Assembly: GCA_944383955.1 (NCBI GenBank)
Contig: CALWRP010000096.1
Coordinates: 1-49,478 of the forward strand
Source of the DNA: an uncultured Clostridia bacterium
GTDB taxonomy: Bacteria; Bacillota; Clostridia; Oscillospirales; Acutalibacteraceae
Length of the DNA stretch: 49,478 bases
Direction of reading: 5' to 3'
The notes under the pieces are model-generated. The model saw nothing but the letters and a program-made list of their open reading frames with translations, did not search any database and was not told the DNA's origin. This document shows positions 1 to 49,478 of the stretch, in pieces (the stretch's first letter is position 1; each line of letters starts with the position of its first letter). Both the position numbers and the translations under genes were made by a program.

Positions 1-116
1 CCTCGAGCGCCTGTCTCTATTTCGGCTTCGGCCTTGTGGAGAGCGTAGCCATGCACCGCATCAGCGCCGACCACGTGAAGATCCACATGAACGCCTACCC
101 GAAGACGATGAACTGA
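1..116 (+). CDS. C-terminal end of an unidentified protein (5' partial)
   Basis: An open frame (first full codon at 3) enters from the left edge and ends at TGA 114-116, giving a 37-residue tail that ends in HVKIHMNAYPKTMN. I do not recognise the family, and the visible part is too short to assign a function. The gene converges on the DUF3006 gene. Only 24 bases separate its stop from a 62-bp perfect palindrome at 141-202 that could terminate both genes. The frame is supported by being open to the edge and by the position of the palindrome just after the stop. Confidence 0.55.
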   Translation, partial: SSACLYFGFGLVESVAMHRISADHVKIHMNAYPKTMN

Positions 117-140
117 GGGCGGGGCGCGAAAGCTTCAGAG

Positions 141-202
141 GAGCAAAACATAAAAGTTTCGCCCGCCTTTTCAAAGGCGGGCGAAACTTTTATGTTTTGC
201 TC
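141..202. repeat. Interspersed palindromic repeat, copy 1 (complete)
   Basis: Two perfect 30-base arms (141-170 and 173-202) flank a TC loop. The arm starts GAGCAAAACATAAAAG and continues through a GCCCGCC core. Related sequence occurs at 6165-6194 and 35129-35190, so this is a repeat family and not a one-off terminator. It lies between convergent genes and has A/T-rich outer arms on both strands, so it probably works as a bidirectional terminator. Its right arm supplies the last codons and the stop of the DUF3006 gene. Confidence 0.85.
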
Positions 203-483
203 TTTGCGGGCTTCCCCATCAAATTGTCCTGCATCGCCCGCAGCTTCGCGCGGCGGGCCGCGGTCGCCTCCTCGTCGAGCGAGAGCGTGCCGTCCTCGCC
301 GATGACAAGCACGCTGCCCTCGCGGGCGTTCTCCGGAAGCTCGCTCTTCTCAATGCCGAAAAAGTGCAGGTCCTTCCCGCTCCGGGCGGGCTTCTTCCCC
401 GCCTCCTGCCTGCCCGCCGGCGCGAGCTCCTCGCAGATGGCGTAGAGTCCCTCGAAGCGGTCGATGATTAGCTGTCGTACCAT
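190..483 (-). CDS. DUF3006 family small protein
   Basis: A 97-residue protein beginning MVRQLIIDRFEGLYAICEE. The opening strand-forming LIIDRFEG-YAICE segment, together with a later VLVIGEDGTLSLDEEAT segment, matches the short DUF3006 family common in Clostridia. These are soluble proteins of unknown function. The ATG lies two bases after the stop of ygiQ, with an AGGAAGG-type ribosome site inside the end of ygiQ, so the two genes are probably cotranscribed. The C-terminal AKSKT and the TAA come from the palindromic repeat at 141-202, so the native C-terminus may have been replaced by repeat insertion. The family call rests on the N-terminal motif only. Confidence 0.75.
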   Translation of the reverse strand: MVRQLIIDRFEGLYAICEELAPAGRQEAGKKPARSGKDLHFFGIEKSELPENAREGSVLVIGEDGTLSLDEEATAARRAKLRAMQDNLMGKPAKSKT

Positions 484-485
484 GG

Positions 486-2459
486 TTAGCCCCTTCCTTC
501 CTGTTTCCTGTCTCTGCGGGAGCGCGCCGCGTCCTTCTCCCAGCGGCCCCCCAGCTTTGACGCCGGTTTCTTCTTCTCTCCGGCCCGCGGCGCCCCGGCT
601 CTCTGCCTCTCAGGCGCGCGGCTCCGGTTTTTTCCTCCGTCCGGACCCCGGCGCGGCGGGCGCGCGCCGGGCGGCGGCGGTATCAGACAGTCCTCGCCGC
701 AGCCGATGAGGTCTGTGCGGCCCGCCTCGCGCAGCGCCTCCGCCACAAGGGCCCGCTTTTCCGGGTTGAAATATTGCAGCAGCGCGCGCTGCATGGCCTT
801 CTCCCTGTCTGTGCGCGGCACGTAGACGGGGCGCAGGGTGTAGGGATCCAGGCCTGTGTAGAACATGCAGGTGGAGATCGTCCCCGGCGTCGGGTAGAAA
901 TCCTGCACCTGCTCCGGGCGCAGATGCTCGCGCTTGAGGAAAAGCGCCAGCTCCACGGCGTCCTGCAGCGTGCTGCCCGGGTGCGACGACATCAGATACG
1001 GCACGAGATACTGCTCCCTGCCGATCTTCTTCGTGTAGCGGAAAAACTCCCGCTGGAACGCGAGATACGATTCGATGTGCGGCTTGCCCATCGCGTCGAG
1101 CACGGCGGCCGAGCAGTGCTCCGGGGCAACCTTGAGCTGCCCGCTGACATGGTGCTCGATCAGCTCGTGGAGGAAGGTCTTGTCGGGGTCCTCCATGAGG
1201 TAGTCGAAGCGGATGCCCGAGCGGATGAACACCCGCTTCACCCCCGGCAGCGCGCGCACCCTGCGCAGGAGCGCGAGGTAGCCGCTGTGGTCCACCTGCA
1301 GCGCCGGGCAGGGCGTGGGAGCCAGGCACTTCTTCCCGGCGCACAGGCCCATCGTGCGCTGCTTTTCGCAGGAAGGGCCGCGGAAGTTCGCCGTGGGGCC
1401 GCCCACGTCGTGGATGTAGCCCTTGAAGCTCGGCAGGCGGGTGAGCAGCTCCGCCTCGCGCAGCACGCTCTCCTCGCTGCGCGTGGTGACCATGCGGCCC
1501 TGGTGAAAGGCGATGGCGCAGAAATTGCACCCGCCGAAGCAGCCGCGGTTATGTGTGATGGAGAACTCCACCTCCTGAATGGCGGGCACGCCCCCCTGGG
1601 AGGCATAGCACGGATGCCAGGTGCGCATGTACGGCAGCTCGTAAACGGCGTCGAGCTCCGGGCCGTCGAGCGGGAGGGCGGGCGGGTTCTGCACCAGCAG
1701 AAGCCTGCCGTGCTTCTGCAGCACGCGTTTTCCGCGCACGGCGTCCTGCTCGTCCTGCTGCTTGCGGCAGGAGACGGCGTATTCGCGCTTGGAGGCGCGC
1801 ACCTGCTCGTAGCTCGGGCAGTCGACGGCCGGGCCGGGCTCATACTCGTGCGTGGGAATCAGATAGCACGTGCCGCGGATGTCGCGCAGGGCGGAGACGG
1901 GCTCCCCCGCCGCCAGACGGTCGGCAATCTCCGCCGACTGGCGCTCGCCCATGCCGTATGTCAGCAAATCGGCCCCCGATTCCACCAGCACCGAGGGGCG
2001 AATCGCGTCGTCCCAGTAGTCATAGTGGGCGAAGCGCCGCAGCGAGGCCTCCAGCCCGCCGATGATGACCGGGCAGTCCGGATAGAGCTCCTTGAGCCTG
2101 CGGGTGTAGACGGTGACGGCGCGGTCCGGGCGCAGGCCGGGGCGGCTGCCGGGGGAGTAGGCGTCGTCGCTGCGGCGGCGGCGGGCGGCGGTGTAGTGGG
2201 CGACCATCGAGTCGATGTTCCCGGCGCTCACCATGAAGCCGAGCCGCGGCCTGCCGAAGCGCGTGAAGTCGCGATCGGTTTTCCAGTCCGGCTGGGCGAG
2301 CATCGCCACGCGGTAGCCGCGGCTCTCCAGCAGGCGGGAGATGATGGCCGGGCCGAAGGTCGGGTGGTCGACATAGGCGTCGCCCGTCACGAGCACGAAG
2401 TCGGGGCGGTCCCAGCCCAGCGCCTCTGTTTCTTCTCTTGTAATCGGCAAAAATGGCAT
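486..2459 (-). CDS. ygiQ: YgiQ family radical SAM protein
   Basis: A 657-residue protein of the YgiQ (UPF0313) radical SAM family, whose substrate is unknown. The N-terminal third (FVLVTGDAYVDHPTFG onwards) is the family's B12-binding-like domain. The radical SAM cluster ligands lie in NRGCFGGCNFC at about residues 300-311, a CxxxCxxC arrangement. The motif KVAPEHCS and the C-terminal YFNPEK region are also typical. The last 70 residues form a basic, low-complexity tail (PRRGPDGGKNRSRAPERQR) that probably contributes nothing to catalysis. The ATG at 2459-2457 follows a GAGGAAGGA ribosome site. It is the first gene of a two-gene unit with DUF3006. Confidence 0.93.
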   Translation of the reverse strand: MPFLPITREETEALGWDRPDFVLVTGDAYVDHPTFGPAIISRLLESRGYRVAMLAQPDWKTDRDFTRFGRPRLGFMVSAGNIDSMVAHYTAARRRRSDDAYSPGSRPGLRPDRAVTVYTRRLKELYPDCPVIIGGLEASLRRFAHYDYWDDAIRPSVLVESGADLLTYGMGERQSAEIADRLAAGEPVSALRDIRGTCYLIPTHEYEPGPAVDCPSYEQVRASKREYAVSCRKQQDEQDAVRGKRVLQKHGRLLLVQNPPALPLDGPELDAVYELPYMRTWHPCYASQGGVPAIQEVEFSITHNRGCFGGCNFCAIAFHQGRMVTTRSEESVLREAELLTRLPSFKGYIHDVGGPTANFRGPSCEKQRTMGLCAGKKCLAPTPCPALQVDHSGYLALLRRVRALPGVKRVFIRSGIRFDYLMEDPDKTFLHELIEHHVSGQLKVAPEHCSAAVLDAMGKPHIESYLAFQREFFRYTKKIGREQYLVPYLMSSHPGSTLQDAVELALFLKREHLRPEQVQDFYPTPGTISTCMFYTGLDPYTLRPVYVPRTDREKAMQRALLQYFNPEKRALVAEALREAGRTDLIGCGEDCLIPPPPGARPPRRGPDGGKNRSRAPERQRAGAPRAGEKKKPASKLGGRWEKDAARSRRDRKQEGRG

Positions 2460-2502
2460 GGCAGCGTTCCTTCCTCTGTGATGTTTCTGAAATGCCAGCT
2501 TC

Positions 2503-2531
2503 AGTATAGCACACTTTTCCCCGCGTTTCCA
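2503..2531 (-). promoter_or_regulatory. Probable ygiQ promoter
   Basis: On the minus strand, a TGGAAA -35 (2526-2531) and a TATACT -10 (2503-2508) are separated by 17 bases, about 44 bases upstream of the ygiQ ATG. The -10 is good and the -35 is weak. Confidence 0.5.
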
Positions 2532-2589
2532 CCCGCTTCATCCGCCCGCAAGACGCGCTCCCTGATTTCCCCGGCGGTGAAGCGGCCGC

Positions 2590-2961
2590 TCAGCCGTCCT
2601 CCTCCCGCCTGCCCAGGAGCTCCCGCGCGCCCATGACGAGGATCAGCGCGGCAAAGCCCCGGGTGAGCCAGGCGGCCTCGAGGAAGGAGGCGAGCCACGC
2701 CCCGAGCAGGGCGGCCGCCACCCCGAAGGGCAGGCAGCGCAAAGCGGCGCGCCAGTCGATCCGCCCCTGCCGCAGATGGATGACGACGGCCACCGCCGCG
2801 GCGGGCAGGAAAAACAGCAGGTTCACCCCGCCCGCCTTCGCCTGGTCCATGCCCGCGGCGAGCGTGAGATACAGCACGAGCACCCCGCCCCCGCCGAGGC
2901 CGAGCGCGCTGAGAAAGCCGGCCGCCAGGCTCGCGAGGAAAGCCGTCACCCACTCCGTCAT
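2590..2961 (-). CDS. TSUP (TauE/SafE) permease, C-terminal half as a separate gene
   Basis: A 123-residue hydrophobic protein, MTEWVTAFLASLAAGFLSAL onward, with the GLGGGGVLVLYL glycine-rich signature that opens each repeat of TauE/SafE permeases. It has about four predicted membrane segments (roughly residues 8-33, 45-62, 72-92 and 99-115). TSUP permeases are normally about 250 residues made of two such repeats, so this gene codes for one repeat only. Its ATG overlaps the stop of the upstream half (ATGA, 2958-2961), which implies translational coupling and heteromeric assembly. Family members export sulfite, sulfonates or related anions; the substrate here is unknown. Confidence 0.82.
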   Translation of the reverse strand: MTEWVTAFLASLAAGFLSALGLGGGGVLVLYLTLAAGMDQAKAGGVNLLFFLPAAAVAVVIHLRQGRIDWRAALRCLPFGVAAALLGAWLASFLEAAWLTRGFAALILVMGARELLGRREEDG

Positions 2962-3329
2962 CGCAGCAGCAGGCGCGCGCCCGCAAAGATCAGCAGCGCG
3001 CCGAACACACGCCGCAGCACGCCCGGGGGGATCCGCTTCATCAGGAGCGCCCCGGCGCAGGCTCCCAGAAAGCCGCCCGGCAGATAGGGCGCGGCCTCCG
3101 CGAGGGAGACGGCCCCCTGCGCGAGATAGGCCGCGGCGCTGACGGCGGCCAGCGGCAGCATCACGGCCAGCGAGGTGGCGTGGGCCTCCCTGCGCCGCAG
3201 GCCTCCCGCCCGCAGCAGGGGGACGGCGGCCATCCCGCCCCCCGCGCCGAACAGCCCGTTGAGCAGGCCGCAGCCCAGCCCCGTGACAGCCGCCCTCGTC
3301 CATTTTCCAAGCCGCCGCAATCCGCGCAA
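2958..3329 (-). CDS. TSUP (TauE/SafE) permease, N-terminal half as a separate gene
   Basis: A 123-residue membrane protein with the GCGLLNGLFGAGGGMAAVP signature of the first TauE/SafE repeat and four predicted membrane segments. The start is a TTG at 3329, preceded by GGGAGG at a spacing of about eight bases; I see no in-frame ATG that would keep the basic N-terminus RGLRRLGKWTR. The stop overlaps the ATG of the second half by four bases. Both halves are exactly 123 residues long, matching the two-repeat architecture of the family. No stop-codon read-through is needed: the second half is in a different frame with its own start. Confidence 0.82.
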   Translation of the reverse strand: MRGLRRLGKWTRAAVTGLGCGLLNGLFGAGGGMAAVPLLRAGGLRRREAHATSLAVMLPLAAVSAAAYLAQGAVSLAEAAPYLPGGFLGACAGALLMKRIPPGVLRRVFGALLIFAGARLLLR

Positions 3330-3462
3330 CGCGCTCGCCTCCCTTTTTTCGCGGGTCCACGGCGCAAAGCGCCGCCCGGCGCGCCGCGGAGTTCTCCGGC
3401 GGGCCGGGCGGCGGCGCGTGGTCTCCGCCCATTGGGGCTAGTGTGCGCAGAAGCGGCCGCGA

Positions 3463-6093
3463 TTATGTCCCGCTGCCGCCGGATTCGCGGTTGGCGGCGG
3501 CAATCCCGGCCTCGTCGGCCTTGCGCATGTTCATCTCCAGCCACTGCTGGTAGGTAATCAGCACCTGGCGCGGCTTGCTGCCCTCGTGCGGGCCGACAAT
3601 GCCCATCTGCTCCATCTCGTCGATGAGGCGGCCGGCGCGGGCGTAGCCGAGGCGCAGGCGGCGCTGCAGGAGCGAGGTCGAGGCCTGGGCGGCCTCCACC
3701 ACCACCTGGATGGCCTCGGCCATCATCGGGTCCTGGTCGCTGCCCGCGTCCTCCTCCTTGCCGCGGCCCTTCTCGGCGACGGCGTTCTTCTCGATCTCGT
3801 CGATGATCGCCTCGTCGTACTCGTGCTCGGCGGCGGATTTGAGGAAGCTGGCGATGCTCTCGATCTCCGCGTCGCTGACGAAGCAGCCCTGCACGCGGAT
3901 CGGCTTCTGGCTGCCGATGGGGGCGAACAGCATGTCGCCGCGGCCGAGCAGCTTCTCGGCCCCGCCCATGTCGAGGATGGTGCGCGAATCGACCTGCGAG
4001 GAGACGGTGAGGGCGATGCGGCTGGGGATGTTGGCCTTAATCAGGCCGGTGATGACGTCCACGGACGGGCGCTGCGTGGCGATGACAAGGTGCATGCCGG
4101 CGGCGCGGGCCATCTGCGCGAGGCGGCAGATGGAATCCTCCACCTCGTTGGGCGCGGCCATCATCAGGTCGGAGAGCTCGTCCACGATGATGACGATCTG
4201 CGGCATGTGCAGCATCGGCTGGCCGTTGGCGTCCTCATAGTGGCAGGACTCGGCCAGGGCGTTGTAGCCCTGCAGGTCGCGCACGTTGTTCTCGGCAAAG
4301 ATGCGGTAGCGCTTGAGCATCTCCGTCACCGCCCAGCCGAGCGCGCCCGCGGCCTTTCTCGGGTCTGTGACGACGGGCACGAGCAGGTGCGGGATGCCGT
4401 TGTAGACGCCGAGCTCGACGACCTTGGGGTCGATCATCAGGAAGCGGACCTCCTCCGGCGAGCTCTTGTAGAGCATGCTGATGATCATGGAGTTGATGCA
4501 CACCGATTTGCCGGAGCCGGTGGTGCCCGCGATGAGCAGGTGCGGCATCTTCGCCAGGTCCGCCACCGTCACCTCGCCCGCGATATCGCGCCCGAGGGCC
4601 ACCGTCAGGCGGCTCTTGGCCGTCTGGAACTGGCTGCTCTCAATCAGGTCGCGCATGCGCACGGTGGAGGTGCGGCGGTTCGGCACCTCCACGCCCACGG
4701 CGGCCTTGCCGGGGATCGGCGCTTCGATGCGCACGCCGGTGGCGGCCAGGTTCATGGCGATGTCGTCCGAAAGGTTGGTGATCTTGCTGATCTTCACGCC
4801 GGGGGCGGGCTGCAGCTCATAGCGCGTGACGGTGGGCCCGCGGCAGATATCGACAATCTTCGTCTGCACGCCGAAGCTCTTGAGCGCCTCGACGAGCATG
4901 CGGCCGTTCGACTGCAGCTCCTCCGTGACGTCCGCCGCCGCGGGCTCCTTGGAGAGCTCCAGCATGGAGACGGGCGGGAAGCGGTAGCTGCCGTCGATGG
5001 GGGATTCCTCCGGCCGGGCGAAGGGCACGGGCGTGCCGATGGCCTCCGGCTCCCCGCCGCCCTGCGCGCTCTCCGCCGCGGGCTGCGCGCTCTGCTCCGC
5101 CCGGGGAATCTCGGGCAGCCTTTGCCCGGCGGCGATGGCCGCCACGGGGCTCGGCACGGCGGGCTCCCCGGCGGGGGCGGCCTTCTCCTTCTCCGCGCCC
5201 TTGTCCTTTTTGTCCTTGCCGGCGATGCCGAAGACCTTCTCGAGCTCCTCGAGCTTGTCGCTCTTCTGGCGCGGCTTGGGCGAGGACTGCACCGGGTGCT
5301 GCGGCAGCTCGTCGCGCTCGAAGGGGACGTCTGCGCTGCCGGGGATGCGCCCGCGCTCCATCCGGCGGCGGTCGCGGGCATGGCCGACAGCCGTCGCGGC
5401 GGCTCCGGCGGGCTTCGTCACCACGCGGAAGAGCTTGATGAGGCTCGTGCCGGTGAGAATCATCACCGCCACAAAGAGCAGCAGGATGGTGAAGATCTTC
5501 GCCCCGATGGAGCCGAAGGCGGCCACCAGCGGAATGCCGAGCAGGCCGCTGAAGAAGCCCGCCCCGCGGCGCAGCTGGCCGTCGCCGTAGAGGGCCACGA
5601 GCTCCTCCCAGAAGGAGACGTCGCGGAACTCGTTGGCGAAGACGTAAACGGCGGCGCACAGCAGGATGATGATAACGACCATGAGAATGATCTTCACGCT
5701 CATTTTGCTGTCGTGGCGGTCGAGGGCCGTCACCACCGCGATGTACAGAAGCAGCACCGGCCAGAAGATGGCGCACACGCCGAACAGGCCCATCAGCTGG
5801 CTGTGCAGCCAGGCCCACACGTTCTCGCCCTCAATCAGCACGAGGCAGCCCATGAGGATGGAGACGGCGAAGAGGACGACGGCCATCACCTGATTGCGCT
5901 GGCGGACGGCCTCGAGCTCCCGGAGGCGCTGCTGCTCCTTCTCCGCCTTTGTCATGGGCTTTTTGGCCCGGCTCTGCGCGGCGCGCGCGGGCTTTTTTGT
6001 CTGCCGCGCGCCCGCCTGGGCCGGTTTCCTTTCCGCGGACGGCTTTTTCGCCGTGGTCCGTTTGGTTTTTGATTTTGTTTTCTGTTCCGCCAT
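3463..6093 (-). CDS. ftsK: DNA translocase FtsK/SpoIIIE
   Basis: An 876-residue septal DNA pump that moves chromosome ends across the division or sporulation septum. A basic lysine-rich N-terminus is followed by four membrane segments (about residues 65-260), then an acidic and proline-rich linker, the alpha/beta RecA-like motor, and a C-terminal gamma winged helix (about the last 70 residues, starting near DPMMAEAIQVV) that reads polar DNA motifs. The Walker A motif GTTGSGKS is near residue 525 and the Walker B-like IVIIVDELSDL near 638. The frame continues 61 codons upstream, but ATG 6093 has a GGAGAGGGAG ribosome site. In Bacillus, spoIIIE is a neighbour of tepA, as here (about 1.2 kb away with uppP between). 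Whether it serves division, sporulation or both cannot be told from sequence. Confidence 0.95.
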   Translation of the reverse strand: MAEQKTKSKTKRTTAKKPSAERKPAQAGARQTKKPARAAQSRAKKPMTKAEKEQQRLRELEAVRQRNQVMAVVLFAVSILMGCLVLIEGENVWAWLHSQLMGLFGVCAIFWPVLLLYIAVVTALDRHDSKMSVKIILMVVIIILLCAAVYVFANEFRDVSFWEELVALYGDGQLRRGAGFFSGLLGIPLVAAFGSIGAKIFTILLLFVAVMILTGTSLIKLFRVVTKPAGAAATAVGHARDRRRMERGRIPGSADVPFERDELPQHPVQSSPKPRQKSDKLEELEKVFGIAGKDKKDKGAEKEKAAPAGEPAVPSPVAAIAAGQRLPEIPRAEQSAQPAAESAQGGGEPEAIGTPVPFARPEESPIDGSYRFPPVSMLELSKEPAAADVTEELQSNGRMLVEALKSFGVQTKIVDICRGPTVTRYELQPAPGVKISKITNLSDDIAMNLAATGVRIEAPIPGKAAVGVEVPNRRTSTVRMRDLIESSQFQTAKSRLTVALGRDIAGEVTVADLAKMPHLLIAGTTGSGKSVCINSMIISMLYKSSPEEVRFLMIDPKVVELGVYNGIPHLLVPVVTDPRKAAGALGWAVTEMLKRYRIFAENNVRDLQGYNALAESCHYEDANGQPMLHMPQIVIIVDELSDLMMAAPNEVEDSICRLAQMARAAGMHLVIATQRPSVDVITGLIKANIPSRIALTVSSQVDSRTILDMGGAEKLLGRGDMLFAPIGSQKPIRVQGCFVSDAEIESIASFLKSAAEHEYDEAIIDEIEKNAVAEKGRGKEEDAGSDQDPMMAEAIQVVVEAAQASTSLLQRRLRLGYARAGRLIDEMEQMGIVGPHEGSKPRQVLITYQQWLEMNMRKADEAGIAAANRESGGSGT

Positions 6094-6164
6094 GATTCTG
6101 TGTTCTCCCTCTCCGGACAAAGCCGGATTGTTTTCGGGAGGCAAGCCTCCCAACAGCTGAAAAA

Positions 6165-6194
6165 GAGCAAAACGTGAAAGCTTCGCCCGCCTTC
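6165..6194 (+). repeat. Interspersed palindromic repeat, copy 2 (half only)
   Basis: GAGCAAAACGTGAAAGCTTC followed by GCCCGCCTT matches the left arm of the repeat at 141-170 with a few changes, but the mirrored right arm is missing. It lies in the 209-bp gap between uppP and ftsK. The gap otherwise holds the ftsK ribosome site and GC-rich sequence with no gene. Confidence 0.7.
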
Positions 6195-6302
6195 CGAGCC
6201 GGCAGGCAAGACGCGGGGCGCGGGGCGCGGGCGGCAAACAAAGGAGCTCCAACCGAAGCCCTTTCCCCTCCCGCACCGGGCCTTCCCCCGCCGCGTCCCC
6301 CG

Positions 6303-7247
6303 TTACCAGAGCGGGACGCCTGTGACGAGGTTCACGCCGGTGTTCTGCTCGATGACGGCCACCACGATGACGGCCGCGCCGAGCACGGCGGTGTAGACCA
6401 CGAAGGGGATGAGCTTATTGCTCGACACCATCCAGCGCAGCAGCTTGATGGCGAAGAAACCGACGACGGCCGAGACCACCATGCCCACGAGCAGCGGGGC
6501 GACCTGCACGGCCTCCTGCGCCTTGACGGCGTCGAGCAGCTCCAGGCCCGCCGCGGCCACGATGGCCGGGATGCCGAGCACGAACGAGTAGTCGAGGGCC
6601 GTCTGGCGGTTGATGCCGCGCAGCAGGCCGGCCGAGAGCGTGGAGCCGGAGCGGGAAAGCCCCGGGAAGACGGCGGCCACGCACTGCACCACGCCCACCG
6701 TCAGGGCGTCCGCCGCGGTAAAGCGGCGGCGTCCCGCCTGCTGCGATCCGCCGTGGGCCCTGTTCGCGGCCGCGGCGGTCATGGCGCGGCTCTTCAGGTG
6801 AGCGGCGAGCAAAAGAACGCTCGTCGCCAGCAGGGCCACGCCCTCCACAAGGATGGTGGAATCCGTGCCCCACAGGTCGGCGTAGTCCTTGACCCGCATC
6901 CCCGTGCCGGGCACCGGCAGAAACAGGAGAAAGAGCGGGACAAGGCCGAGGATCAGCATCACCAGCAGGTTGCGGTCCGGGTCCATGGCGCTCCATTTGA
7001 ACCTGCCGGTGAACACGTCCCGCACGAGCGAGACGAGGGCGAGGAGCAGGCGCAGAATCAGCCTGCGGTAGACGAGGACCACGGCGGCCAGCGTGCCGAT
7101 GTGGAGCATCACGTTGAAGAGAAGGCTGGTGTTCTGCACGCCCATAAAGTGCTGCGCGAGCGAGAGGTGGCCGCTGCTCGACACCGGCAGAAACTCCGTG
7201 GCGCCCTGCACGACGCCCTGAACAATCGCTTCCAAAATTTCCTGCAT
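6303..7247 (-). CDS. uppP: Undecaprenyl-diphosphatase UppP
   Basis: A 314-residue polytopic membrane enzyme that dephosphorylates undecaprenyl diphosphate to recycle the lipid carrier for peptidoglycan and other envelope polymers; it is also linked to bacitracin resistance. The N-terminal catalytic motif ATEFLPVSSSGHL (residues about 17-29) and the second motif VFPGLSRSGSTLSAGLLRGI are both intact. About eight membrane segments are expected. ATG 7247 was chosen over an upstream TTG at 7259 because GGAGG sits five bases before it; the upstream TTG would overlap this ribosome site. It follows tepA by 63 bases on the same strand and could be cotranscribed. Confidence 0.95.
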   Translation of the reverse strand: MQEILEAIVQGVVQGATEFLPVSSSGHLSLAQHFMGVQNTSLLFNVMLHIGTLAAVVLVYRRLILRLLLALVSLVRDVFTGRFKWSAMDPDRNLLVMLILGLVPLFLLFLPVPGTGMRVKDYADLWGTDSTILVEGVALLATSVLLLAAHLKSRAMTAAAANRAHGGSQQAGRRRFTAADALTVGVVQCVAAVFPGLSRSGSTLSAGLLRGINRQTALDYSFVLGIPAIVAAAGLELLDAVKAQEAVQVAPLLVGMVVSAVVGFFAIKLLRWMVSSNKLIPFVVYTAVLGAAVIVVAVIEQNTGVNLVTGVPLW

Positions 7248-7310
7248 ATGTACCTCCAAACTGAATCTGCGGCGCTGCCGCCTATGTAGGGCGCGGAAGC
7301 CCGCGCCGAA

Positions 7311-8054
7311 TCAGGAGCCTCCCTTGCGGGCGTCCTTTTTCTTTCTGGTTTTCTTCTTCCCGTTCGCTTCGATCATGCGGTAGAGGCATTCGAGCGCGTC
7401 CGAGAGCGAGCCGAGCGAATCGATCAGCCCCTCCTCCACCGCGTCCGTGCCGTCGAGAACGGTGCCCACGTCCATCACGAGCTCCTGGGTGTTCATCGCC
7501 AGCTCGGTGAAGCGCGGGGCGGAAATGTGCGAGTTCGCCGTGACGAAGCGCGTGATGCGCTCCTGCATGCGCTGGAAATAATCCATCGTCTGCGGCACGC
7601 CGAGCAGCAGCCCGCTCATGCGGACCGGGTGGATCGTCATCGTGGCGCTCGGGGCGATGAAGCTGTGCTTGGCCGCCACGGCCAGCGGCACGCCGATCGA
7701 GTGGCCGCCGCCGAGCACGAGGCTCACCGTCGGCTTTTTCATCCCGGCTATCAGCTCGGCCAGCGCCAGGCCCGCCTCCACGTCTCCGCCCACCGTGTTG
7801 AGGATCATCAAAAGCCCCTCGATCTCCGGCTCCTCCTCGATGGCGACGAGCTGCGGAATCACGTGCTCATACTTCGTCGTCTTGTTCTGCGGCGGCAGCA
7901 CGTTGTGGCCCTCGATCTGCCCGATGATGGTGAGGCAGTGAACGGCGCGCCCGCCGCCGGTGATGACGCTCCCGGCGTCCGCGATGCGCTCGAGCTGCAG
8001 CTGGTCGCCGTCCCGCTCCTCCCCGGCCGCTTCCCCGTTTTTCATCTCTCTCAT
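7311..8054 (-). CDS. tepA: TepA-like ClpP-family serine protease
   Basis: A 247-residue ClpP-fold protein related to Bacillus TepA (YmfB), called a translocation-enhancing protein and thought to degrade peptides near the membrane. The nucleophile is the serine in GGGHSIGVP (about residue 118), the histidine lies in [10 protein letters not shown] (about 140), and an acidic residue is available in [21 protein letters not shown] forms the ClpP-type oxyanion region. The C-terminus is strongly basic ([12 protein letters not shown]). The start at 8054 has GGAGGTG eight bases upstream. Proximity to ftsK/spoIIIE mirrors the Bacillus arrangement and supports the call. Confidence 0.88.
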
Positions 8055-8156
8055 TTCTTTTGCACCTCCGGAAGTTTTGATTGGCCTTCGAGGCCTATTG
8101 TGCGCAAAAGATCGGAGAATATGTTTTTCTTTCAGAAGGCGGCGCGGCGGTTACAG

Positions 8157-8328
8157 GGCAACACCGCATCATTCCAGGTGGTGTAGCGTGCCAAAAAATT
8201 TTTTGTGAGATGATCCAAAAAGCGCAGGCAATCCTTGCCGGATTGGCGAGCATTTTTGGAAAATATCACGGAAAATTTTGGCGCGATACGCCGCCTGAGC
8301 CCCAAGGCGCGAATTGTGCGGTGGTGCC
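8157..8328 (+). mobile_element. MITE-like non-coding element, copy 1 (172 bp)
   Basis: The ends are imperfect inverted repeats: GGCAACACCGCATCATTC at 8157-8174, and at 8311-8328 the complement of GGCACCACCGCACAATTC (16 of 18 identical). Next to the ends are similar inner blocks (CGTGCCAAAA and the complement of CGCGCCAAAA), so the symmetry extends further. There is no ORF. Bases 8207-8328 recur inverted at 49357-49478 with one mismatch in 122. The element fills the gap of about 490 bp between tepA (whose promoter must lie to its left) and the ABC operon terminator. The high identity between copies suggests recent movement or gene conversion. Confidence 0.82.
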
Positions 8329-8470
8329 TTAAACATAGTATATCAGATGATTCCTTGTTTGGCAATCATTTTTAGCTGTTTTGCGCAGAACGCATAGACC
8401 GAAAGGGAGCAGCCGCGCGTTCGCTTCTTCCGGCTGATATTCTGCGATCAGCTTCTGCCTTCAGACGCAA

Positions 8471-8504
8471 AACCGGCGCTCTCCCAGTCGGGAAAGCGCC
8501 GGTT
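8471..8504 (-). terminator. Terminator of the GntR-ABC operon
   Basis: A 10-bp perfect stem (AACCGGCGCT and AGCGCCGGTT) with a 14-base loop lies just after the last gene of the operon. On the minus strand it is followed by TTTTG. Confidence 0.7.
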
Positions 8505-8540
8505 GCGGGGGAGATTGCGGGCAGTGGGTCCGCTGCCGGC

Positions 8541-9308
8541 TCAGTCGCTCGTTGCGGTGGAGGGCTGCGGGTTGCGCATCAGAGCGGCCCGGTGTGCCGG
8601 AATCCATGCAAGCAGAGCAAAGAGCACGGCCGCGGCGAGGCAGGCGAGCGTCACGTTGCCCGGCGCACGGAAGAACAGCTCCAGCGTGTTGAGAAGCGCC
8701 TCCAGCTGCGCGTGCGGGAGAAGCAGAAGCAGCGAGGGAAGCCCCGCAAACAGCGTGATGGGAATGGCAATCGCCAGCACAACGCGCAGCCACTTCGGCA
8801 CGACATAGAACACCACGCCGAGGAAAAAGCCGGCATAGGCCAGGGCGAGCGAGCCCGCGATCTGCAGCAGAGCTCCCTGCACGACGAAGCCTGCGCTGGA
8901 AAACGAGGCAGCGGCGTTTCCCCATTGCCCGTAAATCAGGAAGAACAGCGTGGGCGCGTCGAGGAACTGGTTGATGAGGAAGCTCAGGAGAAGCTCCACC
9001 GGCACGAGAACCACGCACAGAGTCAGCAGGCTTGTGAGCGTGGCGAGGAAAATATCCCGGCGCGTGATGCCGCTGGCCATCGAGAGGTGGAAGCTTTCCT
9101 TCCACATGCAGCAGCCGAGCACAAAGCAGAAGATCAGCGACGAGGACTCCTGCGCGTTGCTGTAGATGGGTTCCCCCGGCGCTGCCGAGGCAGCAATTAC
9201 GCTGAAGAAGATCTGAACCGCCACAACGATCAGCACCATCACCCCTGCCGCCTTGAGCATGGAGGTCAGCTGATAGCGAAACGGTCCCTTCCAGACAGAA
9301 TTTGACAT
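8541..9308 (-). CDS. ABC transporter membrane subunit (GntR-linked)
   Basis: A 255-residue integral membrane protein with about six predicted hydrophobic segments (first near residues 20-42, last near 222-242). I see no strong family signature. Its role is inferred from position: it follows a GntR regulator and an ABC ATPase on the same strand, with only 22 bases to the ATPase stop. This is the layout of YtrA-controlled ABC systems, whose membrane subunits are often too divergent for named domains. ATG 9308 was preferred over ATG 9317 because AAAGGA sits at a proper distance only for 9308. The substrate is unknown; drug, lipid or cell-wall-stress export are all possible. Confidence 0.72.
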   Translation of the reverse strand: MSNSVWKGPFRYQLTSMLKAAGVMVLIVVAVQIFFSVIAASAAPGEPIYSNAQESSSLIFCFVLGCCMWKESFHLSMASGITRRDIFLATLTSLLTLCVVLVPVELLLSFLINQFLDAPTLFFLIYGQWGNAAASFSSAGFVVQGALLQIAGSLALAYAGFFLGVVFYVVPKWLRVVLAIAIPITLFAGLPSLLLLLPHAQLEALLNTLELFFRAPGNVTLACLAAAVLFALLAWIPAHRAALMRNPQPSTATSD

Positions 9309-9330
9309 GCTTATCATCCTTTCCGCGGCG

Positions 9331-10248
9331 TCAGTCGTTTGTCAGCTGGATGAACAGCTGCTGCAGATCGAGCTTGCCGATCTCGATCCCCTCCGGGGCT
9401 TCCCTGTGTGCCGGCTCGCCCTGCACGTAAGCCGTTTTGAGGCCGCCGAGGCTTTGCGTCCCGAACAGCTTTTTTCCTGCGGTGAACGCATCCACGGCGC
9501 CTGCCGGGCCGCTCACGGCGTATCCCCGCGCGAGCGTTTCTTCCACCGGTTCGTTCAGCATCAGCTTGCCCTTGTTGATGACGATAATATGATCCAGGAG
9601 ACCTGCGCACTCCTCAATCAGGTGCGTCGAGATCACAACGCAGCGCGGATGGTTCCCGAAATCCTCCATCAGCTCGCGGTAGAACAGGTCGCGGTGATTG
9701 GCGTCGAGGCCGAGCACCGGCTCGTCGTAGAAGGTGAACGGTGCCTGCGAGGCCATGGCGACGATCAGCTTGAAGATGGTGCCGTAGCCGGTTGAAAGAG
9801 TGTGAATTTTCGCCTTGAGCGAGAGACCGAATTTCTCGCACAGGCCGAGCGCCTGCTCCAGGTCGAAGCCGGGGCGGCAGCGTGCGTACCACAAAAGCCC
9901 CTGCTTCACGCGCAGTGTGGGGAAGAGGTTGCCGTCGCTCATGCAGACGATCTGCCGCAGCGCGTCTCCGTTTTCCCACACGGACCTTCCGTCGAGAAGG
10001 ACGTCGCCTTCCGTCGCGTGCCGCCAGCCCGCCGTCAGGCTCAGAAGCGTGCTTTTGCCCGCGCCGTTGCGGCCCAGCAGGCCGTACACGTGCCCCTGCT
10101 CGAGAGCCAGCGACACGCTGTCGAGGGCGGTCACGTCGCCGAAGCGCATCGTCACGTTTTCATATGTCAGGCGGCTGCCGGTGCGGGGCTCAGCCGCATT
10201 TTCTGCCCCGCCGCGCGCGGTCCGGGCGGCGTTTCTGCTGTCACTCAT
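9331..10248 (-). CDS. ABC transporter ATP-binding protein (GntR-linked)
   Basis: A 305-residue ATPase. Walker A is GLLGRNGAGKSTLLS (about residues 57-71), the signature region is the degenerate LSTGYGTIFKLIVAMA (in place of LSGGQ), Walker B is FTFYDEPVLGLD, and the switch histidine lies in VVISTHLIEE. The alternative signature LSTGY is typical of YtrB/EcsA-like ATPases found with GntR regulators. The start at 10248 overlaps the end of the GntR gene by eight bases with GGAGGAGCAGT upstream, so the two are translationally coupled. The first 35 residues are a variable polar extension. The partner permease is the next gene. Confidence 0.9.
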   Translation of the reverse strand: MSDSRNAARTARGGAENAAEPRTGSRLTYENVTMRFGDVTALDSVSLALEQGHVYGLLGRNGAGKSTLLSLTAGWRHATEGDVLLDGRSVWENGDALRQIVCMSDGNLFPTLRVKQGLLWYARCRPGFDLEQALGLCEKFGLSLKAKIHTLSTGYGTIFKLIVAMASQAPFTFYDEPVLGLDANHRDLFYRELMEDFGNHPRCVVISTHLIEECAGLLDHIIVINKGKLMLNEPVEETLARGYAVSGPAGAVDAFTAGKKLFGTQSLGGLKTAYVQGEPAHREAPEGIEIGKLDLQQLFIQLTND

Positions 10249-10609
10249 ACTGCTCCTCCTCTCCGCCCAGCATGGCGGCGAGCTCCCGGCGCGAGATGCC
10301 GAGCTTTTTTGCCTCGTCCAGGAGCGACACGATATAGTTGTCGTAAAAATCCTGCTTTCTCTTTTCCATAATCTTCTTCTTTGCTCCCTGGGCCACGAAC
10401 ATGCCGAGGCCCCTTTTTTTGTAGACCGTCCCCGCGTCCACAAGAAGGTTGATTCCCTTGAGGGCTGTGGCCGGGTTGATCTTGTAGGTGACGGATATCT
10501 CCGTGGTGGATGGAATCTGTGATTCTTCCGGGAAAGCCTCCGTCAGGATAGCGTCCTCAATCTGCTCCGCGATTTGCAGATAGATCGGCTTCTCCCCGTC
10601 GAAATTCAT
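10241..10609 (-). CDS. GntR-family (YtrA subfamily) transcriptional regulator
   Basis: A 122-residue regulator: an N-terminal winged helix (YLQIAEQIEDAILTEAFPEE through PATALKGINLLVDAGTVYKKRGLGMFV, residues about 9-72) and a short helical C-terminal dimerisation tail of about 45 residues. The short tail is the mark of the YtrA subfamily, which usually represses its own operon including the adjacent ABC genes. Upstream lies a good promoter with a palindrome just after the -10 (10660-10681), consistent with autorepression. The inducing signal is unknown. Confidence 0.9.
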   Translation of the reverse strand: MNFDGEKPIYLQIAEQIEDAILTEAFPEESQIPSTTEISVTYKINPATALKGINLLVDAGTVYKKRGLGMFVAQGAKKKIMEKRKQDFYDNYIVSLLDEAKKLGISRRELAAMLGGEEEQYE

Positions 10610-10659
10610 GGATCGGCCTCCTTCCCATGCCGTGCACTGGCTGGTTGGTTTGTTACCTG

Positions 10660-10719
10660 GTTAATTACTTGTGTAACTAACTACAAGACTAGAATATCGC
10701 ATATTTCGCCGTTTGTCAA
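10660..10719 (-). promoter_or_regulatory. Promoter and operator of the GntR-ABC operon
   Basis: On the minus strand, TTGACA (10714-10719) and TATTCT (10691-10696) are 17 bases apart. Ten bases after the -10 is an inverted repeat, GTTAGTTAC then four bases then GTAATTAAC (8 of 9 pairs), at 10660-10681. A bound repressor there would cover the transcription start region. This is the expected place for a YtrA-type GntR operator. Confidence 0.8.
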
Positions 10720-10736
10720 GGGGATAAATAAAAATT

Positions 10737-10764
10737 GCCCGCTTCCGATCAATGGGAAGCGGGC
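10737..10764 (-). terminator. Terminator of the ccdA-thioredoxin gene
   Basis: A 10-bp stem GCCCGCTTCC / GGAAGCGGGC with an 8-base loop. On the minus strand it is followed by AATTTTTATTTAT. It begins ten bases after the ccdA stop and also insulates the GntR promoter just to its left. Confidence 0.85.
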
Positions 10765-10773
10765 AAAAGCTAG

Positions 10774-12162
10774 TTACGACGCCTCGAGCGCCTGCCGGAT
10801 CACGTCCTGCATCACGCTCTTGCTGACAGCGCCGGGGATATAGCCAAGAATATCCCCGTTTTTGTCGATGAGGAAGGTGGTGGGGAAGGAGTTGACATAG
10901 AAGTAGCTGAACAGCTCGCCCGTCTCGTCCATGAGCACAGGGTAAGTGCAGCCGTTCTCCTCCAGGAAGGCGGCGATGCCCGCGGCGTCCTCGCTGTCCG
11001 CGCTGTAGGAGGCCTTGCCGGAGGCGGGGTTGGCAACGCCGAGAATCGCAACCTCGTCCTCATTGAGGCCGTACTCCTGATACAGCGCCTCGATGTCGGG
11101 CATCTCCTGCTTGCAGTAGCCGCACCACGTCGTCCAGAAGTTGAGGAAGACGACCTTTCCCTTATAGTCGCGCAGGTTGTGGGTGACGCCGTACTGATCC
11201 ACCACGTCGACGTCAGGGGCAGGAATGGCGCTGCTTTCTTCGCTGCCGGAGGAGGCCTCCCCGCTGCCGGAGCCGTCCGCGGCGCTCTCCGCTTCGGAGG
11301 CGGCGCCGGAGGCCGCGCTCTCCGCCTGCGAGCCGTCCGCCTGCACGCCGCTCTCCGCCGTGCCGCCCGCAGGATTGCTTTCCTCAGAGACAGTTCCCGC
11401 GGAGGAGACGGTGGTCCCGCCGCCCGCTGCGCCGCCGAAGCTCGACAGGTAGCCGGTGAGGCTGTTCATCCAGCCCGTGATCATCATCACGCCCATGAGG
11501 ATCATCAGCACGCCGCCGATCCTGGCGGTGTAAGCCACAACCCTCCGGTGCTTGCGGAAGAAATCGAGCACGGTGCCGGTGAACAGGCCCACGGCGAGGA
11601 AGGGGATGACAAAGCCCAGCGTATACACGCCGATGAGCAGAAAGCCCGCTCCCGCCGAGGAGGCCGACGACGCCATGATCAGCACCGAGGCCAGCGCCGG
11701 GCCGACGCACGGCGTCCAGGCGAAGCTGAACGTGAAGCCGAGAAGCAGCGCCGTCAGCGGGTTCATGGCAAGCTTGCCGAGGTTGAGCGGAAGCCTCTGC
11801 TCCTGGCTGAGCGCCTTCGACTGGAAGACGCCGAGCTGCAGCAGGCCGAACAGAATCACAATCACGCCGCCGATGGTGGCGAACAGGCGCTGGTTTCCGC
11901 TGAAAAAACGTCCCACGGCGGTGAAACCGAGGCCGAGCAGAAAAAAGGTGAAGCTGATGCCGAGCACAAAGAACAGCGTGTTGAGAAAGACGGTTTTTCT
12001 CCGGTAGCGCACCGCGCCCGTCTCGTCCACGGAGCGCGTGCCTCCGGCCAGATAGCTCACATACAGCGGCACGAGAGGCAGCACGCAGGGGGAGAAGAAG
12101 CTCAGAATGCCCTGCAGAAAAACGGTGAGTGCGGGAACGCCGACGTTGATGTCAAATCCCAT
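10774..12162 (-). CDS. CcdA-like thiol-electron transporter fused to a TlpA-like thioredoxin
   Basis: A 462-residue fusion. Residues 1 to about 245 form a CcdA/DsbD-type membrane domain with the two cysteines in FFSPCVLPLVP and FAWTPCVGP that carry electrons across the membrane. Residues about 246-320 are a flexible, Ser/Ala/Gly/Glu-rich linker. Residues about 325-462 are a TlpA/ResA-like domain with the active site TTWCGYCKQEMP (Cys about 346) and the cis-proline loop SFPTTFLIDKNG. The protein would move cytoplasmic reducing power to the outside face to reduce thiols, methionine sulfoxide reductases or peroxidases. Such fusions occur in anaerobic Firmicutes. It is a single-gene unit with its own promoter and terminator. 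Confidence 0.92.
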   Translation of the reverse strand: MGFDINVGVPALTVFLQGILSFFSPCVLPLVPLYVSYLAGGTRSVDETGAVRYRRKTVFLNTLFFVLGISFTFFLLGLGFTAVGRFFSGNQRLFATIGGVIVILFGLLQLGVFQSKALSQEQRLPLNLGKLAMNPLTALLLGFTFSFAWTPCVGPALASVLIMASSASSAGAGFLLIGVYTLGFVIPFLAVGLFTGTVLDFFRKHRRVVAYTARIGGVLMILMGVMMITGWMNSLTGYLSSFGGAAGGGTTVSSAGTVSEESNPAGGTAESGVQADGSQAESAASGAASEAESAADGSGSGEASSGSEESSAIPAPDVDVVDQYGVTHNLRDYKGKVVFLNFWTTWCGYCKQEMPDIEALYQEYGLNEDEVAILGVANPASGKASYSADSEDAAGIAAFLEENGCTYPVLMDETGELFSYFYVNSFPTTFLIDKNGDILGYIPGAVSKSVMQDVIRQALEAS

Positions 12163-12225
12163 ATGCGGTATTTCCTTTCCATCGTTTCTTGGGACAAGCG
12201 CCTTGCCCCTTTCTCTGTATGCTCT

Positions 12226-12267
12226 ATCCTACCCGATTTTTCCGTTCCTGTAAAGTAACAAAGTTAC
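12226..12267 (-). promoter_or_regulatory. Probable ccdA promoter with a flanking palindrome
   Basis: On the minus strand, TTTACA (12249-12254) and TAGGAT (12226-12231) are 17 bases apart. Directly upstream of the -35 is GTAAC-N3-GTTAC (12255-12267), a possible regulator site. The rest of the 326-bp gap to clpB (12268-12432) shows no gene or clear signal. Confidence 0.6.
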
Positions 12268-12432
12268 AGAGTCCCCCATCCGCCTGAAGACGGCGCGCAA
12301 AGCCGCCGAAGCTCCAAGCTGAGCCCGGACGCATTTCGCGCGCAGCCTCCGGCTGCCGGGCGCAGAGCGGGAGGGCGCGGGCTTTCGTATTTTCTGTTCT
12401 ATAAGAACTTCCTTTCAGATAGCATGGATCAC

Positions 12433-12476
12433 AACAGCCCCTTCCCAGCAGGGATACCCTGCGGGAAGGGGCTGTT
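12433..12476 (-). terminator. Terminator after clpB
   Basis: A 14-bp perfect stem AACAGCCCCTTCCC / GGGAAGGGGCTGTT lies 12 bases after the clpB stop. The T-tract on the minus strand is poor, but the stem is strong. It would also stop transcription in the other direction. Confidence 0.75.
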
Positions 12477-12488
12477 TGATTCTGTGCT

Positions 12489-15116
12489 TTACTCGCTGAC
12501 AATCTCAGCCGGCAGCACCGTGCGCAGGGTGAGCTCGCCGTTTTCGGCGTCTACCACAATGTGCGTGCGCGGCAGCGGGTCGTCGCGGATGATGAGCTTT
12601 GCAATCAGCGTCTCCACGTGGCTCTGCAGATAGCGCTTGAGCGGGCGCGCACCGTAGACAGGGTCGAAGCCCTGCTCGACGATGAGATCCTTCGCGGCCT
12701 CCGTCAGCTCGACGGTGAGCTGCTTCTCCTCGAGGCGGCGCTGCAGGTCGCGGACCATCAGATCCACAATCGAGAAGATCTCCTGGCGGCGCAGCGGCTT
12801 ATAGAAGACGATCTCGTCGAGGCGGTTGAGGAATTCGGGGCGGAACTGCTGCTTGAGCAGCGACTGCACGTGGCTGCGGGCCTTCTCGCTGATCTCGCCG
12901 TTCTCGCCGATTCCCTCGAGAATGGCCTGCGAGCCAAGGTTCGACGTAAGGATGATGATGGTGTTCTTGAAGTCGACCGTGCGGCCCTGGCTGTCGGTGA
13001 TGCGGCCGTCGTCGAGCACCTGCAAAAGGACGTTGAAGACGTCCGGATGCGCCTTTTCGACCTCGTCGAACAGAACGACGCAGTACGGGTGACGGCGCAC
13101 GGCCTCGGTCAGCTGGCCGCCCTCCTCATAGCCCACATATCCGGGAGGCGCTCCGATCAGGCGGGACACGGAGTATTTCTCCATGTACTCCGTCATGTCG
13201 ATGCGCACCATGTTCTTCTCGTCGTCAAAGAGCGCCTGCGCCAGAGCCTTCGCGAGCTCCGTCTTGCCCACGCCCGTCGGGCCGAGGAAGAGGAACGAGC
13301 CGATCGGGCGATCCGGGTCCTGAATGCCCGCGCGGGAGCGCAGGATGGCGTCCGATACGCGGTCAACGGCCTCGTCCTGGCCAATCACGCGCTCGTGCAG
13401 GATATCCGGCAGGCGCAGAAGCTTCTCGCGCTCGCCCTCCATCAGACGGCTGACCGGGATGCCCGTCCAGCGCCCGATGATGCGCGCAATTTCCTCGTCT
13501 GTCACGCGGTCGCGCAGCAGCGAGCCGGACTTCTGGCCCTCCTCCGCGATGCGCTCCTCCTCCTGCAGCTCCTTCGTGAGAGCGGGCAGCTTGCCGTATT
13601 TGAGCTCGGCGGCCTTGTTCAGGTCGTAGCTGCGCTCCGCTTTTTCGATCTCCGCGTTCGTCGCCTCAATCTCGCTGCGCAGCTTCTGCACCTTGCCGAT
13701 GGCGTCCTTCTCGTTCTCCCATTTCGCCTTCATCTCATTGAACTGGGAGCGAAGCTCGGCCATCTCCTTCTGGATCTCGGCCAGATGCTCCTGCGAGAGG
13801 TGGTCCGTCTCCTTCTTGAGGGCGGCCTCCTCAATCTCATACTGCATGATCTTGCGGGAGATCTCGTCGAGCTCGGTCGGCATCGAGTCGATCTCGGTGC
13901 GCACCATCGCGCACGCCTCGTCGACGAGGTCGATGGCCTTGTCGGGGAGGAAGCGGTCGGTGATGTAGCGGTTCGAGAGCGTCGCCGCGGCGATCAGCGC
14001 CTGGTCCTGAATCTTGACGCCGTGGAAGACCTCATACCGCTCCTTGAGGCCGCGCAGGATGGAGATCGTGTCCGCCACCGTCGGCTCGTCCACCATCACA
14101 GGCTGGAAGCGGCGCTCGAGGGCGGCGTCCTTCTCGATGTACTTGTGATACTCGTCGAGCGTCGTCGCGCCGATGCAGTGCAGCTCGCCGCGGGCCAGCA
14201 TCGGCTTGAGCAGGTTGCCCGCGTCCATGCTGCCCTCGGTCTTGCCCGCGCCCACAATGGTGTGCAGCTCGTCAATGAAGAGGATGATCTGCCCCTCGGA
14301 CTTCTTGACCTCGTTGAGCACGGCCTTGAGGCGCTCCTCAAACTCGCCGCGGAACTTCGCGCCGGCGATGAGCGCGCCCATGTCCAGCGAAAACAGCTTG
14401 CGGTCCTTGAGGTTGTTCGGCACGTCGCCGCGCACAATGCGCAGCGCCAGGCCCTCGGCGATGGCCGTCTTGCCGACGCCGGGTTCGCCGATCAGCACCG
14501 GGTTGTTCTTCGTCTTGCGCGAGAGGATGCGGATGACGTTGCGGATCTCGGAGTCGCGCCCGATCACCGGGTCGAGCTTCTGGTTGCGCGCCAGCTGCAC
14601 CAGATCCTGCGCGTACTTGCCGAGCGCGTCATACGTCTCCTCTGGCGAGTCGCTCGTCACGCGCGTGTTGCCGCGCACGGCGGAGAGGGCGGTGAGAAAT
14701 TTGTTCTTGTCAATCCCGAACTGGCGGAACAGCTCGCGCAGGCCCTGGTTCGGGTTTTCGAGCAGCGAGAGGAACACGTGCTCCACGCTCACATACTCGT
14801 CCTTCATGCGGTCGGCCTGCTGCTCCGCGTCGGCCAGCGCGCGGTCCACGTCGCCGGAGACATAGATTTTGCCCGGCTCGCGGCCCGGGCCCGTCACGCC
14901 CGGCATGCGGTCGATCCGGTTTTCCACCTCGCGCCGCAGAGCGTCCGCGTCGATCTCCATCCGCTTCATCAGCTGGGGGATCAGCCCGTTCTCCTGCTCC
15001 AGCAGGGCGGCCAGCAGATGCTCCTCCTCGATCTGCATGCTGTTGTGCTGCAAGGCCAGGTTTTGGGCCTCCTGGATGGCTTCCAGGGATTTCTGCGTGA
15101 ATTTCTGAGCGTTCAT
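12489..15116 (-). CDS. clpB: ATP-dependent disaggregase ClpB
   Basis: An 875-residue Hsp100 chaperone that extracts polypeptides from aggregates with DnaK. An N-terminal Clp repeat domain (about 1-145) is followed by AAA1 with Walker [10 protein letters not shown] (about residue 209) and HTIVGAG, a coiled-coil middle domain (about 410-530, [16 protein letters not shown] and following), and AAA2 with Walker [10 protein letters not shown] (about 612) and GYVGYEEGG. The C-terminal domain ends with [14 protein letters not shown]. The middle domain and the absence of a ClpP-docking IGF loop separate ClpB from ClpA/ClpC. The ATG at 15116 follows AAGGAGTGATTCC. A CIRCE element lies 53 bases upstream, so HrcA repression and heat induction are expected. 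Confidence 0.97.
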
Positions 15117-15169
15117 GGAATCACTCCTTCTTATTAAAAGTCGATAGAATCAAGCTTTTTCGAATTATT

Positions 15170-15196
15170 TTAGCACTCTTTATCTTCAAGTGCTAA
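15170..15196 (-). promoter_or_regulatory. CIRCE element (HrcA operator) of clpB
   Basis: Read on the minus strand this is TTAGCACTT, nine bases, GAGTGCTAA, the HrcA operator with one mismatch in one arm. It lies between an AT-rich probable promoter (around 15197-15240) and the clpB start. HrcA itself is not in the window. The remainder of the 325-bp gap (15240-15398) is GC-rich and shows nothing else. Confidence 0.92.
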
Positions 15197-15398
15197 AATT
15201 AGAATAAGAGAAAGATATGGATAAATTGTGAACGATACGTAAATCGTATGAAAACATTTGCCGGCTTCGGGGCAAGCGCGCCGGCCGGATTTCCGGAACG
15301 GGGAAGCCGCCTGCGGCCGATCTCCTTCTCCGCGGGAGGCTTGGCCGTCCGCCGGCTCTGCCGTCAGGATGCCCCAATCCCGCCTCAACATACGAAAA

Positions 15399-15423
15399 AG
15401 GCTCCCCGCATGGCGGGGAGCCT
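15399..15423 (-). terminator. Terminator of the yitT-dehydrogenase unit
   Basis: An 11-bp perfect stem AGGCTCCCCGC / GCGGGGAGCCT with a 3-base loop. On the minus strand it is followed by a run of T residues (TTTTTCG). It starts 18 bases after the dehydrogenase stop. Confidence 0.9.
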
Positions 15424-15441
15424 GGAAGCGGCAGGGGTGGG

Positions 15442-16404
15442 TCAGGCGCGGGAGCGCAGATAGCCCGTCTTCACATCCACGAGATTGACGGGCGCGCCTC
15501 CGCTCGCGAAGCGCCGGACATTCTCGAGGCAGATGGAGAAAATGCGCTCTCCTGTTTCCGCGAAGTGACGCCCGCCGGAAATGTGCGGGGTGATGATGCA
15601 GTTCGCCTCGCGCCAGAGCGGATGATCGGCGGGCAGGGGCTCCGGATCCGTCACATCGAGGGCGGCGCCGCCGAGATGGCCGGAGCGCAGCGCTGCCAGA
15701 AGGTCGTCCGTCACCACGGCGGAGCCGCGGCCCGCGTTGAGCAGTATGGCGCCCGGCTTCATCAGCGAAAGGCGGCGCTCGTTCATCATGCCGATGGTTT
15801 CGGGCGTCTCAGGCAGCGAGAGGACGACGGCGTCCGCCAGCGGGAGCAGGCTGTCCAGCTCCCGGAAGGTGCGCAGCTCGCAGACGAAATCCGGCCTTTT
15901 GCGCGCGGTGCGGCACACGCCGATCACCTCTCCGCCGAGGGCGTGAAAGCGCCTGGCAAACTCCCCGCCGATATCCCCCATGCCCACAGAGAGGGCCAGC
16001 GAGCCCTTCACGCTGCGCACCGGCCCCTCGTCGCGCCAGAGGCCCTGCTTCTGGTTGTCGCGATAGGCGGGCAGGCGCAGGAACAGCGACATGGCGTAGG
16101 CGATCAGATACTCGGCGATGCCCGGCCCGTAGCTGCCCGTGGCGCAGGCCAGCTGCGCGCCCGCGGGCAGGACGCCCGGGGCCGCGTATTGGTTCGCGCC
16201 GGAGCTCTCCAGCTGCAAAAGGCGCAGCCGCCCCGCGCGCCGCAGCAGGCCGGGCGGCGGGTTTCCCACGATCATGTCGGCCTGGCCGATCCGCTCCTCC
16301 AGCTCTCCGGGGGATAAGAACGCGACGTCGCACAGCGGCGCGGCCGCGCGCAGGCTGCTTTTCTGTGTGTCTGTGAACGGTGCGGTGACATAAATGTGTT
16401 CCAT
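15442..16404 (-). CDS. D-2-hydroxyacid dehydrogenase family protein
   Basis: A 320-residue NAD(P)-dependent 2-hydroxyacid dehydrogenase. The nucleotide-binding motif is VGMGDIGGEFA (about residues 141-150). The catalytic triad is expected at the Arg in LLNAGRGSAV, the Glu in DVTDPEPLPADHPLW, and the His in IITPHISGG. The GMGDIG variant and the C-terminal NLVDVKTGYLRS resemble the phosphoglycerate dehydrogenase-like or glyoxylate/hydroxypyruvate reductase subgroup often found in gut clostridia. The substrate cannot be assigned. The gene follows yitT by 17 bases on the same strand, and the start at 16404 has an AGAGG ribosome site. Confidence 0.88.
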   Translation of the reverse strand: MEHIYVTAPFTDTQKSSLRAAAPLCDVAFLSPGELEERIGQADMIVGNPPPGLLRRAGRLRLLQLESSGANQYAAPGVLPAGAQLACATGSYGPGIAEYLIAYAMSLFLRLPAYRDNQKQGLWRDEGPVRSVKGSLALSVGMGDIGGEFARRFHALGGEVIGVCRTARKRPDFVCELRTFRELDSLLPLADAVVLSLPETPETIGMMNERRLSLMKPGAILLNAGRGSAVVTDDLLAALRSGHLGGAALDVTDPEPLPADHPLWREANCIITPHISGGRHFAETGERIFSICLENVRRFASGGAPVNLVDVKTGYLRSRA

Positions 16405-16421
16405 ATTCGCTGCCTCTTTCG

Positions 16422-17279
16422 TTATTGCTGAAAGCCCTTGCCGATGATCTCGCTGGTGTTGGTGATGAGGATGAACGCGCCCGGCTCGTTCTCGCGGATG
16501 AACCGCCGCAGAGCGACGGCCTGATACGGCTTGAGCACGGTGAGCACCACATAGTTGTGGTTGTGGCTGAACGCGCCGTGCGCCTCAAACACGGTGGCGC
16601 TGCGGTGAAGCGTTTCCGTCACGAAGGCGCAGATCTTGTCCGGGTTGCTGCACACCACGTTGAACGATTTGCACAGGTTGATGCTCTCAATCACGTTGTC
16701 GACAACGAGCGACTTCGAGATGAGACCGAGCAGGGAGAAGAGGGCCGTCTTCATATCGAAGACGAAGAAGGCCGTCAGCGTGATGAACAGATCGCTCAGG
16801 AGCAGGGCGCGCCCGATATCGACGCTCGTATACTTGCGCAGGATCATCGCCACCACGTCCGTGCCGCCGCTGGAAGCGCCGATGTTGAACAGCACGGCGG
16901 AGCCGAAGCCCGGCAGCAGGACGGCGAAGATCAGCTCGAGCAGAGGCTCGTCCGTCAGCGGGGCCGCCAGCGGGGCCACCTGGTCGAGCACCGAGAGCGA
17001 GACGGAGAGCAGCGTGCTCGAATAGACCGTGCGGATGCCGAAGCGGCGCCCGAGGAAAACAAAGCCGAGCACAAGCAGAAGGGCGTTGATGATGAAGTTG
17101 ACGGTCGAGGGGGAGACGGGCAGGAAGGGGCTGAGCACCACCGAGAGGCCGCTGACGCCGCCGAAGGTGAAGTTGTTGGGGAACTTGAAGTAGTAGATGC
17201 CGATCGACATACACAGGGTGCTGACGGTGATGAGAAAGTACTCGAAAACGGTTTTTTTCAAATCGACGGGTTTTTTCAT
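16422..17279 (-). CDS. YitT family membrane protein
   Basis: A 285-residue protein with the YitT_membrane domain (DUF161, about residues 10-205, five membrane segments, motifs IYYFKFPNNFTFGGVSGLS and NIGASSGGTDVVAMILRKYTS). A C-terminal cytoplasmic DUF2179 domain follows (about 215-270, HGAFSHNHNYVVLTVLKPYQ). The C-terminal domain is thought to sense a ligand, but the function of the family is not established; such proteins are very common in Firmicutes. The start at 17279 has GAGGAG upstream, and a clear promoter lies 33 bases farther up. Confidence 0.9.
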   Translation of the reverse strand: MKKPVDLKKTVFEYFLITVSTLCMSIGIYYFKFPNNFTFGGVSGLSVVLSPFLPVSPSTVNFIINALLLVLGFVFLGRRFGIRTVYSSTLLSVSLSVLDQVAPLAAPLTDEPLLELIFAVLLPGFGSAVLFNIGASSGGTDVVAMILRKYTSVDIGRALLLSDLFITLTAFFVFDMKTALFSLLGLISKSLVVDNVIESINLCKSFNVVCSNPDKICAFVTETLHRSATVFEAHGAFSHNHNYVVLTVLKPYQAVALRRFIRENEPGAFILITNTSEIIGKGFQQ

Positions 17280-17311
17280 AGCCGCACACTCCTCGCTCTG
17301 TTTCTTGTTCT

Positions 17312-17340
17312 ATTTTACACAAATCAGAGCCCGATAGCAA
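17312..17340 (-). promoter_or_regulatory. Promoter of yitT
   Basis: On the minus strand, TTGCTA (17335-17340) and TAAAAT (17312-17317) are separated by 17 bases. Confidence 0.75.
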
Positions 17341-17357
17341 GAGAAATCATGTGCGGA

Positions 17358-17386
17358 TTGCTTTTTGGAGGCAGATTTGTTACAAT
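17358..17386 (+). promoter_or_regulatory. Promoter of the phosphotransferase gene
   Basis: TTGCTT (17358-17363) and TACAAT (17381-17386) are 17 bases apart and diverge from the yitT promoter. The leader to the ATG is about 130 bases and GC-rich. Confidence 0.7.
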
Positions 17387-17518
17387 AGAGCGAGGCGACA
17401 ACCGGGGAGCGGCCTTTGCCGGAGGCAGCTCCCGTTCCCCGGCAGGGGAGAACGGGTTTGCGCCCGCCCCGCGCCTTTCGCATGTTTGTCCAATGCGCTT
17501 TTCAAAGGAGGAAACACC

Positions 17519-18451
17519 ATGGAGCCGCCGCTCGATCTCATCTCTGTTTTGGCTCGCTGGGGCCTGGAAAACGAACCGGTGCAGCCCGTCCCGGATCCGG
17601 CGGGAATTGCGAGGGAGACAAACGTCTGGTTTGTCGGCGATCGCTTTGTCCTCAAGCGCTCGGAAGACGGGGAGAAGCTGCGTCGCTCCTTTACCCTTGC
17701 ACGCCTGCTGGAGGCACAGGGAATTGAGGCGGCGCTGGCCGTCCCGGCCGGGGACGGCTCGGAGCTGCTGTGCGACGGCGAGTGGGTTTACTGCGTCATG
17801 AAGCGGCTGCGCGGCTCGCATCTGCGCTCGCGGGAGCTGTACGGGCCGGGCGGAGAGGAGCAGGCGGAGCGTCTCGGCGAGGCCATCGGCAGGCTCTCGC
17901 TCGCGCTGCGCGCCTTTGACGCCCCGGTGGCAAAAAACGATCTGTTTGCCACCGTTACCGGCTGGGCGCTGCCCCGTGTCCGCGAGCTTCTGGACCTCCC
18001 GGATTCGTTCTGCACAGCCTACACAGAGCGCTTTGCGCGTCTGAACCCGCTTCTGCCGCGCCAGCTGATCCACCGCGACCCCAATCCCGGCAACATCCTG
18101 TTCACCGAAAAAAGCTGCGCCTTCTTCGATTTCGATCTCTGCGAGGAAAACATCCGCCTGTTTGATCCGGTCTACGCGGCGGGGAGCATTCTCAGCGAAA
18201 CCTTCGACGAGGAGAAGACGCACGAGCTCGCGCGCTGGCTGCCTCTGCTGCGCGCCGTTCTTCGCGGCTACGACACGGCGGCCCCTCTCACGCCGGAGGA
18301 GAAGGCGGCCGTGCCCTGCGTCATGCTCGGCATTGAGTGCGTCTTCGTCGCCTGGTGCGCCGATCAGCCCTCCCTGCGCCCGCTGTTTGAGGCCAGCGCC
18401 TCCATGCTCCGCATGTTCCGAGAGAAGCTTTGGGAGTGGGAGGAAGCATAG
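17519..18451 (+). CDS. APH-family phosphotransferase
   Basis: A 310-residue kinase-like protein of the aminoglycoside/choline phosphotransferase family. The Brenner-type catalytic loop is LIHRDPNPGNILF and the metal-binding DFD is in CAFFDFDLCEENIRLFD. The N-lobe (DRFVLKRSEDGEKLRRS) supplies the ATP-contacting lysine. Resistance kinases, homoserine kinase-like enzymes and choline kinases all share this fold, so the substrate is open; a housekeeping small-molecule kinase is more likely than drug resistance given the ordinary codon use. ATG 17519 has AAAGGAGG six bases upstream; the frame continues 56 codons upstream without a ribosome site. Confidence 0.82.
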   Translation: MEPPLDLISVLARWGLENEPVQPVPDPAGIARETNVWFVGDRFVLKRSEDGEKLRRSFTLARLLEAQGIEAALAVPAGDGSELLCDGEWVYCVMKRLRGSHLRSRELYGPGGEEQAERLGEAIGRLSLALRAFDAPVAKNDLFATVTGWALPRVRELLDLPDSFCTAYTERFARLNPLLPRQLIHRDPNPGNILFTEKSCAFFDFDLCEENIRLFDPVYAAGSILSETFDEEKTHELARWLPLLRAVLRGYDTAAPLTPEEKAAVPCVMLGIECVFVAWCADQPSLRPLFEASASMLRMFREKLWEWEEA

Positions 18452-18535
18452 GATTTTTCTCTGCCTTTTCCTCTCCATACAACGTTTTTTTGAATATTCA
18501 CCCTCGATTCCGCTTTTTCTTCAAAAAAACACCTG

Positions 18536-18564
18536 TTTACACCGCCTCCAATTTTCTATATAAT
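18536..18564 (+). promoter_or_regulatory. Promoter of the arabinofuranosidase gene
   Basis: TTTACA (18536-18541) and a perfect TATAAT (18559-18564) are 17 bases apart. They sit in an AT-rich stretch, with about 50 bases of leader before the ATG. Confidence 0.85.
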
Positions 18565-18620
18565 GGATCATGAAAATACAAAAGCAGCGCTGCCCCGTTT
18601 CCGGGGCAAAAGGAGGAGTT

Positions 18621-20591
18621 ATGCAGCTTTATCTTTCCGACAAAAAAGGTGTTCCGGTTCAGGAGGGGATGATCGGCCTCTTCTTTGAGGACATCAACTA
18701 TGCGGCGGACGGCGGCCTCTACGCCGAGATGATCGAGAACCGCTCGTTCGAGTTCCAGGACTGCTACGGCACCGTCGGAGACTACTACACGAAGCTCGAC
18801 TGCGGCTACGGCTGGAGCGCCACGCAGGACTGCGGCGAGGGCCGCATGGAGTATGTGACCGGCAGCCCCGTCGACCGCGCGAACCCGCATTACCTGCGCT
18901 TCACGGCTGACTACGCCGGGCAGGGCTTTGCCAACAAGGCATACGACGGCGTCCGCCTCGAGAAGGGCAAGGGCTACCGCGCGGTGTTCTATGCCCGCTG
19001 CGCGGCCTACGCGGGAGACCTGAAGGTCGCCGTCGTGAAGGACCGCGTGGAGTACGCCGCGGCTATGGTGACCTGCGAGCACGCCCCCGAGGGCTGCTGG
19101 CAGAAGTGGATCCGCTACGAGGCCGTTCTCACCGCGCAGGACGACGTGCGCGGCGCGCAGTTCGTCATTTCCCTGACGGCTCCCGGCGTGGTGGAGTTCG
19201 ACTTTATCTCCCTCATGCCGCAGGACGCGGTGGCGGGCGTCTTCCGCAAGGACCTCTTCGAGCTCCTCAAGGGGCTCCATCCCGGCTTCCTGCGCTTCCC
19301 CGGCGGCTGTATCATCGAGGGCAACACGCTCGAGAACCGCTACCGCTGGAAGGAGAGCGTCGGCCGCCCCGAGGGCAGAAAGAGCAATTTCAACCGCTGG
19401 GCCGTGCACGAGACGAAGCCGGAGAACGGCTTCCACACCTGCTATTCGCACTATAACCAGACCCTCGGCCTCGGCTACTACGAGTATTTCCTCCTCTGCG
19501 AGATGATTGGCGCGAAGCCTCTGCCGGTGCTGAATGTCGGCCTTGCCTGCCAGTATCAGTCCTATGAGCTGGTGGAGATGGACGATCCGGCCTTCGGCGA
19601 GTTCATTCAGGACGCCCTCGATCTCGTGGAGTTCGCCAACGGCTCCCCGGAAACCAAGTGGGGCGCTCTGCGCGCGCAGATGGGCCATCCCGCCCCCTTC
19701 GGCATGACGATGATGGGCATCGGCAATGAGCAGTGGCAGACCGACAAGATCGATTTCTTCTCCCGCTACGAGGCGTTCGAGAAAGCGATCCATGAGAAGT
19801 ATCCCGAGATGAAGCTGATCGGCTCCGCCGGTCCGGATATCACCTCCGAGCGCTACGAGGCCGCCTGGGCCTTCTATAAGGAGGCTGCGCCGAAGAAGGA
19901 GAATTTTGTCTACGCCGTGGACGAGCACTACTATGTCAAGCCCGAGTGGTTCTACGCCCACACCGATTTCTATGACGAGTACCCGCGCGACGTGAAGGTT
20001 TTCTCCGGCGAATACGCGGCCCATCCCGTCAACGGCATGAACCGCCCGGACGCCAATACCCTCGGCGGCGCGATTGCCGAGGCGGCCTTCCTCACCGGCG
20101 TGGAGCGCAACGCCGACGTTGTCGTGCTCGCCTCCTACGCTCCGCTCTTTGCCCGCGTGGGCTATGCCCAGTGGTCGCCGGACATGATCTGGTTTGACGA
20201 TACCCGCGCCTACGGCACGCCGAGCTACTATGTGCAGAAGCTGTACGGCGAGAACCTCGGCTCCGTGACGCTGGCTATGGACGGCCAGGAGAAGGCCCTG
20301 CGCGCCGAGGAGGTCTACGCCAACGCCTCCCTCGACGAAAAATCCGGGGAGATTATCCTCAAGGTGGTCAACCACAACGCGCAGGAGAAGGAGCTCGCCC
20401 TCACCCTCGCCGATTCCTGGAAGGTCTGCGGCCCGGTGAAGCTGCACGTTCTCTCCGGCGACGAGGAGGCCTACAACTGCATCACCGCCCCCGATACGGT
20501 CACGCCCCGCACGGAGGAGCTCGCGTTTGACGGCAGGCTCGTCCTCCCGGCCTACAGCTTTGTCGTGGCGCGCATCCCGGTGCAGAAGTAA
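18621..20591 (+). CDS. GH51 alpha-L-arabinofuranosidase
   Basis: A 656-residue glycoside hydrolase that removes arabinofuranosyl branches from arabinoxylan or arabinan. An N-terminal jelly-roll/CBM-like region (IGLFFEDINYAADGGLYAEMIENRSFE) precedes the TIM barrel. The acid/base is Glu370 in IGNEQW and the probable nucleophile Glu464 in FSGEYAAH; FPGGCIIEGN is the barrel signature. No signal peptide is visible, so it probably acts in the cytoplasm on imported oligosaccharides. The ATG at 18621 has AAAGGAGGAGTT directly upstream, and the frame's upstream extension crosses the promoter leader. The gene is monocistronic, with a promoter before and a terminator after. No transporter for the substrate is in the window. 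Confidence 0.93.
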   Translation: MQLYLSDKKGVPVQEGMIGLFFEDINYAADGGLYAEMIENRSFEFQDCYGTVGDYYTKLDCGYGWSATQDCGEGRMEYVTGSPVDRANPHYLRFTADYAGQGFANKAYDGVRLEKGKGYRAVFYARCAAYAGDLKVAVVKDRVEYAAAMVTCEHAPEGCWQKWIRYEAVLTAQDDVRGAQFVISLTAPGVVEFDFISLMPQDAVAGVFRKDLFELLKGLHPGFLRFPGGCIIEGNTLENRYRWKESVGRPEGRKSNFNRWAVHETKPENGFHTCYSHYNQTLGLGYYEYFLLCEMIGAKPLPVLNVGLACQYQSYELVEMDDPAFGEFIQDALDLVEFANGSPETKWGALRAQMGHPAPFGMTMMGIGNEQWQTDKIDFFSRYEAFEKAIHEKYPEMKLIGSAGPDITSERYEAAWAFYKEAAPKKENFVYAVDEHYYVKPEWFYAHTDFYDEYPRDVKVFSGEYAAHPVNGMNRPDANTLGGAIAEAAFLTGVERNADVVVLASYAPLFARVGYAQWSPDMIWFDDTRAYGTPSYYVQKLYGENLGSVTLAMDGQEKALRAEEVYANASLDEKSGEIILKVVNHNAQEKELALTLADSWKVCGPVKLHVLSGDEEAYNCITAPDTVTPRTEELAFDGRLVLPAYSFVVARIPVQK

Positions 20592-20658
20592 CTCACAAAC
20601 AAAGGGGAGAGGCCCTGCGCGGAACCGGAAACGCGGCCGCGCCACCCCCCAAAAAATC

Positions 20659-20704
20659 AGCCGCCGGAGCGGTCCCAAAACGGGAGCCGCTCCGGCGGCT
20701 TTTT
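20659..20704 (+). terminator. Terminator of the GH51 gene
   Basis: A 14-bp perfect stem AGCCGCCGGAGCGG / CCGCTCCGGCGGCT followed by TTTT. Confidence 0.93.
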
Positions 20705-20792
20705 GCGCGCCGGGTTCCGGAGCCGCCGCATGTTCGCGGAGGCGGAGCTCTTCGGAATACGGCTCAGACGGGGAAGAGGATACAAAACAAAG

Positions 20793-20818
20793 CGCCGGCC
20801 CCCCAGGGAGCCGGCGCC
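20793..20818 (-). terminator. Terminator of the perR-rubrerythrin unit
   Basis: An 8-bp stem GCGCCGGC / GCCGGCGC with a 10-base loop lies 44 bases after the rubrerythrin stop. On the minus strand it is followed by TTTGTTTTG. Confidence 0.75.
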
Positions 20819-20862
20819 GCAGCAATTTACAGTATGTTGGAAAGAAATGTCGGAGCGGTCAA

Positions 20863-21408
20863 TCAGGCGCCGAAGTATCTCTTCAGCAGGCCGGCGAACG
20901 CCTTGCCGTGGCGGGCCTCGTCGCGGGCCATCTCGTGCACGGTGTCATGGATGGCGTCGAGGTTGGCAGCCTTGGCGCGCTTGGCCAGGTCGAACTTGCC
21001 GGCGGTCGCGCCGTTCTCGGCCTCAACGCGCATCTCGAGGTTCTTCTTGGTGGAATCGGTCACGACCTCGCCGAGGAGCTCGGCGAACTTCGCGGCATGC
21101 TCTGCCTCCTCATAGGCGGCCTTCTCCCAGTACAGGCCGATCTCCGGATAGCCCTCGCGGTGAGCAACGCGGGCCATGGCCAGATACATGCCGACCTCGG
21201 TGCACTCGCCGTTGAAGTTGGCGCGCAGGTCGTTCATGATGTCCTCGGAAGAGCCCTGCGCCACGCCGACAACATGCTCGGCAGCCCAGCTCATCTCACC
21301 GGCCTGCTCCACGAACTTCTCCTTCGGAGCCTTGCACTGGGGGCAGAACTCGGGGGCCTCATCGCCGGTGAACACATAACCGCAGACAGAGCAAACAAAC
21401 TTTTTCAT
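20863..21408 (-). CDS. Reverse rubrerythrin
   Basis: A 181-residue non-haem iron protein that reduces hydrogen peroxide (and oxygen) with NADH-derived electrons. The rubredoxin domain is N-terminal (CSVCG at residues 6-10 and CPQC at about 22-25), and the ferritin-like di-iron domain follows (about 40-180, with the EEAEHA and EMARDEARH helices supplying ligands). Because the order is reversed relative to classical rubrerythrin, this is the reverse rubrerythrin type known from Clostridium. It lies 67 bases downstream of a PerR-like gene on the same strand, which fits peroxide-controlled expression. Confidence 0.95.
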
Positions 21409-21475
21409 CGTAGCATTTCCTCCATAATTTTAAAATTTTGATTGATATGGGTCTTCAGCTGAAGCTTGCAGGTTT

Positions 21476-21880
21476 TCAGCCGACCTTTTCGCTTTTCTTG
21501 CGGCAGGAAGCGCACGTGCCGCGGAAGACGATGTCGCACCGCTCAGCGGAAACGCCGTAGCGCCGGGAAACCTCAGAACAGACGTCCGTGCGGGGCCCGC
21601 CCTCGATATCCAGCACGCTGCCGCATTTATCGCAGACAAAATGCGAGTGCGGGTTCGTCGCGCCGTCGAAGCGCTCCTGTCCGTTTACCGTGCCGACGCT
21701 GACGATCACGCCGTCGCTTTTAAACTGCGCCAGGTTTCGGTAAACCGTGCCGAGACTCAGATCCGGGTACGAGGGCTTGAGCTCGTGGTAGACCCACTCG
21801 GCCGAGGGATGAAGCTTTGTGCCGCGAACCGCGTTTAAAATGGCTTCCCTCTTGCGGCTGTAATTTTGCCTTCGTTCCAT
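21476..21880 (-). CDS. perR: Fur-family regulator, PerR-like
   Basis: A 134-residue Fur-family regulator. The winged helix includes LSLGTVYRNLAQFKSDGVI; the dimerisation domain has FDGATNPHSHFVCDKCG and a second cysteine pair CASC, forming the structural zinc site. The histidines of HSHF and the upstream HPSAEWVY are candidate ligands for the regulatory iron or manganese. The neighbour is a rubrerythrin, so PerR-type peroxide sensing is more likely than Fur iron control, but the two cannot be separated by sequence alone. ATG 21880 was chosen over the adjacent GTG 21883. Its promoter region carries tandem GAACTGTTC boxes. Confidence 0.88.
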   Translation of the reverse strand: MERRQNYSRKREAILNAVRGTKLHPSAEWVYHELKPSYPDLSLGTVYRNLAQFKSDGVIVSVGTVNGQERFDGATNPHSHFVCDKCGSVLDIEGGPRTDVCSEVSRRYGVSAERCDIVFRGTCASCRKKSEKVG

Positions 21881-21910
21881 CACTCACCTCTCAGCTTTCT
21901 CATACTCAGG

Positions 21911-22007
21911 TAAGAACTGTTCGGTAATAATAGGAACTGTTCTTAACTTGGCTTTATCATAGCACACGGATCCGGCCTTGTCAAGAGAAAAATAAAAATA
22001 ATTATCA
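21911..22007 (-). promoter_or_regulatory. perR promoter with Fur-family-like operators
   Basis: On the minus strand, TTGACA (21979-21984) and TATGAT (21956-21961) are 17 bases apart. Downstream is a 35-bp inverted repeat, TAAGAACTGTTC, 11 bases, GAACTGTTCTTA (21911-21945); each arm holds the near-palindrome GAACTGTTC, with centres 20 bp apart. Upstream of the -35 is an AT-rich site reading TGATAAT-T-ATTTTTA (21993-22007), which matches a 7-1-7 Fur-box pattern at 12 of 14 positions. Autoregulation is likely. Confidence 0.75.
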
Positions 22008-22057
22008 ATTTTATTTCTGGAAGTCTGAGGCAGCAAAAACGGGCGGGAGACAAGGCT

Positions 22058-22085
22058 TTGCATTCGCGCAAGACTATGCTATAAT
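22058..22085 (+). promoter_or_regulatory. Promoter of the flavoprotein pair
   Basis: TTGCAT (22058-22063) and TATAAT (22080-22085) are 16 bases apart, divergent from the perR promoter. The leader is about 120 bases. Confidence 0.75.
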
Positions 22086-22212
22086 CTAAAGGAATCCCGC
22101 CGGGCGAAGGCCGCGGGATGGACGAAGCTGGTCCCGGCTGCCGCTATCGGCTATTATATTATAGATGTAAGACGCGGGACGGCAAAGACGGAGCTGGAAA
22201 GGGGGAGGTCCT

Positions 22213-23475
22213 ATGACAGAGCGCTGGTATGAAATCGCGGTGGTGGGCGCGGGCGCGTCCGGTCTCGCGGCGGCGGGGGAGGCGGTGCAGGCCGGCAGCA
22301 CCATCGTGCTCGAGGCGGGCAAAAAGCCCGGGCGCAAGCTGCTTGCCACGGGAAACGGACGCTGCAACCTCGGCAACCGCGGCATTGACCCGCGGCGCTA
22401 TCACGGGGACACGGAGCGCGCCGCCCGTGTGCTCGAGCGCTTCCCCGCGGAGAAGCTGGAGCAGTTCTGGAGAAAAAACGGCCTGCTGTGCCGCGAGCTC
22501 GACGAGGGCAGGCTCTATCCCTACGGCCTGCAGGCCTCCTCCGTGCTCGAGTGCCTGCTGCGCCGCGTCCTCCAGCGGGGCGGCGAGCTGCGCTGCGAGT
22601 TTCCCGTGCAGAGCATCCGCCGGGAGCAGGGCCTCCTCACGCTCTCCGGCCCGGCGGGCCAGGTGCGGGCGAGGCGCGTGATCCTCGCCTGCGGCGGCAT
22701 GGCGTCGCCTCCCCTGGGCGGGAGCGACGCGGGCTACCGCCTGGCCGCCTCCCTCGGCCACCGCGTCACGCCCATTTTCCCCTCGCTGGTGCAGCTGACG
22801 GCGCCGCCCGCGCGCGCGAAGCCGCTCAAGGGAGCGCGCAGCCTGGCGGAGATCTCGCTCTGGGCCGGCGCGCACGGCGTGGCCTCCTCGCGCGGCGAGG
22901 TGCAGTTTACCGGCGAGGGCCTGTCCGGCATCTGCGTGTTCGAGATTTCCCGCGCCTACGGGGAGCTCAGCGCACAGGACAAGCGGCAGGCGGAGCTCTC
23001 CGTCTGCCTCATGCCGGAGTACGGCCCCGGCGATATCTTCGCCTTTCTGCGCACGGCGGCAGCCTCCCCGCTGCTCCCGGCGCAGGAGCTGCTCGACGGC
23101 ATGCTCAACCGGCTCGTCGCCCGCGAGGTGCTGCGCGCCGCGGTGCGCGAGCTGCCGCCGTATGCAAGGCAGCTCAAGCCGGCGCAGCTCTCGGCCATCG
23201 CGGCCCGCGTGCGCGATTTCCGCTTCCCCGTCACGGGGACGGCGGGCTGGGACGCGGCCCAGGTGACGGCGGGCGGCGTCCCGCTGGCGGAGCTCGACGT
23301 CTCTACGCTCGAGTCCCGCCGCTGCCCCGGCGTCTATCTGACGGGCGAGCTGCTCAATGTCGACGGCGACTGCGGAGGCTTCAATCTTCACTGGGCCTGG
23401 GCCACGGGCCTGCTCGCCGGGCGCAGCGCCGGAGCGGCGGCGAACCCGTCGGTCCGCTGGGATCACCGTCTGTAA
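22213..23475 (+). CDS. BaiN/HI0933-family flavoprotein
   Basis: A 420-residue FAD-dependent oxidoreductase. The dinucleotide-binding motif VVGAGASGLAAAGEAVQAG is at the N-terminus. The family block KKPGRKLLATGNGRCNLGN (about residues 37-55), SDAGYRLAASLGH and the C-terminal FAD closing motif GVYLTGELLNVDGDCGGFN are all present. The family is often annotated as an aminoacetone oxidase or BaiN, but the true substrate is unclear in most species. ATG 22213 is preceded by AAGGGGGAGG. It is the first of two flavoprotein genes separated by 21 bases. Confidence 0.92.
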   Translation: MTERWYEIAVVGAGASGLAAAGEAVQAGSTIVLEAGKKPGRKLLATGNGRCNLGNRGIDPRRYHGDTERAARVLERFPAEKLEQFWRKNGLLCRELDEGRLYPYGLQASSVLECLLRRVLQRGGELRCEFPVQSIRREQGLLTLSGPAGQVRARRVILACGGMASPPLGGSDAGYRLAASLGHRVTPIFPSLVQLTAPPARAKPLKGARSLAEISLWAGAHGVASSRGEVQFTGEGLSGICVFEISRAYGELSAQDKRQAELSVCLMPEYGPGDIFAFLRTAAASPLLPAQELLDGMLNRLVAREVLRAAVRELPPYARQLKPAQLSAIAARVRDFRFPVTGTAGWDAAQVTAGGVPLAELDVSTLESRRCPGVYLTGELLNVDGDCGGFNLHWAWATGLLAGRSAGAAANPSVRWDHRL

Positions 23476-23496
23476 ACGCAGGAGGAACTGGATTGC

Positions 23497-25080
23497 ATGA
23501 ATACCTATCGAATCGCGGAGCTTCCGCTTCCGCTTGACGCGCCCGCCGGCCAGCTGCGCCGCCTGGCCGCGCAGCGCCTGCGCGTTCCGCCGGAGCGCAT
23601 CGCCTCCCTCGAGCTCGCGCGCCGCTCGGTGGACGCGAGAAAAAAGAACGACGTTCATTTTATCTGCACGGTGGAGTGCGCCGTCGACGGCCCGCCGCTG
23701 CGCTCGCTGGGGCCGAAGGTTTCCCGCGCGGAGCCGTTTCGCTATGAGCTGCCCGCGGCGGCCGCGCTTACCCAGCGCCCCGTGGTGGTGGGAATGGGCC
23801 CGGCCGGCCTCTTCGCGGCCCTGATCCTGGCCCGTGCCGGGGCCAGGCCGATTGTCCTCGAGCGCGGCGCTCCCGTCGAGGAGCGCGCCGCCGCGGTGGA
23901 GCGCTTCTGGAGCACGGGCCTTCTCGACACGGGCACGAACGTGCAGTTCGGCGAGGGCGGAGCCGGCACCTTCTCAGACGGCAAGCTCAACACCGGCACC
24001 AAGGATCCCCGCGCCCGGCTGGTGCTGCAGGTTTTCGCCGAGGCCGGCGCGCCGCGGGAGATCCTCTGGGAGGCCAAGCCCCACATCGGCACCGACCGCC
24101 TCCCCGGCGCGGTGCGTGCCATTCGCGAGGAGATCCGCTCGCTCGGGGGCGAGGTTCGCTTTCACACGCGCGCGGACGACCTCCTCACGAGGAACGGCAG
24201 GCTTTCCGGCGTCGTCCTCGGGGATGGAGAGAGGCTTGAGTGCAGCCGCCTGATTCTCGCCGTCGGCCACAGCGCCCGCGATACCTTCCGCATGCTCGAC
24301 CGGCAGGGAATTGCCCTCGAGCAGAAGCCCTTCTCGCTCGGGGCGCGCATCGAGCATCTGCAAAGCGCCGTCGACCGGGCGCAGTACGGCCGCTTTGCCG
24401 GCCATCCGGCTCTTGGGGCGGCGGATTACAAATTGGCAGTCCATCTGCCGGGCGGCCGCGGCGTGTACACCTTCTGCATGTGTCCCGGCGTCGAGGTGGT
24501 GGCCGCGGCCAGCGAGGAGGGCCGTGTGGTGACGAACGGCATGAGCCGCCGCGCCCGCGACGGCGTCAACGCGAACGCCGCCCTGCTCGTCGGCGTCGGC
24601 CCGCAGGACTTCGGCGGCGAGCATCCGCTGGCGGGCATGCTGTGGCAGGAGCGGCTCGAGTCCCTCGCGTTTGAGGCGGGGGGCGGGGGCTACCGCGCCC
24701 CGGCCCAGCGGGTGGAGGATTTCCTGCAAAAGCGCCCGTCGCATTCCTTCGGAGAGGTCGTGCCGACCTACCGGCCCGGCGTCACGCCCGCCTCGCTCGA
24801 CAGCGTTCTCCCCTCGGAGGTGGCGGACGCCATGCGCCAGGGCCTTCCCCTGCTCGACGCGAGGCTGCGCGGCTTTGCCCACCCGGACGCCGTCCTCACC
24901 GGCGTCGAGACGAGAAGCTCCTCCCCGGTGCGCGTGCTGCGCGGGGAGAATCTGCAAAGCGTTTCCCTGTCCGGCCTTTATCCGTGCGGGGAGGGAGCCG
25001 GCTACGCGGGCGGCATCGTCTCCGCCGCCGTGGACGGGATCCGCTGCGCCGAGCGCGTGCTGCTCGACGGAAACGAGTAA
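23497..25080 (+). CDS. FAD-dependent dehydrogenase (COG2509 type)
   Basis: A 527-residue flavoprotein with an N-terminal accessory region of about 85 residues (LPLDAPAGQLRRLAAQRLRV). The FAD-binding motif VVVGMGPAGLFAALILARAG follows, then the family blocks QFGEGGAGTFSDGKLNTGT and GGRGVYTFCMCPGG-like (actual GGRGVYTFCMCPGVEV), and the C-terminal GLYPCGEGAGYAGGIVSAA. These place it in the uncharacterised FAD dehydrogenase family common in clostridia. It probably forms an operon with the preceding flavoprotein (AGGAGG 11 bases before the ATG). The reaction is not known. Confidence 0.9.
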   Translation: MNTYRIAELPLPLDAPAGQLRRLAAQRLRVPPERIASLELARRSVDARKKNDVHFICTVECAVDGPPLRSLGPKVSRAEPFRYELPAAAALTQRPVVVGMGPAGLFAALILARAGARPIVLERGAPVEERAAAVERFWSTGLLDTGTNVQFGEGGAGTFSDGKLNTGTKDPRARLVLQVFAEAGAPREILWEAKPHIGTDRLPGAVRAIREEIRSLGGEVRFHTRADDLLTRNGRLSGVVLGDGERLECSRLILAVGHSARDTFRMLDRQGIALEQKPFSLGARIEHLQSAVDRAQYGRFAGHPALGAADYKLAVHLPGGRGVYTFCMCPGVEVVAAASEEGRVVTNGMSRRARDGVNANAALLVGVGPQDFGGEHPLAGMLWQERLESLAFEAGGGGYRAPAQRVEDFLQKRPSHSFGEVVPTYRPGVTPASLDSVLPSEVADAMRQGLPLLDARLRGFAHPDAVLTGVETRSSSPVRVLRGENLQSVSLSGLYPCGEGAGYAGGIVSAAVDGIRCAERVLLDGNE

Positions 25081-25082
25081 AG

Positions 25083-25119
25083 GCGCCGCTGCGCCACCCG
25101 GAATGCTCCGGTGTTGCCA
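25083..25119 (+). repeat. Diverged terminal remnant related to the MITE
   Basis: GGCGCCGCTGCGCCACCCGG followed by AATGCTCCGGTGTTGCC resembles the complement of the left end of the 8157-8328 element (roughly 28 of 36 positions). It begins three bases after a stop codon. No second end is seen nearby. This may be an old, solo end. Confidence 0.45.
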
Positions 25120-25155
25120 AAAAAATGCCGCATCGCGGCGTTCAGGAGGATGAAT

Positions 25156-25353
25156 ATGGAAATTGTAGCAATTGTCTTCGGCGTGCTGATCATCGCGGTC
25201 GGCCTGTACTTTCTGCTGGCCCCCTACGAAAAGCTGGTGGAGAGCATGCCGAAAAAGAAATCCCGCCGCAATGTGCGCGTGCGGGGAGGCGTGATTCTGG
25301 CCTGCGGAGTGCTTCTGGTGATCCTGCAGGTTGCCATGATGCTGATGCAGTAA
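25156..25353 (+). CDS. Small two-segment membrane protein
   Basis: A 65-residue protein with two hydrophobic segments (about residues 2-20 and 44-63) joined by a strongly basic loop (ESMPKKKSRRNVRVRG), which predicts both ends outside and the loop in the cytoplasm. I do not recognise a family. An AGGAGG lies six bases before ATG 25156 (an in-frame ATG at 25150 overlaps it). It follows the flavoprotein operon by 75 bases and precedes a good terminator, so it may be the last gene of that transcript. Confidence 0.75.
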   Translation: MEIVAIVFGVLIIAVGLYFLLAPYEKLVESMPKKKSRRNVRVRGGVILACGVLLVILQVAMMLMQ

Positions 25354-25369
25354 CGCGCATCGAAGACCG

Positions 25370-25405
25370 GCAGCGTGCGTCCGTGGGGGGCGCACGCTGC
25401 TTTTT
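25370..25405 (+). terminator. Terminator after the small membrane protein
   Basis: A 10-bp stem GCAGCGTGCG / CGCACGCTGC followed by TTTTT. The 210 bases from here to the dCMP deaminase stop are GC-rich and show no gene. Confidence 0.92.
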
Positions 25406-25615
25406 GATAGCGGGGTTGTTTTGCACGGCGGGCACCGCACAATCGGAGTGTGGCTTCGCGTCTCTCCATGCGGCGCTTCCAACAATCCCCGGCTTCCGGG
25501 AGAGGACGAGGCCCGGAAAGAGGGCGGAGCGGAGACTCTGCGATACACAGAGCAGCGGCGGCGTCCGCGGCCCCTCTGAGGCCCATGCGCCGCCGCTTCG
25601 CTCTCTCCTGCTCGA

Positions 25616-26104
25616 TCAATACCCAAACAGCCCGTCCAGGCTCTCGTCGTGCTCCACCCAGTCGCGCACCTCCACCACGCGGTACTGCGTTTTCGTATCG
25701 CGGATCACCACGCGGGCGATTCCGGCGTTGATCACCATGCGCTTGCACATGGAGCAGGAGGAGGCGTTCTGCACATATTCTCCCGTGCGCGCGTCGCGGC
25801 CCACGAGGTAGAGCGTGGCCCCGAGCATTTCCTTGCGCGAGGCGCTGATGATGGCGTTGGCCTCCGCGTGCACGGAGCGGCAGACCTCATACCGCTCGCC
25901 GCGCGGGATGCCGAGCTTTTCGCGGATGCACACGCCGCCGTCGATGCAGTTGGCGCGGCCGCGCGGCGCGCCGTTGTAGCCGGTGGAGACGATCTCGTCG
26001 TTGCAGACGATGATGGCTCCGTAGTTGCGGCGCAGGCAGGTCCCGCGCTCGAGCACGGTTTCCGCGATATCGAGATAATAATTTTCCTTGTCGGTGCGTA
26101 CCAT
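25616..26104 (-). CDS. dCMP deaminase (ComEB-type)
   Basis: A 162-residue zinc-dependent deaminase that converts dCMP to dUMP for thymidylate synthesis. The zinc and proton-shuttle motif is SVHAEANAI (His and Glu near residue 79), and the two zinc cysteines lie in SSCSMCKRMVINAGI; STGYNGAPRG is the nucleotide-contacting loop. The canonical PCxxC is SCSMC here, as in several clostridial homologues. ATG 26104 was chosen over an upstream in-frame ATG because the 22 extra residues lack similarity and cross a promoter-like region. It is divergent from ksgA. Confidence 0.92.
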   Translation of the reverse strand: MVRTDKENYYLDIAETVLERGTCLRRNYGAIIVCNDEIVSTGYNGAPRGRANCIDGGVCIREKLGIPRGERYEVCRSVHAEANAIISASRKEMLGATLYLVGRDARTGEYVQNASSCSMCKRMVINAGIARVVIRDTKTQYRVVEVRDWVEHDESLDGLFGY

Positions 26105-26195
26105 ACTGTTTTCCCCACTTCCGTTTTGAGCTGATATCTTCATCATACGGAATTTGCGCGCCGGAATCAAGAGCGCGGCGCGAAAAAAGAAAAGG

Positions 26196-26224
26196 TTTGT
26201 ATTCCCCGCCCGCTATGCTATAAT
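26196..26224 (+). promoter_or_regulatory. Promoter of the ksgA operon
   Basis: TTTGTA (26196-26201) and TATAAT (26219-26224) are 17 bases apart. A GC-rich leader of about 155 bases follows, with no obvious riboswitch. Confidence 0.75.
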
Positions 26225-26387
26225 ACTAGGAAAGGCGATTTGCGTTTTGCGCCGCGGGAGGGTTTGCCGCCCCGCGGCGAGCGGCCGCCTCTGTGCCGCG
26301 CCGGCGCGCGGCAGGCAGAAAAACAGTCCGCGGGGGAGCGGGGGAAACGCCGCGCTTTCCGCAGAGGACGGGGAACAGGAGTGCCAT

Positions 26388-27257
26388 GTGAACAATCTCT
26401 CTGATATCGCCGTGATTCGGGACGTGCTTTCCCGCCACGGCTTCCATTTTTCCAAGAGCCTCGGCCAGAATTTTCTCATCAATCCCGGCGTTTGCCCGCG
26501 CATGGCCGAGGAGTGCGGCGCGTCGCCGGAGACGGGCGTCCTCGAGGTCGGCCCCGGCATCGGCGTGCTCACGGCGGAGCTGGCCCGGCGCGCCCGCCGT
26601 GTGGTGAGCATCGAGCTCGACCAGCGGCTGCTGCCGGTTCTCGATGAGACGCTCGCCGAGTTTTCCAACGTGAAGATCGTCAGCGGCGACGTGATGAAGG
26701 TCGATCTGCGCCGCCTCATCGAGGAGGAATTCCCCGGCATGGAGGTGGCTGTCTGCGCCAATCTGCCGTATTACATTACCTCGCCGGTCATCATGCGCCT
26801 GCTCGAGGAGCGGCTTCCCATCGCCAGCCTGACGGTGATGGTGCAGAAGGAGGCAGCCGACCGCCTCTGCGCGCCTCCCGGCTCGCGGCAGTGCGGCGCG
26901 GTGAGCGCGGCGGTGCGCTATTACGCCGAGCCGCGGCTTCTGTTCCAGGTCGGCCGCGGCAGCTTTCTGCCCCAGCCGAACGTCGACTCCGCCGTAATCC
27001 GCTTTGACATTCTCGACCGGCCGCCGGTGGAGGTGGACGAGAAGGCGTTCTTTGCTTTGGTGAAGGCCGCCTTCGGCCAGAGGAGAAAGACGGTGTCGAA
27101 CTCCGTGTCGGCCCTGCTGGGGCTGGAGAAGAGCCTGGTGCAGCGCGCCTGCGGGCGCGCCGGCGTTCCGCCCACAGCGCGGGCGGAGCAGCTCACGATG
27201 GAACAGCTCGCGGCTCTGACGCGCGCGATTGCAGAGGAAAGGGAGGAAGCCAAATGA
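26388..27257 (+). CDS. rsmA: 16S rRNA (adenine(1518)-N6/adenine(1519)-N6)-dimethyltransferase
   Basis: A 289-residue RsmA/KsgA methyltransferase that dimethylates two adjacent adenines in helix 45 of 16S rRNA. The SAM-binding motif is LEVGPGIGVLT (about residue 52), the catalytic NLPYYIT is near residue 124, and KSLGQNFL near the N-terminus is the family hallmark. The start is a GTG at 26388 with AGGAG six bases upstream. The frame stays open a further 78 codons upstream, but that region contains the promoter and shows no family similarity. The stop overlaps the next ATG (ATGA). Confidence 0.95.
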   Translation: MNNLSDIAVIRDVLSRHGFHFSKSLGQNFLINPGVCPRMAEECGASPETGVLEVGPGIGVLTAELARRARRVVSIELDQRLLPVLDETLAEFSNVKIVSGDVMKVDLRRLIEEEFPGMEVAVCANLPYYITSPVIMRLLEERLPIASLTVMVQKEAADRLCAPPGSRQCGAVSAAVRYYAEPRLLFQVGRGSFLPQPNVDSAVIRFDILDRPPVEVDEKAFFALVKAAFGQRRKTVSNSVSALLGLEKSLVQRACGRAGVPPTARAEQLTMEQLAALTRAIAEEREEAK

Positions 27258-27463
27258 GCGACAGCAAAATGGCGTTGATTTTCTTCGAGATTGGCCTTGT
27301 GCTGACGCTCGTCTCGTGCGTGCTCGGCCCGTTCGGCATCACCGGCTGGGCGATCGCCTGCGCCGTGACAGCCTGCTTTCTCGCCTGTATCGGTCTGTTT
27401 TTGGCTGTGGCGGGCTGGAAGGAGCCGGACGAGCCCCCGGCGGAGGAGGAACAGAAAAAATGA
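27254..27463 (+). CDS. Small membrane protein coupled to rsmA
   Basis: A 69-residue protein with two hydrophobic segments (about residues 8-25 and 29-53) and an acidic C-terminus (KEPDEPPAEEEQKK). No family is recognised. It overlaps rsmA by ATGA at its 5' end and the next gene by ATGA at its 3' end, so all three are likely translated in a coupled way. The double overlap and conserved-looking hydrophobic pattern support a real gene. Confidence 0.75.
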   Translation: MSDSKMALIFFEIGLVLTLVSCVLGPFGITGWAIACAVTACFLACIGLFLAVAGWKEPDEPPAEEEQKK

Positions 27464-28200
27464 AAAAGAAGAAGCTATCGTGGAACTGGACAAAAATCAT
27501 CTGGTGGTTCATTTTTATCACGCTTGCGGGCTCCGTCATCTTCATCTCCATTGCGATGGCGCTTGCTCCCTCGGAGCCGGATCCCGCAGAGCCGTACCGC
27601 CGCGTGAAGGGCGACTATGTGCTGATGCTGCTGCAATGCGTCGTCGGCGTCTTCGCGATGCTGCTGCCGAGCTTCCTCAAACGGAAGCTGCGGGTGGTGA
27701 TTCCCTCGAAGATGATGGTGCTCTTCGCCGTGTTTCTCTACTGCGCCATCTTTCTCGGCGAGGTGCGGGATTTCTATTACAATGTGCCGCACTGGGACAC
27801 GATCCTGCACACCTTCAGCGGAGCCATGCTCGGCTCGCTCGGCTTCTCGGTGATCAACTTCCTCAACCGCACCGACCGCGTTCCCATGAACCTGAGCCCG
27901 GCCTTTGTCGCCTTCTTCACGCTGTGCTTCGCCGTGTTCCTCGGCGTCGTGTGGGAGTTCTATGAGTTCACGGCAGACGGTATCCTGCACACGAACATGC
28001 AGAAGTTCGCCCTCGAGAGCGGCGAGCCGCTCGTGGGCCGGGCCGCCCTGATGGACACGATGAAGGATCTGATTGTCGACACCGTCGGGGCGCTTGTCAT
28101 GGCTATTGTCGGCTATATCTCCATCAAATACCAGAAGGGCTGGGTGGAAAAGCTGCAGCTTCGCCGCGAGAAAAAGCGCCCGAAGGAGAGCGGCGTCTGA
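27460..28200 (+). CDS. Multi-pass membrane protein, YjdF/DUF2238-like
   Basis: A 246-residue protein with about six hydrophobic segments. VPHWDTILHTFSGAMLGSLGF (a DxxxH-type block), GVVWEFYEFTADGI and DLIVDTVGALVMAIVGYI match the pattern of the YjdF/DUF2238 family of inner-membrane proteins, whose function is unknown. Both ends are basic (KKKKLSWNW and RREKKRPKES). The start overlaps the stop of the small membrane protein by ATGA. It is the last gene of the rsmA unit. No terminator is obvious before the strong promoter at 28239. Confidence 0.75.
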   Translation: MKKKKLSWNWTKIIWWFIFITLAGSVIFISIAMALAPSEPDPAEPYRRVKGDYVLMLLQCVVGVFAMLLPSFLKRKLRVVIPSKMMVLFAVFLYCAIFLGEVRDFYYNVPHWDTILHTFSGAMLGSLGFSVINFLNRTDRVPMNLSPAFVAFFTLCFAVFLGVVWEFYEFTADGILHTNMQKFALESGEPLVGRAALMDTMKDLIVDTVGALVMAIVGYISIKYQKGWVEKLQLRREKKRPKESGV

Positions 28201-28238
28201 GCCTCCGGGTAAAATCTTTTCCAGGAGGAGGAAACCGG

Positions 28239-28266
28239 TTGACATTATCCGGGGTTATGATATAAT
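28239..28266 (+). promoter_or_regulatory. Strong promoter of the structured RNA and polyamine leader
   Basis: A perfect TTGACA (28239-28244) and a perfect TATAAT (28261-28266) are 16 bases apart, the best consensus promoter in the window. Transcription is expected to start near 28273. I see no other promoter between here and speD at 28725. Confidence 0.92.
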
Positions 28267-28272
28267 TACAAT

Positions 28273-28641
28273 CGACATGTGATATGAGTGCCTACAGAGT
28301 ATCCATGCAAATCTTTCTTCGACCACCCGGCTTTCCGGCCGGGTCAAGGCCATACGGACAGCCGGGTCAACTGCCGAAGGGCGGCTTTGCCGCCGTTATT
28401 GATTGAGTGCTGCACTCAATTTTATAAGTTGGTTCCTTTATAACCGGTGCGCGATGCGTACATCAACTTGTAAAAAGGTCAATAAGAGTAGTAAAAGTAA
28501 GTATTTGCTATATAGACTCTGTATCGGGACAATCACAGGCCATGCCCTGCCCGCCGGCGCACCGCGCCCGCGCGGGGATTGCGATCGACTTGACGAATGA
28601 CAGGTGATGCACGCGAAAAAGCGCGCATTGCCTGTTTTTTT
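28273..28641 (+). ncRNA. Structured non-coding or leader RNA upstream of the polyamine operon
   Basis: About 370 nt run from a consensus promoter to a strong terminator, with no convincing ORF. A long-range closing helix pairs TACAGAGT (28293-28300) with ACTCTGTA (28516-28523) and, inside it, GCAAAT (28307-28312) with ATTTGC (28503-28508). Within lie hairpins ACCCGGC/GCCGGGT (28325-28344), GGCGGC/GCCGCC (28380-28394) and ATTGAGTGC/GCACTCAAT (28402-28420), plus AAGTTG/CAACTT (28426-28469). GCCGGGTCAA occurs twice (28338 and 28361). The stretch 28466-28523 is under one third GC in a GC-rich genome, a sign of constrained RNA. Size and lineage would suit a raiA-type RNA, but I cannot confirm that; it lacks RNase P, tmRNA, SRP, T-box and SAM-I hallmarks. 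It may be a free RNA, a cis-acting leader, or both. Confidence 0.82.
28600..28641 (+). terminator. Terminator at the end of the structured RNA
   Basis: ACAGGTGATGCACGC pairs with GCGCGCATTGCCTGT (wobble pairs included) around an A-rich loop and is followed by seven T residues. It ends 83 bases before speD. An upstream strand (28535-28545) could compete for its 3' arm. Confidence 0.93.
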
Positions 28642-28724
28642 GTTGCTTTCGGGGGATCGGTCCCCATATCACCGCGCCGCTTCCCGAGGAAGGAGGCGCG
28701 CAGGAAAGAGGAGAGGGCTTCGGC

Positions 28725-29483
28725 ATGGGAGAGAAACTGAAACTGTATGGGTTCAATAACCTGACAAAGGCGCTGAGCTTCAATATCTACGACGTCTGCT
28801 ACGCCAAGACGGCGCGGGAGCAGAAGGATTATATTTCCTATGTCGACGAGCAGTACAGCTCGCAGCGCCTGACGAAAATTCTGACGACGCTCACCGAGAT
28901 GATCGGGGCCAAGGTGCTCAACATCGCCCAGCAGGACTACGAGCCGCAGGGCGCGTCTGTGACCCTGCTCATCGCGGAGGGCTCCATGCTGCCCGCCGGC
29001 CAGACGCAGCTGGCTCATCTCGACAAGAGCCACGTGACGGTGCACACCTACCCGGAGTATCATCCGGAGACCTTCCTCGCCACCTTCCGCGTCGATATCG
29101 ACGTGGCCACCTGCGGGGAGATCACGCCGCTCTCGACGCTCGACTACCTCATCGGCTCGTTCGATTCCGATATCATCACCATGGACTACCGCGTGCGCGG
29201 GTTCACCCGCGACGTCAACGGCAAGAAGCTCTTCCTCGACCACCGCATCACGTCCATTCAGGACTACATCTCCGACGAGATCCTCCGCCGCTACGACGCG
29301 GTGGATATCAACGTCTACGAGTCGAACCTCTTCCACACGAAGATGATGCTCAAGGAGATCGACCTGCAGAATTACCTGTTCAAAACCGACGTTTATGAGC
29401 TGCCGCCGCGCACGCGGCTGAGCATCATGGACTCCCTGCGCCGCGAGATGATTGAAATTTTCAGCGGGCGCAATATCTATTGA
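28725..29483 (+). CDS. speD: S-adenosylmethionine decarboxylase proenzyme (SpeD, E. coli type)
   Basis: A 252-residue proenzyme that self-cleaves to make a pyruvoyl-dependent enzyme giving decarboxylated SAM, the aminopropyl donor for spermidine. Cleavage is expected between Lys101 and Ser102 in [17 protein letters not shown], so Ser102 becomes the pyruvoyl group. The length and motif match the longer E. coli-type class rather than the 120-residue Bacillus SpeH class. [20 protein letters not shown] contains the processing cysteine region. It is the first gene of the six-gene polyamine operon and follows an RNA terminator by 83 bases, which may control its expression. A GAGGAGAGGG ribosome site precedes the ATG. 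Confidence 0.95.
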
Positions 29484-29507
29484 GAAGCAGGAAGGAGGGG
29501 GAAAGCC

Positions 29508-30962
29508 TTGAAGGCTTTGCAGCAGGAGCGCGCGCCGATTTACGAGGCGCTTGAGCGCTTCCGCCAGATGCGCGTCGTCCCCTTTGACGTGCCCGGCCAC
29601 AAGCGCGGCCGCGGCAATCCGGAGCTGGTGCAGCTCCTCGGCGAGCAGTGCGTCTCCATGGACGTCAACTCCATGAAGCCGCTCGACAACCTCTGCCATC
29701 CGATCTCCGTCATCCGCGACGCCGAGCGCCTCGCAGCGGAGGCCTTTGGCGCGGCCAACGCCTTTCTGATGGTGGGGGGGACGACCTCCGCCGTGCAGAG
29801 CATGGTGCTCTCCGTCGCGAAACGCGGCGAGAAGATCATCCTGCCGCGCAACGTTCACCGCAGCGTGATGGGCGCGATGGTGCTCTGCGGCGCGGTGCCC
29901 GTCTACGTCAACCCCGAGTGCGACAGCGACCTCGGCATCCCGCTCGGCATGAGCGTCGCCGCCGTTGAGCGCGCGATCCGCGAGAACCCGGACGCGAAGG
30001 CCGTCCTCGTCAACAACCCGACGTACTACGGCGTCTGCTCCGACCTGCGCGCCATTGTGAGGCTCGCCCACGAGCACGGCATGCTCTGCCTTGCCGACGA
30101 GGCCCACGGCACGCATTTCTATTTCGGCGAGGGACTGCCCGTCTCCGCCATGGCGGCCGGGGCCGACATGGCCTCTGTCTCCATGCACAAGTCGGGCGGC
30201 AGCCTCACGCAGAGCTCGCTTCTGCTGACGGGCCCCGCCATGCAGGAGGGCCACGTCCGCCAGATCATCAATCTCACGCAGACGACGAGCGCGTCGTATC
30301 TTCTGCTCTCGAGCCTCGATATCTCCCGCCGCAACCTCGCGCTGCGCGGAAAATCGGACTTCGAGCGCGTCGTCCGCCTCGCCGAGTACGCCCGCCGGGA
30401 GATCAACGAGATAGACGGCTACTACGCCTTCTCCCGCGAGCTCGTCAACGGCGACAGCGTCTTTGATTTTGACGTCACGAAGCTTTCCGTCAACACCCTC
30501 GACGTCGGCCTCGCCGGGATTGAGGTCTACGATCTTCTCCGCGACGAATACGATATCCAGATCGAATTCGGCGACCTCGGCAACATCCTCGCGTATGTCT
30601 CCGTCGGCGACCGCCCGCGCGAGATCGAGCGGCTTGTCAGCGCGCTCTCTGAGGTGCGCCGCCGCTTCGGCCGCACGAAGGCCAACCTGATGGCTCAGGA
30701 ATACATCGATCCGCAGGTCGTCGTCTCGCCCCAGGATGCGTTCTACGCTCCCAAGGAGTCGCTTCCGCTGCGGGAGACCGAGGGCCGCGTGTGCAGCGAG
30801 TTTGTCATGTGCTACCCGCCGGGCATCCCGATTCTCGCCCCCGGCGAGCGCATCACCGCGGAGATCCTCGACTACATCGAGTACGCCAAAGAGAAGGGCT
30901 GCTCCATGACGGGGCCGGAAAACCCCGAGATTGAGCGCCTGAACGTTCTGAAGGAGGGATAA
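29508..30962 (+). CDS. speA: Short-form Orn/Lys/Arg decarboxylase (predicted arginine decarboxylase)
   Basis: A 484-residue PLP enzyme of the aspartate-aminotransferase-fold decarboxylase group (Bacillus SpeA-like). The PLP lysine is Lys228 in SMHKSGGSLTQSS; VPGHKRGRGNP (about residues 28-38), DEAHGTHF and the C-terminal YPPGIPILAPGE are family landmarks. The type does not by itself fix arginine, lysine or ornithine as substrate; the agmatinase gene two positions downstream favours arginine to agmatine. The start is a TTG at 29508 with AGGAGG nine bases upstream. It lies 24 bases after speD. Confidence 0.92.
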   Translation: MKALQQERAPIYEALERFRQMRVVPFDVPGHKRGRGNPELVQLLGEQCVSMDVNSMKPLDNLCHPISVIRDAERLAAEAFGAANAFLMVGGTTSAVQSMVLSVAKRGEKIILPRNVHRSVMGAMVLCGAVPVYVNPECDSDLGIPLGMSVAAVERAIRENPDAKAVLVNNPTYYGVCSDLRAIVRLAHEHGMLCLADEAHGTHFYFGEGLPVSAMAAGADMASVSMHKSGGSLTQSSLLLTGPAMQEGHVRQIINLTQTTSASYLLLSSLDISRRNLALRGKSDFERVVRLAEYARREINEIDGYYAFSRELVNGDSVFDFDVTKLSVNTLDVGLAGIEVYDLLRDEYDIQIEFGDLGNILAYVSVGDRPREIERLVSALSEVRRRFGRTKANLMAQEYIDPQVVVSPQDAFYAPKESLPLRETEGRVCSEFVMCYPPGIPILAPGERITAEILDYIEYAKEKGCSMTGPENPEIERLNVLKEG

Positions 30963-30965
30963 CCC

Positions 30966-31826
30966 TTGGATTTCTGGTTTTCGGAGATGCAGACGCCCAA
31001 CGTCAAGCTCTCCATCCGCGTCGACCACCAGCTTTACTCCGGGAAAAGCGAGTTCCAGCGCATCGACGTCTTCGAGTCCCCGGAGTTCGGCCGTTTTCTG
31101 ACGCTCGACGGCTACATGATGCTCACTGAGAAGGATGAGTTCATCTACCACGAGATGATCACCCACGTGCCGATGGCCGTCCATCCCAAGGTGCGCGACG
31201 TCCTCGTCATCGGCGCGGGCGACGGCGGCGTCATCCGCGAGCTGACGCGCTATCCCGAGATCGAGCACATCGACATGGCCGAGATCGATCCCCTCGTCGT
31301 GGAGGTTTGCAGAAAATACCTGCCGAAGACGGCCTGCCGCCTCGATGATCCGCGCCTGTCCATCTACTATGAGGACGGCGTGCGCTTCGTCCGCTCGAAG
31401 GAGAACCGCTACGACCTCATCATCGTCGACTCGACCGACCCCTTCGGCCCCGGCGAGGGCCTTTTCACCCGCGAGTTCTACGGCAGCTGCTTCAAGGCCC
31501 TGCGCGAGGACGGCATCATGGTGAACCAGCACGAGAGCCCGTTCTACGCCGCGGACGCCGCCGCCTGCCAGCGGGCGCACAAGCGGATTGTGGAGTCGTT
31601 CCACATCAGCCGCGTCTACCAGGCACATATCCCGACATACCCGTCCGGCCACTGGCTGTTCGGCTTTGCCTCGAAGAAATACCATCCGCTGCGCGACCTC
31701 AACGAAACGCAGTGGAACCTGCGCGGCCTCAAGTGCCGCTATTACACGACAACGCTGCACAAGGGCGCGTTCTACCTGCCCGCGTATGTGGAGGAGCTTT
31801 TGAAGGATGTTGAGACGCAATATTGA
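30966..31826 (+). CDS. speE: Spermidine synthase (aminopropyltransferase)
   Basis: A 286-residue aminopropyltransferase that moves the aminopropyl group of decarboxylated SAM to putrescine. The substrate-binding motif is VIGAGDGGVIRELTRY, followed by the catalytic DSTDPFGPGEGLF and the gatekeeping region YQAHIPTYPSGHW. The start is a TTG at 30966, three bases after the speA stop, with GGAGGG upstream; DFWFSEMQTPNV matches the normal N-terminus. Its 3' end overlaps the agmatinase by 20 bases. In some bacteria homologues act on agmatine to give aminopropylagmatine; the gene order here would permit that. Confidence 0.95.
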   Translation: MDFWFSEMQTPNVKLSIRVDHQLYSGKSEFQRIDVFESPEFGRFLTLDGYMMLTEKDEFIYHEMITHVPMAVHPKVRDVLVIGAGDGGVIRELTRYPEIEHIDMAEIDPLVVEVCRKYLPKTACRLDDPRLSIYYEDGVRFVRSKENRYDLIIVDSTDPFGPGEGLFTREFYGSCFKALREDGIMVNQHESPFYAADAAACQRAHKRIVESFHISRVYQAHIPTYPSGHWLFGFASKKYHPLRDLNETQWNLRGLKCRYYTTTLHKGAFYLPAYVEELLKDVETQY

Positions 31827-32658
31827 GGTCTTCATGGCCTGTGACAAGGAGGAGGGGGAGGCGCGCACCGTGCTGTTCGGCGCGCCGTTCGACTGCACCA
31901 CCTCCTACCGCCCCGGCACGCGCTTCGGCAGCGGAACCATCCGCCGCGAGTCGTTCGGGATTGAGACATACAGCCCATATCAGGATAAGGATCTGCTCGA
32001 CAGCGCCGTCATGGATATCGGCGACCTCGAGCTCTGCCTCGGGGACGCCTCAGCAGCCCTCTCCCAGATTGAGGAGACCGCAGAGGAAATCCTCGCAGCG
32101 GGGAAGCGCCCGTTCCTGCTCGGCGGCGAGCACCTCGTCACCCTGGGAGCGTTCCGGGCCGCCGCACGCCGGTACCCGGAGCTGCATGTGATTCATTTTG
32201 ACGCGCACGCCGACCTTCGCGACGATTATCTCGGCGCGAAGCTCTCGCACGCCTGCGTGCTGCGCCGCTGCTGGGAGCTCGTCGGAGACGGGCGGATCTT
32301 CCAGTTCGGCATCCGCTCCGGCGACCGAGAGGAGTTCGCCTGGGGCAGGGAGCACGTGACGACCCACCGCTTCGACTTTGAGGGCCTGGAGCAGGTTGTG
32401 GAGTCCCTCTCCGGGAAGCCGGTCTACTTCACCGTCGACCTCGATGTGCTCGACCCCTCGGTCTTCCCGGGCACGGGAACGCCCGAGCCGGGCGGCGTGT
32501 CCTTCGACGCGCTGCGCCGCGCCGTCACGCTCGTGTGCAGCCGCGCGAACGTCGTGGCCTGCGACGTCAACGAGCTCAGCCCGCCGTATGATCCCAGCGG
32601 GATCTCCGCGGCGGCCGCCTGCAAGACAGTCCGCGAGATGCTGCTCGCATTGGAATAA
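31807..32658 (+). CDS. speB: Agmatinase (ureohydrolase family)
   Basis: A 283-residue binuclear manganese enzyme that hydrolyses agmatine to putrescine and urea. Metal ligands are visible in GGEHLVT, HFDAHADLRDDY and YFTVDLDVLDPSVFPGTGTPEPGG (DxD). Its position directly after speE, with a 20-base overlap, means it could also act on N1-aminopropylagmatine, as in the Thermus-type route. The start at 31807 is supported by AAGGATG context inside speE. An internal ATG at 31834 is possible but would shorten the normal N-terminus. Confidence 0.93.
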   Translation: MLRRNIEVFMACDKEEGEARTVLFGAPFDCTTSYRPGTRFGSGTIRRESFGIETYSPYQDKDLLDSAVMDIGDLELCLGDASAALSQIEETAEEILAAGKRPFLLGGEHLVTLGAFRAAARRYPELHVIHFDAHADLRDDYLGAKLSHACVLRRCWELVGDGRIFQFGIRSGDREEFAWGREHVTTHRFDFEGLEQVVESLSGKPVYFTVDLDVLDPSVFPGTGTPEPGGVSFDALRRAVTLVCSRANVVACDVNELSPPYDPSGISAAAACKTVREMLLALE

Positions 32659-32686
32659 GACGATTCAGAACATGGAGGAAGGAAAC

Positions 32687-33946
32687 ATGAGCAAGGTATT
32701 GATCATCGGCTGCGGCGGCGTCGCCTCCGTCGCCATCCACAAGTGCTGCCAGAACAGCGAGGTCTTTTCTGAAATCTGCATTGCGAGCCGCACGAAGTCG
32801 AAGTGCGACGCCCTCAAGGCAAAGCTCGAGGGCACGACGAAGACGAAGATCACCACCGCGCAGGTGGACGCCGACCATGTGGAGGAGGTCTGCGCGCTGA
32901 TTCGGGAATACCAGCCCGATCTGGTGATGAATATCGCCCTGCCGTATCAGGATCTGACCATCATGGACGCCTGCCTCGCGTGCGGCGTCAACTATCTGGA
33001 TACCGCCAACTACGAGCCCGAGGATCTCTCCGACCCTGCGTGGCGCGCGCAGTATGAGAAGCGCTGCCGGGAGGAGGGCTTCTCCGCCTACTTCGACTAT
33101 TCCTATCAGTGGGCGTACAAGGAGAAATTCGAGAAGGCCGGCCTCACCGCTCTGCTCGGCACCGGCTTCGACCCCGGCGTGACGCAGGCCTATTGCGCCT
33201 ATGCCCAGAAGCACCTGTTCGACGAGATCGACACCATCGACATTCTCGACTGCAACGGCGGCGACCACGGCTATCCCTTCGCCACCAACTTCAACCCGGA
33301 GGTCAACCTGCGCGAGGTGTCCGCCCCCGGCTCCTACTGGGAGAACGGCCATTGGGTGGAGATCCCCGCCATGAGCATCAAGCGCGAGTACAACTTCAAG
33401 GAGGTGGGGCAGAAGGACATGTACCTGCTCCATCACGAGGAGATCGAGTCCCTCGCGAAGAACATTCCCGGCGTCAAGCGCATCCGCTTCTTCATGACCT
33501 TCGGCCAGAGCTATCTCACCCACATGAAGTGCCTCGAGAATGTCGGCATGCTCTCCACCGAACCGGTCGAGTTTGAGGGCCACAAGATTGTCCCGATTCA
33601 GTTCCTGAAGGCGCTGCTGCCGGACCCGGCCTCCCTCGGTCCGCGCACCGTCGGCAAGACGAACATCGGCTGCATCTTCACCGGCCGCAAGGACGGCAAG
33701 GAGAAGACGGCCTACATTTTCAACGTCTGCGATCATCAGGAGTGCTATCGGGAGGTGGGCTCGCAGGCCATCTCCTACACCACCGGCGTGCCCGCCATGG
33801 TGGGTGCGATGATGCTGCTCACCGGCAAGTGGTCGAAGCCCGGCGTGTACACGGTGGAGGAGTTCGATCCCGATCCGTACATGGACGCGCTGAACAAGTG
33901 GGGCCTGCCCTGGCAGCTGGATGAGAACCCCACGCTGGTGGAGTGA
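32687..33946 (+). CDS. Carboxy(nor)spermidine dehydrogenase/synthase, saccharopine dehydrogenase family
   Basis: A 419-residue NADPH-dependent enzyme of the Lys1/saccharopine dehydrogenase fold. VLIIGCGGVASVAIHKC is the nucleotide-binding motif, followed by family blocks YLDTANYEPED, GTGFDPGVTQAYCAYA and INCxxGxHGYPF-like (actual DCNGGDHGYPFATNFNPE). It joins aspartate semialdehyde to putrescine or diaminopropane by reductive condensation to form carboxyspermidine or carboxynorspermidine. ATG 32687 has GGAGGAAGG upstream. The stop overlaps the next start by one base (TGATG). The pairing with the next gene makes the assignment secure. Confidence 0.92.
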   Translation: MSKVLIIGCGGVASVAIHKCCQNSEVFSEICIASRTKSKCDALKAKLEGTTKTKITTAQVDADHVEEVCALIREYQPDLVMNIALPYQDLTIMDACLACGVNYLDTANYEPEDLSDPAWRAQYEKRCREEGFSAYFDYSYQWAYKEKFEKAGLTALLGTGFDPGVTQAYCAYAQKHLFDEIDTIDILDCNGGDHGYPFATNFNPEVNLREVSAPGSYWENGHWVEIPAMSIKREYNFKEVGQKDMYLLHHEEIESLAKNIPGVKRIRFFMTFGQSYLTHMKCLENVGMLSTEPVEFEGHKIVPIQFLKALLPDPASLGPRTVGKTNIGCIFTGRKDGKEKTAYIFNVCDHQECYREVGSQAISYTTGVPAMVGAMMLLTGKWSKPGVYTVEEFDPDPYMDALNKWGLPWQLDENPTLVE

Positions 33947-35079
33947 TGACGCCGGTTTCCCAGCCGCTCCGCACCCCGTATTTTCTCGTCGATGAGGCGC
34001 GGCTGACAAAGAATCTGAAAATTCTGCGGGACGTACAGGAGCGCGCGGGCTGCAAAATTCTGCTCGCGCAGAAGGCGTTCTCGATGTTCTCCGTTTACCC
34101 GCTGCTGCGGCAGTATCTGGCAGGCAGCACGGCGAGCGGCCTGTATGAGGCCCGCCTCGGTCATGAGGAGTTTGGGGGAGAGACGCACGTCTTTTCCCCG
34201 GCCTACCGGGAGGACGAGTGGGACGAGCTGCTCCGGTACGCCGACGACATCGTCTTCAATTCCCCGGCCCAGGTGCGGCGCTACGCCGCCCGCGCGCGGG
34301 CGGCGGGCAAGTCCGTCGGCCTGCGCGTGAACCCGGAGCACTCCACACAGGAGGGCCACGCGATCTACGATCCGTGCGCGCCCGGATCGCGCCTCGGCAC
34401 GACGCTCGCCAACTTTGACGAGAGCGTTCTGCCTCTGCTCGACGGCCTGCATTTCCACACGCTCTGCGAACAGAATGCCGACGCGCTCGAGGAGACGGTG
34501 GCCGCGTTCGAGAAAAAGTTCGGTTCCCATCTTTCGCGGATGAAGTGGCTCAACCTGGGCGGCGGTCACCACATCACGCGGGAGGACTACGACGTCGGGC
34601 GGCTGATCCGCATCGTGTGCCGTCTGCGGGAGACGTACGGCGTGGAGGTGTACCTCGAGCCGGGCGAGGCCGTCGTGCTCAACGCGGGCTTCCTCGTCAC
34701 CAGTGTGCTCGAGACGCTGCACAATGGAATAGACATCGCCATTCTGGATGCTTCCGCCGCCTGCCACATGCCGGACGTGATCGAGATGCCTTACCGCCCG
34801 CCTCTGCGCGGGGCGGGGCAGCCCGGAGAGCGTGCGCACACCTTCCGCCTCGGCGGGCCGACGTGCCTGGCCGGAGACGTGATAGGCGACTACTCCTTCG
34901 ACGCGCCGCTGTGCGAGGGCGACCGCCTCGTCTTTGAGGACATGGCCCTCTACACGATGGTGAAGACGAACACCTTCAACGGCATGCCGCTGCCAGCCAT
35001 TGTCTGGCGGGATAAAGACGGCGGCCTGTTCCTCGTGCGTTCCTTCGGCTACGAGGATTTCAAATCGCGCCTCTCCTGA
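33946..35079 (+). CDS. nspC: Carboxynorspermidine decarboxylase
   Basis: A 377-residue PLP enzyme of the alanine-racemase fold that decarboxylates carboxyspermidine to spermidine (or carboxynorspermidine to norspermidine). The PLP lysine lies in ILLAQKAFSMFSVYP (about residue 43), typical of this family. NLGGGHHITREDYD binds the PLP phosphate, YLEPGEAVVLNAG is a further landmark, and GPTCLAGDVIGDY carries the catalytic cysteine. ATG 33946 overlaps the stop of the dehydrogenase, so the pair is translationally coupled. It is the last gene of the operon. Confidence 0.95.
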   Translation: MTPVSQPLRTPYFLVDEARLTKNLKILRDVQERAGCKILLAQKAFSMFSVYPLLRQYLAGSTASGLYEARLGHEEFGGETHVFSPAYREDEWDELLRYADDIVFNSPAQVRRYAARARAAGKSVGLRVNPEHSTQEGHAIYDPCAPGSRLGTTLANFDESVLPLLDGLHFHTLCEQNADALEETVAAFEKKFGSHLSRMKWLNLGGGHHITREDYDVGRLIRIVCRLRETYGVEVYLEPGEAVVLNAGFLVTSVLETLHNGIDIAILDASAACHMPDVIEMPYRPPLRGAGQPGERAHTFRLGGPTCLAGDVIGDYSFDAPLCEGDRLVFEDMALYTMVKTNTFNGMPLPAIVWRDKDGGLFLVRSFGYEDFKSRLS

Positions 35080-35128
35080 GCGGCGCTGCGCGAAGGCCCC
35101 CGAAACAGGCGAAGAAAAAGCTGCCAAA

Positions 35129-35190
35129 GAGCAAAACACAAAAGTTTCGCCCGCCTTTTCAAAGGCGGCGGGGCGCGGGGCAGAGCCCCG
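35129..35190 (+). repeat. Interspersed palindromic repeat, copy 3
   Basis: GAGCAAAACACAAAAGTTTC followed by GCCCGCCTTTTCAAAGGCGG matches the left arm and loop of the repeat at 141-202. The right arm is then replaced by a second hairpin, CGGGGC ... GCCCCG. It lies in the 341-bp gap after nspC. The sequence between this repeat and the terminator at 35325 holds no visible gene. Confidence 0.75.
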
Positions 35191-35324
35191 ACCACTCAGC
35201 TGCCGGTAAGCCGATCCCACAGCGAAGCTCTGAAAAAGGCAGGAAAAACAGCGAAGCGTCTTTTTCCGGACGGCGGCGCACTCCTGTCCTTTTCTCCACG
35301 CACCCCTTTTTCGACAAGCTCAAA

Positions 35325-35366
35325 GCTGCCGAGAACCCTGTTCAAATGGTTCTCAGCAGCTTTTTT
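35325..35366 (+). terminator. Terminator of the polyamine operon
   Basis: GCTGCCGAGAACC pairs with GGTTCTCAGCAGC (one mismatch) around a 10-base loop and is followed by TTTTTT. It lies 246 bases after nspC. On the minus strand it could also stop the DUF5655 unit. Confidence 0.9.
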
Positions 35367-35420
35367 GCGCTTTGCTCCGGTTCGGCCCTCCTTTCCGGCG
35401 GGATGCCTGAAGAAGGAGGT

Positions 35421-35816
35421 TCACCGCTTGCTCTCGGCAAATGCATACGCCTCGCGAAGCCAGTCGATCAGCTCCGCGTCGATCTGGTCCGGGCGCTCGA
35501 TCAGCACATGGTGCGTCCAGCGGCCGGGGTACGGCTCCACCGCGACCGCCACGCGCGGCGAGTCAAGGCGGCGTGCGAGCCCGACGGTGACGACGAGACA
35601 GCGCTCCGGCCAATCCTTTCGCCGCCGGATGGGCAGCGAGGCCGCGCCGAAGAGATGGCGGCCGTAAAAGCTGATCTGGCTCTTCTGCACCCGCGCCGTC
35701 ATTTCCGGCAGCGCCTGCGTCAGCCGCTCAATCAGCGTCTCATAGAGAGCGAGCTCCATCGTCTTCTCTCCAAAAAAGAACAGGACGTCTCCGGTTGTAT
35801 GCTCCGATCCGTTCAT
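35421..35816 (-). CDS. DUF5655 domain protein
   Basis: A 131-residue soluble protein. LALYETLIERLTQALPEMTARVQKSQISFYGRHLFGAASLP and WTHHVLIERPDQIDAELIDWLREAYAFAE match the DUF5655 fold found in small clostridial proteins of unknown function. The start at 35816 overlaps the stop of the upstream YqfO-like gene (ATGA), indicating translational coupling. The family is sometimes fused to nuclease-like domains, but nothing of that kind is present here. Confidence 0.82.
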   Translation of the reverse strand: MNGSEHTTGDVLFFFGEKTMELALYETLIERLTQALPEMTARVQKSQISFYGRHLFGAASLPIRRRKDWPERCLVVTVGLARRLDSPRVAVAVEPYPGRWTHHVLIERPDQIDAELIDWLREAYAFAESKR

Positions 35817-36169
35817 TCAGCTTCCTCCGTTTCCTTGAGCCCTGTCGCCAGGAGAGGCAGGGCGTTGATCACCGGCTCCTCATAGGGATGGACGGCGCGA
35901 ATGGCGTCGAGGGTCTCCCGCAGACGGTCCGTGCGGCAGACGGTTTCCACCTTGAGCTCCGGCTCGCAGGAGATCTCGCCCTCCCTCCCGAGGAAGGGCG
36001 ACGTGCCCGCAAGCGGTCTCCAATAGCTGGTCACACGGCTGACGGACAGACAGCAGTCGTACCGCCCGATATGTCCAGCGTCCACGCGCCGCAGCGCCTC
36101 CTGCAGCGCGGGCAGATGTGTTTCCGGGATAAAGATTTCCAGCTTGCACAGGGAAAAACTCTGGTTCAT
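35813..36169 (-). CDS. YqfO/NIF3 insert-domain-like protein
   Basis: A 118-residue stand-alone version of the CutA-like domain that is inserted in NIF3-family proteins such as YqfO. KLEIFIPETHLPALQEALRRVDAGHIGRYD and the C-terminal IRAVHPYEEPVINALPL are diagnostic. The domain is often annotated as NIF3 or cytochrome-c-biogenesis-like without experimental support; a metal- or PII-like ligand-sensing role has been proposed. The GC-rich upstream side and the position of its stop over the DUF5655 ATG show a two-gene unit. Confidence 0.85.
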   Translation of the reverse strand: MNQSFSLCKLEIFIPETHLPALQEALRRVDAGHIGRYDCCLSVSRVTSYWRPLAGTSPFLGREGEISCEPELKVETVCRTDRLRETLDAIRAVHPYEEPVINALPLLATGLKETEEAE

Positions 36170-36277
36170 GCTCGCTCCGCCTCCTGAGAACCGTCCTGCC
36201 GGGAGGAAGGCCGTTTTCCTCTATCATAGCAGATTTTTTGTCTGTGGGAAACTCCCGTCAGCCTTGATCATAAACTT

Positions 36278-36342
36278 CTTACGCAAATGTAAGGAAATCG
36301 TCATCAAAATCGATGGAATGGGGCGCGGCGATCTGGTACACT
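36278..36342 (+). promoter_or_regulatory. Promoter of the transglycosylase unit with a BceR-like box
   Basis: CTTACGCAAATGTAAG (36278-36293) is an inverted repeat that fits the TnACA-N4-TGTAA pattern known for BceR-type response regulators with one mismatch. The block AAATCGATGGAA (36307-36318), covering a poor -35 (TGGAAT), is followed 17 bases later by the -10 TACACT (36337-36342). The same box and the same 12-base block precede the BceAB-like operon at 37984-38058. The weak -35 suits an activated promoter. Confidence 0.75.
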
Positions 36343-36407
36343 GAAAACAGTAGGGATGAGCCCGCGCAAAGGGCCCCTCCTGTGAAACGCGAAAGGAGGC
36401 GCGATCG

Positions 36408-36554
36408 ATGCGCGAGAAAGTCTGTTGGAACCGTCCGCTCCCCGAAAGGAAGCAGGAGAAAAGAAGGAGATGGCTGCGCCGCGGCCTGGCGGCGGGAGGC
36501 GTGTGCTGCGTGCTTCTCCTGCTGGCAGGTCTTGCCGGAAGGAGACGGCCATGA
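36408..36554 (+). CDS. 48-residue membrane peptide coupled to the transglycosylase
   Basis: MREKVCWNRPLPERKQEKRR opens a 48-residue product with a very basic N-terminus (residues 1-26), one hydrophobic segment (about 27-44, GLAAGGVCCVLLLLAGLAG) and RRRP at the end. It has an excellent ribosome site (AAAGGAGG, eight bases before the ATG), better than that of the next gene, and its stop overlaps the transglycosylase ATG (ATGA). The topology predicts the N-terminus inside. No family is recognised. It could be a leader that couples translation or a small partner of the transglycosylase. Confidence 0.7.
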   Translation: MREKVCWNRPLPERKQEKRRRWLRRGLAAGGVCCVLLLLAGLAGRRRP

Positions 36555-37261
36555 GAGCGCTTCGGAGACTGGGGAGAGTCCTTCTCGGCGTGCTGACGGC
36601 TGTCATCGCGCTCGGGATCGCCGCCGCCGCCGTGTTCGGGGTCAAGGGCTATCTCATGAGCCGCGAGGCTCTCGACGCGCTGCCGGTGGAGGAGCTCGGG
36701 AAGCAGATTGCGGCAGACGAGCATTACACCTCCATCGCGGAGCTGCCGGAAATCTATGTCAAGGCTGTGGTCGCGGCGGAGGATCAGCGGTTCTGGACGC
36801 ACGGCGGCTACGACCTGCTTTCGATCGGCCGGGCCCTGTGGAACGATTTGCGCACGTTTTCCCTCGCCGAGGGCGGCAGCACCATCACCCAGCAGATCGC
36901 GAAGAACGAGTATTTCACGCAGGAAAAACGCTTCGAGCGCAAATTCGCCGAGATTTTTGTTGCCCTGGAGCTGGAGGCGGCCTTCTCCAAGGAGGAGCTC
37001 TTCGAGTTCTATGTCAACACCATCAATTTCGGCAGCGGCTACTACGGCATCTATGACGCCGCCATGGGCTACTATGGAAAGGAGCCGTGCGATCTCACCG
37101 ACTCGGAGGCCGTGATGCTCGCCGGCCTGCCGAACGCCCCCTCCGCCTATTCGCCCGACGTCAGCCCCGAGCTGGCGGGCCAGCGCATGCGGCAGGTGCT
37201 GCGCTGCATGACGGAGCAGGGCCTTCTGAGCGAGGCGGAGGCCGACGCCCTGCTTGTCTGA
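36551..37261 (+). CDS. mtgA: Monofunctional peptidoglycan glycosyltransferase (GT51)
   Basis: A 236-residue membrane-anchored transglycosylase that polymerises lipid II into glycan strands. One N-terminal membrane segment (about residues 10-32) is followed by the GT51 domain with the catalytic Glu77 in AAEDQRFWTHGGYD, GGSTITQQIAKN, ERKFAEIFVALELE and the second glutamate region LFEFYVNTINFGSGYYGI. There is no penicillin-binding transpeptidase domain, so it is monofunctional. It is shorter than class A PBPs but normal for this type. The start overlaps the small membrane ORF. The promoter carries a BceR-like box, which suggests induction by envelope stress. Confidence 0.93.
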   Translation: MRALRRLGRVLLGVLTAVIALGIAAAAVFGVKGYLMSREALDALPVEELGKQIAADEHYTSIAELPEIYVKAVVAAEDQRFWTHGGYDLLSIGRALWNDLRTFSLAEGGSTITQQIAKNEYFTQEKRFERKFAEIFVALELEAAFSKEELFEFYVNTINFGSGYYGIYDAAMGYYGKEPCDLTDSEAVMLAGLPNAPSAYSPDVSPELAGQRMRQVLRCMTEQGLLSEAEADALLV

Positions 37262-37290
37262 GCGCCGGCCTGCGCGGATCCCTTTCAAAG

Positions 37291-37333
37291 GGGCGTCCTT
37301 CGTCTTCTCATCCGGACGAAGGACGCCCTTTTT
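37291..37333 (+). terminator. Terminator after mtgA
   Basis: A 14-bp perfect stem GGGCGTCCTTCGTC / GACGAAGGACGCCC followed by TTTTT. Confidence 0.95.
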
Positions 37334-37347
37334 GCGTCCGCGCCCGC

Positions 37348-37377
37348 TTGACCGCCGCCGTTCTCCTGCGGTATCAT
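37348..37377 (+). promoter_or_regulatory. Promoter of the P-loop gene
   Basis: TTGACC (37348-37353) and TATCAT (37372-37377) are 18 bases apart, directly after the mtgA terminator. Confidence 0.65.
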
Positions 37378-37457
37378 GGAGAAAAACCGCGCCGCGCGGG
37401 GAAGCCTGCGCGCCGCGGCCTCTCCCCGGAGAGCGGGGAGGGAAGGGAGGAGTTTAT

Positions 37458-37976
37458 ATGAAAAAGCATCTCTATCTCCTCGGCGGAACGATGGGCGTGG
37501 GGAAGACGACCGTCTGCCGCTGTCTGAACCGCGAGCTCGAAAAGAGCGTCTATCTCGACGGCGACTGGTGCTGGAACGCCGATCCCTTTGTCGTCACCGG
37601 GGAGACGAAGGCGATGGTGATGGACAACATCTGCCATGTGCTCAACAATTTCCTGCATTGCACGGCCTACGAGAACGTCGTGTTCTGCTGGGTCCTGCAC
37701 GAGCAGGCGATCCTCGACGAGCTGCTCTCGCGCCTGGATGTGGAGAATTGCCGGGTGCACGCCGTCTCGCTCGTCTGCCGCCCGGAGGAGCTCAGACGCC
37801 GCCTGCAGCGGGACGTCGACGCGGGCCTGCGCACCCCGGACGTCATCGACCGCAGCCTGCCGCGCCTGCCGCTCTACGACAGCCTGCGCACCGTCAGGCT
37901 CGACGTCTCCGACCTGAGCGCCGGGGAGACGGCCCGCGCGATCGAACGGCTGGGGCTTGCCGGCTCCTCCTGCTGA
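37458..37976 (+). CDS. P-loop nucleotide kinase-like protein
   Basis: A 172-residue AAA_33-type small kinase fold protein. Walker A is LLGGTMGVGKTTVCRCLNR (residues about 7-25); YLDGDWCW is the usual post-strand-2 acidic motif, and a lid-like region RPEELRRRLQRDVDAGLRTPDV follows. The fold is shared by shikimate, gluconate and uncharacterised nucleotide-dependent kinases; the substrate is unknown. ATG 37458 has GGGAGGAG upstream. The gene sits between mtgA and the BceAB-like operon but has its own promoter, and no terminator follows before the next operon. Confidence 0.82.
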   Translation: MKKHLYLLGGTMGVGKTTVCRCLNRELEKSVYLDGDWCWNADPFVVTGETKAMVMDNICHVLNNFLHCTAYENVVFCWVLHEQAILDELLSRLDVENCRVHAVSLVCRPEELRRRLQRDVDAGLRTPDVIDRSLPRLPLYDSLRTVRLDVSDLSAGETARAIERLGLAGSSC

Positions 37977-37983
37977 CAACCGC

Positions 37984-38058
37984 CTTACAAAATCGTAAGC
38001 TGCGCGCCGAAATTGTAAGCCAAATCGATGGAAGCGGCAGCCCGCTTGCTGCTATGAT
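37984..38058 (+). promoter_or_regulatory. Promoter of the BceAB-like operon with a BceR-like box
   Basis: CTTACAAAATCGTAAG (37984-37999) is an inverted repeat fitting the TnACA-N4-TGTAA pattern with one mismatch. An extra half-site TTGTAAG lies at 38013-38019. The block AAATCGATGGAA (38022-38033) is identical to that in the mtgA promoter, followed by a -10 TATGAT (38053-38058) and no good -35. Box-to-(-10) distance is 10 bases, or one helical turn, longer than at mtgA. Confidence 0.78.
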
Positions 38059-38132
38059 ATCCTCGAAGGGCCGAAAGCGGAACCGGGGCAGGAAAGCGCC
38101 GCTCCGCCCGGCCGGCAAAGGAGGAAGCTTTC

Positions 38133-38897
38133 ATGAGTATATTGGATGTCAGCGGGCTGGAAAAGGTTTATACCACCCGCTTTGGAGGCAACAGGGTGCG
38201 GGCGCTGCGCAGCGTGTCGTTCTCCGTGGAGGAGGGCGAGTATGTCGCCATCATGGGCGAGTCCGGCTCCGGCAAGACGACACTGCTCAACATTCTGGCG
38301 GCGCTCGATCAGCCCACCGGCGGCAGCGTCCGCCTCGACGGCAGGGAGCTCTCCCAGATTAAGGAGTCGCAGCTCGCCGCCTTCCGCCGCGATCACCTCG
38401 GCTTCGTGTTCCAGGAGTTCAATCTCCTCGACACCTTTTCCCTCGAGGACAACATCTGCCTGCCGCTCGTTCTGGCCGGGAAGAAGCCCGCGGAGCTGCT
38501 TGAGCGCGCGCAGCAGATCGCGGGCCGGCTCGGCATCGCGGACCTGCTGAAAAAATATCCCTACGAGGTGTCCGGCGGCCAGAAGCAGCGCGCCGCCGTC
38601 GCCCGCGCCCTCATCACCAGCCCGCGGCTGATCCTCGCGGACGAGCCCACCGGCGCGCTCGATTCCCGCTCGACCGACGAGCTGCTCGACCTCTTCGCCG
38701 CCGTCAACCGCGCGGGACAGACGATTCTCATGGTGACGCACTCCGTCAAGGCGGCCAGCCGCGCCGGGCGCGTCCTTTTCATCCGCGACGGCGAGGTTTT
38801 CCACCAGCTCTACCGCGGCGCGTCCTCCGACAGCGCGTTCTACCAGCAGATCACTGAGGCGCTGACGGCGCTCACGACAGGCGGTGAGCGGCCATGA
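38133..38897 (+). CDS. BceA-like ABC transporter ATP-binding protein
   Basis: A 254-residue ATPase of the MacB/LolD/BceA class. Walker A is GESGSGKTTLLN, the Q-loop FVFQEFNLLD, the signature VSGGQKQRAAVARAL, Walker B LILADEPTGALD and the switch His in MVTHSVKAASRAGR. The partner permease overlaps it by four bases (ATGA) and is BceB-like, so the pair is a peptide-antibiotic detoxification or sensing module. Such modules usually sit next to a BceRS two-component system; none is seen in this window, but the promoter has a BceR-like box. Confidence 0.93.
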   Translation: MSILDVSGLEKVYTTRFGGNRVRALRSVSFSVEEGEYVAIMGESGSGKTTLLNILAALDQPTGGSVRLDGRELSQIKESQLAAFRRDHLGFVFQEFNLLDTFSLEDNICLPLVLAGKKPAELLERAQQIAGRLGIADLLKKYPYEVSGGQKQRAAVARALITSPRLILADEPTGALDSRSTDELLDLFAAVNRAGQTILMVTHSVKAASRAGRVLFIRDGEVFHQLYRGASSDSAFYQQITEALTALTTGGERP

Positions 38898-40936
38898 CGC
38901 AGGAGCTGTACCGCCGCCTGGCCTGGACCGGCATCCGCAAAAACCGCCGCCTCTATCTGCCGTATCTGCTCACGTGCGCCGGCATGGTGATGATGACCTA
39001 CCTCGTCTCCTTCCTCTCCTCGAGCGAGGCCCTGCTGCGCATGCGTGGCGGCGACACGATGCGGGCCTGCCTGAACCTCGGCTTTTTCGTCATCACCTTT
39101 TTCTCCGCCATCTTCCTGTTTTATACGCACTCGTTCCTGATTCGCCGCCGCAAAAAGGAGTTCGGCCTGTACAACATCCTGGGCATGGGCAAGCGGCACA
39201 TCGCCGTCGTCCTGCTGTGGGAGTCGCTGCTGAGCGCGGCCGTCTCGCTCGCGGGCGGCCTGCTGGCGGGCCTCCTCCTTTCCAGGCTGGCGGAGGCGGG
39301 CATGTGCGCCCTCCTCGGCGGCGGGGCGGACCTGGGCCTGCAGGTCTCTCCCGATTCCCTCCTGCGCACATGCGCCGTTTTCCTCGCGATCTTCGTCCTG
39401 ATTCTCCTCGACAGCCTGCGTCAGCTCCGCCTGACAAACGCGATCGGCCTGCTGCGCAGCGAGAACGCCGGGGAGCGCCCGCCGCGCGCGAACTGGTTCT
39501 TCGCCCTGGCCGGGCTGCTGCTCCTCGGCACGGCCTACTGGATGGCGGTGACGATTCAGGATCCCGTCTCGGCGCTTCTGCTGTTCTTCGTCGCCGTGCT
39601 CCTCGTCATCGCGGGGACCTATCTGCTCTTCATCTCCGGCTCGGTGGCCTTCTGCCGCGCCCTGCAGAGGAACAGGCGCTATTATTACCGCACCAGCCAC
39701 TTCGTCTCGGTCTCCTCGATGGTGTTCCGCATGAAGCGCAACGGGGCGGGCCTGGCGTCCATCTGCATTCTCTGCACGATGGTGCTCGTCATGATCTCCA
39801 CCACCGTCTGTCTCTATGCGGGCGCGGAGGACGGCCTGCGCGCCCGCTACCCGCGCAGCATCAACGCGACGGTGTACGCCGCCTCCCCCGAGGCTCTCTC
39901 CGGCGCGTGGACGGCGCAGGCCCGTTCCCTGGCGGAGCAGGTGACGGACGAGCTGGGCGCGGAGAGGGAGAACGTTCTCGACTACCGCGTCCTCGCCTTC
40001 GGGGGCCTCGTGCGCGGCGGCCGCGTCGTCATAGACCCGGACGCCCTGCAGGGTGTGGGACAGAGCGCCGCCGGGCTGTGGCAGGTGTACGTCATGCCCG
40101 TGGAGGACTACAACCGCCTGATGGGCGCGCAGATCGCGCTTGGCCCGGACGAGGCGGTGATCGCCGCCGCAGAGGACGGCGCTGCCCCGAACGGTACCAT
40201 CGCGCTCGGAAACGGGGAACCGCTCACCGTCGTCTCAACCGTCTCCGAGCTGCCCGGCAGCTCGCTCGACTCGGTTCAGCTCTTCCCGGTGCTCTATGTG
40301 TTCGTCTCCGATCTCTCCGCGGCGGGCCGGTCGCTGATCGAGGCGGGAGGCGAGGAATGGATGGACTGCCGCTGGCAGTACGCCTTCGATCTCTCCTGCC
40401 CGGAGGAGGAGCAGAGCGCCGTGCGGGACGCGCTGCAGGAGAGCCTCGAGACGCTCATGGAGCAGGGCGGGGAGGAGGTTGTCGGCGTCGGCTGCCGCTG
40501 CTTTGCAGAGGAGCGCGTCAGCTTCTATTCGCTGTACGGCAGCCTGCTCTTTCTGGGAATCCTGCTCGGCGTCGTCTTCGTCCTGGCCGCCGTCCTCATC
40601 ATCTATTATAAGCAGGTCTCCGAGGGCTACGAGGATCAGTCGCGGTTCGATATCATGCAGAAGGTCGGCATGACGAAGCGGGAAATCAGAAGCAGCATCA
40701 ATTCCCAGGTGCTCACCGTCTTTTTCCTTCCGCTGATCGCCGCCGGCGTTCACCTGGCCTTCGCCTTCCCCATGGTGCAGAAGCTTCTGCTCGCCTTCGG
40801 CCTCACCAACCTCGGCCTGCTGATGCTCGTCACCGTGGCCTGCTATCTCGTCTTCGCCGCCTTCTATCTGGCCGTCTACCGCGCCACCTCCCGCGCCTAT
40901 TACAGCATCGTCAGCGACGCGCGCGCGGAGGGCTGA
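38894..40936 (+). CDS. BceB-like FtsX-family permease
   Basis: A 680-residue permease with about ten membrane segments: one near residues 20-40, FtsX-type blocks around 55-255 and 285-310, and a C-terminal pair after a large extracellular domain (about residues 315-545) with a block IIYYKQVSEGYEDQSRFDIMQKVGMTKREI. The BceB hallmark is the large extracellular domain between segments seven and eight, used to recognise lantibiotics, bacitracin or other lipid II binders. RRKKEFGLYNILGMGKRHI is the usual coupling region. The target peptide cannot be deduced. Confidence 0.92.
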   Translation: MTQELYRRLAWTGIRKNRRLYLPYLLTCAGMVMMTYLVSFLSSSEALLRMRGGDTMRACLNLGFFVITFFSAIFLFYTHSFLIRRRKKEFGLYNILGMGKRHIAVVLLWESLLSAAVSLAGGLLAGLLLSRLAEAGMCALLGGGADLGLQVSPDSLLRTCAVFLAIFVLILLDSLRQLRLTNAIGLLRSENAGERPPRANWFFALAGLLLLGTAYWMAVTIQDPVSALLLFFVAVLLVIAGTYLLFISGSVAFCRALQRNRRYYYRTSHFVSVSSMVFRMKRNGAGLASICILCTMVLVMISTTVCLYAGAEDGLRARYPRSINATVYAASPEALSGAWTAQARSLAEQVTDELGAERENVLDYRVLAFGGLVRGGRVVIDPDALQGVGQSAAGLWQVYVMPVEDYNRLMGAQIALGPDEAVIAAAEDGAAPNGTIALGNGEPLTVVSTVSELPGSSLDSVQLFPVLYVFVSDLSAAGRSLIEAGGEEWMDCRWQYAFDLSCPEEEQSAVRDALQESLETLMEQGGEEVVGVGCRCFAEERVSFYSLYGSLLFLGILLGVVFVLAAVLIIYYKQVSEGYEDQSRFDIMQKVGMTKREIRSSINSQVLTVFFLPLIAAGVHLAFAFPMVQKLLLAFGLTNLGLLMLVTVACYLVFAAFYLAVYRATSRAYYSIVSDARAEG

Positions 40937-41107
40937 CGGCTGTTCCGCAGGGAAACCGCCTGGTTTGCGCCCGCCGGTTTTCCTGTTCCGAGACCGGATT
41001 TTTCGCGAAACGCGCCCGGAAAAACGTCGAAATGCCGGAAAACGCCGCTTGGTTCCCCCGGTTTTGAGGGAGAAACTATGATTTTCCAGAAATTTCCACT
41101 TTATGTA

Positions 41108-41136
41108 TTGCTATTTCTTCTAATATATGGTAATAT
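41108..41136 (+). promoter_or_regulatory. Promoter of spo0A
   Basis: TTGCTA (41108-41113) and TAATAT (41131-41136) are 17 bases apart in a markedly AT-rich 90-bp stretch. A CGTCGAAA sequence at 41025-41032 is one base from a Spo0A box and might allow autoregulation; that part is tentative. No sigma-H site was recognised. Confidence 0.6.
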
Positions 41137-41171
41137 TGGAAGCACAATCAATCACATAGGGGGAACAATCG

Positions 41172-41927
41172 ATGGATAAGCGTTTAAAAGTTCTGATTTC
41201 GGAAAATGGTGCTGATTTTATGCGCGAGTATGTGCCCGCGCTGGAGGAGGCCGGCATGATGGTGATCTGCACGGAGCGCGACGGGCGCACGCTGCTCGAG
41301 CGGATCGAGGCGGAGCATCCCGACGTGGTGCTGGCCGATCTGTTCATGCCGCGGCTCGACGGGATCGGCGTGATGAAGGCCTGCGAGGGCAAAAAGGACG
41401 CGCCCGCCTTCCTCATCCTCTCCAACTTCACAAGCCCGGCTCTCGAGCGCGAGGTGATGGGCTCCGGGGCCGCGTACTTCATGGTTTCCCCGTTCGAGGC
41501 GGGCGAGCTCGCGCAGCGCGTGCTGCAGGTGGGCGGGAGCGCCGCCGCCGTACCGCAGCGCGGCGGGGAGGAGCCGCTGGAGATCCAGGTGACGGAGATT
41601 CTGCACCAGATCGGCGTTCCGGCGCACATCAAGGGCTACCACTATCTGCGCGACTCCATCCTGATGGCGGTGCGCACGCCGGAGATCATCAACGCCGTGA
41701 CCAAGCAGCTCTATCCGAGCGTGGCCAAGGACTACGACACCACGCCCTCGCGCGTGGAGCGCGCCATCCGCCATGCGATCGAGGTGGCCTGGGATCGCGG
41801 CGACGTCGACGTGCTGACCGGCTACTTCGGCTACACCATCCACAACACCCGCGGCAAGCCGACCAACAGCGAGTTCATCGCCATGATCTCCGATCGCCTG
41901 CGCCTTCACATGAAGTCCGCCGGCTGA
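41172..41927 (+). CDS. spo0A: Sporulation master regulator Spo0A, with divergent receiver
   Basis: A 251-residue response regulator. The C-terminal Spo0A DNA-binding domain is intact: HQIGVPAHIKGYHYLR, SRVERAIRHAIEVAW and KPTNSEFIAMISDRLRL. The receiver (1-120) keeps the phosphorylatable Asp56 in DVVLADLFMPRLDG and a hydroxyl residue at Ser84. However, the acidic pair after strand 1 is Glu-Asn (ISENG) instead of Asp-Asp, and the conserved lysine before PF is Ser106 (YFMVSPFE). Its phosphorylation chemistry may therefore differ from Bacillus. It is monocistronic with its own promoter, and a GGGGGAAC ribosome site precedes the ATG. Confidence 0.95.
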   Translation: MDKRLKVLISENGADFMREYVPALEEAGMMVICTERDGRTLLERIEAEHPDVVLADLFMPRLDGIGVMKACEGKKDAPAFLILSNFTSPALEREVMGSGAAYFMVSPFEAGELAQRVLQVGGSAAAVPQRGGEEPLEIQVTEILHQIGVPAHIKGYHYLRDSILMAVRTPEIINAVTKQLYPSVAKDYDTTPSRVERAIRHAIEVAWDRGDVDVLTGYFGYTIHNTRGKPTNSEFIAMISDRLRLHMKSAG

Positions 41928-41983
41928 CGCCGGGGCGTTTCCCACAGACAGCGACAAGCTTTTCAATAGATGTTTCCGCACAG

Positions 41984-42031
41984 CAGGGGCAGGGGCTCCG
42001 GCGCATGACCGCGTCGGGACCCCTGCCCCTG
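41984..42031 (+). terminator. Probable terminator after spo0A
   Basis: A 12-bp perfect stem CAGGGGCAGGGG / CCCCTGCCCCTG with a long internal region; it lacks a proper T-tract (TCTCC), so the efficiency is uncertain. Confidence 0.55.
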
Positions 42032-42059
42032 TCTCCGCAGGAGAGGCGCCGGGCCCCTC

Positions 42060-42088
42060 TTGTGGCGCGGGACGAAGAGGGCTATAAT
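42060..42088 (+). promoter_or_regulatory. Promoter of the threonine aldolase gene
   Basis: TTGTGG (42060-42065) and TATAAT (42083-42088) are 17 bases apart, with about 25 bases of leader before the ATG. Confidence 0.75.
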
Positions 42089-42119
42089 GGAGAAAAACAG
42101 GAAAAAGGGGAGACGTTTC

Positions 42120-43145
42120 ATGCTTTCTTTTGAAAGTGACTATACAACCGGCGCGCACCCGAAGGTGCTCCAAAGGCTGCTGGAGACGAATCTGGAGGCG
42201 CAGCCGGGCTACGGCTCCGACGCATACTGCGGCAGCGCCAGGGAAAAGATCCGCGCGGCGTGCGGCTGCCCGGAGGCGGACGTGTGGTTCCTGGTGGGAG
42301 GCACGCAGACGAACGCCGTCGTCATTTCCGCCCTTCTGCAGAGCTGGCAGGGCGTTGTGGCGGCGGAGACGGGCCACGTGAGCGCGCACGAGGCGGGGGC
42401 CATCGAGCACACGGGCCACAAGGTGCTCACGCTCCCGCAGCATCAGGGAAAAATCGATCCGCAGGAGCTTGCGGTGTATCTGCGCGCCTTCTGGGCGGAC
42501 GGGAATCGCGACCACATGGTCTTCCCCGGCATGGTGTATCTCTCTCATCCCACGGAGTACGGCACGCTCTACACAAGGCAGGAGCTGGAGCGCCTCTCCG
42601 CCGTCAGCCGGCAGTACGGGATCCCGCTCTACCTCGACGGGGCCCGTCTGGCCTGCGCGCTCGCCAGCCCGCAGAGCGATGTGACCCTGCCCGAGCTCGC
42701 GAAGCTCTGCGACGTGTTCTACATCGGGGGCACAAAGTGCGGCGCGCTGTGCGGCGAGGCGGTCGTCTTCTCCCGGGGAAGGGCTCCGCGCCAGTTTTTG
42801 ACGATCGTCAAGCAGAACGGGGCGCTGCTGGCAAAGGGCCGCCTGCTCGGGGCGCAGTTCGACGCCCTGTTCACGGAGGGGCTCTACCTGGAAACGGGCC
42901 GCCATGCGATCGACATGGCGGCCCGCCTGCGGGAGATCTTTCACGAGAAGGGGATTCCGTTTTTTCTCGAGTCCCCGACGAACCAGCAGTTTGTGATTCT
43001 CGAAAACAGCGAGCTGGAGCGCCTGAAGAAAGAGGTCGCCTTCAGCTTCTGGGAGAGGCTCGGCGAGACGCGCACCGTCGTCCGCTTCGCCACCAGCTGG
43101 TCGACAAGGCCGGAGGAGCTCGAGGCGCTGCGCGCGCTTCTTTGA
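42120..43145 (+). CDS. Low-specificity L-threonine aldolase family protein
   Basis: A 341-residue PLP enzyme of the beta-eliminating lyase family that would cleave threonine or allo-threonine to glycine and acetaldehyde. The PLP lysine is Lys206 in YIGGTKCGALCGEA. FLVGGTQTNAVVISALL binds the cofactor phosphate, the histidine stacking on PLP lies in AAETGHVSAHEAGA, and the aspartate is in YLDGARLACALAS. ATG 42120 lies after GGGGAGACG; an earlier in-frame ATG at 42087 overlaps the -10 sequence and is excluded. It is convergent with the GNAT gene. Confidence 0.92.
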   Translation: MLSFESDYTTGAHPKVLQRLLETNLEAQPGYGSDAYCGSAREKIRAACGCPEADVWFLVGGTQTNAVVISALLQSWQGVVAAETGHVSAHEAGAIEHTGHKVLTLPQHQGKIDPQELAVYLRAFWADGNRDHMVFPGMVYLSHPTEYGTLYTRQELERLSAVSRQYGIPLYLDGARLACALASPQSDVTLPELAKLCDVFYIGGTKCGALCGEAVVFSRGRAPRQFLTIVKQNGALLAKGRLLGAQFDALFTEGLYLETGRHAIDMAARLREIFHEKGIPFFLESPTNQQFVILENSELERLKKEVAFSFWERLGETRTVVRFATSWSTRPEELEALRALL

Positions 43146-43146
43146 G

Positions 43147-43175
43147 GCTGCGCCGCCTGGAATATGCGGCGCGGC
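43147..43175. terminator. Hairpin between convergent genes, resembling a MITE end
   Basis: GCTGCGCCGCCTGGAATATG followed by CGGCGCGGCC forms a GCGCCGC/GCGGCGC stem located between the threonine aldolase and GNAT stops. It also aligns with the complement of the MITE left end at about 24 of 31 positions (one gap). It may act as a shared terminator. Confidence 0.5.
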
Positions 43176-43184
43176 CCCCAAAAA

Positions 43185-43955
43185 TCAGCGGTTGTTGAAC
43201 TGATGGATGAAGGCGACGCTGCGCGAGGAGGCCTCCGCCCAGGCGGGGGAGAAGCCTGAGCGCAGCGCGTTGCGCACCGAGCGGATGTTGGACCACGCGG
43301 CGCAGTAGAAGGGAACCTTGCCCAGCTCGAGAATGGCGAGGGCCAGGCGGCTCGTCAGCGCCGAGGCGATCCCGCGCCGGCGGTAGGCGGGCAGCACGTC
43401 GATGCCGATCTGGTACATCGTCTCGCAGTCGGCGGAGGCGCCCGCCAGCCCCACGAGGGTGTCGCCGTCGTATGCGCCGATGGCCAGAACGTCCCGCTCC
43501 TTCCGCTTTTCGCACAGGGCGTTGCTCCACGCGGGGAGATAGAGGGGAGCGAACTCCTCCGGCGTGAGCAGGCGGGTGGGATAAGGGCAGGGCAGGGGCG
43601 TCAGCCGCGAGAGCTCCGGCAGAAAATACTCGCCCATGAAGCAGATGCGCTGATCGCAGGTGGCGAGAAGGGCGTTGAGCACATACAGGTTGGGCGTCTC
43701 AAAGCAGTGCTCCGGCGGGTAGCGGCGCAGGAATCCGAGCACCTCGTCCATCAGCGGCCCGCTCGCCTGCGCCACCACGTTGTCTCCGTAGGAGACGATG
43801 CTGCAGGTGAGCGGCAGCGGCAGATAGGCTCTCGCGCCCTCGTGCGGTGCGGAGAGCGTCACCATGGGCTCCCCGCGCAGCAGGTCTTCCGGCCTGCACC
43901 CGTAGTCGACGGCCGTCTGCTCAAGGGCGATCTGAAGAACTCGTTTCTGATCCAT
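43185..43955 (-). CDS. GNAT family N-acetyltransferase
   Basis: A 256-residue protein. The C-terminal half (about residues 125-245) is a GNAT domain with the acetyl-CoA loop DVLPAYRRRGIASALTSRLA and the YCAAWSNIRSVRNALRSGF segment. The first 120 residues form an accessory region of unknown function. The acceptor is unknown. The start at 43955 has a very good AAAGGAGG site, located inside the end of the AraC gene, so the two overlap by 35 bases and are likely cotranscribed. Confidence 0.85.
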   Translation of the reverse strand: MDQKRVLQIALEQTAVDYGCRPEDLLRGEPMVTLSAPHEGARAYLPLPLTCSIVSYGDNVVAQASGPLMDEVLGFLRRYPPEHCFETPNLYVLNALLATCDQRICFMGEYFLPELSRLTPLPCPYPTRLLTPEEFAPLYLPAWSNALCEKRKERDVLAIGAYDGDTLVGLAGASADCETMYQIGIDVLPAYRRRGIASALTSRLALAILELGKVPFYCAAWSNIRSVRNALRSGFSPAWAEASSRSVAFIHQFNNR

Positions 43956-44832
43956 GGTCTTCCTCCTTTTGCTGTGCTTCCTCGCGGTGGCTGCGGCGGT
44001 ATGAGGCGGCGGACATGCCCTTGTGCCGCCGGAACAGCCGCGCGAAATAGCCCGGGTCGTTGAAGCCGCAGGCGAGCGCGACGTCCGTCACGCTGTCCTC
44101 TGCCGCGCAGAGCAGCTCCGCGGCGCATTCGATGCGGTAATAGTTGAGGTAGTCGATCGGCGTGCGGCCCGTCATCTGGCGGAAGACGCGGCAGAAGTAG
44201 CGCGGGTTCATCCCCGCCTCCGCGGCGAGCTCGTCAAGCGTGAGCGGGGCGGCGTAGTCGCGGCGGATGCGGCGCAGCACGCTCTTCATCTGGTCGGCGC
44301 GCTGCCGCCCGAGGCGGGACTCCTCCGAGGCGGGAACGCAGAGCCCCTCCTGCACGACGGCGCCGATGAATTGCCAGAGCAGCCCGGTTGTGATGAACTC
44401 ATAGCCGGGCTGCTCCTTTTCCATGCTCAGGAAGAGCTCGCGCACAATGCGCCCGATCGTCCCGCCGGCGGGAAGACGGGTGCGGATGTGCGCCCCGTCT
44501 CCGATGACGGCGGCATACTTGCGGCGGCACAGGGCGCTCTCCGGCAGCAGGCGATCCATGTCGAAGACAAGGCAGTCGTAAACGCAGCTCTCCGGCGTCC
44601 CGCCGTGGATGGCCCCGCCGGGCAGGAAGAAGCAGTCGCCCTGGCGCGCGTCATACTCCTCGCCCTCCACCGTCAGCGCGAGCCGCCCTTCCAGCACAAG
44701 CAGCAGCTCGCACTCCATGTGCCAGTGAAACGGCATCTCGTAGCGCGGGTGGTTCACGTCGACATGATACAGCTCAATCGGGAAATCGAACGTGCCGCGG
44801 GCGGCGCGCTCGTGTGCGGCTAGATATCGCAT
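43921..44832 (-). CDS. AraC-family regulator, likely of the fucose operon
   Basis: A 303-residue regulator. The N-terminal cupin (about residues 10-110, PFHWHMECELLLVLEGRLALTVEGEEYDARQGDCFFLPGGAIHG) would bind a sugar, and two C-terminal AraC helix-turn-helix motifs follow (about 200-295, LTLDELAAEAGMNPRYFCRVFRQMTGRTPIDYLNYYR and VTDVALACGFNDPGYFARLFRRHKGMSA). Start 44832 has AAGGAGC upstream. It is divergent from fucA-fucU-kinase-fucI, and the shared 109-bp region has a palindrome between both promoters. The inducer is likely L-fucose or a phosphate of it; this is inferred from location. Confidence 0.9.
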   Translation of the reverse strand: MRYLAAHERAARGTFDFPIELYHVDVNHPRYEMPFHWHMECELLLVLEGRLALTVEGEEYDARQGDCFFLPGGAIHGGTPESCVYDCLVFDMDRLLPESALCRRKYAAVIGDGAHIRTRLPAGGTIGRIVRELFLSMEKEQPGYEFITTGLLWQFIGAVVQEGLCVPASEESRLGRQRADQMKSVLRRIRRDYAAPLTLDELAAEAGMNPRYFCRVFRQMTGRTPIDYLNYYRIECAAELLCAAEDSVTDVALACGFNDPGYFARLFRRHKGMSAASYRRSHREEAQQKEEDHGSETSSSDRP

Positions 44833-44874
44833 GGCAGCTCCTTTGAAAAAGTGAATATTGTCCCATCTTTCTTC

Positions 44875-44913
44875 AGTATATACCATGCAAAACCGGAATT
44901 GCAAGAGTATAAT
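44875..44913. promoter_or_regulatory. Divergent promoters of araC-type regulator and fuc operon with a palindrome
   Basis: On the plus strand the fuc -10 is TATAAT (44908-44913). On the minus strand the regulator's -10 is TATACT (44875-44880) with a possible TTGCAA -35 at 44899-44904. Between them lies TGCAAAACCGGAATTGCA (44886-44903), with mirrored TGCAA/TTGCA ends and a CCGG centre, occupying the spacer of both promoters. A bound regulator would affect both. Confidence 0.65.
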
Positions 44914-44941
44914 AAAAATAACGGAGAAAGGGGATGTTCAT

Positions 44942-45649
44942 TTGGATATTTCGGTTATCAAGGAACAGATCTGCGACGTCTGCCACAAGATGTGGCAGCT
45001 CGGCTGGGTGGCCGCGAACGACGGCAACGTCACCGCGAAGCTCGACGACGGCACGCTGCTCGCCACGCCGACCGGCATGAGCAAGAGCTTCATCACGCCG
45101 GACAAGCTGATCCGCATCAACGCGCAGGGCGAGGTGCTCGAGGCCGCGGAGGGCCTGCGCCCCTCGAGCGAGATCAAGATGCACCTGCGCTGCTACGAGA
45201 AGCGCCCGGACGTGTGGAGCGTCATCCACGCGCACCCGCCGGGAGCGACCGGCTTCGCCGTGGCGCACCGCAGCATGGACATGTACAACATGATCGAGGA
45301 CGTGGCCGCCATCGGCAGCGTGCCGCTCACGCCCTACGGCACGCCGAGCACCGCCGAGGTGCCGGACGCCATCGAGCCCTACCTCGACGAGCACGACGTG
45401 ATGCTTCTGGAGAATCACGGCGCCCTGGCCGTGGGCAGCGACGTGATCACCGCCTTCTACCGCATGGAGAGTCTCGAGCTGTGGGCGAAGATTACCATCA
45501 ACGCCATCATCCTCGGCGGCAGCTACGATATCAGCCGCGAGAACGTCGATAAGCTCATCGACCTGCGCAAGTTCTACCGCATCACGGGCCGTCACCCGGG
45601 CTACAAGAAGTATCCGCGCCGCGAGGGCGGAGAGCCGACCGACAAATAA
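44942..45649 (+). CDS. fucA: L-fuculose-1-phosphate aldolase (class II aldolase/adducin family)
   Basis: A 235-residue zinc aldolase that splits L-fuculose 1-phosphate into dihydroxyacetone phosphate and lactaldehyde. Zinc ligands are in HAHPPGAT (two histidines) and LLENHGALAVG; the catalytic glutamate lies in RPSSEIKMH. The start is taken as TTG 44942 (GAGAAAGGGG upstream); an earlier in-frame start at 44858 would place the promoter inside the gene. It is followed by fucU, kinase and fucI, which fixes the substrate better than the sequence alone; rhamnulose or ribulose phosphate aldolases are related. Confidence 0.9.
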   Translation: MDISVIKEQICDVCHKMWQLGWVAANDGNVTAKLDDGTLLATPTGMSKSFITPDKLIRINAQGEVLEAAEGLRPSSEIKMHLRCYEKRPDVWSVIHAHPPGATGFAVAHRSMDMYNMIEDVAAIGSVPLTPYGTPSTAEVPDAIEPYLDEHDVMLLENHGALAVGSDVITAFYRMESLELWAKITINAIILGGSYDISRENVDKLIDLRKFYRITGRHPGYKKYPRREGGEPTDK

Positions 45650-45675
45650 GAACGGAGACGGGAGGAGTCACCGCT

Positions 45676-46110
45676 ATGCTGAAAAACGTACCGAAAATTC
45701 TCAGCCCGCAGCTGCTCAAGGTGCTCTGCGAGATGGGCCACGGCGACGAGCTCGTCATCGCCGACGGCAACTTCCCCTCGGAGAGCATGGGCCGCGACGC
45801 CGTCGTCGTCCGCGCGGACGGCCTGCCGGCCACGGCGCTGCTCGACGCGATTCTGACGATGGTGCCGCTCGACGCCTATGTGGAGAAGCCGGTGGCCCTC
45901 ATGGCGGTGGTGCCGGGCGATCCCTGCGTTCCCGACGTGTGGGACGAGTATAAGGCCGCCATCGCGGCGCACGGGGAAGACCCGGCGCGCATCGAGATGA
46001 TGGAGCGCTTCGCGTTCTATGAGCGCGCGAAGAAGGCGTATGCCATCGTCGCCACGGGCGAGGAGCGCATCTACGCCAACGTGCTGCTGAAAAAGGGTGT
46101 GGTGAAATGA
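45676..46110 (+). CDS. fucU: L-fucose mutarotase (RbsD/FucU family)
   Basis: A 144-residue cytoplasmic protein of the RbsD/FucU family that interconverts alpha- and beta-L-fucose so that the isomerase gets the right anomer. The opening LLKVLCEMGHGDELVIADGNFP contains the conserved histidine and aspartate of the family. VPLDAYVEKPVALM and RFAFYERAKKAYAIVATGEE are typical of FucU as opposed to RbsD. It has a GGAGGAG site eight bases before the ATG and overlaps the kinase by ATGA. Confidence 0.93.
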   Translation: MLKNVPKILSPQLLKVLCEMGHGDELVIADGNFPSESMGRDAVVVRADGLPATALLDAILTMVPLDAYVEKPVALMAVVPGDPCVPDVWDEYKAAIAAHGEDPARIEMMERFAFYERAKKAYAIVATGEERIYANVLLKKGVVK

Positions 46111-47558
46111 CGAAGCGCGCGACAGTTCTCGCCTTCGACCTCGGTGCGTCGAGCGGGCGCGCCATCCGCGGCGTCTATGAGGACGGCGTGTTTTCCTGGG
46201 AGGAGCTTCACCGCTTCGAGAACAACCCCCGCGAGCACGACGGCCACTTCCGCTGGGATCTGACCGGGCTGCTGCGCGAGATCCGCGTGGGGATCGAAAA
46301 GGCGGGCGCGTTCGACAGCCTGGCCTTCGACACCTGGGGCGTCGACTTCGGCCTGCTCGACGAAGAGGGCAAGCTCCTCGGCGATCCGGTGCACTACCGC
46401 GACGCGCGCACCGACGGCATCCTCGCCGACGCGCTGAAGGTTCTGGACGGCGGGACCCTCTATGCGGAGACCGGCACGCAGCTTTTGGCCATCAACACGC
46501 TGTTCCAGCTCTGCGCCCTGCAAAAGCAGGAGCCGCAGACGCTCCAAAAGGCGAAAACGCTGCTGCTGATGCCGGATCTGCTCCGGTACTGCCTGTGCGG
46601 CGGCGTCTCCTCAGAGCGCAGCGCGGCCTCCACGGCCCAGCTGCTGCGCCTGCCCGAGGGCGAGTGGAGCGAGACCATCCGCACGGCCTACGGCCTGCCG
46701 GAGACGCTGCTGCCGCCGCTTGTGCCGGGCGGGGCCGTTGCCGGAAGGCTCCCGGAAAACGGGGCGCTCGTGCTCGCCACGGCGGGCCACGATACGCAGT
46801 GCGCCGTGGCGGCTCTGCCGGACCCGGCCCCGGACGCCGCCTTCCTCTCCTGCGGCACATGGAGCCTGCTCGGCTGCGAGCTCGACGAGCCGATCCTCAC
46901 AGAGAAGAGCATGCGCCTCGGCCTTTCCAACGAGTGGGGCGCGAACGGGAAAATCAATTACCTCAAGAACATCATCGGCCTGTGGCTGATCCAGGAGAGC
47001 CGCCGCGCGTGGAAGCGGGCGGGAGAATCCTATTCCTACGCCGACCTGGAGAAGCTGGCCCTTGCGGCGGAGCCGCTGCGCTGCTTCATCGACCCGGACG
47101 ACCCGCTCTTCACCCCGCCCGGGGATCTGCCGGGCCGCGTGCAGAGCTACTGCCGCGAGACGGGGCAGTATGTGCCGCAGACGGTGGGCGAGATCATGCG
47201 CTGCATCTACGAGAGCCTGGCGCTCAAATACCGCTTCGCCGTCAGCCAGCTGGAAGAGGCCACCGGCAAACGCTTCGGCACGCTGCACGTTCTCGGCGGC
47301 GGCGCGAAGGACGGCCTGCTGTGCCGCATGACGGCGGACGCCGCCGGCCTGCGCGTGGTGGCGGGGCCCGTGGAGGCCACGGCCCTCGGCAACCTGATGC
47401 TCCAGCTCTGCGCCCTCGGCGCGCTGCCCTCGCTTCAGGAGGGGAGACGGCTGATCGCGCGGCAGGAGAAGCTCACGGAATTTCTGCCGCAGACCTCTGC
47501 GGCCTGGGAAAACGCATATCAGAACTATTTGACGCTCTTAAAGAGCAGGGAGGAGTAA
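46107..47558 (+). CDS. FGGY-family carbohydrate kinase, rhamnulokinase-like, predicted to act on L-fuculose
   Basis: A 483-residue FGGY kinase. AFDLGASSGRAIRGVYEDG, LHRFENNPREHDGHFRWD and FDTWGVDFGLLDEEGKLLGDPVHYRDARTDG match rhamnulokinase (RhaB) better than E. coli FucK. The C-terminal ATP-binding region HVLGGGAKDGLLCRMTADAAG is normal. Because the operon contains fucI, fucU and a class II aldolase and no rhamnose isomerase, the likely reaction is phosphorylation of L-fuculose at O1; L-rhamnulose could also be accepted. The start overlaps fucU by ATGA, and fucI begins three bases after its stop. Confidence 0.88.
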   Translation: MTKRATVLAFDLGASSGRAIRGVYEDGVFSWEELHRFENNPREHDGHFRWDLTGLLREIRVGIEKAGAFDSLAFDTWGVDFGLLDEEGKLLGDPVHYRDARTDGILADALKVLDGGTLYAETGTQLLAINTLFQLCALQKQEPQTLQKAKTLLLMPDLLRYCLCGGVSSERSAASTAQLLRLPEGEWSETIRTAYGLPETLLPPLVPGGAVAGRLPENGALVLATAGHDTQCAVAALPDPAPDAAFLSCGTWSLLGCELDEPILTEKSMRLGLSNEWGANGKINYLKNIIGLWLIQESRRAWKRAGESYSYADLEKLALAAEPLRCFIDPDDPLFTPPGDLPGRVQSYCRETGQYVPQTVGEIMRCIYESLALKYRFAVSQLEEATGKRFGTLHVLGGGAKDGLLCRMTADAAGLRVVAGPVEATALGNLMLQLCALGALPSLQEGRRLIARQEKLTEFLPQTSAAWENAYQNYLTLLKSREE

Positions 47559-47561
47559 ATC

Positions 47562-49346
47562 ATGCTGTATCCGAAGATTGGAATCAGGCCCGTGATCGAC
47601 GGCCGCTGGGGCGGCGTGCGCGAGAGCCTGGAGAATCAGACCATGACCATGGCGCAGAACGCCAAAAAGCTCATTGAGGAGACGCTCCGCTATCCCGACG
47701 GCACGCCCGTGCAGTGCGTGGTCGCCAGCCGCACCATCGGCGGCGGCGCGGAGGCCGCCGCCTGCGCCGACGAGTTCGCCGTGCAGAACGTGACGGCCAC
47801 CCTGTCCGTCACCCCCTGCTGGTGCTACGGCACGGAGACCTTCGACATGGACCCGAAGACCATCAAGGCGGTTTGGGGCTTCAACGGCACGGAGCGCCCC
47901 GGCGCCGTCTATCTGGCGGCCGTCATGGCGGCCCACGCCCAGCGCGGCCTGCCCGCCTTCTCGATCTACGGCCATGACGTGCAGGAGGCCGGCGATACCA
48001 CCATCCCCGCGGATGTGGCGGAGAAGATCCTGCGCTTTGCCCGCTGCGCCGTGGCGGTGGGCTGGATGAAGAACAAGGCGTATGTGAACCTGGGCGGCGT
48101 GGCCATGGGCATCGCCGGCAGCTTCTGCGACGCCTCCGTCTTCCAGAAGTATCTCGGCATGCGCGCCGAGTGGGTCGACATGACCGAGATCCTGCGCAGC
48201 ATCCGCCTCGAGATCTACGATCCCGAGGAGTACGAGCGCGCCCTGGCCTGGGTGCGCGACAATTGCCGCGAGGGCTTCGACTGCAACGCCGGCAAGAACC
48301 TGCCCGAGGTCATCACAAAGTCGAAGGTGGTCCCGGCAGACAAGGACTGGGAGTTCATCACCAAGATGACGCTCGTCATGCGCGACATTCTCTACGGCAA
48401 CAAGAAGCTCGACGAGCTCGGCTGGCATGAGGAGGCCCTCGGCCGCAACGCGGTCGCCGGCGGCTTCCAGGGCCAGCGCCAGTGGACGGACTGGCTGCCG
48501 AACGCCGATTTCTCCGAGGCCATCCTCGCGAGCACCTTCGACTGGAACGGCCCCAAGATGCCCACCCCCTTCGCCACGGAGAACGACACCTGCAACGGCG
48601 TGTCCATGCTGCTGGGCACCCTGGTCTCCAACACCGCCCCCTGCTTCCACGATGTGCGCACCTACTGGAGCCCCGAGGCCTGCGAGCGCGTGACGGGCAA
48701 GCGCCCCGAGGGCGTGGCGGCGAACGGCTTCATCCATCTGATCAACTCCGGCGCCACGGCCCTCGACGGCTCCGGCGCCTGCCGCGATGAGAACGGCGAG
48801 CCTGTCATGAAGCCCTTCTGGAAGATGGGCGAAGCCGATATGAAGGCCTGCCTCGAGGCCACCGACTGGTGCCGCGCCAACTTCGAGTACTTCCGCGGCG
48901 GCGGATTCTCGAGCCATTTCCGCTGCCGTGCCGAGATGCCGGTCACGATGCTGCGCTACAACCTGGTTGAGGGCGTGGGCCCCGTGCTCCAGATTGCCGA
49001 GGGCTGGACGGCCGACCTGCCGGACGACGTGCACCAGACGATCGACGTGCGCACCGACCGCACCTGGCCCACAACCTGGTTTGCTCCCCGACTGACGGGC
49101 GAGGGCGCGTTCAAGGACGTGTACAGCGTGATGGCCAACTGGGGCGCGAATCATGGCGTCACCGTCTACGGCCATGTCGGCGCAGACCTCATCACCCTGG
49201 CCTCGATGCTCCGCATCCCGGTCACGATGCACAACGTCCCCGAGGAGAAGGTTTACCGTCCGCATGCCTGGGCCAGCTTCGGCACCCAGGATCCGCAGGC
49301 CGCCGACTACGCCGCCTGCAAGCACTACGGCCCTCTCTACGGCTGA
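47562..49346 (+). CDS. fucI: L-fucose isomerase
   Basis: A 594-residue manganese-dependent isomerase converting L-fucose to L-fuculose. It matches E. coli FucI from end to end: [30 protein letters not shown]-like block (actual [18 protein letters not shown]), [32 protein letters not shown], and the C-terminal [13 protein letters not shown]. Metal ligands are expected at the Glu of [10 protein letters not shown], the Asp of [12 protein letters not shown]-like block (CFHDVRTYW) and the His of GANHGV. ATG 47562 has AGGAG before it. It ends ten bases before the second MITE copy. No fucose permease or propanediol oxidoreductase is in the window. Confidence 0.98.
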
Positions 49347-49356
49347 TTTTGCCTAA

Positions 49357-49478
49357 GGCACCACCGCACAATTCGCGCCTTGGGGCTCAGGCGGCGTGTC
49401 GCGCCAAAATTTTCCGTGATATTTTCCAAAAATGCTCGCCAATCCGGCAAGGATTGCCTGCGCTTTTTGGATCATCTC
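49357..49478 (-). mobile_element. MITE-like element, copy 2 (inverted, cut by the window edge)
   Basis: The 122 bases here are the reverse complement of 8207-8328 with one mismatch (the complement of GCGACACG against GCGATACG). The terminal GGCACCACCGCACAATTC begins at 49357, ten bases after the fucI stop. The other end would lie about 50 bases beyond the window. Confidence 0.88.

Follow-up and report, generated by a model that had tools for sequence, protein, structure and literature searches.

A structured RNA leader ahead of a polyamine operon in the window (the whole stretch of 49,478 nucleotides analysed here) is the 5' leader of that operon and a full-length member of an RNA family with the Rfam RF02440 core. 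We consider it probably a riboswitch-type transcription attenuator of the operon, and a candidate polyamine sensor that would act in the OFF direction. Comparison of homologues shows a conserved structure, a terminator, a covarying antiterminator and a consistent gene context. An RNA switch had already been proposed by a sequence-only reading of this DNA; the structured, attenuating leader holds up and extends to the whole family, but the specific antiterminator proposed there (28535-28545) is not conserved.

The leader, its relatives and their genes

The promoter of the leader (Table 1) matches the TTGACA-N16-TATAAT consensus at every position, and a site with at least 9 of 12 matches lies 5' of the leader in 89 of 96 non-redundant homologues, against 18.2 expected from mononucleotide shuffles. 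Two promoter-like sites occur in 28150-28800 on the two strands combined (expectation from shuffles, 0.7), and the + strand shows none in the gap between terminator and speD (28642-28724). Leader and terminator together (28278-28645) fold with a z score of -6.8, equalled by none of 100 shuffles, and in the minimum free energy (MFE) structure the domain is closed by TACAGAG/CTCTGTA (28293-28299 / 28517-28523) with the terminator formed. The consensus promoter, the closed multi-hairpin domain followed by a terminator and the lack of a further promoter ahead of speD had all been claimed from the sequence, and each is borne out. When all hairpin lengths were tried, a terminator was present in 44 of 50 sampled homologues and in 11 of 50 shuffled sequences (27 and 3 of 50 in a control restricted to even hairpin lengths); 16 of the 149 homologues had none by the criteria set, short sequence explaining some of these. 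The layout of promoter, leader and intrinsic terminator ahead of the first gene is that of an attenuator.

Table 1. Features of the leader and of the polyamine operon in the window.
Feature	Position	Strand	Evidence
Leader promoter, sigma-70 type (TTGACA-16-TATAAT)	28239..28266	+	consensus 12/12; homologue promoters
P1 5' strand (TACAGAG...GCAAATC)	28293..28313	+	MFE; swap test
RF02440 core	28320..28377	+	67.1 bits; covariation
P2	28321-28324/28365-28368	+	two-sided changes in 2/5 pairs
P3	28325-28330/28339-28344	+	two-sided changes in 6/6 pairs
Inner GGC/GCC	28348-28350/28361-28363	+	two-sided changes in 1/3 pairs
P4 hairpin	28381..28393	+	two-sided changes in 5/5 pairs
P5 5' strand, partner 28478-28484	28397..28403	+	100% paired in 48 sequences, 0 double changes
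P6 hairpin	28405..28417	+	two-sided changes in 3/4 pairs
P7 5' strand TTTATAAG, partner 28467-28474 (CTTGTAAA)	28421..28428	+	98.7% paired, 0 double changes
P8 hairpin (GGT/ACC)	28431..28445	+	two-sided changes in 3/3 pairs
P9 hairpin GTGCGC/GCGTAC	28447..28461	+	window MFE only; outside pair counts
Predicted antiterminator strand GCGTACATCAACTTGT	28456..28471	+	14 pairs, -17.9 kcal/mol with terminator 5' arm
P1 3' strand (ATTTGCT...CTCTGTA)	28503..28523	+	MFE; swap test
Intrinsic terminator with U tract	28600..28641	+	hairpin -23.7 kcal/mol, then U run
Terminator 5' arm ACAGGTGATGCACGC	28600..28614	+	hairpin finding; leader-pairing and window-coordinate analyses
speD, adenosylmethionine decarboxylase	28725..29483	+	TIGR03331, 397.6 bits, above cut-off
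Orn/Lys/Arg decarboxylase family gene (LDC)	29508..30962	+	best NCBIfam matches decarboxylases, all below cut-off
speE, spermidine synthase / polyamine aminopropyltransferase	30966..31826	+	NF002010, TIGR00417 above cut-off
speB, agmatinase	31807..32658	+	TIGR01230 above cut-off
Carboxynorspermidine synthase-like gene	32693..33946	+	NF043000, E 4e-125, below its cut-off
nspC, carboxynorspermidine decarboxylase	33943..35079	+	TIGR01047 above cut-off

A covariance-model search of Rfam, recommended by the sequence-only reading, matched a known class: RF02440 (SpF59_sRNA, ldcC RNA), typed in Rfam as an sRNA gene, at 28320-28377 with 67.1 bits against a gathering cut-off of 37.2 and over the whole model (1-54). 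The 54-nt model covers the P2/P3 core alone, whereas the full leader is about 230 nt long plus the terminator. A match to an unrelated class away from polyamine genes had been named as evidence against the switch; RF02440 was matched, yet its homologues adjoin polyamine genes. The rival identification with raiA RNA, a large structured RNA of Gram-positive bacteria and in that respect like the leader, found no support, as the leader gave no Rfam raiA match at the gathering score or at E 1. Membership of SAM-I was likewise rejected, there being no match of the leader to a SAM family at either threshold.

Of 391 genomes sampled from the class, 41 contain RF02440; for the phylum the figure is 18 of 398 (the two samples overlap), and for the family to which one Lactococcus genome belongs it is 22 of 79. 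Scanning species genomes with a pattern yielded at least 117 loci; hosts named among those listed are Paenibacillus, Bacillus, Neobacillus, Acidaminococcus, Phascolarctobacterium, Faecalibacterium, Blautia and Lactococcus, together with metagenome-assembled genomes (MAGs) labelled Synergistaceae and Spirochaetes. The leader of about 230 nt occurs in Bacillota and in some otherwise labelled MAGs. Our 149 curated homologues were each identified through the RNA core, independently of their genes. They comprise 105 of the listed pattern-scan loci, 30 from the class search (of 41 matches, 11 being left out) and 14 from the phylum search (without L160), and some loci occur twice, from two sources, for example L029/L039. 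Twelve pattern loci were set aside: seven chance-like ones (L036, L045, L080, L138 and L142 by eye; L089 and L102 by the feature filter and host alone), four that have the core but were ended by the stretch limit (L031, L075, L087, L141), and L110, a real variant missed by the filter and later shown to lie upstream of speD. A CUUGU strand is present in 137 of the 149, and 96 of the 137 form the non-redundant set, from which 48 sequences were picked by hand for alignment, odd ones being omitted.

In 145 of the 149 homologues a gene for making or importing polyamines begins no more than about 700 bases downstream of the core, the other four ending too soon, so that the downstream genes share one metabolite, as is looked for in a riboswitch. 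Genes were called by tblastn with six window proteins and one PotA, the downstream gene being the nearest match to these seven reference proteins, so that a small ORF may intervene (L115 has one). By this measure the nearest gene is LDC in 47, potA in 41, speD in 36, the carboxynorspermidine synthase-like gene in 20 and speE in one; whether speD follows in other genomes had been posed as a check, and it does so in those 36, but elsewhere its place is taken by LDC, potA and the others. The spermidine/putrescine ATPase model NF043075 is matched above its cut-off by the PotA of L021, and is the best match, below cut-off, of that of L146. One Lactococcus genome (G775) has two copies, L163 and L184, one ahead of a decarboxylase and the other ahead of potA; genomes G840 and G834 likewise have two RF02440 matches each. 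Among the Streptococcaceae, 22 of 26 loci passed the position filter, with potA downstream in 16 and LDC in four (20/22); of the remainder, L168 ends early and L183 has no match to a reference gene. In L170-L174 of this family, additional sequence separates the terminator from the gene, and the potA match starts some 370 to 990 bases further on.

Some leaders depart from the common plan. Three from rumen Lachnospiraceae, L040 (core near 3923), L053 and L035 (minus strand), lack the P5-P8 part and keep the core; L040 and L053 have a rewired terminator/antiterminator pairing, UAACAUC with GAUGUU, while in L035 the terminator finder gave none and a hairpin is visible by eye. L086 and L110 show no clear terminator at the usual place and carry a different 3' module (GCTTTGGCTTT...GTGGGCGTGA); these two leaders perhaps control translation instead.

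The conserved domain and its alternative pairing

The leader has a ACGGACAGCCGGG core. In the 48 aligned sequences the RNAalifold consensus has 41 pairs, with 97.3% of cells paired and two-sided changes in 20 of the 41 pairs, and none of 500 shuffles reaches any of five measures; these pair counts are favourably biased, since the structure was derived from the very alignment on which it is scored. There are 35 invariant columns, which extend from the core through UUAUUGAUUGAG, UAUAAGUUGGU and ACUUGUGAAACGGUCAAUAAGAG. Covariation of the helices, another check that had been proposed, is thus seen in about half of the pairs, but P5 and P7 are too conserved to covary: being near-invariant, they show no double changes, and P5 is a conserved rather than a covarying helix. 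For P1, native strands out-pair strands swapped between homologues in 80 of 95 (Wilcoxon p 2e-14). A near-invariant pair of motifs, GAGU (28486-28489) and ACUC (28516-28519), could form a local hairpin that would exclude P1; as a switch against P1 this candidate was set aside as unsupported by covariation, native exceeding swapped pairing in only 51 of 96 (p 0.65), although pairs so nearly invariant may still form it.

The strand 28456-28471 would have two partners. In the closed state it supplies the 3' strands of P9 and P7, and in the open state it is predicted to pair with the terminator 5' arm, in the window as 28456-28459/28611-28614, 28461-28464/28606-28609 and 28466-28471/28600-28605. 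In 106 of 122 homologues it is the strand ending in ACUUGU that, of the whole leader, pairs best with the terminator 5' arm, and the energy peak is sharp at that strand, with a shuffle p<=0.05 in 105. Mean arm/strand energies are -15.4 kcal/mol for native pairs, -12.3 for arms swapped between genomes and -7.9 for shuffled arms; native pairing surpasses the mean swap in 73 of 86 non-redundant homologues (p 6e-12), and with swaps restricted to one gene class it does so in 68 of 81 (p 2e-10). Arms are alike across the RNA family, so the native arm is among the top 5% of swaps in only 24 of 122. By eye, arms frequently resemble CAAGUGAUGUG, a similarity not required of a terminator by itself. Each of the 13 positions immediately 5' of CUUGU shows at least four pair types among 74 non-redundant homologues. 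Judged from these comparisons, 28456-28471 with the terminator 5' arm is a conserved alternative pairing, one that would break P7 and P9.

The 74 homologues used for pair types, folding and energies had already been selected for antiterminator pairing, and the following figures are to be read accordingly. When transcripts that end in the terminator loop are folded in the ordinary nested way, the antiterminator forms in 4 of 74 and P7 is kept in 64 of 74. The strand is enclosed by P1 and P5, which makes the antiterminator a pseudoknot unless both helices open. With a pseudoknot allowed, a model adopted after the nested-folding outcome had been seen, the antiterminated state averages 6.1 kcal/mol below the closed domain and is negative in 73 of 74, loop cost being omitted. 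In Streptococcaceae the pairing beats shuffles (p<=0.05) in 12 of 21 loci, not including the pneumococcus-type L180, L181 and L183, although a 9-pair leader/arm duplex exists in L180. An antiterminator that is conserved and mutually exclusive with the terminator, as an attenuator needs, is thus found, more weakly in Streptococcaceae.

A different antiterminator had been read from the window sequence, with ACAGGCCATGC (28535-28545) pairing with the terminator 3' arm GCATTGCCTGT (28625-28635). The quoted strands are present, and direct reading gives 10 pairs in 11 positions with a mismatch at C28541, but the pairing is not conserved. Among the 113 of 122 homologues whose linker is at least 20 bases long, the best duplex of any linker strand with the 3' arm has a mean energy of -9.3 kcal/mol, compared with -9.1 when linkers are shuffled, and p<=0.05 is reached in 6. 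The pairing beats shuffles in the window and in L024 of the same family (1 of 60 shuffles equal in each); L005, another relative in that family, has no such pairing. As linker pairing across homologues is no better than shuffled, we rejected 28535-28545 as the conserved antiterminator.

A candidate polyamine switch and its alternatives

In the mechanism that we propose, the closed state would have the P1-P9 domain shut and 28456-28471 held in P7 and P9, so that the terminator hairpin (28600-28636) could form and transcription would halt before speD. In the open state the strand would be freed from P7 and P9 and pair with 28600-28614, preventing the terminator and letting transcription run on. 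By stabilising the closed domain, a polyamine end product would shut down synthesis and import alike, and modest stabilisation by ligand could tip the balance towards termination. Here we infer direct ligand binding, the identity of the ligand and the OFF direction; our first guess for the ligand would be spermidine, with putrescine next. The "sRNA SpF59" would then be the terminated product of such a leader.

Polyamines, SAM and decarboxylated SAM had been suggested as ligands from the sequence. Since the same RNA also precedes potA, polyamines fit best among them, but SAM and decarboxylated SAM less well. A riboswitch for a relative in the pathway (SAM, decarboxylated SAM, arginine, agmatine or carboxyspermidine), rather than for a polyamine end product, is quite unlikely in our judgement. 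The operon in the window does include speD and speE, whose enzymes use SAM and decarboxylated SAM; however, potA follows the RNA in 41 of 149 homologues, uptake and synthesis operons have end products in common, and no SAM riboswitch family was matched. The sensor of the same attenuator might also be a protein or another trans factor on the conserved core, the RNA not itself binding polyamine, which we hold to be unlikely. A large leader with 35 invariant columns in 48 sequences would be as fitting for a protein site as for an aptamer, and the terminator and antiterminator evidence would be identical, but the RNA occurs in many lineages (those listed include Paenibacillus, Bacillus, Acidaminococcus, Faecalibacterium and Lactococcus), so that a shared binding protein would need an equal spread.

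Two further explanations were weighed. As F59/SpF59 the RNA has been filed as a free-standing sRNA acting in trans, with a terminator that just ends the RNA and neighbouring genes that are incidental: F59 stands among the pneumococcal sRNAs in lists of 2012 and 2025, and the Rfam gene type is sRNA. Against this, a polyamine gene lies just downstream in 145 of 149 homologues that were found by the RNA core alone, and the terminator arm covaries with a leader strand, which an insulating terminator would not need; we think the trans explanation very improbable, and the comparative evidence favours cis over trans action. Attenuation by a leader peptide, in which translation of a short ORF picks the fold, strikes us as extremely doubtful. 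In the window, where leader ORFs were listed, there are several short ones, the longest ending inside the leader having 65 and 51 codons, but the helices persist although relatives differ by many insertions and deletions, a pattern that speaks against a conserved reading frame. We prefer the polyamine-sensing attenuator.

Pneumococcal F59 and known polyamine riboswitches

The pneumococcal RNA F59/srn235/Spd_sr49 (RF02440) has the same core as the leader. F59 lies between SP0915 and SP0916 (PMC3395615), and SP_0916 is an arginine decarboxylase (PMC7531197); by name and place, F59 would be the RNA behind the Rfam name SpF59. A 2025 survey still has srn235/F59/Spd_sr49 among putative sRNAs, with a stretch of 327 bases (PMC12323649), and srn235 has a Tn-seq lung phenotype (fitness 0.05; PMC3395615). 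From core to terminator end there are 265 bases in three pneumococcus-type loci, which, with a 5' part of unmapped length, would come near the 327-base size. Where RF02440 as filed is a 54-nt P2/P3 core and an sRNA, we propose cis action for a leader of about 230 nt plus terminator.

Published expression data bear on the direction of control. In pneumococcus without potABCD, putrescine and spermidine drop, and qRT-PCR has speA (SP_0916) up 16.9-fold and speE up 14.4-fold, while RNA-seq of the same loss has speA/speE unchanged (PMC8540371). In RNA-seq the transport inhibitor AMXT 1501 raised SPD0809, 0811, 0813, 0814 and 0815 by 1.4 to 1.9-fold, and qRT-PCR gave rises of 2.4 to 3.3-fold for three of these genes (PMC10887117); SPD0809 is presumably the D39 counterpart of SP_0916. 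With DFMO, published pneumococcal data have synthesis genes lowered. In S. agalactiae, potABCD is induced by spermidine and spermine (PMC8744998); the gaps given there before potA (48 nt) and murB (143 nt) seem to us insufficient for the leader. The pneumococcal data are mixed and partly fit an OFF switch, and leave the leader's own responsibility unproven.

As described in PMC10853860, the spermidine riboswitch is a SAM-I variant with 13 representatives in seven named genera and metagenomes. Like the present leader, it lies upstream of polyamine genes (including ldcC, speE and speB) and has a terminator/antiterminator platform, through which spermidine switches expression off; unlike it, the window leader has no match among the Rfam SAM families at E 1. 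The present RNA family is found in many more genomes than that account gives for the SAM-I-derived riboswitch. The potE and odc1 motifs of PMC8632094 are likewise candidate RNA elements ahead of polyamine-related genes; potE is described there from Veillonella and environmental samples only and as having no obvious expression platform, and odc1 as a hairpin with a pseudoknot in alpha-proteobacteria. Within the open-access literature (subscription literature was outside our scope), we found no paper that treats the RF02440 RNA as a cis-regulator or riboswitch.

The authors of the spermidine riboswitch regard its members as rare variants and more polyamine riboswitch classes as surely still undiscovered (PMC10853860). 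On balance we lean towards a reading in which RF02440 forms the core of a second natural class, much wider in distribution than the SAM-I-derived one and of unrelated structure. That class would control polyamine synthesis and import across Bacillota through an internal helix set against the terminator 5' arm, SpF59 being its terminated product. As a widespread candidate with a clear expression platform and a near-exclusive gene context, it would make direct polyamine sensing by RNA testable in many bacteria. If the proposal is true, pneumococcal srn235 and its Tn-seq lung phenotype would be reassigned to cis control of the arginine decarboxylase/spermidine operon.
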